Assembly: GCA_019637315.1 (NCBI GenBank) | Contig: JAHBVU010000022.1 | Span: 1-51,610 of the forward strand | Source of the DNA: Gemmatimonadales bacterium | Lineage (GTDB): Bacteria > Gemmatimonadota > Gemmatimonadetes > Gemmatimonadales > GWC2-71-9 | Reading direction: 5' to 3' | Length of the DNA stretch: 51,610 nt | Part shown: one piece after another, positions 1 to 51,610 of the stretch | Numbering within the stretch: the stretch's first letter is position 1 | Layout: the number at the start of each line of letters is the position of its first letter | Translations under genes and position numbers: made by a program | Notes under the pieces: model-generated | The model's database searches: none | Seen by the model: the letters and a program-made list of their open reading frames with translations, nothing else | Told to the model about the DNA's origin: nothing

Positions 1-2
1 TG

Positions 3-545
3 CTGGAGAAGAAGGACGTCTATACCCGGGGCCATTCGCAGCGGGTCAGCTGGTACGCGGTCAAGACGGGCCTGGTGCTCGGGTACACCGGGGCGCTGCT
101 CGATCAGATCCGCTTGGGGGGCGACCTGCATGACATCGGCAAGATCGGCACCCGCGACGCGGTGCTCCACAAGCCCGGGCCGCTCACGCCGGAAGAGTTT
201 CTGGAAATCCAGAAGCACGTCATCGAGGGGGAGGAGATTCTGGAGCCGCTCCGACAGGATCATCCGGCGGTGCTGCAGATCGTGCGGTTCCATCACGAGC
301 GGCTCGACGGTTCCGGCTTTCCGGATGGCCTCAAGGGCGATGCGATTCCCATGGTGGCCCGAATTGCCTGCGTGGTCGATGCCTTCGATGCCATGACGAC
401 CAATCGCGCCTACCGCACCTGTCGCGGTCCTGCGGAAGCGATGGAGGAGCTGCGCCGCTGCGCCGGGCGGCAGTTTGATCCCGAAGTCGTCCTGGCGTTC
501 GAGCGTGCCTTTCCCGATCTGGACAAGTTGCTCCCCTCGTCCTGA
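3..545 (+). CDS. HD-GYP domain protein, 5' truncated
   Basis: The reading frame is open from base 3, so the start and any N-terminal sensor domain lie outside the window; 180 C-terminal residues are visible. They form an HD-GYP domain, the family of cyclic di-GMP phosphodiesterases. The metal-binding HD pair is in LHDIGKIG, and the GYP signature appears as HHERLDGSGFP, with Phe where Tyr is usual. DAFDAMTTNRAYR is the usual downstream helix. The protein ends soon after this domain. By family it would hydrolyse c-di-GMP and so influence motility or surface attachment. Its real trigger cannot be judged without the N-terminus. Confidence 0.9.
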   Translation: MEKKDVYTRGHSQRVSWYAVKTGLVLGYTGALLDQIRLGGDLHDIGKIGTRDAVLHKPGPLTPEEFLEIQKHVIEGEEILEPLRQDHPAVLQIVRFHHERLDGSGFPDGLKGDAIPMVARIACVVDAFDAMTTNRAYRTCRGPAEAMEELRRCAGRQFDPEVVLAFERAFPDLDKLLPSS

Positions 546-584
546 GGCGGACCATTCCATTCTTCGACGTAAAGCAAAACACAG

Positions 585-1952
585 ATGACCTCTTCGACCC
601 TGATGATCTCGGTATCCGGCATGCGTGGCCTCGTCGGTTCGGACCTGACGCCCGAACTGGTGGCCCGCCACGCGGCTGCTCTTGGCAGCTGGGCACGATC
701 GAGCGGTCGGCCGCTCGTCGTCCTGGGCCGCGATGCGCGAACCAGCGGGGAGATGTTCACCCATGCTGCCGTTGCCGGGCTGATGTCGGTGGGCGTGGAC
801 GTCGTCGACGTCGGCGTGGTCCCGACACCGACCGTGCAGCTGGCGGTGGAGCACCATCACGCGGGGGCGGGGCTGATCATCACGGCGAGCCACAATCCGA
901 TTGCCTGGAACGCCCTCAAGTTCGTTGGCCCTGACGGGATCTTTCTCGATGCCGCTGCGGGCACTGCGGTGCGTCGGCTGGCTGAGCAGGGCGTGCCGCG
1001 CGGCGGCTGGGACGGCATCGGATCGTTGCGCACCGACCCCGACGCGATTGCTCGCCATCTCGATGCGGTCCTGGCCTTGCCGCTGATCGACGCGCCGCTG
1101 ATCCGGAGCCGCGGATTTCGAGTCGCGCTCGATTGCGTTCGAGGGGCTGGCGGGCGTGTGATTCCGGCGTTGCTCGAGCGTCTAGGCTGTGAGGTCATCG
1201 GCATCCATCTCGAGACCGACGGCCGGTTTCCCCACGAGCCGGAGCCGATTCCGGAAAACCTGGGCGACTTGAGCCGACTGGTGCGCGAGTCGGGAGCCGA
1301 TATCGGGATGGCGGTCGACCCGGACGTCGACCGACTCGCCCTGGTCGACGAGCGCGGCGACCCGATCGGCGAGGACTATACGCTCGCCTTTGCGGTGCGG
1401 GCCGTCCTGGGTCACCCGTCGAGCCGCGGGGACGGCTCCATCCCGACCGTGGTCGCGAACCTGTCCACCTCGCTCGTCGTCGAAGACGCGGCACGGGAGT
1501 GCGGCGGCCGATTCGTGCGCGCGCCCGTCGGCGAGGCCAATGTTGCGGCCACGATCAAGGCGGAGAAGGCGCTGATCGGGGGCGAAGGTAACGGGGGCGT
1601 CATTCTTCCAGCGCTCCACATTGGTCGTGATGCGCCGTTAGGTGTGGCGCTGATCTTGCAGCATCTTGCGGTGACGGCGCAACGACCGAGTCAGATCGTT
1701 GCAGCGGCGCCACGGTACAAGATCGTCAAAGCCAAATCCCCACGGGGCATCGACTTAGACGTTCTGTACCCGGCGCTGCGCAGCCGGTTCCCGGACGCCG
1801 AGGCCGATATGAGGGATGGGCTTCGGCTCTCCTGGTCGGATCGGTGGGTGCATGTTCGTCCATCGGGAACCGAGCCGATCATCCGGTACATCGCCGAAGC
1901 GCCTACGGAGGCTTTGGCGCAGGAACTCATTGCAACCTGTCAGGGCCTGTAA
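585..1952 (+). CDS. glmM: Phosphoglucosamine mutase GlmM
   Basis: A 455-residue member of the alpha-D-phosphohexomutase family. The phosphoserine loop is TASHNPIAWNALKF with the catalytic Ser at about residue 102, as in known GlmM. The magnesium loop is DPDVDRLALVDE, the sugar-binding loop is GEGNGGVI, and the C-terminal phosphate-binding loop is RPSGTEPIIRY. GlmM converts glucosamine-6-phosphate to glucosamine-1-phosphate in the cytoplasm, feeding UDP-GlcNAc for peptidoglycan and LPS. Its stop lies 2 bases before glmS, which makes the next step of the same pathway, and this favours GlmM over a phosphomannomutase. No clear Shine-Dalgarno precedes the ATG; an in-frame ATG at 603 is an alternative start. 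Confidence 0.9.
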   Translation: MTSSTLMISVSGMRGLVGSDLTPELVARHAAALGSWARSSGRPLVVLGRDARTSGEMFTHAAVAGLMSVGVDVVDVGVVPTPTVQLAVEHHHAGAGLIITASHNPIAWNALKFVGPDGIFLDAAAGTAVRRLAEQGVPRGGWDGIGSLRTDPDAIARHLDAVLALPLIDAPLIRSRGFRVALDCVRGAGGRVIPALLERLGCEVIGIHLETDGRFPHEPEPIPENLGDLSRLVRESGADIGMAVDPDVDRLALVDERGDPIGEDYTLAFAVRAVLGHPSSRGDGSIPTVVANLSTSLVVEDAARECGGRFVRAPVGEANVAATIKAEKALIGGEGNGGVILPALHIGRDAPLGVALILQHLAVTAQRPSQIVAAAPRYKIVKAKSPRGIDLDVLYPALRSRFPDAEADMRDGLRLSWSDRWVHVRPSGTEPIIRYIAEAPTEALAQELIATCQGL

Positions 1953-1954
1953 CT

Positions 1955-3781
1955 ATGTGCGGAATTGTCGGATACGTAGGACCGCGGCAAGCGGGCAGCA
2001 TCCTGCTCGATGGTCTCAAACGGATGGAATACCGGGGTTATGACTCGGCCGGTATTGCGGTCATCAACGGCGCCGGCGTCAAAGTCCGCAAGGCTGCGGG
2101 GAAACTGGGAGTGCTCACTGAGCAGCTCAAGTCCGGCCCGCCCGAAGGGACGGTCGGCATCGGCCATACCCGATGGGCGACTCACGGAGCGCCGACCACC
2201 CCCAATGCGCATCCCCATCTCGATCAGTCGGGCCGCATTGCCGTGATCCATAACGGCATCATCGAGAACGCGACCACGATTCGCAAAGCGCTCGAGATGC
2301 GCAACCACACCTTCCAGTCGGAAACCGACACCGAGGTGCTGGCGCATCTGATTGGCGAGTACTACACCGGCGATCTCGAAGAAGCCGTGGCCAGCGCCCT
2401 GTGGGACGTCGAAGGCGCCTACGGCATTGCGGTGATCTGCTCGGAGGAACCGGGCACTCTGGTTGCTGCGCGCAACGGCTCGCCGCTGCTGGTCGGTGTC
2501 GGCGACGGCGAGTACTTCGTCGCCTCAGACGCCTCGGCCATTCTGGAGCATACCAGGTCGGTCGTCTACCTCGACGACGGCGAAATGGCGGTGCTCAAGC
2601 GCGACGGCTACCGGGTGCGCAACCTGACCCAGACGCACGTGGCCAAGACGGTCAACCAGATCGAATGGGACCTCGCCACCATCGAGCGTGGCGGCTACCC
2701 CCACTTCATGCTCAAGGAAATCTTCGAACAGCCGGACAGCCTCCGGAATACACTGCGCGGACACCTGCTCGAAGAAGAGGGGACAGCGCGGCTGCGCGGT
2801 CTCAACCTGTCGGACGACGACCTCAAGCGTTTCGATCGTATCGTCATTACGGCCTGCGGCACCTCATGGCATGCCGGCTTGATCGGCGAGTACATGATCG
2901 AGGAACTGGCCCGCGTGCCGGTCGAGGTCGAGTACGCGTCCGAGTTCCGGTATCGCAATCCGGTGCTCGATGATCGTTGCCTGGTCATTGCCATTTCGCA
3001 GTCGGGCGAGACGGCCGACACGCTCGCGGCCATTCGAGAGGCCAAGCGGCGGGGCGCCCGGGTCATCGGTCTCGTCAACGTCGTCGGATCCACGATTGCG
3101 CGCGAAGTCGATGGCGGCCTCTACCTGCGCGCCGGTGCAGAGATCGGCGTTGCGAGTACCAAGGCATTCAACAGTCAGGTCGCTGCGCTGGCCATGGTGG
3201 CGCTTCGGTTGGCGCGCCTCAAGAACCTGAGCCTGCTGCAGGGTCGCGAGTTCATTTCGGCGCTGAACCGCCTGCCTGATCAGATTCGTCAGATCCTGGC
3301 GCGCGCGCCGGAAATCGAAGAGCTGGCCAAGCGATACCATCAGGCCACGAACTGCCTCTACCTGGGCCGCGGCGTCAACTTCCCGGTGGCGCTCGAGGGT
3401 GCGCTCAAGCTCAAGGAGATTTCCTACATCCACGCCGAGGGCTACCCGGCGGCCGAGATGAAGCACGGTCCGATCGCGCTGATCGACGAGAACATGCCCG
3501 TCGTAATCATTGCGCCCAAGGACGCCGTCTACTCGAAGATCGTGTCCAATGTCGAAGAGGTGAAAGCGCGGAAAGGGCGCGTCATTGCCCTCGTCACAGA
3601 GGGTGATGTCGAGATCGGCAAGCTGGCGGAGGAAACGTTCCCGCTGCCGGCCACGCACGACCTGCTGACACCGATTCTGGCGAGTGTCCCGCTGCAGCTG
3701 TTCTCGTACTATGTGGCGGTGCTGCGCGGATGCAACGTCGACCAACCCCGGAACCTCGCCAAGAGCGTTACGGTCGAGTAG
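1955..3781 (+). CDS. glmS: Glutamine--fructose-6-phosphate aminotransferase GlmS
   Basis: A 608-residue enzyme, the usual family length. The start is set at the ATG giving MCGIVGYVG, because after Met removal Cys must become the N-terminal nucleophile of the class II glutaminase domain (residues 1 to about 240). Longer in-frame starts would bury this Cys. Two SIS sugar-isomerase domains follow (about 290-420 and 460-600), with the phosphosugar loops ISQSGETADT and ASTKAFNSQ and the C-terminal LAKSVTVE. GlmS makes glucosamine-6-phosphate from fructose-6-phosphate and glutamine. It is co-transcribed with glmM and followed by a terminator. No glmS ribozyme can lie in the 2-base gap before it. 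Confidence 0.96.
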   Translation: MCGIVGYVGPRQAGSILLDGLKRMEYRGYDSAGIAVINGAGVKVRKAAGKLGVLTEQLKSGPPEGTVGIGHTRWATHGAPTTPNAHPHLDQSGRIAVIHNGIIENATTIRKALEMRNHTFQSETDTEVLAHLIGEYYTGDLEEAVASALWDVEGAYGIAVICSEEPGTLVAARNGSPLLVGVGDGEYFVASDASAILEHTRSVVYLDDGEMAVLKRDGYRVRNLTQTHVAKTVNQIEWDLATIERGGYPHFMLKEIFEQPDSLRNTLRGHLLEEEGTARLRGLNLSDDDLKRFDRIVITACGTSWHAGLIGEYMIEELARVPVEVEYASEFRYRNPVLDDRCLVIAISQSGETADTLAAIREAKRRGARVIGLVNVVGSTIAREVDGGLYLRAGAEIGVASTKAFNSQVAALAMVALRLARLKNLSLLQGREFISALNRLPDQIRQILARAPEIEELAKRYHQATNCLYLGRGVNFPVALEGALKLKEISYIHAEGYPAAEMKHGPIALIDENMPVVIIAPKDAVYSKIVSNVEEVKARKGRVIALVTEGDVEIGKLAEETFPLPATHDLLTPILASVPLQLFSYYVAVLRGCNVDQPRNLAKSVTVE

Positions 3782-3803
3782 CGATTTCCTGCTGAGTCGA
3801 ATA

Positions 3804-3835
3804 GCGGCGCGTGCCTTCGGGCATGCGCCGCTTTT
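3804..3835 (+). terminator. Rho-independent terminator after glmS
   Basis: A 12-base arm GCGGCGCGTGCC, tetraloop TTCG and arm GGCATGCGCCGC form a stem with one G-T wobble, followed by TTTT. It lies 22 bases after the glmS stop and closes the glmM-glmS unit. Confidence 0.9.
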
Positions 3836-3934
3836 GCGTCGGGGCGAAATCCAGGCGTGCGTGTGGGGCGCGGTCGTTCGTCGTTCTATTCGATCGCATG
3901 TCGATGCGACCACGACGGTGCCCAGGAGGCAACA

Positions 3935-4507
3935 ATGCGCAGCATCGCTCTCGCGATTCTGGTGTTGGTCGGAGGATCGGATCTCGGCCTGGCCCAAGAT
4001 GATCCCCTGCTGACTGAAGCCGAAGCCAGCCGTGAAGTGCGGGTGATCAGGCGACTGGGCCCCGACGCGCGGGCTCGGATCGAAGCACTGCTGCAGCACG
4101 CCCGCGCCGCCGGCCTGCCCACACAACCGATCGTCGAGCGGATCGAAGCCGGTCAGAGTCGGCGCACTCCGGCGTCGCAGCTCGTTGCCACGGCGGAGGC
4201 CACGGTGGCTCGACTCGAATCGGCCAGCCGAGAGTTTCGGGATGCTGGTCGGCTCGCCGATCAGCGCGAAATCGTGCTCGCGGCGCTGGTGCTCGAGCGG
4301 GGCGGGAGTCTCGATCAGCTGGCGTATCTCCTTCGGTCTGTCTCGCCAGCACGGTCACTGCTCGTTCCGCTCGACGTCATGGCCCGCCTCGCGGCGCAGG
4401 GTACCGAGCCGGGACGAGCGGTCGAGCAGGTGGGGCGGCAGCTGGCCACCGGCGCCGACGACCAGGCCATCGCGATGTTGCTAACCTCAAACATTTCAAG
4501 ACATTAG
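3935..4507 (+). CDS. Exported protein of unknown function
   Basis: A 190-residue protein I do not recognise. The start is the ATG at 3935, which has AGGAGGC seven bases upstream and gives a signal peptide (hydrophobic IALAILVLVGG, cleavage near GLAQ-DD). The mature part is mostly alpha-helical, rich in Ala, Arg, Glu and Leu, with no Cys and no membrane segment after the signal. It probably resides in the periplasm. It stands alone after the glmS terminator, with 137 bases to the next gene, so its neighbours say little about its role. Confidence 0.7.
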   Translation: MRSIALAILVLVGGSDLGLAQDDPLLTEAEASREVRVIRRLGPDARARIEALLQHARAAGLPTQPIVERIEAGQSRRTPASQLVATAEATVARLESASREFRDAGRLADQREIVLAALVLERGGSLDQLAYLLRSVSPARSLLVPLDVMARLAAQGTEPGRAVEQVGRQLATGADDQAIAMLLTSNISRH

Positions 4508-4644
4508 CGCTTTGACAGGAGCTCTGTAAGCAGTGGGCCTGTCATCGTAATAGGCCGCCGTTCGTTCTGATAAGCTTGTGGTAATCGCCCCCGCAGAGAT
4601 TGGGCTTCGAGTGATGCGAACCCCAAATCTTTGCGGAGCTGTAT

Positions 4645-5520
4645 ATGCGCGTTGTTTCTCTTCTCGTACTGGTCGCCGCAGGCGCCGTACCCCTGTATCG
4701 GTCGTTCGAAACACGCCCCGCCGTCGCAGCCTCGGTGGATCGGCCGGACCTCGTCATCAAGGCGATGGACTATGCGTTCGAGATGCCGATTTCGATCCGT
4801 CCCGGCCAGTATCGGATCCGAATGGTCAACACCGGCAAGGAGTTACACCACGTCTGGGTGATGCGGCTCGAACAGGGCAAGACGGTGGCGGACCTGCTCG
4901 CATCCCTGCGGGCCGGCGTCCCGTTGCCATCCTGGGTGAAGAACCTGGGAGGTCCCAATGCGCCGGTGCCCGGCGGTGAGTCTGTCGCCGTCGTCGACTT
5001 TGCACCCGGCAGCTACGCAATTGTCTGTTACATCCCTTCGCCCGACGGGACGCTCCATATCATGAAGGGGATGGTCAAGCCGGTCGAGGTTGCCGGAGCG
5101 CCGCTGCCGCCGCTCGATCTTCCCGTTACGGCTCGTGCGTCGTTGACCGACTACGATTTCGTCTTTGCCGAGGCGCTCACACCGGGGCAGCACGTGATCG
5201 AGTTCTCGAATCGCGCCAGCCAGGTGCACGAGGCCTTTCTGGCCAAGCTGGCGCCCGGCAAGACGGCGGCCGACCTGCTGCACTGGATGGAGAAGTGGGA
5301 GGGGCCGCCCCCCGCCATGCCGGTCGGTGGCATCACCGGCATCGAGGCTGGGGCCAGTCAGAAGGTGGTCGTATCCCTCGAACCTGGTACCTACGCATGG
5401 TACTGCTTCGTGCCCGACGCCAAGGATGGACGTGAGCATGTCCATCACGGCATGGTGAAAGAGTTCACGGTTGGAGCGCCGCAGGCGCGCACGAAGGGGG
5501 CACACCATGGCGCGCACTGA
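4645..5520 (+). CDS. Exported protein with two cupredoxin-like domains
   Basis: A 291-residue secreted protein with a short N-terminal signal segment and two repeats of a plastocyanin-like fold. Repeat 1 (about 30-150) has ELHHVWVM and later CYIPSPDGTLHIMKGM. Repeat 2 (about 155-280) has QVHEAFL and later CFVPDAKDGREHVHHGM. In each, a His near the first part and a Cys...His...Met cluster near the end match the order of type 1 copper ligands, although the Cys-to-His loop is longer than in classic plastocyanin. It may bind copper or carry electrons in the periplasm; this is inferred from ligand order only. The C-terminus is His-rich (GAHHGAH). It overlaps the next gene by 14 bases, suggesting translational coupling. 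Confidence 0.75.
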   Translation: MRVVSLLVLVAAGAVPLYRSFETRPAVAASVDRPDLVIKAMDYAFEMPISIRPGQYRIRMVNTGKELHHVWVMRLEQGKTVADLLASLRAGVPLPSWVKNLGGPNAPVPGGESVAVVDFAPGSYAIVCYIPSPDGTLHIMKGMVKPVEVAGAPLPPLDLPVTARASLTDYDFVFAEALTPGQHVIEFSNRASQVHEAFLAKLAPGKTAADLLHWMEKWEGPPPAMPVGGITGIEAGASQKVVVSLEPGTYAWYCFVPDAKDGREHVHHGMVKEFTVGAPQARTKGAHHGAH

Positions 5521-6415
5521 AACCAGGCTGCGCCCGACCGTGCTGCTGGCATGTCGCTCGGCAGCGCTGGCGGCGGTATTGGTCGCGATGGCGGGGTCGG
5601 CTGCCGAGGCGCAGATCGGCGGGCTGCTCAAGAAAGCCAAGAAACAGGTCGAGGGGACGGTGGCCGGATCGCCCGCCGAGGCGGCGGTGCCTTTCGACGA
5701 GGTCATCCTCGAATTGACCGAGGCGCGCCTGGCACAGCTCATTGCCGGGTTTGAGGCGGGGCGGCGCGTCCTCGATGGAACGGAAGGCGGACCGAGTCTG
5801 GCTTCGCTCAGTGTGGATCGGGAGCGAGCCATCGAGGAGCGAGTTCGCCTGTACGAGGCGAACAGCGCGGAGATCGAGCGCTACGAGCGGAGCACGGTCC
5901 GCATCCGGGACTGCCGCGACGATGCCTTCGCTTCGCTCGAGCGGGCGCAGCGTGAACGGTACAACGAACGGGTCATGAGCGATCCGGCCCTGCAGCAGGT
6001 TGTCACCTCACTGGCCCAGGAACTCGCAGCGGCAACCCAGGCGGGTGACACCGCAGCGATGCAGCGGGTCCACCGACGGCTTCAGGAGGCGGCCAGGATC
6101 GCGGCATCACCCTCGGACTCGGCGGCGATCGACGGTCGGTGCGGACGGATGCCCGTGGCGCCTGCGGTGATTGCGAGGATTGAATCGCTCTCAGAGCGAG
6201 AACAGAGCGCTGCTCAGACGATTCGCGGCATGGAAGAGCGTGCCTCGCGCGAGGAGGCTCGTGTCAGTGAGTTGCAGCCACGCCAGCTTGGCATGGCGCG
6301 AGAACGGATCCTGCTGTATCTGTCAGCCCGGCCCGAACGTGCCTCGCGCGGCTTCAGCCCGGCGGAGCGCGCCAGTCTGAGCAGCCGCCGCACCGAACTG
6401 CAGCGCTACTTCTGA
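5507..6415 (+). CDS. Exported helical protein of unknown function
   Basis: A 302-residue protein with no family that I recognise. The ATG at 5507 follows AAGGGGG and overlaps the cupredoxin-like gene. A signal peptide (basic start, long Ala/Val/Leu core, cleavage near AEAQ-IG) sends it to the periplasm. The rest is rich in Glu, Arg, Ala and Gln with heptad-like stretches, so extended helices or coiled coils are likely. Two Cys residues (RDCRDD and DGRCGR) could form a disulfide. Gene overlap upstream and a 5-base gap downstream put it in one unit with the cupredoxin-like and glycosidase-family genes. Confidence 0.7.
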   Translation: MARTETRLRPTVLLACRSAALAAVLVAMAGSAAEAQIGGLLKKAKKQVEGTVAGSPAEAAVPFDEVILELTEARLAQLIAGFEAGRRVLDGTEGGPSLASLSVDRERAIEERVRLYEANSAEIERYERSTVRIRDCRDDAFASLERAQRERYNERVMSDPALQQVVTSLAQELAAATQAGDTAAMQRVHRRLQEAARIAASPSDSAAIDGRCGRMPVAPAVIARIESLSEREQSAAQTIRGMEERASREEARVSELQPRQLGMARERILLYLSARPERASRGFSPAERASLSSRRTELQRYF

Positions 6416-6420
6416 TCCTC

Positions 6421-7365
6421 ATGCAGGTTGCCCGCCTCGTTCCGCTGCTCGGCGTGACGCTGCTGGTTGCGTCGAGCGGCCCCGCCTTCCCGGGTGGTGA
6501 CGAACCCGGCCTGCCCGTCTCCTCGCTGGCGCGCTGGCAGAATGGTCGCTGGCAGACATGGTGGCGCTCGGATCGTGCGCCTCAGGTGTGGTCCGAGGAT
6601 CAGCACGTTCTCACTGCTGGCGTGGCCTGGGCCGCGACGGCACCGGCCATCGAGATGGCGCAGCTCAAACTGTCCGGCCGGCGAGGAGCCTGGCGAACCC
6701 GGCTCGTCGTTGTTCGGCTCGACCCCGCAAGGCTCAGGCTGAGCCTCGAAACAGGGTACGGAGCCGATGGTCAGCCTGCTTGGCAAGCGGATCGGGTCGG
6801 TACGGACGTCCTGTTTGCGGTCAACGCAGGTCAGTTTGTGCGCACCAGCCCCTGGGGTTGGTTGGTGCTCGACGGGGTCGAGCGGCTGCCGCCCGGCTCG
6901 GGCCCACTCTCGACGGCGCTGACGGTGGATCGGGAAGGGCAGGTTGGGTGGGTCGCCGGCGATTCGATCGCGGCCCGTCGAGGCCGCGGTGAAGTGCGGT
7001 TTGCTTTTCAGTCCTATCCGACCCTGCTCCGTGGCGGCCGGGTTCCTGAGCCGCTGCAGCGAGCCGGACGGGGTGTCGACCTGGCGCATCGAGACGCCCG
7101 GGCGGCGATCGGTGCTGACTCGGATGGCCGTTTGCTCGTTGCGATGACCCGTTTCGACGGACTCGGCGATCAGCTCGGGTTCGTGCCGTTAGGCTTGACG
7201 ACGCCCGAGATGGCGGCGGTAATGGGGGCGTTAGGCGCCCGTGAAGCCGTGGCGCTCGATGGCGGCATTTCGGCGCAGATGCTGGTTCGGGATGCCGAGA
7301 AGGCGCTGGTGTGGTCCGGGCTTCGCAGGGTACCGCTGGCTCTGGTCGCGCGGGGTCGGTCGTGA
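6421..7365 (+). CDS. Exported phosphodiester glycosidase family protein (NAGPA-like)
   Basis: A 314-residue protein with an N-terminal signal peptide. The conserved stretches FAVNAGQF, QSYPTLL, RDARAAIGADSDGRLL and AVALDGGISAQM match the fold shared by mammalian NAGPA (which uncovers mannose-6-phosphate) and bacterial DUF2233 proteins. Known members cleave phosphodiester-linked sugars, some acting on cell-wall or glycan substrates. The true substrate here is unknown. It is last in a run of exported proteins and ends 61 bases before the marR start, where a new promoter begins. Family assignment is fairly secure, the role is not. Confidence 0.78.
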   Translation: MQVARLVPLLGVTLLVASSGPAFPGGDEPGLPVSSLARWQNGRWQTWWRSDRAPQVWSEDQHVLTAGVAWAATAPAIEMAQLKLSGRRGAWRTRLVVVRLDPARLRLSLETGYGADGQPAWQADRVGTDVLFAVNAGQFVRTSPWGWLVLDGVERLPPGSGPLSTALTVDREGQVGWVAGDSIAARRGRGEVRFAFQSYPTLLRGGRVPEPLQRAGRGVDLAHRDARAAIGADSDGRLLVAMTRFDGLGDQLGFVPLGLTTPEMAAVMGALGAREAVALDGGISAQMLVRDAEKALVWSGLRRVPLALVARGRS

Positions 7366-7391
7366 TGCGGGAGGCGTCGGTCGTACCCCTC

Positions 7392-7420
7392 TTGACAACA
7401 AGTGTTGCAACACTTATAAT
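7392..7420 (+). promoter_or_regulatory. Consensus sigma70 promoter of marR
   Basis: TTGACA (7392-7397), a spacer of exactly 17 bases and TATAAT (7415-7420) give a perfect-consensus promoter, unusual in this GC-rich sequence. The marR ATG lies 7 bases beyond the -10 hexamer, so the mRNA would have almost no leader. A palindrome fills the spacer, so a bound repressor would block RNA polymerase. Confidence 0.9.
7400..7415. promoter_or_regulatory. Palindromic operator, probable MarR binding site
   Basis: AAGTGTTGCAACACTT is a perfect 16-base palindrome sitting between the -35 and -10 hexamers of the marR promoter. Size and symmetry suit a MarR dimer. A related site precedes the nitroreductase gene, which supports it being the regulator's own operator. 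Confidence 0.85.
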
Positions 7421-7426
7421 CTACCC

Positions 7427-7894
7427 ATGCCAATAACGTTGCAGGAAGAGCTGCGCCAGAGCAAGCCGTTCCCTTCGCCGGAAGCCGAGGCGGCGGTGAG
7501 TCTTGCCCGAACGGCGGCCTGTCTCGACCATGCGACGGCCGAGATGCTCCGACCGTACGGCATCACGGGAACGCAGTACAACGTGCTCCGGATCCTTCGA
7601 GGGGCCGGGCCCCAGGGCCTCTGCCGCAACGAGGTCCGGGATCGGATGGTTGCTCCGGTGCCTGATGCCACCCGTTTGCTGGACCGGCTCGTGTTCCTTG
7701 GCTTGGTCACCCGGGATCGTGATACACCCGATCGGCGCTATGTGACCGCCCGGCTGACGGAGGCTGGGGCCACCTTGCTGGCAGAACTCGACCCGGTCGT
7801 TGCCGCCGGCAATCAGCGCCTGCTTGGTCACTTGGGCGAGGAGCGGTTGCGGCTGCTGATCGACCTGCTGGCCGAGGCGCGCAACCGGCCGTAA
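7427..7894 (+). CDS. MarR family transcriptional regulator
   Basis: A 155-residue winged-helix regulator. The start is the ATG directly behind the consensus promoter; longer in-frame starts would run through the promoter. The recognition helix is around DATRLLDRL, and the wing is TRDRDTPDRRYVTARLT, typical of MarR. Cys32 and Cys66 are the only cysteines, so thiol-based sensing of oxidants or electrophiles is possible but unproven. It probably represses itself and the nitroreductase and YceI genes that follow, through the two palindromic sites. Members of this family usually release DNA on binding phenolic compounds or on thiol oxidation. Confidence 0.9.
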   Translation: MPITLQEELRQSKPFPSPEAEAAVSLARTAACLDHATAEMLRPYGITGTQYNVLRILRGAGPQGLCRNEVRDRMVAPVPDATRLLDRLVFLGLVTRDRDTPDRRYVTARLTEAGATLLAELDPVVAAGNQRLLGHLGEERLRLLIDLLAEARNRP

Positions 7895-7914
7895 GCCTTT
7901 TTATTTCGCTAGAT

Positions 7915-7930
7915 AGATGTTGTAACACTG
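7915..7930. promoter_or_regulatory. Second MarR-like operator before the nitroreductase gene
   Basis: The bases around ATGTTGTAACACT match 12 of 16 positions of the palindrome in the marR promoter and keep the TGTTG/AACAC core. The site lies about 14 bases before the chosen nitroreductase start and just before its Shine-Dalgarno. No convincing -35 hexamer was seen, so repression could act on a weak promoter or on readthrough from marR. Confidence 0.65.
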
Positions 7931-7943
7931 GATGGAGGAACAC

Positions 7944-8570
7944 ATGATGAGTGACGTCTCGACAACCGAGATCCTGACCGTGGACGCTGCTGCCCGGGCC
8001 CGCCGGTCGATCCGTTCCTATCGGCCCGAACCGATACCGGCCAGCGAGTTGGCCACGATCCTGGAGGTGGTACGCCTGGCGCCGTCGGCCTTCAACCTCC
8101 AGCCCTGGCGCTTCGTCACGGTCGAGTCGCCCGAGGTCCGGGAAGCGCTCACCGCAGCTGCGCACAACCAGCGGCAGGTCCGTTCGGCGCCCCTGGTACT
8201 GGTGCTCTACACCGACATGCAGGACACCCTGGCAACCCTCGACCGCGTCGTCCACCCGAACATGCCGATCGAGCGGCAGGCCGAGGTGCAGGCGTACATC
8301 CGGAACGCCTTCGCCGGGAAGTCCGAGGCGGAACGTGAGGCGTGGGGCGCTGAGCAGGGCTTCATTGCGCTCGGCTACCTGCTGCTCACGGCCGAAGCGC
8401 ATGGCTATCAGACCTCGCCGATGGCGGGGTTCGACGCGGAGAGTGTCAAGCGGTTGCTCGGCCTGCCGACTCATGTCCGCGTCGTTGCGCTCGTAGCCAT
8501 CGGCCGAGGTGCGGAGTCTGGGTTTCCACACCATCGCATCCCGCTGGAGCAACTGATGCGAGTGGCATGA
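7944..8570 (+). CDS. Nitroreductase family protein
   Basis: A 208-residue FMN-dependent oxidoreductase of the nitroreductase fold. RRSIRSYRPEPI near the N-terminus is the FMN-phosphate loop and APSAFNLQPWRF is the conserved substrate and flavin segment. LGYLLLTAEAHG and PTHVRVVALVAIG complete the family pattern. The start is the ATG at 7944, preceded by GGAGGA; an ATG at 7932 lies before this site and an ATG at 7947 is also possible. Members reduce quinones, nitroaromatics or related electrophiles with NAD(P)H. Position after a MarR gene and a matching operator suggests induction by such compounds. Confidence 0.9.
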   Translation: MMSDVSTTEILTVDAAARARRSIRSYRPEPIPASELATILEVVRLAPSAFNLQPWRFVTVESPEVREALTAAAHNQRQVRSAPLVLVLYTDMQDTLATLDRVVHPNMPIERQAEVQAYIRNAFAGKSEAEREAWGAEQGFIALGYLLLTAEAHGYQTSPMAGFDAESVKRLLGLPTHVRVVALVAIGRGAESGFPHHRIPLEQLMRVA

Positions 8571-8626
8571 GGCCGGTGCGCGCCAACCCTTGCCAACAAC
8601 ATCAACCTTCTGAAGGAGATTCAATC

Positions 8627-9172
8627 ATGTCCGCAGTTGACACTACCACGGTCTGGACCATCGATCCGATCCACACCGTCGTCGAGTTCGCAACCAAGCA
8701 TCTGATGATCACGACGGTGAAGGGCCGATTCGGTGCGGTCTCAGGCACCATCGTCAAGAATGGCGCCGGCTCCAAGGTCGAGGTCGAGATCCAGGCTGCC
8801 TCGATCGACACGCGGGCTCAGCAGCGCGATGACCACCTGCGCTCCGCCGACTTCCTCGAAGTCGAGAAGTATCCGACCATTACCTTCGCGAGTCGTCGGA
8901 TCGACGGGGCATTCGATACCCCCGGCGACGAGTTCACCGTGATTGGTGACCTGACCATTCACGGTACGACGCGGGAAGTCGCCCTGGCGGCGGTCTACGA
9001 AGGCCAGGGTCGTGATCCCTGGGGTGGGGAGCGGATCAGCTTCAGCGCGGCAGCCAAGATCGACCGCAGGGACTACGGGCTCACCTTCAATCAGACGCTC
9101 GAAACGGGGGGCGTCCTGGTTGGTAACGATCTCAAGGTGACCCTCGAGGTGCAGGCGACGAAGTCCAGCTGA
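8627..9172 (+). CDS. YceI family protein
   Basis: A 181-residue protein of the YceI family, lipocalin-like barrels that bind isoprenoid chains such as quinones. The start at 8627 follows AAGGAGA. Family features include WTIDPIHTVVEFATKH, the internal THLRSADF-type segment seen here as DDHLRSADFLEVEKYP, the TIHGTTREV stretch and INRRDYGL-type ending seen as IDRRDYGLTFN. No signal peptide is visible, so this copy is probably cytoplasmic, unlike E. coli YceI. It lies 56 bases after the nitroreductase gene, and the pair may handle quinone-like stress together. Confidence 0.92.
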   Translation: MSAVDTTTVWTIDPIHTVVEFATKHLMITTVKGRFGAVSGTIVKNGAGSKVEVEIQAASIDTRAQQRDDHLRSADFLEVEKYPTITFASRRIDGAFDTPGDEFTVIGDLTIHGTTREVALAAVYEGQGRDPWGGERISFSAAAKIDRRDYGLTFNQTLETGGVLVGNDLKVTLEVQATKSS

Positions 9173-9180
9173 GCGCAGTG

Positions 9181-9206
9181 CGGGAGCGGGCGGTTGTCCG
9201 CTCCCG
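9181..9206 (+). terminator. Hairpin after the YceI gene, probable terminator
   Basis: CGGGAGCGG and CCGCTCCCG form a perfect 9-bp stem with an 8-base loop, 8 bases after the YceI stop. There is no clear T-run, so it could instead stabilise the 3' end of the mRNA. Confidence 0.55.
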
Positions 9207-9292
9207 GCATTCCCTTGTCAACCACGATCCGGCCAGCGACTTTCGTGACGTCGTGAGTCCATCGGTCTCTTCGTCGGTGCAAGGAATTCGGA

Positions 9293-9739
9293 ATGCGAGT
9301 GCTGCTGCAGCGGGTCTCACGGGCGTCGGTCTCGGTCGATGGAGAGGTCGTCGGGCAGGTCGATCGCGGCTTCTGTCTTCTGGTCGGCTTTACTCACTCC
9401 GATACGCCTGACGAAGTCACCTGGATGGTCGACAAGGTTCTGGGCCTCCGGCTTTTTTCCGATGCGGAGGGCAAGATGAACCTCGGACTGGCCGATGTCG
9501 GCGGGGGGCTGCTCGTCGTCTCTCAGTTCACGCTCTATGGCGATGCGGCGAAAGGGCGACGCCCCTCGTTCCTCGATGCGGCCCGCCCGGAGCAGGCGAT
9601 TCCCCTCTACCAATCGTTCTGTGCGCAGCTCGAGGCCCGAGGGCTTCGGGTCGGCACCGGACAGTTCGGCGCCGAGATGGTGGTCGAAATCCACAACGAC
9701 GGACCGGTGACACTGATGCTCGAGCGCGAGCATGTCTGA
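9293..9739 (+). CDS. dtd: D-aminoacyl-tRNA deacylase
   Basis: A 148-residue Dtd enzyme of normal length. It hydrolyses D-amino acids wrongly attached to tRNA. The two active-site motifs are present: SQFTLYGD and the Gly-cisPro loop in NDGPVTLML. The start follows AAGGA at a good distance. It overlaps maf by 8 bases and the two are surely translated from one mRNA. This is an ordinary housekeeping gene. Confidence 0.96.
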   Translation: MRVLLQRVSRASVSVDGEVVGQVDRGFCLLVGFTHSDTPDEVTWMVDKVLGLRLFSDAEGKMNLGLADVGGGLLVVSQFTLYGDAAKGRRPSFLDAARPEQAIPLYQSFCAQLEARGLRVGTGQFGAEMVVEIHNDGPVTLMLEREHV

Positions 9740-10310
9740 TCGCCCGATCGTGCTGGCGTCCCGGTCACCGCGCCGCAAGCAGTTGCTCGAGATGCTGGGT
9801 TTGCCGGTCATCGTTTCCGCGGCTGACGTGCAGGAAATTCCTCTGCCGAGAGAGCGTCCGGGCGCGTACTCCGCCCGGCTGGCGCGCGACAAAGCTCGGG
9901 CGGTGCCGGGGCAGTACGTGCTTGGTGCGGACACCATCGTCGTGATCGACGAGGCCATTCTCGAGAAGCCTGCTGACGCCGATGATGCGGTCCGGATGCT
10001 GGAACGGCTCCAGGGCCGCCGGCACGAGGTGATCACCTCGGTCTGCCTGATTGCCGATGGAGTCGAGTTTCAGGCGCAGGATGTGACGGCGGTGTTCTTT
10101 CGTCCGGCCACGACCGAGTGGCTTCAGTCGTATGTCGCCACCGGTGAGCCGATGGACAAGGCCGGCAGCTACGGGATCCAGGGTTATGGCGCGGCTCTGG
10201 TCGACCGGATCGAGGGTGACTTCTTCGGCGTGATGGGGTTGCCGGTCCGGCTGGTGATCGACCTCCTGGCCCAGGCGGGGCGACCCTATCGATTTGCACC
10301 GGTCAGCTGA
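9732..10310 (+). CDS. maf: Maf family nucleotide pyrophosphatase
   Basis: A 192-residue Maf/YhdE/YceF protein. LASRSPRRKQLLEMLGL at the N-terminus, GADTIVVIDEAILEKP in the middle and GSYGIQGYGAALVDRIEGD near the end are the family's phosphate- and metal-binding segments. Maf proteins hydrolyse dTTP, UTP or modified nucleotides and help keep nucleotide pools clean. Its last 8 bases overlap the end of the cyclase gene on the other strand, so the two genes meet tail to tail. Confidence 0.94.
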   Translation: MSDRPIVLASRSPRRKQLLEMLGLPVIVSAADVQEIPLPRERPGAYSARLARDKARAVPGQYVLGADTIVVIDEAILEKPADADDAVRMLERLQGRRHEVITSVCLIADGVEFQAQDVTAVFFRPATTEWLQSYVATGEPMDKAGSYGIQGYGAALVDRIEGDFFGVMGLPVRLVIDLLAQAGRPYRFAPVS

Positions 10311-11826
10311 GGCGATAGACCGGCACGGTATTTCGTTTGCCGCGCAACTCGAGACTGGTGACCTGTTCGAGCGGGGGTGGTGTGCGGAGCTGCTTGATCA
10401 CGGTTTCCGCGACCCGAATCTCGCCGGGCGCCGCGGCGTCGGCCAGGCGTGACGCGACGTTGACGGTATCGCCGATCACGCTGTATTCGAGGCGCCGCTC
10501 ACTGCCCAGGTAGCCGGCAAAGACCTCACCGTGATTGATACCGATGCCGATTGCGAGCGTGGGTCGTCCGATGGCTGCGGAGCGCTGATTGAACGTCTCG
10601 AGCCGCGCCTGCATGGCGCGGGCCGCCCCGATGGCCTGCGCCGCGTCGTCCGGCGTCCCGATCGGAACGCCCCAGACTGCCAGGATGGCGTCGCCGATGA
10701 ACTTGTCGAGCGTGCCGCCCCACTCGAACACCACGTCGACCATTTCGGTGAAGTACTCGGTCAGCAGGCGACTGAGCGCATCTGGCGCCATGGTCTCCGC
10801 AATCGCGGTAAAGCCGCGAATATCGCTGAAGAGTACCGTGGCGGGACGGCGATCGCCGGTGAGCTGGATGGCGGTCGGCTCGCGGGCAATGCGTGCGGCG
10901 ACTTCGGGCGCGAAGAAACGCTCGAAGTTGCTGCGGATCTGTGCTTCACGCCGATGCTCTTCGGCGTAGGCCAGCTTGCCCAGGCTTACCGCTGCCAGTC
11001 CTCCAAAGGCAAAGAGCATGGCCGCCTCCTCGTCTTCGAAGGGACGGGTGGCGGTCAGGGTGTCGACATAGAGAACGCCGAGCACCCGCTCGCGCGAGGC
11101 GAGGAGCGGAGTCGAGATCGCCGCGCGAACTCGTTGCAGGATGACGGAGCCGCTGTTGAATCGCTCGTCGGCCTCGGCGTTCTCGGTCAGGATCGGCGCT
11201 CGATCGGTCACGGCGCGCTGTGCAATCGAGCGAGGAACCCGCATCGAGGCTTCGTCCCCCAGGCGGCTCTTCTGTCGGGCCGGAACGAGCTGGCCTGAGG
11301 CGTCATCGAGCAGCAGCAGCGAGACTCGATCGACGGGCAGCAGGTCGAACGAAAGATCGACGATCGCCTCGATCAGTTTGTCGGTTTCGAACTCGCCTGA
11401 CAGCTTGGTGGCAACCTCGAGAATGCGGGCGAGGCGTTGCGCCGGAAGGCTGGCATCGAGATGGGCCGCCGCAGGAAGGGAGCGCACCACCGTGCCCTCC
11501 GGGGCCTGGTCCGCAGCCAGCGGATCTGGCCCGTCGGCAGGCTGGTCGAACCGAAAGGCGACTTTACCGAAGAGGACCGCATCACCGGGGAACAGTTCGC
11601 CGGTCGAGACCCGGACGCCGTTGATCGTGGTGCCGTTGGAGCTGCCGAGGTCTCGAACGACCAGGCTGTGCGGCGTTGCGGTCAGCTCTGCATGCCGCCG
11701 TGAGACGGTTGGATCCGGGATTACTGCGTCGCAGTCGGGCGACCGGCCGAGCATGACGGGATGGCCTGGCAAGACGACGATGCGCTCGCCGTGCCCGACC
11801 CCGATCAGCGTGTGCGCGGCGGTCAT
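10303..11826 (-). CDS. FHA-GAF-class III adenylate/guanylate cyclase
   Basis: A 507-residue cytoplasmic signalling enzyme of three domains. FHA (about 1-92) has GRSPDCD, SRRHAEL and GSSNGTTING, which bind phosphothreonine peptides. GAF (about 128-288) is a small-molecule sensor domain. The class III cyclase domain (about 317-507) has the metal-binding FSDIRGFTAIAE and GDAILAVWG, and the transition-state region SVIGDTVNVASRL. It should make cAMP or cGMP in response to a GAF ligand and possibly a phosphorylated partner. Its ATG overlaps the stop of the preceding lipoprotein gene as TAATG, so translation is coupled. No Ser/Thr kinase is visible nearby. Confidence 0.92.
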   Translation of the reverse strand: MTAAHTLIGVGHGERIVVLPGHPVMLGRSPDCDAVIPDPTVSRRHAELTATPHSLVVRDLGSSNGTTINGVRVSTGELFPGDAVLFGKVAFRFDQPADGPDPLAADQAPEGTVVRSLPAAAHLDASLPAQRLARILEVATKLSGEFETDKLIEAIVDLSFDLLPVDRVSLLLLDDASGQLVPARQKSRLGDEASMRVPRSIAQRAVTDRAPILTENAEADERFNSGSVILQRVRAAISTPLLASRERVLGVLYVDTLTATRPFEDEEAAMLFAFGGLAAVSLGKLAYAEEHRREAQIRSNFERFFAPEVAARIAREPTAIQLTGDRRPATVLFSDIRGFTAIAETMAPDALSRLLTEYFTEMVDVVFEWGGTLDKFIGDAILAVWGVPIGTPDDAAQAIGAARAMQARLETFNQRSAAIGRPTLAIGIGINHGEVFAGYLGSERRLEYSVIGDTVNVASRLADAAAPGEIRVAETVIKQLRTPPPLEQVTSLELRGKRNTVPVYRLS

Positions 11827-12449
11827 TACTGCGGCGCCGCGACGACGTAACGTCCCGGACCCGGGACGCGCGCCGCCAGGAGGTCGGACCCCGGGCGCGA
11901 AGTCGGCAGGTAGACGACGCGACCATCGGGTTCGAGCCGGGCAAGGAAGAGGGCCGCTTCGTACCCGAGGTCGCCGCCGTACCGTTCGCGGGCACCGGCT
12001 GGCGCGACGAAGTCGAGCGCGTAGCTCATCGCAACGGTGACGAGCGAGGCGAGCTGCCCGCCCTCGATTTCGAGGTCGACGCCGTAGCGGCCGGGCAGGG
12101 AACGGACGCTGATGCGAACCGAATCCGTCGTCGGCACAGCAAGCGAGGTGTCGGCTCGGCGGGGCGGTGCTGTCACGTCGGCCAGCGAGCTCAGGGTCGA
12201 GTCGGCAATTATGACGACGGCAAAAAGGCTGTTGTCGGGCGGGCCGCGCCGCACGCTGATGACGCGCCGCTGGCCGCCGGGGATGATGACTGTCGTGTCG
12301 TCCGGGGGAATCCCGGCGGATTCGAGAATGAAAGCGGTCGCCAGGGTGCCGGGAAGCGGCGGGGGAATGACCTCCGGGCCGCGCGTGGGCCTGGGCGGAG
12401 CCGGGGAGGGAATGCCGCAGGCGCCGACCGCTGCCAGCAGGGCGAACAG
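11826..12449 (-). CDS. Putative lipoprotein with uncertain, possibly CTG, start
   Basis: A protein of about 207 residues. The frame shows a lipoprotein signal (LFALLAAVGAC, then a Pro-rich stretch) followed by a region with beta-rich character and RRVISVRRG. No ATG, GTG or TTG occurs near the signal; the nearest usable codon is the CTG at 12449, with ATC and ATA a few codons before it. Upstream in the same frame lies only the antisense of the outer-membrane protein gene. The gene therefore uses a rare start, or a base is wrong in the assembly. It is coupled to the FHA-GAF-cyclase gene and its function is unknown. Confidence 0.6.
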   Translation of the reverse strand: MFALLAAVGACGIPSPAPPRPTRGPEVIPPPLPGTLATAFILESAGIPPDDTTVIIPGGQRRVISVRRGPPDNSLFAVVIIADSTLSSLADVTAPPRRADTSLAVPTTDSVRISVRSLPGRYGVDLEIEGGQLASLVTVAMSYALDFVAPAGARERYGGDLGYEAALFLARLEPDGRVVYLPTSRPGSDLLAARVPGPGRYVVAAPQ

Positions 12450-12470
12450 GATCGGTATATTGCGCCGGTG

Positions 12471-14495
12471 ATGGCCAGGGCGTCGATGCTGATCGGGCTG
12501 CTCGGTGCGGTTGCGCCGCTCGGAGCCCAGGGATGGAATGAGCCGGCCGCCCTGCGTCTGGCCGAGCATGCCATTGGCAGTCGGATGGCGTTGGTGGCGG
12601 ACTCCACTCTCCTGGCGTACTCGGCGCAGGCGCACGGCGTGGTGACCTTTCTGGCGGCGCTCGGCCTCGAGGGGCTGACGCCGCGCCTCATCAGGGCAGA
12701 TGAACTTGCGGTCGAAGTGTATTGGGAGAGGCCGGACCGGAGCAAGCAACTGATCCGTTCCTGGCGCGATACCACGCTGGCGCCGACACCGCTCGACTAT
12801 CATCGCGATCATCTGGGCATCATTCCCGACGAGTTCGGGGCCACGATCTGGATCGGGCAGGGCGACGAGGTCGCCGGTGTGATCCATCCGCTCTCGCCGG
12901 CGGGGCTCGGGTTCTATGAGTATCGTCTGCGGGACTCGATCCGCATCACCCTGCCTGCCGAGCAGATCACCGTAATGGCGCTCGAAGTGCGGCCTCGGGT
13001 GCCGTCCGCTCCTGCGGCGGTCGGGACCTTCTACATCGATCGGGACCGCGGATCGGCGGTGCGAACCGAGCTGTCCTTTACCGCCGCAGCCTACCGCGAC
13101 CGTGCCATCGAGGACATCACGATCCGGTTCGAGCGGACCCTGGTGGATGGCCGCTATTGGCTGCCCCTCCGGCAGGATATCGAGATCCGGCGCGGGTCGG
13201 CCGTGATGGACTTTCCGTTTCGCGGCATCATTCGGGGGCAGTGGGACATCGATGCGCACCGCCTCAACGGGGCCGCCATGCCAGTCGCGGCTATCCCGGG
13301 CACGGTGGGTGGGCTGCTCCGTCCGGGCGGCCCCCCGTTGCCGGGTTCCTTGCTTGCTGCGCTCGATTCGGGCCTGGTCCGACGTGCCGAGACGGGCTTC
13401 GACGCCTTGCGGGCGCAGGCCGCTCGGATGGTTCGTGCCCGCGCGCTCGTCGGTTTGCCGCGTGGCCGGCTGGCGGCGTCACGGGTGAGCGACCTGATTC
13501 GGGTCAATCGGGTCGAGGGCCTTCGCCTGGGAGCGGGCGCGAGTGTTCGTGCTGGCCCGGTCGACCGGCTCAGCCTTGCGGCGGGGTTTGGAACTGCGGA
13601 CCGGCGGTTCACGGGGCGGGTCGATGCGGCCCGGACGACGGGCGGGGTCCGGTGGACCGTCTTTGCCCAGCGTGCAGTGGCGGACATCGGCGATGTGGCT
13701 GCGGCCAGCGGGGTGATCAATTCGATTGCTGCGCAAGAGGGCGGTCGCGATCTCGGTGACTATGTGCTGCTCGAACGGGTCGGGGCCGGCGCCCGGGTCT
13801 CTCCGGGGAGCGGGACCACGATCGGGTTCGAGCTGGCGCGCGAGCGGGCCGAGTCGGTCGAGACCGAGGCGGAACCGGCGCGGAACAGCTACCGTCCCAA
13901 TCCGGCGCTTGGGGGCGGGGCCGACTGGGTTGGGCGCGTCGAGCTCGAGAGCGCAGCGGACCGCCCGTCCGGGCGCCGCGGGCGAGTGACCCTGCGGGCC
14001 GAGGCCGGGGCGGGCGGAGTGATGTATGGGCGGGTGGTTGGCATCGCGAGCGGTGCCCTGCCATGGGCTGGCGGTGAACTCGGGGGCCGGATCATGGCGG
14101 GCGCCGGAACTGCGGAGCTGCCGCATCACCGAGCTTTTGTGTTCGGCGGGTCCGGGTCGTTGCCGGGCGAACCGTTTCGTGCCTATGGGGGAAGACTGGC
14201 GAGTTGGGGTGCCGCCGAGTGGTTGTATCCTGTTCCGGGGCCCTCGGTGCGTCTCGGTGCTTTGGGGCGGACCGGATCTCGGCTCTGGGTCGGCCCGGTC
14301 CTCGGGGCCGGCATTGCTGGTGCGGAGATGGCCGGGATGCCCTGGCGGGCCTCGTCCGGGATTCGGCCCGTGGCCGGGGTCGCGATCGAGGCCTTCGATC
14401 GAATCGTGCGTCTCGAAGTGGGGTGGGGCCTTCGGGGGGCTGGAGGCCTGACCCTGTCGGTCGATGCGACTCGGGCCTGGTGGCCAATTCTGTAG
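12471..14495 (+). CDS. Probable outer-membrane beta-barrel protein
   Basis: A 674-residue exported protein. The ATG at 12471 gives a signal peptide ending near PLGAQ-G; a GTG at 12468 and an ATG at 12486 are alternatives. The first 270 residues are a soluble-looking beta-rich region. The rest has alternating polar and hydrophobic strands rich in Gly and Arg (for example GLRLGAGASVRAGPVDRLSL), as in a barrel of the surface-antigen/BamA-like or DUF5686-like kind, ending in ATRAWWPIL. No Shine-Dalgarno is visible; a TATATT at 12456-12461 lies 9 bases before the ATG. I cannot name a substrate. It diverges from the lipoprotein gene with only about 20 bases between starts. Confidence 0.72.
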   Translation: MARASMLIGLLGAVAPLGAQGWNEPAALRLAEHAIGSRMALVADSTLLAYSAQAHGVVTFLAALGLEGLTPRLIRADELAVEVYWERPDRSKQLIRSWRDTTLAPTPLDYHRDHLGIIPDEFGATIWIGQGDEVAGVIHPLSPAGLGFYEYRLRDSIRITLPAEQITVMALEVRPRVPSAPAAVGTFYIDRDRGSAVRTELSFTAAAYRDRAIEDITIRFERTLVDGRYWLPLRQDIEIRRGSAVMDFPFRGIIRGQWDIDAHRLNGAAMPVAAIPGTVGGLLRPGGPPLPGSLLAALDSGLVRRAETGFDALRAQAARMVRARALVGLPRGRLAASRVSDLIRVNRVEGLRLGAGASVRAGPVDRLSLAAGFGTADRRFTGRVDAARTTGGVRWTVFAQRAVADIGDVAAASGVINSIAAQEGGRDLGDYVLLERVGAGARVSPGSGTTIGFELARERAESVETEAEPARNSYRPNPALGGGADWVGRVELESAADRPSGRRGRVTLRAEAGAGGVMYGRVVGIASGALPWAGGELGGRIMAGAGTAELPHHRAFVFGGSGSLPGEPFRAYGGRLASWGAAEWLYPVPGPSVRLGALGRTGSRLWVGPVLGAGIAGAEMAGMPWRASSGIRPVAGVAIEAFDRIVRLEVGWGLRGAGGLTLSVDATRAWWPIL

Positions 14496-14552
14496 CGGTG
14501 CTCTTCCGCCTATTTTGGGACAGTTCCCAACGCATTACGACAGGTCCTGCCG

Positions 14553-16835
14553 ATGCAATTTGCGGATGAATGGCTCGTTCCCGCCCTGACGTCGCTCGTG
14601 CCCGAGTCGACGCTGGACGATCTCCGCCGACAAGCCTCGGGGCCGACTCCATCGGTGTGGCAGATGATAATCGACCGGCGCATCCTGACGGACGATCAGG
14701 TGCTCCGGGCGGTTTCGGAACGATTCCGGATGCCGGTTGCCGATCTGGGGCAAGTAGACCGACGGGTCATCGAGCAGGTTCCTGAGCAGGTTGTCCGCAA
14801 GTACGGCGTCTTCCCGATCCGCGCGACCAACAGCTGGGTCGAAATTGCCACGGCCAATCCGTTCGACATCGACGCCGAGAAGATGCTGGCGTTTGCGACC
14901 GGGCTCGAGGTGCGTCTGCTGCTGGCGTCGCCGGCCAAGATTCGGGACAAGATCGAAGAGGTGTACCGCCCGGATGATCTGGTCGAGAAGCTGCTCGACG
15001 GAATCGCCGACAACGCGGACGTGCAGCAGCTGGCGGACGAGCCGGATGACCTGACAGCCACTGCCGACGAAGCGCGGGCTCGCCCGATCATCAAGCTGGT
15101 CGACACGCTGCTTGCCGACGGCATTACCAGCCGGGCCAGCGACGTGCACGTCGAGCCGACCGAAGGTGGCGTGATCGTTCGCTACCGGATCGACGGCGTG
15201 CTGCGGGAAGTCATGAAGATTCCGCGCTCGGCGGGCATCCCGCTCATTTCCCGGATCAAGATCATGTCCGGGATGGACATTGCCGATCGGCTCCGGCCCC
15301 AGGACGGCCGCTGCCGGGTCGCGGTCAACGGTCAGCCGGTCGACCTCCGTGTGTCGACTCTGCCGGCGTCACTGGGCGAGAAGGTCGTAATCCGAATTCT
15401 CAACGCCAAGGCTACCGTCCTTGATCTCGAGTCCTTGGGATACGATCAGGAGGAGCAGGACGTCATCCTCGGCCTGCTTCAGAACAAGGAAGGGATCCTG
15501 CTGGTGACCGGGCCGACCGGGTCCGGCAAGACCACCACCCTCTATGCGGCGCTGCGCACGGTCCAGAATACCGGCGTCAATATCGTGACGGTCGAGGATC
15601 CGGTCGAGTATCGGCTGGGCCAGAATATCGTGCAGGTGCAGATCAACGAGCGCGCCGGTCTGACATTTCCATCGGCGCTGCGTTCGATCCTCCGGCAGGA
15701 CCCGGACGTCGTGCTGATCGGAGAGATCCGCGATCGGGAAACCGCGCAGATTGCGGTGCAGGCGTCGCTGACGGGCCATCTGGTACTGTCGACGCTGCAC
15801 ACCAATGATGCGCCGAATACGATTACCCGGCTGCTCGACATTGGGATGGAGGCGTACAAGATCGGGTCGGCGCTCCGGGGTATCGTGGCGCAGCGGTTGA
15901 TGCGTAAGTTGTGTCCTGCCTGCCGCGCACCCGACAGCGATCCCATACCGAGCAAGATCCGAACGTATATCGCGGCCGATGCGCCCCGCTTCAAGGCGGT
16001 CGGGTGTTCGGAGTGCTCGCAGACCGGTTACCGCGGGCGCTTTGCGATCGTCGAAGTACTGGTGATGACGGAGACGCTCGAGCGGCTGATTGCCTCAGGC
16101 GCAACGGCCGATCAGATCGCAAGCGCCGCGCGCGCTGATGGCATGCGATCGTTGTTCGAGAGCGCCCTGCGCCATGTGCTGCTGGGCACGACCTCGGTCG
16201 AAGAAGTGCTGCGGGTCACGGACCCCCCGCGTGAGCCGCTGCCCGACCCTGCCCCGGCCCGTTCCACTCCACGGGCACTGACTGCGCTTTCGGCCATGCC
16301 TGAGCCGGCCCCATCCCGCGAGCGAAGCACGCCGGCGCCGCGAGACCGGCTGACGCCGTCACCCTCGGATCGTCGCGGGACCCCGGATCCGCTCGACGGC
16401 TTCGAGCTCGTCGATGACGTCGATCTGCCGCCCGCCAAGTTCGAGGTGACCCGTCGCGGTGCGGTGGTGCTGCTCGTCGACGACGAAGACCAGCTCCGGC
16501 GCGTCATGCGCGACTTGCTCGAACGCCAGGGGTACACCGTTCTCGAAGCGCGAGACGGAGCGGAAGCGCTGGCCGAGATCGATCGGACCAATCCGGACCT
16601 GATGCTGCTCGACCTGAATCTCCCGGGGGTCGACGGGTACACCGTGCTGTCGCAGGTGCGCTCCCGCGAAGCAACTCGCAACCTGCCCATCGTGGTCCTG
16701 ACTGCCAAGGGCGACGAAGACAACGAAGTGCGAGTGCTCGAGCTGGGCGCCGATGATTTCCTGACGAAGCCTTTCCGGGCCCGCGCCCTTGCGGCGCGGT
16801 TGCAGACGGCGCTGGCGCGGTCGCGCGGTCATTGA
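14553..16835 (+). CDS. GspE/PilB-type ATPase fused to a response-regulator receiver domain
   Basis: A 760-residue protein. An N-terminal GSPII_E-type domain (about 1-150) is followed by the secretion/pilus ATPase: Walker A GPTGSGKTT near 319, the Asp box EDPVEYRLGQ, Walker B GEIRDRETA near 389, the His box STLHTNDAPNT, and a four-Cys zinc site (LCPACR and CSECSQTGYRGR). A Pro-rich linker (about 555-635) leads to a receiver domain (about 638-755) with the acidic pair VDDEDQ, phospho-acceptor Asp in LMLLDLNLPG and the conserved Lys in LTKPFRA. Such ATPases power type IV pilus or type II secretion assembly. The fused receiver suggests control by phosphorylation. No other pilus gene is in the window. 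Confidence 0.93.
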   Translation: MQFADEWLVPALTSLVPESTLDDLRRQASGPTPSVWQMIIDRRILTDDQVLRAVSERFRMPVADLGQVDRRVIEQVPEQVVRKYGVFPIRATNSWVEIATANPFDIDAEKMLAFATGLEVRLLLASPAKIRDKIEEVYRPDDLVEKLLDGIADNADVQQLADEPDDLTATADEARARPIIKLVDTLLADGITSRASDVHVEPTEGGVIVRYRIDGVLREVMKIPRSAGIPLISRIKIMSGMDIADRLRPQDGRCRVAVNGQPVDLRVSTLPASLGEKVVIRILNAKATVLDLESLGYDQEEQDVILGLLQNKEGILLVTGPTGSGKTTTLYAALRTVQNTGVNIVTVEDPVEYRLGQNIVQVQINERAGLTFPSALRSILRQDPDVVLIGEIRDRETAQIAVQASLTGHLVLSTLHTNDAPNTITRLLDIGMEAYKIGSALRGIVAQRLMRKLCPACRAPDSDPIPSKIRTYIAADAPRFKAVGCSECSQTGYRGRFAIVEVLVMTETLERLIASGATADQIASAARADGMRSLFESALRHVLLGTTSVEEVLRVTDPPREPLPDPAPARSTPRALTALSAMPEPAPSRERSTPAPRDRLTPSPSDRRGTPDPLDGFELVDDVDLPPAKFEVTRRGAVVLLVDDEDQLRRVMRDLLERQGYTVLEARDGAEALAEIDRTNPDLMLLDLNLPGVDGYTVLSQVRSREATRNLPIVVLTAKGDEDNEVRVLELGADDFLTKPFRARALAARLQTALARSRGH

Positions 16836-17323
16836 CCGGCACCGCGGTCAGGTTCGTCGATGTGTATCCGATCCGGATCGGCAGCTCCGGACTGGAAGCA
16901 CTGATTCTCCGTCGGGCCGCGGGAGTTCGCTGTGCAGGTGCGTGGGAAGCAGTGCATGGGAGGATCGAGGCAGCTGAGACGCCGGTTGCTGCGGCATTGC
17001 GCGAGCTGCAGGAAGAAACCGGGCTGGTACCCCAGCGCTACTACAACCTGAGTCGAGTCGAGTCGTTCTACCTCCACCTGACCGATGAAGTCGCCCTGAT
17101 TCCGAGTTTTGCCGCTGTCATCGATTCAGTCGAAGCGCCCGTTCTGTCCCACGAACACGATCGCTGGAGCTGGTTGCCGCTCGAGCAGGCTATCGGGCAG
17201 GTGGCCTGGCCCAGGGAGCGACGTGCCTTGGCGGATATCGGAGTGCTGCTGCGGGACGGAACGGCCGGACCCCTCGAAGACGTGCTGCGCCTGCCTCTCG
17301 ACTCCGCTCCCGACTCCCGGTAG
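16832..17323 (+). CDS. NUDIX hydrolase
   Basis: A 163-residue protein with a complete Nudix box: G-x5-E-x7-REL-x-EE-x-GL, seen as GRIEAAE then RELQEETGL. Nudix enzymes hydrolyse nucleoside diphosphates linked to another group; no signature here reveals the substrate. The TTG start overlaps the stop of the ATPase-receiver gene by 4 bases, so the two are translationally coupled. It ends 9 bases from the convergent gene on the minus strand. Confidence 0.88.
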   Translation: MTGTAVRFVDVYPIRIGSSGLEALILRRAAGVRCAGAWEAVHGRIEAAETPVAAALRELQEETGLVPQRYYNLSRVESFYLHLTDEVALIPSFAAVIDSVEAPVLSHEHDRWSWLPLEQAIGQVAWPRERRALADIGVLLRDGTAGPLEDVLRLPLDSAPDSR

Positions 17324-17332
17324 CGGTCAGTC

Positions 17333-17935
17333 TCAGTACTCTGAGGTGTAGGTCAGGAACTTCGCCCGCTGATTGCGTTCGATAATTGCTCCGAAGAGTC
17401 GGCGTTCGATCGGGGCGCCGTCGCGGGTGCCGAGCAGCACGCAGTCGCGCCAGATCCGATTCTCGCCCTCGATCAGCGGTTCCTCCGGGCACCGATAGCC
17501 GCGGATGCCAAGCGGCCGACCGCCGTCTCGGGTCAGGACGCGGCGGAGACCGCGCTCGCTGTTGTTGACCATCATGAACCACACCAGGCTGGGGTCCTGC
17601 TGGTAGGGGCGGTTCATGTAGATGCTGCTGGGGAAGTAGAGGTAGGCAAATTCGGCCCGTGAGATCAGCAGCCGATTGAGTGCGGGAATGTCGTTCTGTT
17701 CGAGGGCGTCGAGGAACCCGGCAACCAGGGCGTCGCGGCTGGAGGCTCCGTCCAGGTCAACCGGCGCCGGTTCCGGGATGGTCTCCCGGAACCGGCTCAC
17801 GGCGATCTCGATCGGGACGGCGCTGTCGATGACCGTGGCAGGCTGTGGCTCGGCTTCAGTCGTGACGGCTCTCACCATCAGTACAGCTGCGGTGATGACC
17901 GCCACCACTCCGAGTCCGATCCACTGCCTGCGCAT
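17333..17935 (-). CDS. Membrane-anchored or exported protein of unknown function
   Basis: A 200-residue protein I do not recognise. The ATG at 17935 is preferred over a GTG at 17941. An N-terminal hydrophobic segment (WIGLGVVAVITAAVLMV) acts as signal or anchor, and the remaining 170 residues should be outside the cytoplasm. There are two Cys residues (GYRCPEE and WRDCVLLG) that could pair. Positions around FAYLYFPSSIYMNRPY are rich in aromatics. It lies 24 bases after the end of nothing on its own strand but 24 bases before the beta-helix lipoprotein stop, so it probably ends that transcript. Confidence 0.68.
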   Translation of the reverse strand: MRRQWIGLGVVAVITAAVLMVRAVTTEAEPQPATVIDSAVPIEIAVSRFRETIPEPAPVDLDGASSRDALVAGFLDALEQNDIPALNRLLISRAEFAYLYFPSSIYMNRPYQQDPSLVWFMMVNNSERGLRRVLTRDGGRPLGIRGYRCPEEPLIEGENRIWRDCVLLGTRDGAPIERRLFGAIIERNQRAKFLTYTSEY

Positions 17936-17959
17936 GGTCACGATACAATCCTCTGCCGC

Positions 17960-19648
17960 TTACTGCTCTGCGTAGTTGGTCCAGCCCTGCCACCACTTGG
18001 CGCCGTTGGGATCGGCCGCGCCACGGTAGCTGGTGCCGGTGATGAAGGTGCCGGCCTTGGTTGCCAGCTGGCCGGTGAACGTCGTCAGGCCGCCGGTGCG
18101 TGCTGCTGAGGTGGCGCTGGGCGTCCAGTCGAAGGCTGCCGCATTGGCTGGCGCGCCGGTCGGGAACGCGGTGAACAGTGAGGCGGTCGTGGCCCCGACA
18201 GCTTCGATGGCGTTGGCGGCGACATCGACCGTGCCCTGAACCGTCGTGCCCGAGGGTGCCTGGAAGGTCACGCCATTCTGGGCGAGGAGCAGGTTCTTGA
18301 GCGTCAGGTCACCTGCGGCGATCCGGTCGAGGGTGGGCTGATCTCGCAAGCTGATCGCGGCGCGAGCGTAGCGGGCCACGATGCCGTTGACGTAGTGGCC
18401 GCCCGTGCCTCGGCGCAGCATCATGCCAACGTTGCCGCTGCCTTGAGTCATGACTCCGTCGGGCGGACCAACGATCGTGAAGTTGGCGACCACCGGAATC
18501 GTGTACGGCAGCGAGGTCTGACCCGCGTTGCAGTTGGCGCCGGCGCACCCGTCGTTCTCGATGCCCTGCGGGTCACTGGCGATGTTGCCGGCCTGCGGGC
18601 GCGGAATGACCTGAACGTTCTGGTACGCAATCACGAACTGCAGGCGCCCAACGTACCCTTCCGACATGTCGAAGTGATCGTCGCCCGAGTTGTACGACAC
18701 CAGGTACTTGCCGTCGACGGCGCCGCCGAACCACTCGAACGAATCGTCCAAACCGTGCATGGCCTGGAGGTACTCGAGCGTGGTGCCGCTGCCCACTGCG
18801 GCAAACGTAAAGGTGTTGAGCTCCGCGTCCGGCGCGGTTGCATAGCCGGCGAACTCGACGCGGACGTATCGAAGGGTTCCGCTGTTGTCGGCATTGTTGG
18901 TGCCGCCAGCGTAGTTGACGGCCGGATTGTTGGCGCCGGTTCCGGTGCCCTCGAGAATGACGGGGTCGCCCCGGTTGATGATGCCGTTGCCGATCAGGAT
19001 CAGACCGCCCCAGTCGCCGGCGCGGCGCTGCCCGACCGGACGCGAGGAGGTGAAGACGATCGGCGCATTGGCGGTTCCGTTCGCGACGATCCGTGCGCCG
19101 CGCAGCACGAAGAGCGACGACCCGACGACGTCGTAGTCACCTTCGATCACGGTGCCGGCCTCGATGGTCAGGGTGGCGCCGTTCTGCACGTGGATGAACC
19201 CGGAGAGCCGATAGCGGTTGCTGGCGCTCCACGTCGTATTGGTCGTGATGTCCTGGTTGATGACGACCAGCGGCTTGTCGGGCATCGTCAGCGATACTTC
19301 GCTGCTCGCATCCGAGCGGCGCGTACCCGACACGGTAATCACGCGGTACCGATAGACGTTGAGGGGAGTCAGGCCGGTGTCGTCGAACGGCGGGGCCGTC
19401 GGCGTGCCGACCTGGGTAAAGGTGCCGCCAGACGCACCCGGAGCGCGCTCCACGACATAGCCGGTAGCTCCGGAAACGGCGGAGAATGAAACCCGGGCAG
19501 CCACGGATGACACGGCAGTGACGGTGACGCCAGTCGGGGGATTGATGGTTGGATTGTCTGGCGGACCGGTCGGCTCGTCGCTGCAAGCCGAGGTGATCAG
19601 GGCCGCGGCGGTGAGCGCCAGCAGGCGCGATCGGAACTCATTCGACAT
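17960..19648 (-). CDS. Surface lipoprotein with FN3-like and beta-helix regions
   Basis: A 562-residue protein. The signal LALTAAALITSAC is a lipobox, so Cys22 would carry lipid. Residues about 35-122 look like a fibronectin type III domain (PTGVTVTAVSS ... VYRYRVITVSG). The rest has repeated beta-strand turns typical of a parallel beta-helix: TLTIEAGTVIEGD, GLILIGNGIINRG, then LDDSFEWFGGAVDGKYL and DDHFDMSEGYVG. Similar proteins in other diderms are found next to TonB-dependent receptors and are often misnamed as drug transporters. Here a TonB receptor lies 101 bases upstream on the same strand, so a joint role in capturing a ligand at the cell surface is likely. Confidence 0.8.
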   Translation of the reverse strand: MSNEFRSRLLALTAAALITSACSDEPTGPPDNPTINPPTGVTVTAVSSVAARVSFSAVSGATGYVVERAPGASGGTFTQVGTPTAPPFDDTGLTPLNVYRYRVITVSGTRRSDASSEVSLTMPDKPLVVINQDITTNTTWSASNRYRLSGFIHVQNGATLTIEAGTVIEGDYDVVGSSLFVLRGARIVANGTANAPIVFTSSRPVGQRRAGDWGGLILIGNGIINRGDPVILEGTGTGANNPAVNYAGGTNNADNSGTLRYVRVEFAGYATAPDAELNTFTFAAVGSGTTLEYLQAMHGLDDSFEWFGGAVDGKYLVSYNSGDDHFDMSEGYVGRLQFVIAYQNVQVIPRPQAGNIASDPQGIENDGCAGANCNAGQTSLPYTIPVVANFTIVGPPDGVMTQGSGNVGMMLRRGTGGHYVNGIVARYARAAISLRDQPTLDRIAAGDLTLKNLLLAQNGVTFQAPSGTTVQGTVDVAANAIEAVGATTASLFTAFPTGAPANAAAFDWTPSATSAARTGGLTTFTGQLATKAGTFITGTSYRGAADPNGAKWWQGWTNYAEQ

Positions 19649-19683
19649 GTCGTGACATCCTCATCTTTGAATCGGATTGGGTG

Positions 19684-19719
19684 GAACGAACTGGGGTAAG
19701 AAATACCCCGAGTTCGTCC
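19684..19719 (-). other. Long hairpin between receptor and lipoprotein genes
   Basis: ACGAACTGGGGTA and TACCCCGAGTTCGT pair over 13 bp with one bulged G and an AGAAA loop. The hairpin lies in the 101 bases between the TonB receptor stop and the lipoprotein ATG. No T-run follows in the direction of transcription, so it is more likely to stabilise or process the mRNA than to end it. Confidence 0.65.
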
Positions 19720-19749
19720 CTGCCTCGCGTCGATTGAGTCACGTCTGGG

Positions 19750-22542
19750 TCACAGCGTCGGCTGCCACGACAGGCCGAAGCTGACCACGCGTCCGGAGCG
19801 GTAGTACTCACGCACGACGGTGCCCTGCTCGATCTGGTAGGGCGAGTCCAGAATGTTCTTGAAGTCCATCTTGCCCTTGATGCCCGCAATGACCGGGAAT
19901 CGCAGCGACAGGTCGAGCGCGTGACGGGCCTGCTCGTACACGTCGGGCAACGGCGCCTCGGCGGCGTTGACGATTCGGCGACCGACGATGTTGTAGAGCG
20001 CCGTGGCCGAGAAGCGGCCCGAGCCCGAGGTGTAGGTGAGTCCGCTGTTGAAGACGTACGGCGCCTGGCCGACCATGGCGCGCTCGTCATTGAGACGGCT
20101 GGCCAGACCCTCACCACCAATCCGGATCCGGCTGTGGATCACCGTGGCATTGGCGTGCGCCGAGAAATTGACGAGAGACGGTGAGACGAACCGGAGATTC
20201 TTTCGACCCTCGAGCTCGATCCCATAATTCTCAGCCGACTCGGCGTTCAGGAAACTGACCACCCGAGTGCCCGACGTCGCGAGGTAGACGCGCTCGATGG
20301 GGTCGGTGAACTGCTTGGCGAACAGCCCGACGCTGATGACCTCCATGGGGTTGGGATACCATTCCCAACGGGCGTCCAGATTCTTGATCAGCGAGCGCTT
20401 CAGCTCGGCGTTGCCGAGCAGGTTCTCGCCACCGATCACCTCGCGATACTGCACGGGGGACAGCTCACGGTACTCGGGGCGGGCCAGGGTCTGAGTCGCT
20501 GCGAAGCGAAGGGTCTGAGTCTCCGACAGGCGGACGTTGACCCCGAGTGAGGGGAGCACATCAGTGTACTCTGGCGCGGTGATGACCGTGCTGCCGACGG
20601 TCGGCTCGGTGGTCACGCGCACCGTCGATCGCTCGACCCGTGCACCGGCGAGAATTTCGATCCGCGGGGTCAGGAAGTACTGGCCCATGACGTAGCCGGC
20701 GACGAGGCGGTCGCTGGCAGCGTAGCTGCCGCCTGCTGAAAGCGGCGTGACACGGAAGTAGGCCTGATCCCCGCTCGAGAAGCGACCGTCGAAGATCTCT
20801 TCCGGCTTGAGGGTCCGGGCGCTCGACGGCAGCGACGACGCGATGCTGTACGACGCGTTGTTCGCATTGCGGGTGGTCGACCGATAGAGGCCGCCGATTC
20901 GGATCTGGTGCGGACGATCGCGGGAGCCGAGCTGCAGCCCGTAGTTGCCGGCCGCCTCGGAGCTGGACTCATCGAGCGCTGCAAAGGTCCGAACCGCGCC
21001 CTCGTTCGACGCGCTGAACCAGGCTGGGGTCTGCCGCTGGCCTGAGGCGTCGGTTCCGACGAAGTAGACCATCTCGGAGCGATCGGGCTCGTCCCGAGTC
21101 ACCCGTGAGCGCGAGGCAGACCAGTCGAGCGAATGGCGGGCTCCGATCCGGTGCTCGCCCTGGAGCTGCATCGACAACACGGAGCGCTCGATATATCGGA
21201 GCCGGGTGACCTCCAGTTCGCTGCCGTGATTCTCGCTGAGTCCGGCTTCGAATCGGGCGTCGTTGTCGGCGGTCCGGTTGTATGAGGTGTTGAGCGAGAG
21301 TCGGGTCGACGCGCCGATCGAGGTGCTCAGCGAGGCAAGCGTGCCGAGCCCCACGGATGCGCGGCCGGTCGACCCTTCGAAGCGGTCAATCTCGGCGACC
21401 TCACCGGGGGTTGCGAGCGGCAGAGCGAAAGCACGCCGCTGATCTTGTTGGACTTCCTGGCTGTAGGAGTAGGTGGCTGAGAGCAGGTAGCCGATCGACT
21501 GACCGAAGATCGGATCGCTGCCGCCCAGCGACAATGCCAGTGACGAGCTCGGCAGGCCTGAACGACTTGGCGCGCTCCAGGCGTTCCGGAACGACTCGAC
21601 CATGCGGTTGACGTCGGTCTGTGACGGGGGCGGATCGAAGACGCCGGCATCCCGAACGAGCCCAGGCAGGCCGCGCTTGTTGGCTCCGAACGCGAGCCAC
21701 TCGAGCCCGGCATTCGGAGCGCGCAGCATGGCCGTTCCGGTTGCGCGAGTGTTGTAACCGGTCGAGGTCGACACGGTGAACTGCCGGGTGGCCGGGAACT
21801 CGCGGGTCCGGATGTTGACCTGAGCACCGCTGAAATCGCCTGGCAGGTCCGGAGTAAAAGTCTTTGCCGTTGTGATGGCCTGGATCAACCCGGACGGGAA
21901 GAGGTCGAGCGGCACCACCTTGCGCTCGGGTTCAGGACTCGGGATCCGGGCACCGTTGAGCGATGTCGTGGTGTATCGCTCGCCCAGGCCGCGCACGAAG
22001 ACATATTTGCCTTCCTGGACCGTGACACCGCTGACCCGCTGTACCGCGGCTGCCGCGTCACCATCGGGGCTCCGGCTGATTTCTTCCGCTGTGACGGCGT
22101 TGACCACGCCCACGGAGTTGCGCTGTTCGTTGAGAGCGTCGGCTACGGTGCCGCGTTCGGCTGCGGCGGTGACGTTGAGCTCCTCGAGCTGGACCGTCTC
22201 CGCATTGAGGGAGACATCCTGCGTGGCAACGCCATTGACCGGGACCCGAACGCCGGTGACCAGTTTGGGACCGAACCCGATCATCCGCACTCGGATGCCG
22301 ACTTCGCCGGCTGGCACTGTCAGGAAGGTGTAACGCCCGTCCAAAGACGTCGAGGTGCGGTGCGGTGTCGAGGTGCCAACCAGCTCGACGATGGCACCGG
22401 CAATCGGCGCTCCCTGCGCAGCATCGACAACCCGCCCGGTGACTCGACCGGTCGGCTCCTGTGCAACTACCGTGTTCGGCAGGCTCGACAGCAGGGCCAG
22501 ATTGGCCAGCGCCAGCAACCATCTCGTGAAACGCGTCATCAT
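19750..22542 (-). CDS. TonB-dependent receptor
   Basis: A 930-residue outer-membrane receptor. Adjacent ATGs at 22542 and 22539 are possible starts; both give a signal peptide ending near VVAQ-EP. A carboxypeptidase-regulatory-like beta domain (about 25-110) with GRVTGRVVDAAQGAPIAGA precedes the plug (about 115-240), which has VQRVSGVTVQEGKYVFVRGL and GERYTTTSLNGARIP. A 22-strand-type barrel fills the rest, ending in VVSFGLSWQPTL. It would import a scarce ligand using TonB energy; the ligand is unknown. No TonB, ExbB or ExbD gene is in the window. The following beta-helix lipoprotein is its likely partner. Confidence 0.95.
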   Translation of the reverse strand: MMTRFTRWLLALANLALLSSLPNTVVAQEPTGRVTGRVVDAAQGAPIAGAIVELVGTSTPHRTSTSLDGRYTFLTVPAGEVGIRVRMIGFGPKLVTGVRVPVNGVATQDVSLNAETVQLEELNVTAAAERGTVADALNEQRNSVGVVNAVTAEEISRSPDGDAAAAVQRVSGVTVQEGKYVFVRGLGERYTTTSLNGARIPSPEPERKVVPLDLFPSGLIQAITTAKTFTPDLPGDFSGAQVNIRTREFPATRQFTVSTSTGYNTRATGTAMLRAPNAGLEWLAFGANKRGLPGLVRDAGVFDPPPSQTDVNRMVESFRNAWSAPSRSGLPSSSLALSLGGSDPIFGQSIGYLLSATYSYSQEVQQDQRRAFALPLATPGEVAEIDRFEGSTGRASVGLGTLASLSTSIGASTRLSLNTSYNRTADNDARFEAGLSENHGSELEVTRLRYIERSVLSMQLQGEHRIGARHSLDWSASRSRVTRDEPDRSEMVYFVGTDASGQRQTPAWFSASNEGAVRTFAALDESSSEAAGNYGLQLGSRDRPHQIRIGGLYRSTTRNANNASYSIASSLPSSARTLKPEEIFDGRFSSGDQAYFRVTPLSAGGSYAASDRLVAGYVMGQYFLTPRIEILAGARVERSTVRVTTEPTVGSTVITAPEYTDVLPSLGVNVRLSETQTLRFAATQTLARPEYRELSPVQYREVIGGENLLGNAELKRSLIKNLDARWEWYPNPMEVISVGLFAKQFTDPIERVYLATSGTRVVSFLNAESAENYGIELEGRKNLRFVSPSLVNFSAHANATVIHSRIRIGGEGLASRLNDERAMVGQAPYVFNSGLTYTSGSGRFSATALYNIVGRRIVNAAEAPLPDVYEQARHALDLSLRFPVIAGIKGKMDFKNILDSPYQIEQGTVVREYYRSGRVVSFGLSWQPTL

Positions 22543-22726
22543 CTCGACCGGTCGTTGAAGAATTCGGTCGAGGGCCGTCCGACATGGACCCCTCGACGCG
22601 ATCAAACCTGCCGGTCGTGCGTCTCTGATCTGGGACGAAGTTGCAACGATTGTGTCACGGCCGCCCCGTCCGGCGACGATTTGGCGACGAACGGGTCACG
22701 AGCCCGGGCGGATCGGGGTCTGGCGA

Positions 22727-22744
22727 GGCACCGCGAACGGTGCC
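22727..22744 (-). terminator. Hairpin after the acyltransferase gene
   Basis: GGCACCG, loop CGAA and CGGTGCC form a perfect 7-bp stem 11 bases after the acyltransferase stop on the minus strand. There is no T-run, so termination is possible but not certain. The remaining 180 bases to the TonB receptor start hold no gene that I can support. Confidence 0.45.
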
Positions 22745-22755
22745 GGAGGGAGGGG

Positions 22756-23592
22756 CTACTCGCCCCGGCGAGCCACTCGTTCGGTGACGTAGGTTTCGCG
22801 TGGAGCGTTGGGCTTGACCCGAACCGATTTCGCCGGAATACCGACGTTGACGTGGTACGATTTGACGTCTTTCGTCGCGAGGGCCATGGCACCCACCATA
22901 CCGTTGCTCGCAACCCGGGTTCCGGCCAGCACGGTCGCGTGGTAGGTAATCCGGACATCGTCTTCGAGCGTGGTGACCGCGTTGGTCACATCCCGCTGGT
23001 CGACGATGCTGTGGGTATGGCTGTAGATGTTGGCGTAGTCCGAGATGCTGACCCGATTGCCCAGGACCAGTCCGCCTCGATCGTCGAGCAGGACATGGCG
23101 ATGGACCACCACGTCGTCACCCACCTCCATATTGTAGCCGAACGAAAACTCGGTGTGCTGGAAGCATTTGAAGTTGGCGCCGCAGCGCCTGAAGATCCTG
23201 GCCGCCAGGAGGCGCCGGAGTTCGACGCCGAGCTGGACGTTCTGCCCGCCGAGAGGGGTGCGATCGAACGAATACCAGAGCCAGAGCAGCGGTTTGACCC
23301 TGGCAAACGCGGCTGCGTCGCAGTCGGCGTAGTACTCGGGTTCGAGGGTGATGTTGGCCGGATCCAGGGCATCGACGGCCAGCCGACCACCCGGCAGGCT
23401 CGCGGCCCGCTCCAGGGCCTCATCGTAGGTTCCCTGACCCGGGTACCAGAGGGGAAAGAGCGTTTCCCGGCAGACTCGGCCCCAGTCCTGTTCAGGACCC
23501 GAAAGGCGCCCGTCCAGGTCGGCCAGCCAATGGTCGATGTGCTGCCGCGCAGCACCGGGCAGCGCGAGTTTCCGGAGAGGCAGGAGGGGCAT
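22756..23592 (-). CDS. Left-handed beta-helix (hexapeptide) acyltransferase
   Basis: A 278-residue protein. GAGGT before the ATG supports the start. The second half carries hexapeptide-type repeats of a left-handed beta-helix: VGDDVVVHRHVLLDD, LVLGNRVSISDYANIYSH and LEDDVRITYHATVLAG, ending in VNVGIPAKSVRVK, as in the maltose/galactoside and WcaF acetyltransferases. His residues in IYSHTHSI may be catalytic. The first 120 residues are not recognisable. It likely moves an acetyl group to a sugar or small acceptor. It is the last of four same-strand genes after clpX, engB and the TauE-like permease. Confidence 0.82.
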   Translation of the reverse strand: MPLLPLRKLALPGAARQHIDHWLADLDGRLSGPEQDWGRVCRETLFPLWYPGQGTYDEALERAASLPGGRLAVDALDPANITLEPEYYADCDAAAFARVKPLLWLWYSFDRTPLGGQNVQLGVELRRLLAARIFRRCGANFKCFQHTEFSFGYNMEVGDDVVVHRHVLLDDRGGLVLGNRVSISDYANIYSHTHSIVDQRDVTNAVTTLEDDVRITYHATVLAGTRVASNGMVGAMALATKDVKSYHVNVGIPAKSVRVKPNAPRETYVTERVARRGE

Positions 23593-23656
23593 CAGAGACC
23601 TCGATATCGGGGACCGGTCGGCAATCTAGGTGCGCCCGACGCCCCTCCCAACCCCG

Positions 23657-24394
23657 CTAGCCCCCGAAGGCGAGCTTCGCACCGGCAATGGCCAGCACGA
23701 CCGCCAGCGTGAGCCGGATGACTTTGACCGGGAAGCGCCGACTGCCGAAATAGCCGCCAAGTCCGCCGGCAAGGATGACGACCAGCGCCAGGGTCAGGAC
23801 GAAGCCTGACTCTGGCAGGTTGCCGCCGCCGACCCGGAACCCCGCCAGCCCGGCGATGGAGTTGAGCAGAATGAAGGGGGCCGATACTGCAGCGGTTTCC
23901 TTGGTACGGGCCCAGGCCAGGTGCAACATCAGCGGCGTGAGGAAGATCCCCCCACCGGTCCCGGTCAGCCCCGACAGCAGGCCGAGCGCGGCACCGACCG
24001 TGAGGGCGACCCAGAGCCGCGGAAATCGAGTTGCAGGCGGATCCTCGGACTTCATCACGAACCGGGCGGCGGAGAAGAGCAGTACCACGCCAATCAGGAG
24101 TTTGAAGATCTCGGTTGGGACGTGGATGAAACCACCCAGAAAGGAGGCGGGAAGCGCAGCAACCGCAAAGGGCAGGAACCGGTGCCAGGCAAAGTACCCG
24201 GCCCGGACGAACTGAAAGGTCGTCAGCCCGGCCACCAGAATATTGAGGATCAGCGCAGTTGGTCGGACCACCTCCGACGCCATCCCCGCCAGCGTCAACA
24301 CCGCGATGTACCCCGAGGCACCGGCATGTCCTACCGATGCGTACAGGAACGCAATGACGCCAAGGGCGAGGTAGAGGATGATCGAGTCGTCCAT
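23657..24394 (-). CDS. TauE/SafE family sulfite/anion permease
   Basis: A 245-residue inner-membrane protein of about eight helices. The start is set at the ATG giving MDDSIILYLALG; a longer frame lacks membrane character. The two family repeats are visible as SVGHAGASGYIAVLTLAGM and SGLTGTGGGIFLTPLML, with Gly-rich turns typical of TauE/SafE. Known relatives export sulfite, sulfoacetate or related organic anions. It sits 49 bases after engB in the same direction, probably co-transcribed. The substrate cannot be told from sequence. Confidence 0.88.
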   Translation of the reverse strand: MDDSIILYLALGVIAFLYASVGHAGASGYIAVLTLAGMASEVVRPTALILNILVAGLTTFQFVRAGYFAWHRFLPFAVAALPASFLGGFIHVPTEIFKLLIGVVLLFSAARFVMKSEDPPATRFPRLWVALTVGAALGLLSGLTGTGGGIFLTPLMLHLAWARTKETAAVSAPFILLNSIAGLAGFRVGGGNLPESGFVLTLALVVILAGGLGGYFGSRRFPVKVIRLTLAVVLAIAGAKLAFGG

Positions 24395-24443
24395 CACTGG
24401 ACTCCGTCGGCGGATGAGAACGTCTGGAGGGTCGAGTGGCCCT

Positions 24444-25064
24444 TCAACGGGCTCCGCGGCCCAGATTCGGATCCCGGGTGGCCTCGTCGAGGTGCCGGGC
24501 AAGCTCGGCAATGCCGAATCCTTTGGCGCTGCTGGTCAGCAGCAGGTCGTCGGAGTCGAGGCCGAGGTCGTCGGCGCGGGCCCTGGTCGCAGCGTGCCGC
24601 TGGGCCTGGGACAGCTTGTCACCCTTGGTGAGCACGATGACCGTCTCGCGACCCGCATCAGCGAGCAGGTCGGCCATGGCCAGGTCGTCCTCGGAGGGCG
24701 GGTGCCGGATGTCGAGCAGCCAGACCACGGCGCCGTGCCCGCTTCTGGTTGCGATGACATCCTTGACCAGTTTGCGGAGCCGGCCCCGCTCGGTCCTCGC
24801 AAGCTTGGCATAGCCGTAGCCGGGCAGATCGATCAGATAGAAACCGGGAAAGCGGAATGCGTTCAGGAATTGGGTTTTGCCCGGAGTGCCACTCGTCTTG
24901 GCAATCCGGCGTCCGGCCAGGGCATTGATGAGACTCGACTTCCCCACGTTAGACCGACCGAGAAAGATCAGCTCGGGCAGCGGAGGTACCAGCGGATGGC
25001 GGGGGTCGGGGAAGCTGCCGATGAACTCAACCGGCAGATCCGAAAATACGGTGGTTACGGCCAC
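24444..25064 (-). CDS. engB: Ribosome biogenesis GTPase EngB (YsxC/YihA)
   Basis: A 206-residue TRAFAC-class GTPase. G1 is GRSNVGKSS, G3 is DLPGYGYAK, G4 is TKGD and G5 is SSAKG, with the family's IAKTSGTPGKTQ segment between. EngB assists assembly of the 50S ribosomal subunit. It begins with GTG 16 bases after the clpX stop, the common clpX-engB neighbour order. No strong Shine-Dalgarno is seen, which suggests coupling to clpX translation. Confidence 0.95.
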   Translation of the reverse strand: MAVTTVFSDLPVEFIGSFPDPRHPLVPPLPELIFLGRSNVGKSSLINALAGRRIAKTSGTPGKTQFLNAFRFPGFYLIDLPGYGYAKLARTERGRLRKLVKDVIATRSGHGAVVWLLDIRHPPSEDDLAMADLLADAGRETVIVLTKGDKLSQAQRHAATRARADDLGLDSDDLLLTSSAKGFGIAELARHLDEATRDPNLGRGAR

Positions 25065-25080
25065 GGAGGGGTTGCCGCGC

Positions 25081-26334
25081 TCACGCCTCTTTGACCTGGC
25101 GCCGCTGCTCCGTAATGATGAGAGGTTGCTTCTGCTCGTTGATACACTCGGGCGTAATGACCACCTCGCGCACGTCGTCCCGGTTGGGGAGTTCGTACAT
25201 GGTATCGGTCATCACCGTTTCGAGGATGGCTCGGAGCCCGCGAGCGCCGGTGCCACGTTTGAGCGCCTTTCGGGCCACGGCACGAAGCGCCTCGTGATCG
25301 AACGTCAGGCCGACGTTTTCGAGGTCGAAGAGTTTCTGATACTGCTTGGTGATCGAGTTCTTGGGTTCGAGCAGGATGCGCACCAGCGCTTCTTCGTTGA
25401 GCGATTCGAGCGAGACGATGACGGGCAGGCGCCCGACCAGTTCCGGAATCAGGCCAAAGCGGAGCAGGTCATCCGGCTCGGCCAGCGCGAAGGGATTCTG
25501 CTTGTCGATCGCCTGCGGGTGCCCGTCGTCGGTTTCCACGGTGCCGAAGCCGATTTGCTGTTTGCCCAGGCGGCTTTGGAGAATCTTGTCGAGTCCGTCG
25601 AACGCGCCGCCGCAGATGAAGAGAATATCCTTGGTGTTGATCTGGATATACTCCTGCTGCGGATGCTTGCGGCCTCCCTGCGGAGGTACCGAGGCGACGG
25701 TGCCTTCGAGGATCTTGAGCAGGGCCTGCTGGACCCCTTCGCCCGAGACATCGCGGGTGATGCTCGGATTCTCCGACTTGCGGGCAATCTTGTCGATCTC
25801 GTCGATATAGACGATGCCGCGCTCGCACTCGGCCACGTTGAACTCGCCGGCCTGGAGCAGTCGGACCAGAATGTTTTCGACGTCCTCCCCGACGTAGCCT
25901 GCTTCGGTCAGGGTCGTTGCATCGGCAATGGTGAAGGGAACGTCGAGGATGCGCGCGAGCGTCTGCGCCAGCAATGTCTTGCCGACGCCGGTTGGTCCAA
26001 GCAGCAGGATGTTCGACTTGTCGAGCTCGACCTGGTTGTCCCGGCCCGCCGAGGCGTTGATTCGCTTGTAGTGATTGTAGACGGCAACGGAGAGGGCCCG
26101 CTTGGCACGTTCCTGACCGATGACGTACTGGTCGAGAACCGTTTTGATCTCGCTCGGAGTCGGGACGTGCGTGATGTTATCGACGACTTCCCGCTCTTCG
26201 TCCTCTGCCAGAATCTCGTTGCAGAGGGTAATGCACTCATTGCAGATGTACACCGACGGGCCCGAAATGAACTTTCGGACCGAATCCTTCGACTTGCCGC
26301 AGAACGAGCACCGCAGATGCTTGTCGTTGGACAT
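25081..26334 (-). CDS. clpX: ATP-dependent protease ATP-binding subunit ClpX
   Basis: A 417-residue AAA+ unfoldase of normal length. The N-terminal zinc-binding domain has CSFCGKS and [11 protein letters not shown]. Walker A is GPTGVGKT, Walker B is [11 protein letters not shown], and sensor 2 lies in [10 protein letters not shown]. The pore loop is GYVGED, and the ClpP-contact loop is IGFG. ClpX feeds tagged proteins into ClpP. The start is the ATG giving [14 protein letters not shown]; a TTG two codons earlier is less likely. It is separated from clpP by the oxyR gene, unlike the common clpP-clpX arrangement. Confidence 0.97.
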
Positions 26335-26494
26335 ACCCAAAGTCGGTGACGGTGATGGTTTCGCGAGCGGGGCCGACCTGGCACGCCCCGGTCGTCCTGC
26401 GATGTTGCTAAAAGTGCGCCGGACCGCGGTCGAGAGTCAAGGTTTTGTTTCGAGTTGCGTCGGCGGGCTGTTTCGGTAACTGATTGAATACCAA

Positions 26495-26515
26495 CAAGGT
26501 ACGGTCTGGACCTTG
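26495..26515 (-). terminator. Weak hairpin after oxyR
   Basis: CAAGGT and ACCTTG form a 6-bp stem with a 9-base loop just after the oxyR stop on the minus strand, followed by TTGGTATT. It may be a weak terminator separating oxyR from clpX. No other structure stands out in the 187 bases between the genes. Confidence 0.4.
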
Positions 26516-26521
26516 GGCTCC

Positions 26522-27442
26522 TCAGATTGGTTGCCGGTACCACGTCGTCAGGGGCACAGATGACATCATGGCCTGGAAGGCCCGAGCCACCCGGAGGCGT
26601 TCGGGGTCGCGCCGTGCCAGAATCCCGACGGTCCGCCCCGGCTCGGGCGGTCGGAACCGGAGGTAGCGTATCGGGCTGGGTCCGGTGTCGGCGAGCGCTG
26701 CCAGCGCCGGGAACACGGCGCACCCCACGCCCGCCCCTACCATGCCTCTCAGGGTCTCGAGGCCGGTGGCGTGGAAGGGAACCACGTCGAGCTCGCCTCG
26801 CCCGCAGAGGGCGATGGTTTGGTCGCGCAGGCAGTGGCCGTTCTCCATCAGAATCAGCTCGGTGCGGGCAACGTCGGTCAGGGCCAGCGCCTCCCGCCCG
26901 GCCAGGGGATGCCCATCCGGGACGGCCAGCACCAGTTCCTCTTCGAAGAGCGGGAGCTCGACCAGTCCATCCGACTCGATTGGGAAGGACAGGATGGCGC
27001 AGTCCAGTTTCCCCTCACGCACCATGGTAACCAGGGCGGCCGTTTGCTCTTCGTGGAAGAACGGCCTGGCCTCGGGGAATGCCTTCCTGACCGGGCCGAG
27101 CAGGTGCGGGATCAGGTATGGGCCGAGAGTCGGAATGAAGCCGAGTCGTAGCGGGCCCTCGATCACGGTGGCGCCAGCGGGGATAGTCAGGCCGTCGAGA
27201 TCTTTGAGCATCCGGTCGAACGTCTCGACCACGACCACGCCGGCTTCGCTGATATCGCAGCGCCGGGAGGTCCGGTGAAAAAGCGTCTTGCCCAGGGCAG
27301 ACTCGACCCGTCGGACCAGGGCAGACAGCGAGGGCTGAGTTATCCCCGCCTCCCTGGCCGCTCGTCCGAAGTGCCGGTGTCGCGCCAGGAGGGTAATGGC
27401 GTACAGGTCCCGGAGGGCGAGATCACGGAGATTGATCGACAT
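26522..27442 (-). CDS. oxyR: LysR family hydrogen peroxide sensor OxyR
   Basis: A 306-residue LysR-type regulator closely patterned on OxyR. The helix-turn-helix is around FGRAAREAGITQPSLSALV. The sensor domain keeps both redox cysteines in GHCLRDQTIALC with the same 9-residue spacing as Cys199 and Cys208 of E. coli OxyR, plus the ATGLETLRGMVGAG segment. Peroxide would form a disulfide and switch on defence genes. No catalase or peroxiredoxin gene is adjacent. It lies between clpP and clpX, with its own upstream region holding a CTAT-N16-ATAG inverted pair (27446-27469), possibly for autoregulation. Confidence 0.92.
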   Translation of the reverse strand: MSINLRDLALRDLYAITLLARHRHFGRAAREAGITQPSLSALVRRVESALGKTLFHRTSRRCDISEAGVVVVETFDRMLKDLDGLTIPAGATVIEGPLRLGFIPTLGPYLIPHLLGPVRKAFPEARPFFHEEQTAALVTMVREGKLDCAILSFPIESDGLVELPLFEEELVLAVPDGHPLAGREALALTDVARTELILMENGHCLRDQTIALCGRGELDVVPFHATGLETLRGMVGAGVGCAVFPALAALADTGPSPIRYLRFRPPEPGRTVGILARRDPERLRVARAFQAMMSSVPLTTWYRQPI

Positions 27443-27506
27443 GGTCTATGTAATGTAGCCTGGCGATAGTCAATTGTGATGGAAGGTGGCTTGGCTACGC
27501 GCATAG

Positions 27507-27537
27507 AAAAGAGGCGGAACCACCGGGCTCCGCCTCT
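27507..27537 (-). terminator. Rho-independent terminator after clpP
   Basis: On the minus strand AGAGGCGGA, a 10-base loop and TCCGCCTCT give a perfect 9-bp stem followed by TTT, 27 bases after the clpP stop. It ends the tig-clpP unit before oxyR. Confidence 0.9.
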
Positions 27538-27563
27538 CTCTGATCCGACCCCCGGAGATAGGC

Positions 27564-28181
27564 TTATTTGGCGTCCGGGGTCGAGCCGGCGCGGGGTTCG
27601 AAAATCTGATCGATAATGCCGTACGCCTTGGCTTCCTCGGCCGACATGTAGCGGTCCCGGTCCGAGTCCCGTTCGATGGCCTCGATTGGCTGACCGGTAT
27701 GCTTCGCGAACAGCCGGTTCATCGTGTGCCGCGTATGCAGAATCTCGCGGGCGGCAATCTCGATGTCGGCGGCGGTACCCTGCGAGCCACCTGACGGCTG
27801 GTGGATCATGATCCGGGCGTGGGGCAGGGCAGCGCGCTTGCCCTTGGTGCCCGTTGCGAGGAGGAAGGCGCCCATCGAGGCTGCCATACCCATGCAGATC
27901 GTGTTGACCGGCGCCCGCAGGTGCTGCATCGTGTCGTAGATCGCGATGCCGCTGTGGACGTGGCCGCCCGGCGAGTTGATGTACATGTAGATGTCTTTCT
28001 CGGGATTGTCTGCGTCGAGAAAGAGCAGCTGCGCAATGATGATGTTGGCCACGTCATCATTGATTGGCGCGCCGAGAAAGACGATCCGGTCCATCAGCAG
28101 GCGCGAGAAAATGTCGTAGCTCCGCTCGCCGCGCGGTGACCGCTCGATGATGTACGGGGGATACAGCATGGTCGTGCTCAT
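27564..28181 (-). CDS. clpP: ATP-dependent Clp protease proteolytic subunit ClpP
   Basis: A 205-residue serine peptidase. The catalytic triad is visible: Ser in [14 protein letters not shown], His in [11 protein letters not shown] and Asp in [10 protein letters not shown]. The start is the ATG at 28181, two bases after the tig stop; a TTG two codons earlier overlaps tig. ClpP assembles as two heptamers and degrades proteins delivered by ClpX. tig-clpP coupling is widespread in bacteria. Confidence 0.97.
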
Positions 28182-28183
28182 GC

Positions 28184-29431
28184 TCAACCCTTGTCGATGG
28201 TGGATTGGCCGATCAGAAAGGCAAAGACTTTGTCTTCCGTGATGCTGCGCTCGAGCTCGCCCAGACGCTTGGCCTTCTCGAGCTGTCCGTAGACTTCGCC
28301 GAACGAGACACCCCGCGCGTCGGCCAGCGCCTTGATCCGCTCGTCCATCTCGGTTTCGTTGGCGAACAGATTGTTGGCCTCTGCGATGGCGCCCAGAGCC
28401 AGTTCACGCCGGACCTGACGTTCAGCCACCGGGCGGAACTCGCCGTAAAAGCGGTCCTGCTGCTCGTGCGGAATGTTGTACGCGTGCAGGTAGGCGTGCA
28501 GGGTGCGTTCAACCATCGAACGCGGCGCTTCGATGTTGTTACGGCTGATGACCTGCTCGATCAGCGCTTCGCGGACGCCCTGGTCGGCTTCGCGCTCGGC
28601 GGAGCGTTCGAGGTCGGCCCGCACGCCCGCGGTCAGGGCCGCGACATCGTCGAAGTCGCCGACCGATTTGGCAAACGCGTCGTCGAGTTGCGGGAGTTCC
28701 TGGCGCTTGACCTCGTGCACTGTGATATGCACGCTGCGCGCCTGGCCGCGGCGGGATTCATCCGGATGGTCGTCGGGGAAGCGGATCTCGGTCTCGGCCG
28801 ACTCGCCCGGCTTGAGCTTGAGAATCTGCTCCTCGAGGGCGGGCAGCGCCTGGCCTTGGCCGATGACGATGGTGTAGGGCTGTGCGGGCTTCCGCTCGCC
28901 ATCCTCGATGGCGGCAACTTCGACCCGAACCATGTTGCCCTCGACTGGGGCAGCATCGTCGACCGGCAGCCAGGCCGCTTTGCTTTCGCGCAGCTGATCG
29001 AGCTGCTCGGTGACCATCTCGTCGGTGACCGGCGGCACGGTGCGTTGGACCGAGAGGCCGCTCACCTGATCGACCTTGATCTCGGGCCGGACCTCGACCT
29101 GCAACTCGAATTCGACCGCCTGGCCGTCTTCGAACTTCAGGTTGCGAACGCTCGGATCGGCAATCGGCTTGAGGTCTTCCGCGGTTCGGGCCTGCTCCCA
29201 GCTCTCGCGGAGCACCTCCTCGACGACGTACTGCTTGATGGCGTCGCCGAACCGCTTCCGGACGACGGCAACCGGAGCCTTGCCCTGGCGGAAGCCGGGA
29301 AGCCGGACCTGCCGGCTGTACTGAGCGACAGCCCGGTCTTCGGCGGCTTTGACCCGCTCGACCGGTACCGTGACTTGAAATGCTTTGGAGGCCGCGTCTT
29401 CGGCCGTCTTGACGATCGTGATGTCGGACAT
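28184..29431 (-). CDS. tig: Trigger factor, ribosome-associated chaperone
   Basis: A 415-residue trigger factor. The ribosome-docking signature is [12 protein letters not shown] near residue 45. The PPIase domain (about 150-240) and the two-part C-terminal chaperone domain follow. It is slightly shorter than E. coli Tig (432). It binds nascent chains at the ribosome exit and speeds proline isomerisation. There is no obvious Shine-Dalgarno before the ATG. Confidence 0.96.
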
Positions 29432-29512
29432 AGCCCGGAAACATAATGGTACGGGGCCCGGGCCGGGGGGCCACCTCGTGCAGGCTCCTGGCGGCGTGCC
29501 GGGAGGGGCGGC

Positions 29513-29797
29513 TCAGGGGTCGACGGCCTGCCTGGTCATCGCGGGGTTGGGCTGGGTGCTGCTGACCGCTTCGACGACCAGCTTGAGGGTGAACGTCACC
29601 GCCGGCGTACCGAGCCCGACCCCCAGGAGCAGCAGATTGGCGGCGAGAATCCGTCCGGTCCAGCGATTGACCAGCTCCCGGTTGCGGGTCAGGAGCACGG
29701 CTGCGATCGCGGCGCCGTTGAGCAGCAGGAACGCAAGAGCCGCGAGCCGAAAGACCGTGCTTCCGAATGCCCCGATGCCGTCAGCAAACGCTTCCAA
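29513..29797 (-). CDS. Small two-helix membrane protein of unknown function
   Basis: A 94-residue protein starting at a TTG that has GGAGGT five bases upstream; earlier in-frame starts would run into the tRNA-Leu gene. Two transmembrane helices are clear: LAALAFLLLNGAAIAAVLL and ILAANLLLLGVGLGTPAV, joined by a basic loop (TRNRELVNRW). The C-terminal tail is polar. I know no family for it and SecG, often near tRNA-Leu, does not fit. It lies between the tRNA and tig on the same strand. Confidence 0.65.
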   Translation of the reverse strand: MEAFADGIGAFGSTVFRLAALAFLLLNGAAIAAVLLTRNRELVNRWTGRILAANLLLLGVGLGTPAVTFTLKLVVEAVSSTQPNPAMTRQAVDP

Positions 29798-29869
29798 GGG
29801 CCACCTCCAAGCGAGGGGATGGTGCTCCGCCGAGTTGTATTTCGTTGCGCGGCGAGTAGGGCCGGCGGA

Positions 29870-29951
29870 TGCGAACGGCGGGAGTTGAACCCGCACCCCG
29901 TATGGGACAGGATCCTAAGTCCTGCGCGTCTGCCAGTTTCGCCACGTTCGC
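29870..29951 (-). tRNA. tRNA-Leu, anticodon UAG
   Basis: On the minus strand, GCGAACG pairs with CGTTCGC in the acceptor stem with A as discriminator. The anticodon arm CAGGA/TCCTG encloses CTTAGGA, giving UAG (29915-29917). The T arm contains GGGTTCAACTCCC. A long variable arm fits a leucine tRNA. CCA is not encoded. The UAG anticodon can read CUN codons. Confidence 0.96.
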
Positions 29952-30046
29952 GAGATGTGCTATGTAAACAGTACAAGCTTTGGGATGCGTCCGCGAGAGG
30001 TTGTTTCGCCCTGCAACCTCAATCCACCTCGAGGGCTGGACTGCCG

Positions 30047-30427
30047 TCAGGGGCGCCGATGTTTCAGCAGAGCGATGCGGCAGCGTGCGCCCTCGGCATC
30101 GACTTCGTCGAGGAGTTCGGAGGCGGGTGCGACTGACCCCGCCCTCGCTGTGGACTCGATGTAGTCGCACATCCCGGCCAGGGCCGTCGCCCCCAGTGTA
30201 GCGGCAGCGCCCTTGAGCGCATGGGCCGCGCGTCGGGTTGCGGCGACGTCGCCTGCCTCGACCGTCTGGCGCAGCATGGCGATCCGCGACGGTAGGTCGG
30301 CAAGAAACATGTCGATCAGCTCAGTGACGATGTCCGGCTCGTTCTCGCCCTGGAGGGCCCGATAGCCGTCGAGAACGTTCAAGTCGATCGTCGTGCATGT
30401 GCCGTGAATCTGCAGAGCCATACCCAT
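30047..30427 (-). CDS. Hpt domain phosphotransfer protein
   Basis: A 126-residue single-domain protein. AAHALKGAAATLGA carries the phospho-accepting His of an Hpt four-helix bundle; DIVTELIDMFLADLPSRIAML before it is the family's first long helix. Such proteins pass phosphate between hybrid histidine kinases and response regulators. No kinase is adjacent. The only receiver in the window is that fused to the GspE-like ATPase, and nothing shows that the two interact. ATGs at 30427 and 30421 are both possible starts. Confidence 0.88.
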   Translation of the reverse strand: MGMALQIHGTCTTIDLNVLDGYRALQGENEPDIVTELIDMFLADLPSRIAMLRQTVEAGDVAATRRAAHALKGAAATLGATALAGMCDYIESTARAGSVAPASELLDEVDAEGARCRIALLKHRRP

Positions 30428-30558
30428 CTCGCGCCGGGGTGAGGGAAACGCGCAGTCTCCTCAAGGATCGGCTCGGACTAGAAAAGCTTGAGGGCTGTGT
30501 TAGATTCATCGCCCTGTAAGTGGTTGTTCGACTTCGACTTCCAACGTTGGAAATGGTG

Positions 30559-30915
30559 ATGCGCATCACAGCCCGGGGTTCCGTTCGAGCGCTGGTCGTG
30601 GCGGCGGTAGTGCTGATAGTGGGGTGCGAGCGGGGGGACCGCCGCCTGAATTCCCTGACTGTCGGTATTTCCAAGGACAGCGCCTCGGCTGTCATGGGCG
30701 GGGTCGCCCCGAAGCGCACCGACCCTTATCTCTATCAGGGGCAGTACATCGAGACGATGTTTTACCCCCGGCTTGGCAAGACCAATCCGGAGGATCTCGA
30801 GGATCGCCGGATGTCGCCGCTGGTGGTCATCAACGGCACTTTGGTTGGCTGGGGCTGGAACTTCTGGGATTCCGTCGCCTCGGCCAACGGAATTCCGGTT
30901 GCCAAGCCGAAATAA
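30559..30915 (+). CDS. Small lipoprotein, DUF3192/SmpA-like
   Basis: A 118-residue lipoprotein. The ATG at 30559 gives MRITARGSVRALVVAAVVLIVGC, here a basic start, hydrophobic core and lipobox LIVGC; an ATG at 30553 is an alternative. The mature part (LTVGISKDSASAVMG ... GQYIETMFYP ... PLVVINGTLVGWGWNFW) resembles small SmpA/OmlA-type or DUF3192 lipoproteins, where a short helix pair precedes a beta sheet. Membership is tentative. It is followed by a strong terminator and faces htrA tail to tail. Confidence 0.75.
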   Translation: MRITARGSVRALVVAAVVLIVGCERGDRRLNSLTVGISKDSASAVMGGVAPKRTDPYLYQGQYIETMFYPRLGKTNPEDLEDRRMSPLVVINGTLVGWGWNFWDSVASANGIPVAKPK

Positions 30916-30934
30916 CTAAGGGTCGCGAAAGGCG

Positions 30935-30970
30935 AGAGGGCAGCCCGGCGTCGCCGAGCTGCCCTCTTTT
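30935..30970. terminator. Strong terminator between convergent lipoprotein and htrA genes
   Basis: AGAGGGCAGC and GCTGCCCTCT form a perfect 10-bp stem with a 13-base loop and end in TTTT on the plus strand. The loop has its own small CGGCG/CGCCG-like stem. It ends the lipoprotein transcript; the minus-strand side lacks an equal T-run but may still slow htrA transcription. Confidence 0.92.
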
Positions 30971-30987
30971 GCTGCCCTTTGGGCGGC

Positions 30988-32595
30988 CTATTTCAGCCGG
31001 ACCCGAACGATCCGCGTGGTGGGTCGTTCGTCGCCTCTGGCGTACTGCAGCACGTTGAGCGACACCACGGTTCCTGGCGGGTAGGAACGGAGCACCGCGC
31101 TCAGTTCCGCTTCGTTGCCGACGGGTTTGTCTTCCACCGCCGTGATGATGTTGATCAGCCCGCCGCTGATCAGCAGGCCATCCGCAGGACCGTACGGATC
31201 GACCGACTCGACGACAACGCCCTTGGCCGTAGCGGGAAGCCGCAGCTGCTGAGCCATCTCGCTGGAGAGAGCCGAACCGTTGATGCCGAGCCGCTCGCGC
31301 AGCGCGGAAGATGCATCGGTGCCTGGTGCGGCCGCGCCGCCCGCCACCTGGGTTTCGGGAGACGTCGCGTCTTGTCCGATGAGGCGGACGTCAAAGGTAC
31401 GTCGGGTGCCACCTTTGCGTGCCACTTCGACCTTGACGGATTCGCCCGCCCGCCGGAAGCCCACGAGCTGCTGCAGCTGGGCAACGTACTCGACCCGCTG
31501 CCCGTCGACGCCGATCACGATGTCGCCCTGCTGCAATCCTGCGTTCCTCGCGGGCGAGTTGGCCGGGAAATCGTTGATCTTGGCGCCGTAGACGCCGTCG
31601 AGACCGGCCCATTCGGCATCCTCGGGCGAGGCGTCGGTGACCTGAACGCCGAGGGCCGCGCGCTCCACTTTGCCCTTGGAGATCAGCTGGTCCATCACCT
31701 GCCGGGCCAGGTCGATCGGAATGGCAAAGGCATAGCCTGCGCTGACGCCCGTCGGACTGAAGATCGCGGAGTTGATTCCGATCACCTCGCCTCGGACGTT
31801 AAGCAGCGGACCGCCGCTGTTGCCGCGGTTGATTGCCGCATCGGTCTGGATGAAGTCCTGGATCGACCGCTCCGAAAACCCCGGGAGGGGCAGCTGACCG
31901 CGGCCCTTGGCGCTGATGATGCCGGAGGTGACGGTGAAGCTCAGGTTCTCCGACAGCGGGTTACCGACAGCCAGCACCCATTCGCCGACCCGGGACCGAG
32001 TGCTCGAGCCGAGTTGAACCGGTCGAAGCGTGGTGCCGCGGGCCGCTTCAATCTTGATGACGGCAACGTCGGTGGTTGGGTCGGTCCCGATGACCTTTGC
32101 GGGGTACTCGCGACGGTCGAGCATCCGCACCATGACCTGATCGGCGCCGTCGACGACGTGGTTGTTGGTCAGGATGTAGCCGTCTTTCGAAACCACGAAT
32201 CCGGACCCTGAGCCGGTCTCGACCTGAGGCTCGTTGCGACCGCGGTTCCTGGGTCCGAAGAACTCCTCGAAGCCCTGGGGTACCCGCCGCTGATCGACGA
32301 CCCGTTCGGTCCGTCGGGAGCGGATGTACACCACACTCGGCCGGACGGTCTCGGCGACATCGGCAAAGGCATCCGAGAGACTGATCAGCGAAGCGGCCGC
32401 CGACCCGGTGGGGGCGGTGGCCCGCTCTTCGGTTTGCGGGTTCAACGCCGGAATCACTGCGCCCGTGACTGATTTTCGTTCCTGGGCGAGGCTGGTGGAT
32501 GGAACATCGAGGAGGCTGGCGAACAGCAGGCCAATCACAAACGCAAAGGCCACCAAGCCACCGAATTTGAGCCAGTTCAACGAGCGTACGGACAT
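30988..32595 (-). CDS. HtrA/DegP-family serine protease with two PDZ domains
   Basis: A 535-residue periplasmic protease with an uncleaved or signal-anchor helix (VAFAFVIGLLFASLL). The trypsin-like domain has the triad His near 146 (TNNHVVDG), Asp near 176 (DPTTDVAVIKI) and Ser near 260 (NRGNSGGPL). PDZ1 is at about 300-390 and PDZ2 at about 420-530. It degrades or refolds damaged envelope proteins. A -10-like TATACT lies upstream on the minus strand near 32688, without a matching -35. Confidence 0.95.
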   Translation of the reverse strand: MSVRSLNWLKFGGLVAFAFVIGLLFASLLDVPSTSLAQERKSVTGAVIPALNPQTEERATAPTGSAAASLISLSDAFADVAETVRPSVVYIRSRRTERVVDQRRVPQGFEEFFGPRNRGRNEPQVETGSGSGFVVSKDGYILTNNHVVDGADQVMVRMLDRREYPAKVIGTDPTTDVAVIKIEAARGTTLRPVQLGSSTRSRVGEWVLAVGNPLSENLSFTVTSGIISAKGRGQLPLPGFSERSIQDFIQTDAAINRGNSGGPLLNVRGEVIGINSAIFSPTGVSAGYAFAIPIDLARQVMDQLISKGKVERAALGVQVTDASPEDAEWAGLDGVYGAKINDFPANSPARNAGLQQGDIVIGVDGQRVEYVAQLQQLVGFRRAGESVKVEVARKGGTRRTFDVRLIGQDATSPETQVAGGAAAPGTDASSALRERLGINGSALSSEMAQQLRLPATAKGVVVESVDPYGPADGLLISGGLINIITAVEDKPVGNEAELSAVLRSYPPGTVVSLNVLQYARGDERPTTRIVRVRLK

Positions 32596-32811
32596 AGGCG
32601 TTCCACGTCCCTGATAGTGCGCCGACCGAGTTGCTGGGCCGATCGGGGCTGCGGCGCGTCACTCTGGAGAACCCCCGACCCCCTAAGTATATCAAGCAAT
32701 GGATGCGCCACTAGGGACAGAGGTCGCAGCCTGGGCAGCGGTGATTCGGCGTCGGCGGGCTGTTCGGGGCCCTTCGATGGGGGGGAGCTTCGCTCCAGTC
32801 GTCTAGTGGAT

Positions 32812-32910
32812 ATGAACGCCCTTCGCACCCGGCTTGGTGCCGTCATCATTCTCGTCGTCGGACTCGTCGTTGGCCTTGGCCAATGGGGAGCGGACGCGAG
32901 CTTGTGCTAA
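32812..32910 (+). CDS. Candidate branched-chain amino acid leader peptide of the ilv operon
   Basis: A 32-codon frame ending in TAA, 119 bases before ilvD. From codon 11 to 22 it reads VIILVVGLVVGL, a dense run of Val, Ile and Leu, the end products of the ilv pathway. E. coli IlvL is also 32 residues with a similar run. Three of its six Leu codons are CTT. No Shine-Dalgarno is visible. Alternative hairpins follow directly. It probably has no protein function; ribosome pausing on it would control transcription into ilvD. A tiny membrane protein cannot be fully excluded. Confidence 0.75.
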   Translation: MNALRTRLGAVIILVVGLVVGLGQWGADASLC

Positions 32911-32999
32911 CGTAGCGAGCCAGTCCCCTCCCCGGTTCTCGGGAGGGGTGAGCAGCCGAAGCGGCCCCTCTCGATGATCCGGAGGGGCCGTTCGCGTTT
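32885..32999 (+). promoter_or_regulatory. Candidate transcription attenuator of the ilv operon
   Basis: Hand folding shows: segment 1 CCCCTCCC (32925-32932) pairing with segment 2 GGGAGGGG (32941-32948); segment 3 CGGCCCCTC (32962-32970) pairing with segment 4 GAGGGGCCG (32982-32990), then TTCGCGTTT; and segments 2 and 3 pairing instead over about 9 bp. GGGGAG (32885-32890) inside the leader frame can also pair with CTCCCC in segment 1. The T-run is poor, so segment 3:4 may be a weak terminator. A palindrome GAGCAGCTGCTC (33004-33015) lies just before the ilvD Shine-Dalgarno and could act on translation. Confidence 0.65.
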
Positions 33000-33029
33000 C
33001 CGGGAGCAGCTGCTCTCCGAGGTTCTTTC

Positions 33030-34757
33030 ATGTTGTCCGACCGTATCAAGCGAGGCGCATCCCGGGCGCCGCACCGCAGTCTGCTGCGCGCCACTGGCGC
33101 GATCCGGAGCGAGGCGGATTTCGACCGCCCCTTCATCGCGGTCTGTAACTCCTATGTCGAGATCGTCCCGGGGCACACCCACCTCCAGGAGTTCGGCCGG
33201 CTGGTCAAAGACGCGATTCGCGCTGCCGGCGGGATTCCGTTCGAGTTCAATACCATCGGGGTCGACGACGGGATCGTGATGGGACACGAGGGCATGCGCT
33301 ACTCGCTGCCGTCGCGCGAACTGATTGCCGACGCGGTCGAGACCATGGTGGCTGCGCATTGCTTCGACGGCCTGATCTGTCTGCCCAACTGCGACAAGAT
33401 CGTACCCGGGATGCTGATGGGCGCGGCCCGGGTCGACCTGCCGACCGTATTCGTCTCGGGTGGCCCCATGAAGGCGGGCCGAAGCCGAACCGGTCAGGCC
33501 ATCGATCTCGTTTCGGTCTTCGAAGGCGTTGGTGCGCATGCCGCCGGGCGGATCGATGATGCGGACTTGCTGGACCTCGAACGCTCCGCCTGCCCTACCT
33601 GCGGCAGTTGCAGCGGCATGTTCACTGCCAACTCGATGAACTGCATCGTCGAGGCGCTGGGCCTGGGCTTGTCAGGGAGCGGCACCGCGCTCGCGATCTC
33701 CGACGAGCGACGAGCCCTGCTCACGGCCTCGGCGGAGGCGCTGCTGGCGGCCGTGCGTGAAGGACGGCGCTTTCGGGACGTGGTAACGGCGGTGTCGCTC
33801 GACAACGCCGTGGCGCTCGATTCCGCCCTTGGCGGTTCGTCGAACACCGTACTGCATCTGCTGGCGCTGGCGCGAGAGGCGGAAGTGCCGTACTCGATTG
33901 CTCGCTTCGACGCGGTCGCACGGCGGACGCCCCATCTTGCCAAGCTGGCGCCCGCCTGGGATGGCAATCGGCAGTGGCACATCGAGGACCTTCATCTGGC
34001 CGGCGGGGTTGGGGCCGTGCTTGCTGAGCTGTCCCGTTCGCCTGATCTGGTCGATCCAGCCGCCGTGACGGTCGAGGGCGGCCCGCTGCGAGGCCGATTC
34101 CGATCCGGCGCCCGCGCCGAGGGTGGGGCGGTTCGCTCGATCGACGACGCCCACTCGCCCACGGGGGGCCTGGAGGTCCTCTTCGGGGATCTCGCGCCGG
34201 ATGGGGCGGTCATCAAGACCGGTGCGCTGGAGCCGGGATGCCGAGGCTTTACCGGGCCGGCCCGCGTCTTCGAAAGCGAAGAAGAGGCGCTCGATGGGGC
34301 GCGCACCGGGGTGATTCAGCCTGGTGACGTTGTGGTGGTGCGTTTCGAAGGCCCCCGGGGCGGCCCCGGAATGCGGGAGATGCTCGCACTGACGAGCTTC
34401 CTCAAGGGGTCACCGTTGTCGTCGTCGGTGGCGCTGATTACCGATGGCCGCTTCTCGGGTGGCACTCGGGGCCTCTGTGTCGGCCACGTCAGTCCTGAAG
34501 CTGCGGCAGGCGGGCCGATCGGTCGTCTCGTCGACGGCGATCCCATCCGGATCGATCTCGCCGCGGGCCGACTCGATGTCGACGGCGGTGAGGATCGGCT
34601 GGCGGCGCGGACGCTGGCCCGCTCGAACCGGGCCATGCCGCAGCGCGGCTGGCTGGCGCGCTATGCGGCCCTGGTCGGCAGCGCGAGCGACGGCGCCGTA
34701 CTGGGGCTTGAGGCCATACCCCTGCGCCTGGAGGATGCGTGCCTGGCGACACGGTAA
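33030..34757 (+). CDS. ilvD: Dihydroxy-acid dehydratase
   Basis: A 575-residue IlvD. The iron-sulfur cluster Cys residues lie in LPNCDKIVPG and CPTCGSCSGMF, with the substrate loop GRFSGGTRGLCVGH near the end. It dehydrates the dihydroxy acids made by IlvC to the keto acids for valine and isoleucine. GAGG seven bases before the ATG sets the start. Being first in the operon, ahead of ilvB, it lies directly behind the leader. It overlaps ilvB by 19 bases. Confidence 0.96.
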   Translation: MLSDRIKRGASRAPHRSLLRATGAIRSEADFDRPFIAVCNSYVEIVPGHTHLQEFGRLVKDAIRAAGGIPFEFNTIGVDDGIVMGHEGMRYSLPSRELIADAVETMVAAHCFDGLICLPNCDKIVPGMLMGAARVDLPTVFVSGGPMKAGRSRTGQAIDLVSVFEGVGAHAAGRIDDADLLDLERSACPTCGSCSGMFTANSMNCIVEALGLGLSGSGTALAISDERRALLTASAEALLAAVREGRRFRDVVTAVSLDNAVALDSALGGSSNTVLHLLALAREAEVPYSIARFDAVARRTPHLAKLAPAWDGNRQWHIEDLHLAGGVGAVLAELSRSPDLVDPAAVTVEGGPLRGRFRSGARAEGGAVRSIDDAHSPTGGLEVLFGDLAPDGAVIKTGALEPGCRGFTGPARVFESEEEALDGARTGVIQPGDVVVVRFEGPRGGPGMREMLALTSFLKGSPLSSSVALITDGRFSGGTRGLCVGHVSPEAAAGGPIGRLVDGDPIRIDLAAGRLDVDGGEDRLAARTLARSNRAMPQRGWLARYAALVGSASDGAVLGLEAIPLRLEDACLATR

Positions 34758-36463
34758 CCGGCGCTGAGCTGCTGTGTCGGGCGCTCCGTGCGCACGGGGT
34801 CGAGACCGTCTTCGGAATTCCCGGGGGCGCGATCATGCCGTTCTACCACGCCCTCGGTGCGCCTGAAACCGGGGTTCGCCACGTCCTCTGTCGGCACGAG
34901 CAGGGGGCTGGGCACGCGGCGCAGGGATACGCCCGAGCCAGCGGCCGGATCGGCGTCTGCGTAGCGACCAGCGGGCCGGGCGCTACTAATCTGGTGACCC
35001 CGATTGCCGACGCCTGGATGGACGGAACGCCGCTCCTGGCGATTACCGGCCAGGTCGCCAGCCACCTGCTTGGTACGGATGCGTTTCAGGAAATTGACAT
35101 CATCGGCATCACGCTTCCCATCGTCAAGCACAGTCGGCTGGTATGCTCGGCCGACGACATCGAGGAGGCCGTGGCGGAGGCGATCCGGATTGCCACAGAG
35201 GGGCGACCGGGGCCGGTGCTGCTCGACATTACCAAAGATGCGCAACAGGGCCGCGCGCTCCCGACGCCTTCCCGACGGGTCACGCATATGGCCGCGGCCG
35301 AGCAGGTTCGGGCGCCGCTGCCGCTCGCCCGGCAGCTCGACGCCGCACTGGCTCTTCTGGTCGAGGCCAGGCGGCCGCTGATCCTTGCCGGTCATGGGGT
35401 GATTCAGTCAGGGGCTGCGGACCAGCTCCGGATGCTGGCGGAGCGGATGGACCTGCCAGTTGCCACGACCCTGCTTGGGCTCGGCGCAATTCCGCAAGGG
35501 CATCGTCTCTCGATCGGCTTGGCGGGCATGCACGGTTCCGTGGCGGTCAACCGCGCGCTACAGGCCTGCGACGTTCTCTTTTCCGTCGGTGCGCGCTTCG
35601 ATGATCGGGTTACCGGACCCGCTGCCCGGTTTGCGCCGCGGGCCACGGTCGTGCATCTCGACATCGAGCCATCGCAGCTCAGCAAGACGATTCCGGCTGC
35701 TGTCGAGCTGATTGGTGATGCACGCGCCGTCCTCGAGGTGATGATGAGGCAGGCGCCGATCCGGCAGGGCGCTGACTGGCTGCGGGAGATCGAGGAGACG
35801 GCTGCCAGGCGCGGGCGGCAATCGGATGACGGTCTGGGGGGGTGCGGCACCCTGCCGCCTCGCGACGTCTACCGGGCGCTGGAGAGGGCATGGCGCGGCA
35901 ACGGCCCCGTGCTGGTGGTTTCTGATGTTGGTCAGCACCAAATGTGGGCGGCGCAGTGGCTCTCGTGGGATGCGCCGGGTGCGCATGTGACCAGCGGTGG
36001 TGCGGGTACTATGGGATTCGCGGTACCGGCTGCCCTCGGCGCTGCCATTGCTCGGCCGGAGGCCACGGTCTGGGCCATCGTCGGTGATGGTGGATTCCAG
36101 ATGACGAATCAGGAGCTGGCGACAGTGGTACAAGAGGGTGTTCGCAATCTTCGTATCGCCGTCATCAACAACGGGTACCTGGGCATGGTGCGGCAGTGGC
36201 AGCAGCTCTTCCACGACCGCCGCTACTCCGGCACGCCCCTCTCCGGTCCTGATTTTCCCGCCCTGGCCCGTTCCTACGGACTCCAGGCCGTTGCTGTCGA
36301 GCACACCGATGATCTGGCGGCAGTGCTCGACCGCGTCAGCCGCGCGCCTGACGCGGTACTGATCGACTTCCGGGTCGAGCGCGAAGCCAACGTCTTCCCG
36401 ATGGTTCCTCCCGGGGCGGCCATCGATGCCATGATCGCGACCGCGACGGAGGCGGTGCAATGA
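34739..36463 (+). CDS. ilvB: Acetolactate synthase large subunit
   Basis: A 574-residue thiamine-diphosphate enzyme. The GTG start is preceded by GAGGA and lies inside the end of ilvD. FGIPGGAIMPFY and HEQGAGHAAQGYARASG carry the catalytic Glu, and GDGGFQMTNQELATVV to INNGYLGMVRQWQ is the ThDP/Mg2+ motif. It condenses pyruvate with pyruvate or 2-ketobutyrate, the first common step to valine, leucine and isoleucine. The regulatory subunit follows with a 4-base ATGA overlap. Confidence 0.96.
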   Translation: MPGDTVTGAELLCRALRAHGVETVFGIPGGAIMPFYHALGAPETGVRHVLCRHEQGAGHAAQGYARASGRIGVCVATSGPGATNLVTPIADAWMDGTPLLAITGQVASHLLGTDAFQEIDIIGITLPIVKHSRLVCSADDIEEAVAEAIRIATEGRPGPVLLDITKDAQQGRALPTPSRRVTHMAAAEQVRAPLPLARQLDAALALLVEARRPLILAGHGVIQSGAADQLRMLAERMDLPVATTLLGLGAIPQGHRLSIGLAGMHGSVAVNRALQACDVLFSVGARFDDRVTGPAARFAPRATVVHLDIEPSQLSKTIPAAVELIGDARAVLEVMMRQAPIRQGADWLREIEETAARRGRQSDDGLGGCGTLPPRDVYRALERAWRGNGPVLVVSDVGQHQMWAAQWLSWDAPGAHVTSGGAGTMGFAVPAALGAAIARPEATVWAIVGDGGFQMTNQELATVVQEGVRNLRIAVINNGYLGMVRQWQQLFHDRRYSGTPLSGPDFPALARSYGLQAVAVEHTDDLAAVLDRVSRAPDAVLIDFRVEREANVFPMVPPGAAIDAMIATATEAVQ

Positions 36464-36723
36464 GATCCCTGTCCAAACGGACCTACTTGGTCAGCGTAGG
36501 TGGCGGGCTGCTCGGGCTCGAGCGCGTCATCGGTCTGTTGCGGCGCCGTCGGGTTGCCGTCGATGCGCTGGCTGTTCACCCGGCTGAGCGGCTCGAGCGC
36601 AGTCGTCTCATGCTCACGATTACCAGTGCCAATCACGATCAGGTCCGGCGCCAGCTGGCTCGGCTGATCGACGTCCATTCTCAAACGGATATCGAGGAGA
36701 CCATCCATGACGAAGCCGCGTGA
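36460..36723 (+). CDS. Acetolactate synthase small subunit, short IlvM/IlvN type
   Basis: An 87-residue protein made of one divergent ACT domain ([20 protein letters not shown], then [21 protein letters not shown]). It is as short as E. coli IlvM and lacks the C-terminal half of typical IlvH/IlvN. Small subunits bind valine and tune the large subunit. The gene overlaps ilvB by 4 bases and ilvC by 17, so it is clearly part of the operon. Whether it still senses valine cannot be told: the Gly-rich ligand loop is altered. Confidence 0.85.
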
Positions 36724-37756
36724 AGTATCGGCGCCAACCCTGTTCTATGATCGTGATGCCGATCTGGCTCGCCTGCGTGGTCGGCGGGTCGCCGTGATCG
36801 GCTTTGGAAGCCAGGGCCATGCCCATGCCCAGAATCTGGCCGACAGTGGTGTCGAGGTCGTCGTCGGATTGCGGCCGGGATCGCCACGCTGGGACCTGGC
36901 CCGGTCCGCCGGGCTCGAGGTGGCTACCACCGCCGACGCGACGCGATCCGCGTCGATCATCATGGTACTCGTGCCTGATCCTGATCAGCGGGCGCTCTAT
37001 GAACGGGAAATCGAGCCCCACCTTCGCCCCGGACAGACGCTGATGTTTGCGCACGGCTTCAGCATTCGGTTCGGCGAGATCCAGATTCCGGAGGGCGTCG
37101 ATGTCAGCCTGGTCGCCCCGAAGTGTCCCGGGCATCGGCTCCGCGAGCTGTTCGTCAGCGACGAGGGCGTTCCGGCGCTGGTGGCGGTGGAGGCCGATGC
37201 CTCGGGTCGCGCGCTCGACGACGCGCTGGCCTATGCCAAGGCCATCGGGTGCACCCGAGCGGGCGTGCTACTGACAACCTTTGCCGAGGAAGCGGAGACG
37301 GATCTGTTTGGTGAGCAGGCGGTGCTGTGCGGCGGCGTCACGGCGCTGGTCCAGGCCGGCTTCGACACGCTGGTGGAGGCTGGTTACCAGCCGGAGGTCG
37401 CGTACTTCGAGTGCCTCCACGAGCTCAAGCTCATCGTCGACCTGATGTACCGGGGCGGCCTGGGCCTGATGCGGTACTCCGTCTCGGATACGGCGGAGTA
37501 TGGCGACTACGTGGCAGGCCCGCGGATCGTCGACGAGCGCACTCGCGAAACGATGCGTGCGATTCTGGCCGAAGTGCAGAGCGGGCAGTTCAGCCGCGAG
37601 TGGCTGGCCGAGCACCGGTCAGGCCGGGCTCGGTTGCTGGCGGAACGGCGGCGTCAGGGTGACCATCAGATCGAAGCTGTCGGTGCGCGGCTGCGTCAGA
37701 TGATGCGTTTCCTGGCCGCGAATCCGACCGCCCAGTCAGCTGGCGCGGTGGCCTGA
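36707..37756 (+). CDS. ilvC: Ketol-acid reductoisomerase (NADP+), class I
   Basis: A 349-residue class I KARI. The Rossmann motif is [14 protein letters not shown], followed by the cofactor loop GLRPGSPR whose Arg and Ser suit NADPH. The metal ligands lie in the helical C-terminal domain, for example in the [14 protein letters not shown] and [16 protein letters not shown] segments. [12 protein letters not shown] resembles the E. coli CPG variant. It turns acetolactate into dihydroxyisovalerate. It is the last gene of the ilv operon and faces the MHS transporter tail to tail across 36 bases. Confidence 0.95.
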
Positions 37757-37792
37757 CGCCGCCGGCGGCGGACTCGCGGCAGGGAATCAGGC

Positions 37793-39103
37793 TCAGTCGG
37801 CCTTGTCGAGTCGGACGGTCGTTGTCTCCGGGATGAATCGAGTTGCGGCCAGTCCGACGCCGATGGCGACGGCCATATAGGCCGAGATTGCGAGGGAGGT
37901 ACCGGTAAGCTCGAACAGCGCCACCGAGATCATCGGAACGAAGGCGCCACCCACCAGGGAGCCGAACTGATATGCCAGGGAGGTGCCGGTGTATCGAATC
38001 CTGGTGGGGAACAGCTCGGACAGCAGAGCGGCGATCGGTGCGTATGAGGCCGCGACAGGTACCGCCAGCACTGCGAGTCCCAGGCCCATCAGGACCGGTT
38101 CGCGGGTATCGAGCAGCCAGAACAACGGAAACGCCCATAGCAGGCCGCCCACCAGACCCCAGATGCAGACACGGCGGCGTCCCCAGCGGTCAGACCATGC
38201 CGCAAACAGCAGGCAGGTTGCGAACCAGACGCTGGCGGCAATCAGCACCAGAGTAATCATAGTGCTGCGCGGCATGCCCAGCTTGCTGACGCCGTACGAC
38301 AACACATAGGCGATCAGGACATACCCCATCATGGTGTTGCTGGAGAGCACCAGTCCGCCTGTCACCACCTGACGCCAGTGACTTCGGATCGTCTCGACCA
38401 GGGGGAGTCGCTCGCGCGGCGGGGCTTTGGCGCGCGCCTCGAGGAACACTGGTGTCTCCTCGAGGCGGAATCGAATCACCAGCCCGATGATCACGAGCAG
38501 CGCGCTGAGCAGGAACGGGATGCGCCAACCCCAGCGAAGAAACTCTGCTTCGGGCACCCATGCCACGGCGGCGAGAAACGCGAGGTTGGCAAGGATCAGA
38601 CCCGCCGGAACGCCGATCTGCACGAAGCCGCCATAGAACCCGCGCCGATGGGGCGGGGCGTACTCGACCACCATCAGGACCGCGCCACCCCACTCGCCGC
38701 CTACGCCGATGCCTTGCATGACGCGGAGCAGGACGAGGAGGATGGGCGCCCAGATACCGATCTGAGCGTAGGTCGGAAGCAGGCCGATCAGGACTGTGGC
38801 GACACCCATGGTGACCAGGCACACGACCAGCATCTGCTTGCGCCCGATCCGGTCGCCATAGTGCCCGATGATGATGCCGCCGAGTGGTCGGGCCAGGAAG
38901 CCGACCGCGAAGGTCGAGAACGATGCCAGGGTGCCGGCGAACTCGGAAACGTTCGGGAAGAAGAGCGGGCCGAACGCAAGCGCTGCCGCCGATGCATAGA
39001 TGAAGAAGTCGTACCACTCGAAGGTGGTGCCGATAAAACTTGCTGCGACGACGTGTCGCGCCTGACGGGCGCGATCGGCTGCCGCCGTGGAGTCGGATAG
39101 CAT
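37793..39103 (-). CDS. MFS transporter, metabolite:H+ symporter (MHS) type
   Basis: A 436-residue protein with 12 predicted helices. FIGTTFEWYDFFIYA is the MHS-family start, and GHYGDRIGRKQMLV and SDRWGRRRVC are the MFS loop 2-3 and 8-9 motifs; QGIGVGGEWGGAVLMVVEYAP is also typical of the ProP/ShiA/KgtP group. These carry organic acids, betaines or amino-acid-related solutes with protons. It lies 50 bases after the sigma factor gene on the same strand and may be the last gene of the leu transcript. The substrate is unknown; a keto acid is only one possibility. Confidence 0.88.
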   Translation of the reverse strand: MLSDSTAAADRARQARHVVAASFIGTTFEWYDFFIYASAAALAFGPLFFPNVSEFAGTLASFSTFAVGFLARPLGGIIIGHYGDRIGRKQMLVVCLVTMGVATVLIGLLPTYAQIGIWAPILLVLLRVMQGIGVGGEWGGAVLMVVEYAPPHRRGFYGGFVQIGVPAGLILANLAFLAAVAWVPEAEFLRWGWRIPFLLSALLVIIGLVIRFRLEETPVFLEARAKAPPRERLPLVETIRSHWRQVVTGGLVLSSNTMMGYVLIAYVLSYGVSKLGMPRSTMITLVLIAASVWFATCLLFAAWSDRWGRRRVCIWGLVGGLLWAFPLFWLLDTREPVLMGLGLAVLAVPVAASYAPIAALLSELFPTRIRYTGTSLAYQFGSLVGGAFVPMISVALFELTGTSLAISAYMAVAIGVGLAATRFIPETTTVRLDKAD

Positions 39104-39153
39104 GGGATCCCGGGTCGGGGAGACCCACTAAGATCACCCGCCGGCCGCCTTCG

Positions 39154-39708
39154 TCAATCGGAGCGGAGGGGGCCTAGCATTGCACGCAGCGTCTTGAGCC
39201 CGCGGCTGATCTGGTTCTCGACCGTTTTGGCGCTCAGGTCCAGACGCGAGGCGATCTCCGCGTAGCTGAGTCCGTCGCGCCAGCGGAGCAGCATGATCTC
39301 CCGACGCCGCTCCGGCAGCTGATCGAGAGCCTGCATCAGCTGGGTACCACGATCCGGATTGGGGGAATCGCTCACGCTTCCAGCGATCCGTTCGACCTCG
39401 GCGCGTTCCCTTTCCATGACCTCTCGTTCGAGCCAGCGATACTCGAGCCGCAGCCGCTTTTGGCGGTCGAGGGCACGATTGCGGACGGCTCTGGCCAGAT
39501 AGCCGCCCAGATGGTCGCGAATCTCGATGGTTTCGCGATCGCGCCAAAGTCGAAAGAACACGTCCTGGACCACCTCGGCCGCCGTATCGGGGCACCCGAC
39601 CACACGGTGGGCCACCGCGCGCAGGCGGGTGTCGTGGCTTCGCACGATCTCGTCGAAGGCGGTCCGGTCAGAGTCCTGTAAACGCTGTAACAAGCTGTCC
39701 TCACTCAC
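39154..39708 (-). CDS. ECF-type RNA polymerase sigma factor
   Basis: A 184-residue sigma factor with region 2 (EVVQDVFFRLWRDR ... GYLARAVRNRALDRQKR) and region 4 (LPERRREIMLLRWRDGLSYAEIASRLDLSAKTVENQISRG). The GTG start overlaps the leuB stop by 4 bases, so it is translated from the leu mRNA. ECF sigmas usually sit beside an anti-sigma gene; none is recognisable here, either side. A link between leucine status and a sigma factor regulon is possible because any attenuation would also lower this gene. Confidence 0.92.
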   Translation of the reverse strand: MSEDSLLQRLQDSDRTAFDEIVRSHDTRLRAVAHRVVGCPDTAAEVVQDVFFRLWRDRETIEIRDHLGGYLARAVRNRALDRQKRLRLEYRWLEREVMERERAEVERIAGSVSDSPNPDRGTQLMQALDQLPERRREIMLLRWRDGLSYAEIASRLDLSAKTVENQISRGLKTLRAMLGPLRSD

Positions 39709-40811
39709 CTGGTTGCTGTTGCGGGCATGGCGGCGTCAGTCAGAAGCGCCGCAACCGCTGCGCCGATGGCCTCGGTTCCGTACGGTGTGGTCGATGCGTC
39801 CGCCAGGTCGGCAGGCAGGAGCCCTGCGCTCCAGGCCTGTTCGACGACCTGCTCGACCGCGTCTGCCTCCGTACCCAGCGACAGCCCCTGTCGGAGCAGC
39901 ATGGCGGCGGACAGAATGGCGCCGTACGGGTTGGCGAGATCACGGCCGGCAATCGTGGGAGCGGAGCCGTGGATGGGCTCGAATAGCCCAGGCGTTCCCG
40001 GCGCACCGAGCGACGCGGACGGCAGCAGCCCGATCGATCCGGCCAGCATGGCGGCCTCGTCGGTCAGGATGTCGCCGAACAGGTTCTCGGTGAGGATGAC
40101 GTCGAACGCCCCCGGATTGCGAATCAGGTGCATGGCGCAGGCATCGACAAGCACATGCTCGACCGTCAGGTCCGCAAACTCCTCGGCCATGACGCGGGTC
40201 ACAGTTTCTCGCCACAGCCTGGAGGTTTCGAGCACGTTGGCCTTGTCCACCGACGCGAGCCGTCCGCGGCGACCTCGGGCAAGCTGACCGGCCCGGCGGG
40301 CCACCCGCTCGATCTCGGCTGTGGAGTAGCGGCAGACGTCGATGGCCTCTTCGCCACCCTCGCCGGGGCCGCGCGACTTGTCGCCGAAGTACATCCCACC
40401 GGTCAGTTCGCGCACAACGACGAGGTCGACGCCGCGGACCACCTCAGGCCGCAGGGTCGATCGATCGGCCAGGCAGTCCGGGACACGCACCGGCCGCAGG
40501 TTTGCGTAGACGCCCAGCCCCTTTCTGAGTGCCAGCAAGCCCTGCTCCGGCCGGACGGTCGCCTCAGCCCCATCCCATTGAGGTCCGCCAACTGCGCCGA
40601 GCAGGACGGCGCTGGCTGACCGGCAGGCGTGGAGCGTCGAGTCGGGGAGGGCGGATCCCGTTGCATCGATGGCTGCCCCACCGATTGGTGCGCTCTCGAA
40701 CTGGAAGCGGTGGCCGAACAGGTCCGCGACGGCGGTCAGGATTCGAACGGCCTGAGCCGTCACTTCGGGACCGATGCCGTCGCCGGGAAGGGTTACGATG
40801 TTCGCGTTCAT
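39705..40811 (-). CDS. leuB: 3-isopropylmalate dehydrogenase
   Basis: A 368-residue member of the isocitrate/isopropylmalate dehydrogenase family. LPGDGIGPEVTAQ starts the NAD domain; DKANVLETSRLWRE and ENLFGDILTDEAAML carry metal and substrate ligands, and GLFEPIHGSAPTIAGRDLAN is the cofactor segment. It oxidises 3-isopropylmalate to the leucine keto acid. ATGA-type overlaps join it to leuD before and to the sigma factor after. Confidence 0.96.
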   Translation of the reverse strand: MNANIVTLPGDGIGPEVTAQAVRILTAVADLFGHRFQFESAPIGGAAIDATGSALPDSTLHACRSASAVLLGAVGGPQWDGAEATVRPEQGLLALRKGLGVYANLRPVRVPDCLADRSTLRPEVVRGVDLVVVRELTGGMYFGDKSRGPGEGGEEAIDVCRYSTAEIERVARRAGQLARGRRGRLASVDKANVLETSRLWRETVTRVMAEEFADLTVEHVLVDACAMHLIRNPGAFDVILTENLFGDILTDEAAMLAGSIGLLPSASLGAPGTPGLFEPIHGSAPTIAGRDLANPYGAILSAAMLLRQGLSLGTEADAVEQVVEQAWSAGLLPADLADASTTPYGTEAIGAAVAALLTDAAMPATATR

Positions 40812-41395
40812 CCGTGCTGTTCCTCGAATGCCTGGATGGCGCCTGCCTGCTGCAGCAGGTAGCCAAGTTCGTCGACGCCTTCGATCAGGCAGAATCGGGC
40901 GAAGGGATCGATCGGAAATGAGGTCGACCAGGTGCCGATCCGAAGCTGCCGAGCTGGCAGGTCGACAGTCAGACCGATTTCCGGTACCTGTTCGAGCGTC
41001 CGGACCAGGGCGGTCCAGCTGTCGCTGTCCACCGCAATCGGGAGGAGGCCGTTCTTGAGAGCGTTCGAGCGGAAGATGTCGCCGAACGACGGGGCGACGA
41101 TGGCGCGGATGCCGAAATCGACGAGCGCCCAGGCTGCATGCTCACGTGACGAGCCGCAGCCGAAGTTGCGTCCCGCCACCAGGATTGGTCGGCCCGCCGC
41201 ACCAGGGTCATTCAGGGGAAAGTCGGGTTTCGGAGTCCCGTCAGCCTGGTTCCGCCAGTCGGCAAACAGGTGCGCGCCGAGTCCTTCGCGTGTGGTCGCC
41301 TTAAGGTAGCGCGCGGGAATGATCTGGTCCGTGTCGACATCATCCGCGGCCAGCAGAGTGGCCTGGCCGGTCCACGGGGCAGCCCAGTGGGTCAT
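40808..41395 (-). CDS. leuD: 3-isopropylmalate dehydratase small subunit
   Basis: A 195-residue swivelling subunit. [14 protein letters not shown] and [17 protein letters not shown] are the family's hallmark segments. The start is the ATG at 41395, which overlaps the leuC stop as ATGA; a longer frame upstream only runs antisense-like through leuC. With LeuC it isomerises 2- to 3-isopropylmalate. Length is slightly below E. coli LeuD (201). Confidence 0.96.
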
Positions 41396-42846
41396 GCGGG
41401 CCTCCCGTCGATGAGGGTGCGCGGATCGGTCACCCGCCCGGTGACGGCGGCGGCCGCTGCGGTGGCAGGGCTGGCGAGGAAGGTCCGGCTGCCACGGCCC
41501 TGACGGCCCTCGAAGTTTCGGTTGCTGGTGCTGACGGCGTACTGCCCGGGCTCCAGCATGTCGCCGTTCATGGCGATGCACATCGAGCAGCCGGGCTCCC
41601 GCCACTCGGCGCCGGCGCCGAGGAAGGTGTGATGGAGCCCTTCGGCCTCTGCGGCACGTTTTACTTCCTGCGAACCTGGTACGACCAGCATCCGAACGCC
41701 GTCGGCAACCGAGCGCCCGCGCACCAGGCGGGCGGCATCGCGCAGGTCGTCGAGACGCGAGTTGGTGCAGCTGCCGACGAAAACGACATCGACCGGATGG
41801 CCGATCAGCGGTCGGCCTGGCTCGAGAGCCATGTAGCGGAGCGCCTGGGACACTGCCTGCCGGTCGGCCTGATTCGGCAGTTGCGCGGGCTCGGGAATCG
41901 GCCGGTCGATCGGCATGGCCATGGCCGGCGTCGTGCCGTATGTGATCATGGGGGCAAGACGGCTCGCCTCGAGCGTCACCGACCGGTCCCAGCGCGCACC
42001 CTCGTCGCTGGGCAGATCGCGCCACCGCGTCAGCGCGGCTTCCCAGGCGGCGCCTTGGGGCGCTTCCGGTCGTCCGCTCAGGTACTCGAAGGTGACATCA
42101 TCCGGGGCGACGAGCCCCGCACGGGCGCCGGCTTCGATCGACATGTTACAGAGCGTCAGCCGCTGGTCGATCGTCAGGGCCTCGACGGCCCGACCCCGGT
42201 ACTCGAAGACGTGGCCGGCGCCACCGGCGACGCCGACCTGGGCAATCACGGCAAGGATCACGTCTTTCGCGGACACCCCGTTCGGGAGGGTGCCGTCGAT
42301 ACGGACCTCCATGAAACGCGGCTTGCGCTGGAGCAGGCACTGGGTGGCCAGCACGTGTGACACTTCAGAGGTGCCGATGCCGAACGCGAGCGCACCAAGG
42401 GCGCCGTGCGTACTGGTGTGACTGTCGCCGCAGACGATGGTCATGCCCGGCTGCGTCAGGCCAAGCTCGGGGCCAATGACGTGAACGATGCCCTGATAGT
42501 CGTGGCCCTGTCCGTAGAGCCGGATGCCATACTCGCGGCAGTTGGCGCTGAGGCGGTCGAGCTGTGCGCGGGCAGCGGCGTCGGTAATCGGGAGCCTGCC
42601 CTCGTGGGTTCCGGGCAGGGTCGGGATCGAGTGGTCCGCGGTGGCGATGGTGCGGTCGGGGCGTCGGACGTGCAAGCCGCGGGCGGCCAGCGCGGCAAAC
42701 GCCTGGGGCGAGGTGACTTCGTGGATCAAGTGCAGATCCGCATACAGCACGGCCGGCGTGTCGCTCTGCTCCGGGCTGACGACATGCTCGTCCCAGATCT
42801 TCTCGACCAGGGTACGGGGCCTCTTCGAAGACGGCTTAGCGCCCAT
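41392..42846 (-). CDS. leuC: 3-isopropylmalate dehydratase large subunit
   Basis: A 484-residue aconitase-type subunit. The 4Fe-4S Cys residues lie in VGSCTNSR and [11 protein letters not shown]. The ATG at 42846 has GGAGGT eight bases upstream, and it begins within the last codons of leuA (11-base overlap). [16 protein letters not shown] is also conserved. A longer frame upstream is not protein-like. Standard housekeeping function with LeuD. Confidence 0.96.
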
Positions 42847-44041
42847 GGGTGGCCACCTCCCCGGCAGGCTCGATGCTGGCGGCAGCAAGCAGGTCGCGCA
42901 GGTCGCGGTCCGAGACGGTGCGCTTGGTGTCGGCGACCGCCTTGAAGCGGGGAAAGACCCCGTCGAGCGTCTGTTCGTCGAGGACGATTCCCAGGCGTTC
43001 GAGCCTCGCCCTGAGGGCGTGGCGGCCCGAGTGCTTACCAAGTACGATCGACTCACGGTCGAACCCAACGCTTTCGCGTGTCATGATTTCATAGGTTGCC
43101 CGGTGGCGGAGCACGCCGGCCTGGTGAATCCCTGACTGGTGCGCAAAAGCGTTCCGCCCGACGACTGCCTTGTTGGGCGGCACCTGAATCCGGGTGCGTC
43201 GTTCGACCAGTCGTGAGGCCCGGACCAGTTCGCGCGCCTCGATTCTGGTGTCGAGGCGGAGACGATCCTGCCGCGTTCGCAGGGCCATGACGACCTCCTC
43301 GAGCGCGGCATTGCCGGCCCGCTCTCCGATGCCGTTGATGGTACACTCGGCTTGTCGTGCCCCGGCTCGGATGCCGGCGATGGTGTTGGCCACCGCGAGC
43401 CCCAAGTCATCGTGACAATGCACTGAGACCGTGATGCCCGCCGAGGCGTAGCGCGCCACCACGGCACCGATCAGGTTGCCGTACTCGTCTGGTGTCGCGT
43501 ACCCGACGGTGTCAGGGATGTTGAGGATCGTTGCTCCTGCGGTGACCGCACAGTCGAGCACGGCGAACATGAACTCCCGGTCGGATCGGGTGGCATCCTC
43601 GGGTGAGAACTGGACCTCCGGCACCTGATTGCGGGCGTAGCGCACAATCGAGGCGACTCGTTCGAGTGCGGCGGATCGGGTTATGCGGAGCTTGTGCTCG
43701 AGATGGATGTCGGAGGTTGCCAGGAAGGTGTGGATTCTCGGCCGAGCCGCGGGATGCAGGGCCGAGGCTGCGCGGTCGACATCGGATTCCATGGCGCGGG
43801 CCATACCGCACACGGTCGGCCCCTCGGACCCGAAAGAACTCGCGATCGTCCTGATGGCCTGCCACTCCGCCTCGGAGGCGGCCGGGAAGCCGGCTTCGAC
43901 GATGTCCACACCCAAGCGAGCCAGTTGGCGCGCAACAGCGATCTTGGACTCGGGCTGCAGGGTGCAACCCGGTGCCTGTTCGCCATCGCGCAGCGTGGTA
44001 TCGAAGATCTGGACGACCGGGACCGGAGGCTCAGTCGACAT
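42836..44041 (-). CDS. leuA: 2-isopropylmalate synthase, short form without regulatory domain
   Basis: A 401-residue enzyme with the [12 protein letters not shown] catalytic start, the [16 protein letters not shown] metal site and [13 protein letters not shown] near the end of the barrel. Normal LeuA is over 500 residues because of a C-terminal LeuA dimer/allosteric domain that binds leucine; here the protein ends soon after the subdomain with [14 protein letters not shown]. So feedback inhibition in the usual way should be absent. It overlaps the upstream ACT-domain gene by 11 bases. Homocitrate or citramalate synthase activity is an alternative, but the operon says leucine. Confidence 0.92.
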
Positions 44042-44318
44042 GATCGTCTCCCGCGCCGTCGGCCTGCCAATGGTACGGAGCTGACCCCGGGTCCGAGCGC
44101 ATCGCACCGTCCCGCTCCAGGCGTCCGCGGACAGCCTCGGCAAACCGATCGACGGCCGCGGTCGCGGCGTTAGGCGCGAAGGTCGCCGTCAGGCGGGCGG
44201 GGCGGCCCGGCGTGAGGGTCAGGTGCTCGAGTCGAAGCGGGCTCTCGCCAAGGAAATCGGCGGTCCGCCGGAGGGCGGCGGGCAACTCTTCCACGAGCAG
44301 ATTGACGGTGTAGCGCAT
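44031..44318 (-). CDS. Small ACT-domain protein heading the leu operon
   Basis: A 95-residue protein. MRYTVNLLVEELPAALRRTADFL followed by LRLEHLTLTPGRPARLTATF follows the beta-alpha-beta pattern of the ACT domain of acetolactate synthase small subunits, which begin MRYTLSVLVE in many bacteria. The start at 44318 has AAAAGGG upstream. The gene overlaps leuA by 11 bases. It could be a second acetolactate synthase subunit, or a regulator of the LeuA that lacks its own allosteric domain. The tail ([10 protein letters not shown]) is acidic and not conserved-looking. Confidence 0.78.
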   Translation of the reverse strand: MRYTVNLLVEELPAALRRTADFLGESPLRLEHLTLTPGRPARLTATFAPNAATAAVDRFAEAVRGRLERDGAMRSDPGSAPYHWQADGAGDDHVD

Positions 44319-44332
44319 GACCCTTTTCAGCC

Positions 44333-44453
44333 TCACGACGCGAGCAATGAAAAAAGGCCCCTTCCATCGGAAGGAGCCTCGCGTCGTGTTGCGTTGCCCC
44401 TGTCCGGATCATCTCGGAGGGGCAGGGGTTTGATGGTGCGCTAAACCCGGCCC
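44333..44453 (-). promoter_or_regulatory. Transcription attenuator of the leu operon
   Basis: Hand folding on the minus strand gives: segment 1 TGCCCCT (44424-44418) with segment 2 AGGGGCA (44401-44395); terminator 3:4, AGGCTCCTTCC with GGAAGGGGCCT, followed by TTTTTT (44379-44350); and antiterminator 2:3, GGA-C-AGGGGC with GCTCCTTCC over 9 bp with a bulged C. A protector hairpin GGGTTT/AAACCC (44448-44443 and 44431-44426), extended by GGGC/GCCC, uses the end of the leader frame and part of segment 1. An 11-bp inverted repeat CACGACGCGAG/CTCGCGTCGTG surrounds the terminator. Confidence 0.85.
44350..44379 (-). terminator. Rho-independent terminator in the leu leader
   Basis: An 11-bp stem with one T-G wobble and a 3-base loop, followed by six T on the minus strand, located 31 bases before the first leu gene. 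A terminator in front of the genes, behind a Leu-rich leader frame, is the mark of attenuation. Confidence 0.92.
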
Positions 44454-44551
44454 GTCCCGATAACGACGAGAAGAATGACCGCAAGGAGAAGCCCTGCGGC
44501 CAGTCCGACGACGCTAATAAGTCGGGGGGAGCGAGTAAGCGTGTTCACCAT
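44441..44551 (-). CDS. Leucine-rich leader peptide of the leu operon
   Basis: A 36-codon frame (ATG at 44551, TAG at 44443-44441). Codons 17-31 read LAAGLLLAVILLVVI, so leucine, valine and isoleucine dominate. Of eight Leu codons five are CTT, which looks rare in the GC-rich genes around; slow codons are usual in attenuator leaders. Alternative hairpins and a terminator follow. No Shine-Dalgarno is seen and a TATACT hexamer ends 3 bases before the ATG, so the mRNA may be leaderless. The peptide would have no function apart from being translated. Confidence 0.85.
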   Translation of the reverse strand: MVNTLTRSPRLISVVGLAAGLLLAVILLVVIGTGRV

Positions 44552-44554
44552 ATC

Positions 44555-44560
44555 AGTATA
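44555..44560 (-). promoter_or_regulatory. Candidate -10 element of the leu leader
   Basis: TATACT on the minus strand, five of six matches to TATAAT, separated from the leader ATG by only GAT. Transcription would begin at or within the start codon. No good -35 hexamer was found 16-18 bases upstream. The remaining 190 bases to the cupin gene hold nothing I recognise. Confidence 0.6.
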
Positions 44561-44753
44561 CTAGACGATCGAACCGGCCGGCTACCCCCACTCGCTCCCT
44601 GCCGGCGGTCTCGGGCGGTCGCGCTGGGGTCGGTTGGGGCCCCGACGGAGCCCGGCAGTGGGGCTGTCGTCACACGGAGAGCGGGGAGATCTTCTACTGT
44701 GCCGCGTGGCCGATTGTGGCTCCGGGGCGACGCTCCCAAACCAAGGACCCGCT

Positions 44754-45137
44754 ATGTCTGCCGGATGCACCCTGTCCCGCTGGTCGGATATTCCCCTCGA
44801 GAAGGTGACCGATCAGATCGACCGCAAGCTGATTACCGGTGATCGGATCATGCTGGCGCAAGTATTCCTCAAGCAGGGCAGCGTCGTGCCCAAGCATCAG
44901 CACGAGAACGAGCAGTTCACCTACATCGTGAGCGGAGCCCTGCGCTTCTTCCTGGGCGAGGACGGCGCCGAAACGGTCGTCGTCGGCGCCGGAGAGGTCC
45001 TCCACATCCCGTCGATGGTCTGGCATCGCGCCGAGGCGCTGGAAGACACCCTCGACATGGACATCTTCTCGCCGCCTCGGCAGGACTGGCTCAACCACAC
45101 CGACAGCTACTTCCACGCCGAGTCTGGGAAGCGCTGA
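44754..45137 (+). CDS. Cupin domain protein
   Basis: A 127-residue single cupin. The metal-binding motif 1 is HQHENEQF with two His and one Glu, followed by YIVSGALRFFLG; motif 2 is HIPSMVWHRAEAL with the last His ligand. The ATG at 44754 follows AAGGA. Cupins of this size bind small ligands or act as isomerases or oxygenases; no signature reveals which. It is joined to the PHP gene with no gap (TGAATG), so the two form a pair. Confidence 0.85.
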   Translation: MSAGCTLSRWSDIPLEKVTDQIDRKLITGDRIMLAQVFLKQGSVVPKHQHENEQFTYIVSGALRFFLGEDGAETVVVGAGEVLHIPSMVWHRAEALEDTLDMDIFSPPRQDWLNHTDSYFHAESGKR

Positions 45138-46181
45138 ATGGCCAGGATGTTCTGGCTCCTCGCTCTGACGCTGATGGTACCTCCCCTCGCGGCTCAGACC
45201 ACAGCCTCGGGGCGCTGGTACCGTGGCAACACCCACGCGCATACCCTCAACACCGATGGCGACAGTCCACCGGATGCGGTGGTGCGCTGGTACCGGGAAC
45301 ACGGCTACCACTTCACCTTCATAACCGACCACGAGTTCATCACCGACGTGGCGCCGCTCGAGGCGCTCTTCGGTGCAGCCGAACGCTTTCTTGTCATCTC
45401 GGGGCAGGAAATAACCCAGCGGGTGGCCGACTCGACCCATCCGGACAAGTGGCGCCAGGCGCACGTCAATGCGTTGGGGACGACGCACGTCATCCGCCCC
45501 CTGGGTGAGCGAAACATTGCCGTTGGCAGCACGGTTGCGGCCACCTACCGACACCACCTGCACGCGATACAGGAGGCGGGCGGCGTGGCCCAGATCAACC
45601 ATCCGAACTTTCGATGGTCCGTTCCCCTCGGCGAGATGCTTGGCCTGCCCGACTCGACCTTGCTGGAGATCTGGAACGGCCATCCCCTGGTCCATAACCT
45701 GGGCGGGAGTGATGGGTCGGGGCGGGCGATGCCGTCGGTGGAGGCACTCTGGGACTCGCTGCTGACGCGCGGCATGCGGATCTGGGGCGTGGCCGACGAC
45801 GACAGTCACAGCTTCCGGCCGGAACATGCCGAAAATGCCGACCTGGCGCGCCCGGGGCGCGGGTGGGTCATGGTCCGCGCCGACACCTTGACGGTACCGG
45901 CCATTCTGCGTGCCTTGCGTCGCGGTGACTTCTACAGCTCGACGGGCGTGACGCTGCGCGACTATCAGGTTGCGGGAGACGAGATTCGCATCGAGGTGCT
46001 GCAGGCGGCCGATCGCCGTTACCGGACCGAGTTCATCGGCTCCGAAGGCCGGCTCCTTGCTGCGGTCGACGGTTTGACCGCGGCGTATCGGATCGGCGGC
46101 GGTGAGGGATACGTTCGCGCGCGGGTGACCGATTCGAGCGGCCGCCGCGCCTGGACGCAGCCGGTTCGGCTCCGGCACTGA
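45138..46181 (+). CDS. Exported PHP-domain metal-dependent phosphoesterase
   Basis: A 347-residue protein with a signal peptide ending near PLAAQ-TT. PHP metal-binding motifs are RGNTHAHTLNTDG, FITDHEF, INHPNF and VADDDSH. PHP enzymes hydrolyse phosphoesters at a three-metal site; secreted forms are common but poorly studied. The C-terminal 80 residues look like a beta-sandwich (GVTLRDYQVAG ... YVRARVTDSSGRRAWTQPV). It starts one base after the cupin stop. Confidence 0.87.
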   Translation: MARMFWLLALTLMVPPLAAQTTASGRWYRGNTHAHTLNTDGDSPPDAVVRWYREHGYHFTFITDHEFITDVAPLEALFGAAERFLVISGQEITQRVADSTHPDKWRQAHVNALGTTHVIRPLGERNIAVGSTVAATYRHHLHAIQEAGGVAQINHPNFRWSVPLGEMLGLPDSTLLEIWNGHPLVHNLGGSDGSGRAMPSVEALWDSLLTRGMRIWGVADDDSHSFRPEHAENADLARPGRGWVMVRADTLTVPAILRALRRGDFYSSTGVTLRDYQVAGDEIRIEVLQAADRRYRTEFIGSEGRLLAAVDGLTAAYRIGGGEGYVRARVTDSSGRRAWTQPVRLRH

Positions 46182-46287
46182 GGGTCACGAGGCTTGGGGC
46201 TGCTCCGGGTCGCGCCCTCTGAGAGGCGGGGCCTGCACACCGGAAGGTCCGCTTGGCGGAGCGGGAAGGTGAAGCCATCTTCCGGCC

Positions 46288-46824
46288 ATGAGCTCTCCTC
46301 CTCCGGACAGGGTCGATGTTCCGAGTCTCGGGTCAGCAACGGACGGTCGTGATCCGTTGGGCTACCAGTTGCGCCGGGCCCAGGTTGTGGGCGGCACGCT
46401 CGCCGACGTCTTTGCGTTCTTCAAGGATCCCGCCAATCTCGAGCGGCTGACGCCTCCCTGGCTTGCCTTTCGCGTGCTCGACAGTTCGACGCCAACAGTG
46501 CAGCGCGACACGAGGATCCGGTACCGTCTCCGCCTGCATGGTGTGCCGCTCCGATGGGAATCCCGCATCACAGAGTTCGAGGAGAATCAGCTCTTTGCCG
46601 ACGAGCAACTCGTCGGGCCGTACCGCCGGTGGTACCACCGGCATCTGTTCCGCTCGGTGCCTGGCGGCGTCCATGTGGAAGACATCGTCGATTACCGGCT
46701 GCCATTCGGGCCGCTCGGTCGGATGGTTCACGCGCTTGCGGTCGCCCGACAGCTGCGCGCGATATTCGACTATCGCGCCGTGGTGATGCGTGAGTTGTTC
46801 CCGCCCGAGTCCGCCGAGGGATAG
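46288..46824 (+). CDS. SRPBCC family protein
   Basis: A 178-residue protein of the START/Bet v1-like fold. VGGTLADVFAFFKDPANLERLTPPW and RYRLRLHGVPLRWESRITEFEENQLFADEQLVGPYRRW follow the cyclase/dehydrase subfamily pattern, often seen fused or adjacent to NAD-dependent epimerases. These proteins bind hydrophobic ligands in a cavity. The ligand is unknown. It ends 17 bases from the convergent YfiT-like gene. Confidence 0.82.
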   Translation: MSSPPPDRVDVPSLGSATDGRDPLGYQLRRAQVVGGTLADVFAFFKDPANLERLTPPWLAFRVLDSSTPTVQRDTRIRYRLRLHGVPLRWESRITEFEENQLFADEQLVGPYRRWYHRHLFRSVPGGVHVEDIVDYRLPFGPLGRMVHALAVARQLRAIFDYRAVVMRELFPPESAEG

Positions 46825-46841
46825 CAGACGCAGGGGCGTGT

Positions 46842-47363
<522 letters not shown>

Positions 47364-47527
47364 GGGTTTCCTGCCTTTCAGCCGCGGCAATCAGCGGCGT
47401 CATCATCACGAGCCTGGTACTGATCGGGTGAATCACCGCACGAGCAACGTCGGACGGGACGGCGGCTGCCAGCCCGAACGGAGAATCTAGGGACTCGCCT
47501 GATGGTTGGCGAACCCATGGAAACCGA

Positions 47528-47559
47528 ACAGGCCTTCCGCCGTCGGGCGAAAGGCCTGT
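47528..47559 (-). terminator. Rho-independent terminator after dnaK
   Basis: ACAGGCCTT and AAGGCCTGT form a perfect 9-bp stem, with an inner CGCC/GGCG pairing, 21 bases after the dnaK stop. On the minus strand it is followed by TCGGTTT. It ends dnaK before the YfiT-like gene. The other bases between these genes hold no supportable feature. Confidence 0.85.
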
Positions 47560-47580
47560 CGCTACCTGCGAAAGGAGCGG

Positions 47581-49497
<1,917 letters not shown>

Positions 49498-49577
49498 TCT
49501 CGTTCTCTTTCAAAGGGTCAAAGGAGTCATCGGACTCCGGCTCAACCGGTCCGACTACGCTCATGGGCAATCATCGT

Positions 49578-49605
49578 ACCTGCCAAATGCGCCAAAATGG
49601 CAGGT
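49578..49605. promoter_or_regulatory. Inverted repeat upstream of dnaK, possible operator
   Basis: ACCTGCCA and TGGCAGGT are perfect 8-base arms separated by 12 bases, 81-108 bases before the dnaK start. It is not the CIRCE element of HrcA (TTAGCACTC-N9-GAGTGCTAA). It could be a binding site for another heat-shock regulator or an RNA hairpin. It lies between two divergent genes, so it could also serve the amidohydrolase. Confidence 0.45.
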
Positions 49606-49753
49606 TTGAGCGTCAGGGGAAGTCAGCCTGCGGTACGGTCCAAATAAATGACAGGAGACGAAGGGGTTCACGACCGGGCCTGTGGCATTATTCTCAAGGT
49701 TTCCGGCTGCGTTTCGCGCCGAATGTTCCTGCTCATCGTCTGAGAGAATCGCA

Positions 49754-51610
49754 ATGACACTGGTACGCTCTGGTCTCACGGCCGCGGCGGCGCTGTTGCT
49801 GGTCATGCCCGCTGAACAGCAGCCGCAGTACGACGTCATCCTTCGCGGGGGTCTGATCATCGATGGGACCGGGGCGTCCCGTTTCACCGGAGATGTGGCG
49901 GTGCAGGGGGGCCGGATCGTCCGGGTCGGGCGGATCGGCTCGGCTCGCGGTGTGACCGAACTGGATGTGCGTGGCCTGGTGGTGGCTCCGGGATTCGTCA
50001 ACGTTCACAGCCATGCGCAGCCATCGGCCCTCCCGACGGCCGTCAACATGCTGACTCAGGGGGTCACGACCGAGCTGATCAATGCCGACGGTGGAGGGCC
50101 GACCAATCTGGACGTTCAGTTCGCGGCGATCGAACCGAACGGGCTTGCGGTCAACGTCGCGGCCAGCATCGGCTTCAATTCGATCTGGCGCGAGGTGGTC
50201 GGTCTGTCGGACCGGCGGCCCGGCAGTGCGGAAATCGAGGCAATGCGTGGTCTCGTGGCTGCGAATCTGGCCCGAGGCGCATTCGGGGTCTCGTCCGGCC
50301 TCGACTACAAGCCGGCTTACTATGCCACCACCGATGAAGTGGTGGCCGTGCTGGAGCCGGCGCGGCAGTGGCGCACCTTCTTCCCGAACCATGACCGGGT
50401 CATTCCGGAGACGGGTTTCAGCGCGCGTGCCGGCGTCGAGGAGACCCGGGACATCGGCTTCCGGGCCGGCATCGTACCGACCTTCACCCACATGAAGGTG
50501 CAGGGTCATGAGCAGGGCAGCGGTGACATCGTGCTCGGCATGATGAATCGATCATCGGCCGAAGGGCGCTGGATCGCGGCCGATGTCTATCCGTACCTGT
50601 CGGGCCAGACCGGGCTCGGTGCGCTGATCATTCCGGGATGGGCGGCCGATGGCGGTACCGATTCGATGCGGGCCCGATTCCGGGACCCCGCGCTGCGCGC
50701 CAGGATCATCGCCGAGTCGAACGAGGCGATCAAAGCGCGGTTCAATGGCCCGGAGACGATTTTGGTGCTGGGCACCCGCAAGCTGTCCGATATCATGCAG
50801 GAGCGCGGTATTGCGACACCCGGCGAAGCGGTCGTGACGATCCTGGAGACCGAAATGCCCTGGGCCATTCTGGGCTTCGGGGTCGAATCGGATCTGGTCA
50901 AGCTGCTGCAGTATCACTCGATGGCCGTGGCCTGCGATTGCGGAGCCAGCACGAGCGACCGGGGGCACCCGCGCGGCTACGGCACCTATCCTCGGGTGTT
51001 GGGTCGCTATGTCCGTGAGCAGCGCGTCATGACGTGGGAAGATGCCATTCGCAAGATGAGCGGTTTTCCCGCTGCACTGATGGGCCTCGTCGACCGGGGT
51101 CTGATCGCTCCCGGCATGGCGGCGGACATCGTGGTGTTCGATTCCGCCACGGTCATCGACCATGCCACCTTCGAGCAGCCCACCTTGTTGTCCGATGGAA
51201 TCCGCCATGTGCTGGTGAACGGGGTTGTCGCGCTTCGTGACGGGAAAGCCACGGGGGATAAGGGAGGCCGAATCCTGCGGCGGACCGGTGCGATGCCCAG
51301 CCGCCCGCTGGACCTCGACCTGGCCATGCGGGTGGAGGCGACCGGAACCTTGACCGACCTCGACGGATCCGGGTCCGGGCGGGTGGCCATTGCGCTCCGC
51401 CAAGCGCGCGGCAGTCAACGCGCCACCGGGACCTTCCGGGTCACGATGCCCGATGGGGCGCCGTACCAGGCGTCGCTGCTTGGTGCGCTGCAGACGATCA
51501 ACGGTTGGGCCTCGATTACCGGGGTGGTGCGCAAGCAGGGAGAAACGGCCGAACGAGCCTTTACGCTCGTGGTGGACGGGGCAGATCCGTTTGCCGATGG
51601 CAGATCGACC
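49754..51610 (+). CDS. Exported D-aminoacylase-like amidohydrolase, 3' truncated
   Basis: The frame is open for 619 residues to the end of the window. A signal peptide (Ala/Leu-rich core, then PAEQQ) precedes an amidohydrolase barrel. The metal site is NVHSHAQP; GLDYKPAYYAT and TFTHMKVQGH follow the N-acyl-D-amino-acid deacylase pattern, with CDCGASTSDRGHPRGYGTYP and the small beta domain end (DIVVFDSATVIDHATFEQP). It likely cleaves N-acyl D-amino acids or dipeptide-like substrates in the periplasm. From about residue 512 a beta-rich extension begins that normal family members lack, and it continues past the window. Confidence 0.88.
   Translation, partial: MTLVRSGLTAAAALLLVMPAEQQPQYDVILRGGLIIDGTGASRFTGDVAVQGGRIVRVGRIGSARGVTELDVRGLVVAPGFVNVHSHAQPSALPTAVNMLTQGVTTELINADGGGPTNLDVQFAAIEPNGLAVNVAASIGFNSIWREVVGLSDRRPGSAEIEAMRGLVAANLARGAFGVSSGLDYKPAYYATTDEVVAVLEPARQWRTFFPNHDRVIPETGFSARAGVEETRDIGFRAGIVPTFTHMKVQGHEQGSGDIVLGMMNRSSAEGRWIAADVYPYLSGQTGLGALIIPGWAADGGTDSMRARFRDPALRARIIAESNEAIKARFNGPETILVLGTRKLSDIMQERGIATPGEAVVTILETEMPWAILGFGVESDLVKLLQYHSMAVACDCGASTSDRGHPRGYGTYPRVLGRYVREQRVMTWEDAIRKMSGFPAALMGLVDRGLIAPGMAADIVVFDSATVIDHATFEQPTLLSDGIRHVLVNGVVALRDGKATGDKGGRILRRTGAMPSRPLDLDLAMRVEATGTLTDLDGSGSGRVAIALRQARGSQRATGTFRVTMPDGAPYQASLLGALQTINGWASITGVVRKQGETAERAFTLVVDGADPFADGRST

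Follow-up and report, generated by a model that had tools for sequence, protein, structure and literature searches.

Attenuators of the leu, ilvGMEDA and his operons are known in Escherichia coli and Salmonella. Ribosome-mediated attenuation has been described mainly in Proteobacteria and Actinobacteria, and in some Firmicutes (PMC2965389, PMC1262725, PMC5794164). In the ilvBNC operon of Corynebacterium glutamicum, transcription starts one nucleotide from the start codon of a leader encoding a 15-residue peptide rich in branched-chain amino acids (BCAA), and three hairpins act as anti-antiterminator, antiterminator and terminator (PMC11857589). In actinobacteria, the LEU element forms a pseudoknot with a base stem that pairs the Leu codons with the Shine-Dalgarno site of leuA (PMC1262725). 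We found no relevant report of attenuation, attenuators or cis-regulatory leaders in the open-access literature on Gemmatimonadota, a phylum that has been little studied.

The DNA analyzed here (the window) is a stretch of 51,610 nucleotides from a Gemmatimonadales bacterium (contig JAHBVU010000022.1). The region ahead of its leu operon is very probably a ribosome-mediated transcription attenuator. The basis for this reading is the sequences, the alternative pairings, the computed codon dependence, and the conservation of the layout in relatives. Like the LEU element, the region has a run of Leu codons upstream of leuA. It falls outside the definition of that element, as leuA is 399 nt away from the leader and a gene and an intrinsic terminator come between them. 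The leader ORF has the following features.

44441–44551, minus strand: leader peptide ORF of 36 codons, ATG at 44551 and TAG at 44443–44441
44548, minus strand: GTG, an alternative leaderless start of this ORF
44459–44491, minus strand: regulatory codons 21 to 31, CTT CTC CTT GCG GTC ATT CTT CTC GTC GTT ATC

The ORF encodes MVNTLTRSPRLISVVGLAAGLLLAVILLVVIGTGRV, which contains the run LLLAVILLVVI. The general attenuator mechanism calls for a small ORF in which codons for the pathway products form a run, as they do here. CTT accounts for five of the eight Leu codons (binomial p = 1e-4). This is unusual, since only 7.4% of the Leu codons are CTT across 12 genes in the window. Both the frame with its Leu/Val/Ile run and the recount of this rare codon bear out what the first-pass annotation had claimed. 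At least eight Leu, Ile or Val (L/I/V) in ten residues occur in 2 of the 616 small ORFs of the window, and both precede branched-chain operons. One is the leu leader. The other is located ahead of ilvD.

32812–32910, plus strand: twin leader peptide MNALRTRLGAVIILVVGLVVGLGQWGADASLC before ilvD
32925–32991, plus strand: B:C hairpin of the ilv leader and its terminator, the latter with a weak T tract

The twin sits on the plus strand of the same window, where ilvD-ilvB-ilvN-ilvC follows it. The two leaders share TCGTCTAGT...GATATG and GATGATCCGGA.

Downstream of the regulatory codons, five RNA segments and an outer repeat were identified in the leu leader.

44443–44461, minus strand: segment A, the last six codons of the ORF, ATCGGGACGGGCCGGGTTT, forming 16 bp with B
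44411–44431, minus strand: segment B, AAACCCCTGCCCCTCCGAGAT, partner of A or C
44395–44407, minus strand: segment C, CCGGACAGGGGCA, partner of B (anti-antiterminator) or D (antiterminator)
44369–44379, minus strand: segment D, 5′ arm of the terminator, partner of C or E
44350–44365, minus strand: segment E, 3′ arm of the terminator and T tract, 11-bp stem and six T
44334–44388, minus strand: 11-bp perfect inverted repeat in the sequence, CACGACGCGAG...CTCGCGTCGTG, around the terminator

The pairing energies are −21.6 kcal/mol for A:B, −20.3 for B:C, −17.6 for C:D and −23.2 for D:E. The terminator, AGGCTCCTTCC-GAT-GGAAGGGGCCT, has 11 bp and a T tract at 44355–44350, with 31 bases between the tract and the ATG of the first gene (44318). 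The antiterminator, GGA(C)AGGGGC paired with GGCTCCTTCC, has 9 bp and one bulged C. A terminator scan of the region found 2 sites, versus 0.2 in shuffled sequences. An intrinsic terminator is thereby located between the leader ORF and the first gene. All these figures for the antiterminator and the terminator agree with the first-pass annotation. Its description of the two as alternatives stands insofar as the helices are mutually exclusive, but the leader consists of five segments, A to E, and not of two alternative hairpins.

The inverted repeat would be able to form in the readthrough RNA only. Translational or Rho-dependent control has been discussed for some actinobacterial leaders. Were the same to apply here, the outer repeat near the ribosome-binding region would be the effector and the intrinsic terminator would be minor. 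With its right arm, the perfect repeat, which does surround the terminator, touches the region where the first gene starts. Yet the start codon of that gene is outside the repeat, the intrinsic terminator, with its six T, is strong, and a comparable repeat is not prominent in the ilv leaders of relatives. We consider this kind of control quite unlikely.

To compute the effect of the ribosome, the RNA was folded from the front edge of the ribosome through the end of D, with the ribosome on each codon and with E absent. The probability that C:D forms before E is 0.83–0.87 with the ribosome on codons 19–26, and about 0.05 with the ribosome at the stop codon. These ON codons hold Leu21 to Leu23, Val25 and Ile26, and the range moves by one codon between ribosome footprints of 12 and 15 nt. 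By computation, an antiterminator that is mutually exclusive with the terminator forms according to ribosome position, and the computations across the family point the same way. In two null schemes, the RNA between the L/I/V run and D was shuffled; none of 600 shuffles in either scheme reached such a codon-dependent switch. The single helices are less exceptional for the composition. A:B alone was equally good in 259 of 2000 shuffles, which is not exceptional for a G/C-rich sequence, and C:D alone in about 1%. It is thus the coupling that stands out. The same folding applied to the ilv twin gives OFF at codons 1–11, ON at codons 12–21 (IILVVGLVVG), and OFF from codon 22 to the stop. The ON window of the twin lands on L/I/V codons without any fitting.

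With E present, the equilibrium favors the terminator even when the ribosome is stalled, with D:E at 0.72–0.99 for most codons. Because the terminator wins at equilibrium in the stalled state, antitermination must be under kinetic control, in which C:D forms first and persists long enough.

From these results we infer transcription and translation of the leu leader, stalling, termination, and a response to leucine. RNA polymerase would start at the start codon of the leader or a few bases upstream, and the ribosome would trail it through the 36 codons. When charged tRNA-Leu (also tRNA-Val or tRNA-Ile) is scarce, the ribosome would stall at about codons 19–26 and leave A exposed. A would then pair with B, freeing C to pair with D before E is made. 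No terminator would form in time and the operon would be transcribed. When amino acids are sufficient, the ribosome at the stop codon would cover A, B would pair with C and D with E, and transcription would terminate at 44355–44350. The leu genes appear to be switched on only upon ribosome stalling for lack of leucine, and perhaps of valine or isoleucine. The twin device, with its Ile/Val/Leu run, would control ilvDBNC in parallel.

The nearest relatives of LeuA (60–65% identity) and IlvD (61–68%) belong to a second family within this order. Among the closest LeuA matches, those with named public records are Gemmatimonadaceae. True leuA was not found in five other genomes of the genus (84–97% completeness), and ilvD is 43–44% identical or absent in these genus-mates. 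This pattern points to patchy BCAA synthesis in the genus, with genes lost or transferred. As they do not have true leuA, the leu leader is without an ortholog and constitutes a single sequence.

Besides the two leaders of the window, about 22 L/I/V-rich leaders are located upstream of ilvD in Gemmatimonadaceae loci. Most of them have two hairpins and the five-segment layout, with differing sequences. When segments were paired with their own partners and with partners swapped between loci (15 representatives), A:B and C:D were stronger in their own combinations (p = 5e-5 and 1.5e-4, respectively), and so were B:C and D:E. A:D, a pairing outside the model, displayed no own-partner advantage (p = 0.37). 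The computed antiterminator forms at some ribosome positions in 19 of 23 five-segment leaders. Their ON codons are enriched for L/I/V, with 0 of 5000 circular shifts reaching the same level (7 of 5000 with 12 representatives). The four leaders in which no antiterminator was computed are L205, L209, L214 and L221; of these, L209 and L221 seemingly have their A segment past the stop codon. Five others (L216, L218–L220 and L228) are partly ON at the stop. The layout is conserved in the ilv twin and in the ilv leaders of relatives. Conservation of frame and hairpins in relatives, the check named in the first-pass annotation, accordingly holds for the ilv-leader layout and not for an orthologous leu leader. 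Its main claim, a leader peptide with a complete attenuator before leu, gains support from the position-dependent folding, the twin leader, and the architecture in relatives.

The data also bear on whether the ORF might simply be a gene for a small protein that spans the membrane once and has a terminator of its own, the run being a transmembrane helix and the operon promoter lying elsewhere. The leader peptide has a hydrophobic character and flanking charges, BCAA runs look much like hydrophobic ones, and the terminator sits behind the ORF. Nevertheless, the peptide sequences of relatives differ while the layout and pairings are kept, and the positions that are ON in the RNA model coincide with L/I/V codons. 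The rare CTT codons, and the position of both such ORFs of the window before BCAA operons, also speak against a membrane protein, which we regard as improbable.

Two further types of leu leader with terminator occur in the order, both with three segments (loci L090–L117 and L118–L145). In Gemmatimonadaceae the leu leader is shorter, e.g. MHRTAVLLLTSALGQLIIGRGLSCLGGSTE, and forms a three-segment attenuator 190–370 nt before leuA. Its nearly invariant Leu-Gly-Gly codons (TGGGAGG) pair with the 5′ arm of the terminator, CCCCTCCC. The third type, e.g. MPFALVLVLLLLVLLLSIPAQEGSAARAKTT, comes from the window's own family and precedes a different leuA by 67–95 nt; the 3′ end of the leader pairs with the arm GCCGCGGACC. 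The swap test did not discriminate for three-segment type A (p = 0.82), where it is uninformative because the paired bases are invariant; for type B it gave p = 0.013. The leu leader of the window resembles the ilv leaders of the order in its Leu/Val/Ile codon run and in its layout, and so is an ilv-style leader, in neither leu style of the relatives.

The operon controlled by the leader would include the following genes, and on the minus strand its order is a 95-aa ORF, leuA, leuC, leuD, leuB and an ECF-type sigma gene, with several starts and stops overlapping.

44031–44318, minus strand: first gene, 95-aa protein with a predicted ferredoxin-like fold, overlapping leuA
42836–44041, minus strand: leuA, 2-isopropylmalate synthase of 401 aa without the C-terminal LeuA_dimer regulatory (feedback) domain
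39154–39708, minus strand: ECF-type sigma gene, a candidate regulator, with its start overlapping the leuB stop

The first gene had been called an ACT-domain protein, a claim that did not hold up well. The protein has no Pfam or NCBIfam match, including to any ACT family profile. A single-sequence AlphaFold model predicts a beta-alpha-beta-beta-alpha, ferredoxin-like fold (mean pLDDT 69.5). Foldseek with this model returned ferredoxin-like folds, none of them reaching E ≤ 0.001. They include ACT domains (aspartokinase, acetohydroxyacid synthase) as well as ribosomal protein S6, and the ACT chains rank among, not above, the non-ACT matches. Going by the model, an ACT domain is possible. A search of 394 genomes of the class with this protein gave no convincing homologue, the best match being 36% over 73 residues (E 2e-6). 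The sequence QADG with a short tail ends otherwise dissimilar short ORFs before leuA, at 44031–44070 of the window and at other loci (L004, L043, L049, L118–L120, L126, L131 and L145). Direct BLAST of the first gene against the small ORF of L126 gave no alignment despite the common QADG tail. The tail may be a DNA or RNA element for leuA translation coupling and not a protein motif.

Sequences resembling promoters were found before both leaders.

44555–44560, minus strand: TATACT, −10-like sequence, 3 nt before the ATG
44562–44590, minus strand: TGGGGG-N17-CGTCTA, promoter-like and ECF-sigma-like, a lead only
32778–32805: matching promoter-like motif ahead of the ilv leader

A promoter scan found no sigma-70 promoter pair at the leu leader. 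Judging from the −10-like sequence, transcription of the leu leader would be expected to start at or near the start codon, so that the mRNA would be leaderless or nearly so. A start as far from the −10-like sequences as expected leaves no room for a Shine-Dalgarno site in either leader. The pattern TGGGGG-N16/17-CGTCTA occurs at 2 sites in the 3.9-Mb genome, one per leader; as it was chosen after seeing the sites, the motif evidence is suggestive only. By eye, no classical GGAAC-type ECF −35 is present before the leaders. In one relative (G134, locus L253) an ECF sigma gene lies within ilvDBNC-sigma-leuA-leuC, and TAGGGG-N16-CGTCTA is located just before the ilv leader. The motif has one match altogether in four other relatives, and it lies elsewhere. 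The sigma proteins of the window and G134 are 36–39% identical, no closer than many ECF paralogs. LeuA of G134 (429 aa) also appears short. It is possible, if rather doubtful, that the ECF sigma factor of the leu operon is a dedicated one and transcribes both BCAA leaders from TGGGGG-N16/17-CGTCTA, giving leaderless mRNAs. If true, BCAA synthesis would be under a private sigma factor and two parallel ribosome-sensing attenuators.

Other RNA regulators were also considered, namely a T-box, a riboswitch or an enterobacterial-type Leu_leader, such elements being established regulators of the same genes elsewhere. The leader of the window was matched by neither the Rfam Leu_leader covariance model nor the T-box model. 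Neither the leader nor any of 12 relatives has an Rfam match at the gathering threshold, and none of those families appears at E ≤ 5 in the region. A regulator of this sort is hardly credible here.

The order uses at least three unrelated-looking designs for one pathway, which no Rfam model catches and in which the pairings match locus by locus. Several designs with locus-matched pairings make the phylum suited to asking how attenuators arise and get exchanged. Concrete codons and helices are now available for mutation, and cultured Gemmatimonadaceae (e.g. Gemmatimonas) are possible test hosts.

The closest likeness within the order is to the five-segment ilvD leaders of Gemmatimonadaceae (L202–L228), which have the same A:B, B:C, C:D and D:E pairings and similar L/I/V peptides. 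Those leaders precede ilvD and not leu, and their peptide and RNA sequences differ. With C. glutamicum ilvBNC the region shares the three-hairpin logic, the BCAA leader peptide and the (here predicted) near-leaderless start. The two differ in length (36 codons versus a 15-residue peptide), in sequence, in phylum, and in the gene concerned, leuA here and ilvB there. The enterobacterial attenuators likewise combine a leader peptide rich in the end product, rare codons, exclusive helices and an intrinsic terminator, and the mixed Leu/Val/Ile run is as in enterobacterial ilvG leaders. The parallel in design to the enterobacterial leu attenuator, claimed earlier to come without likeness in sequence, holds on both counts, as no Rfam match exists and no likeness was seen. 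Unlike the enterobacterial leaders, that of the window lacks a Shine-Dalgarno site, its start codon being at the expected transcription start or beside it, and its A segment is made of the last codons themselves. The mechanism is classical; its sequences, its phylum and its predicted near-leaderless start set the leader of the window apart from the enterobacterial case.
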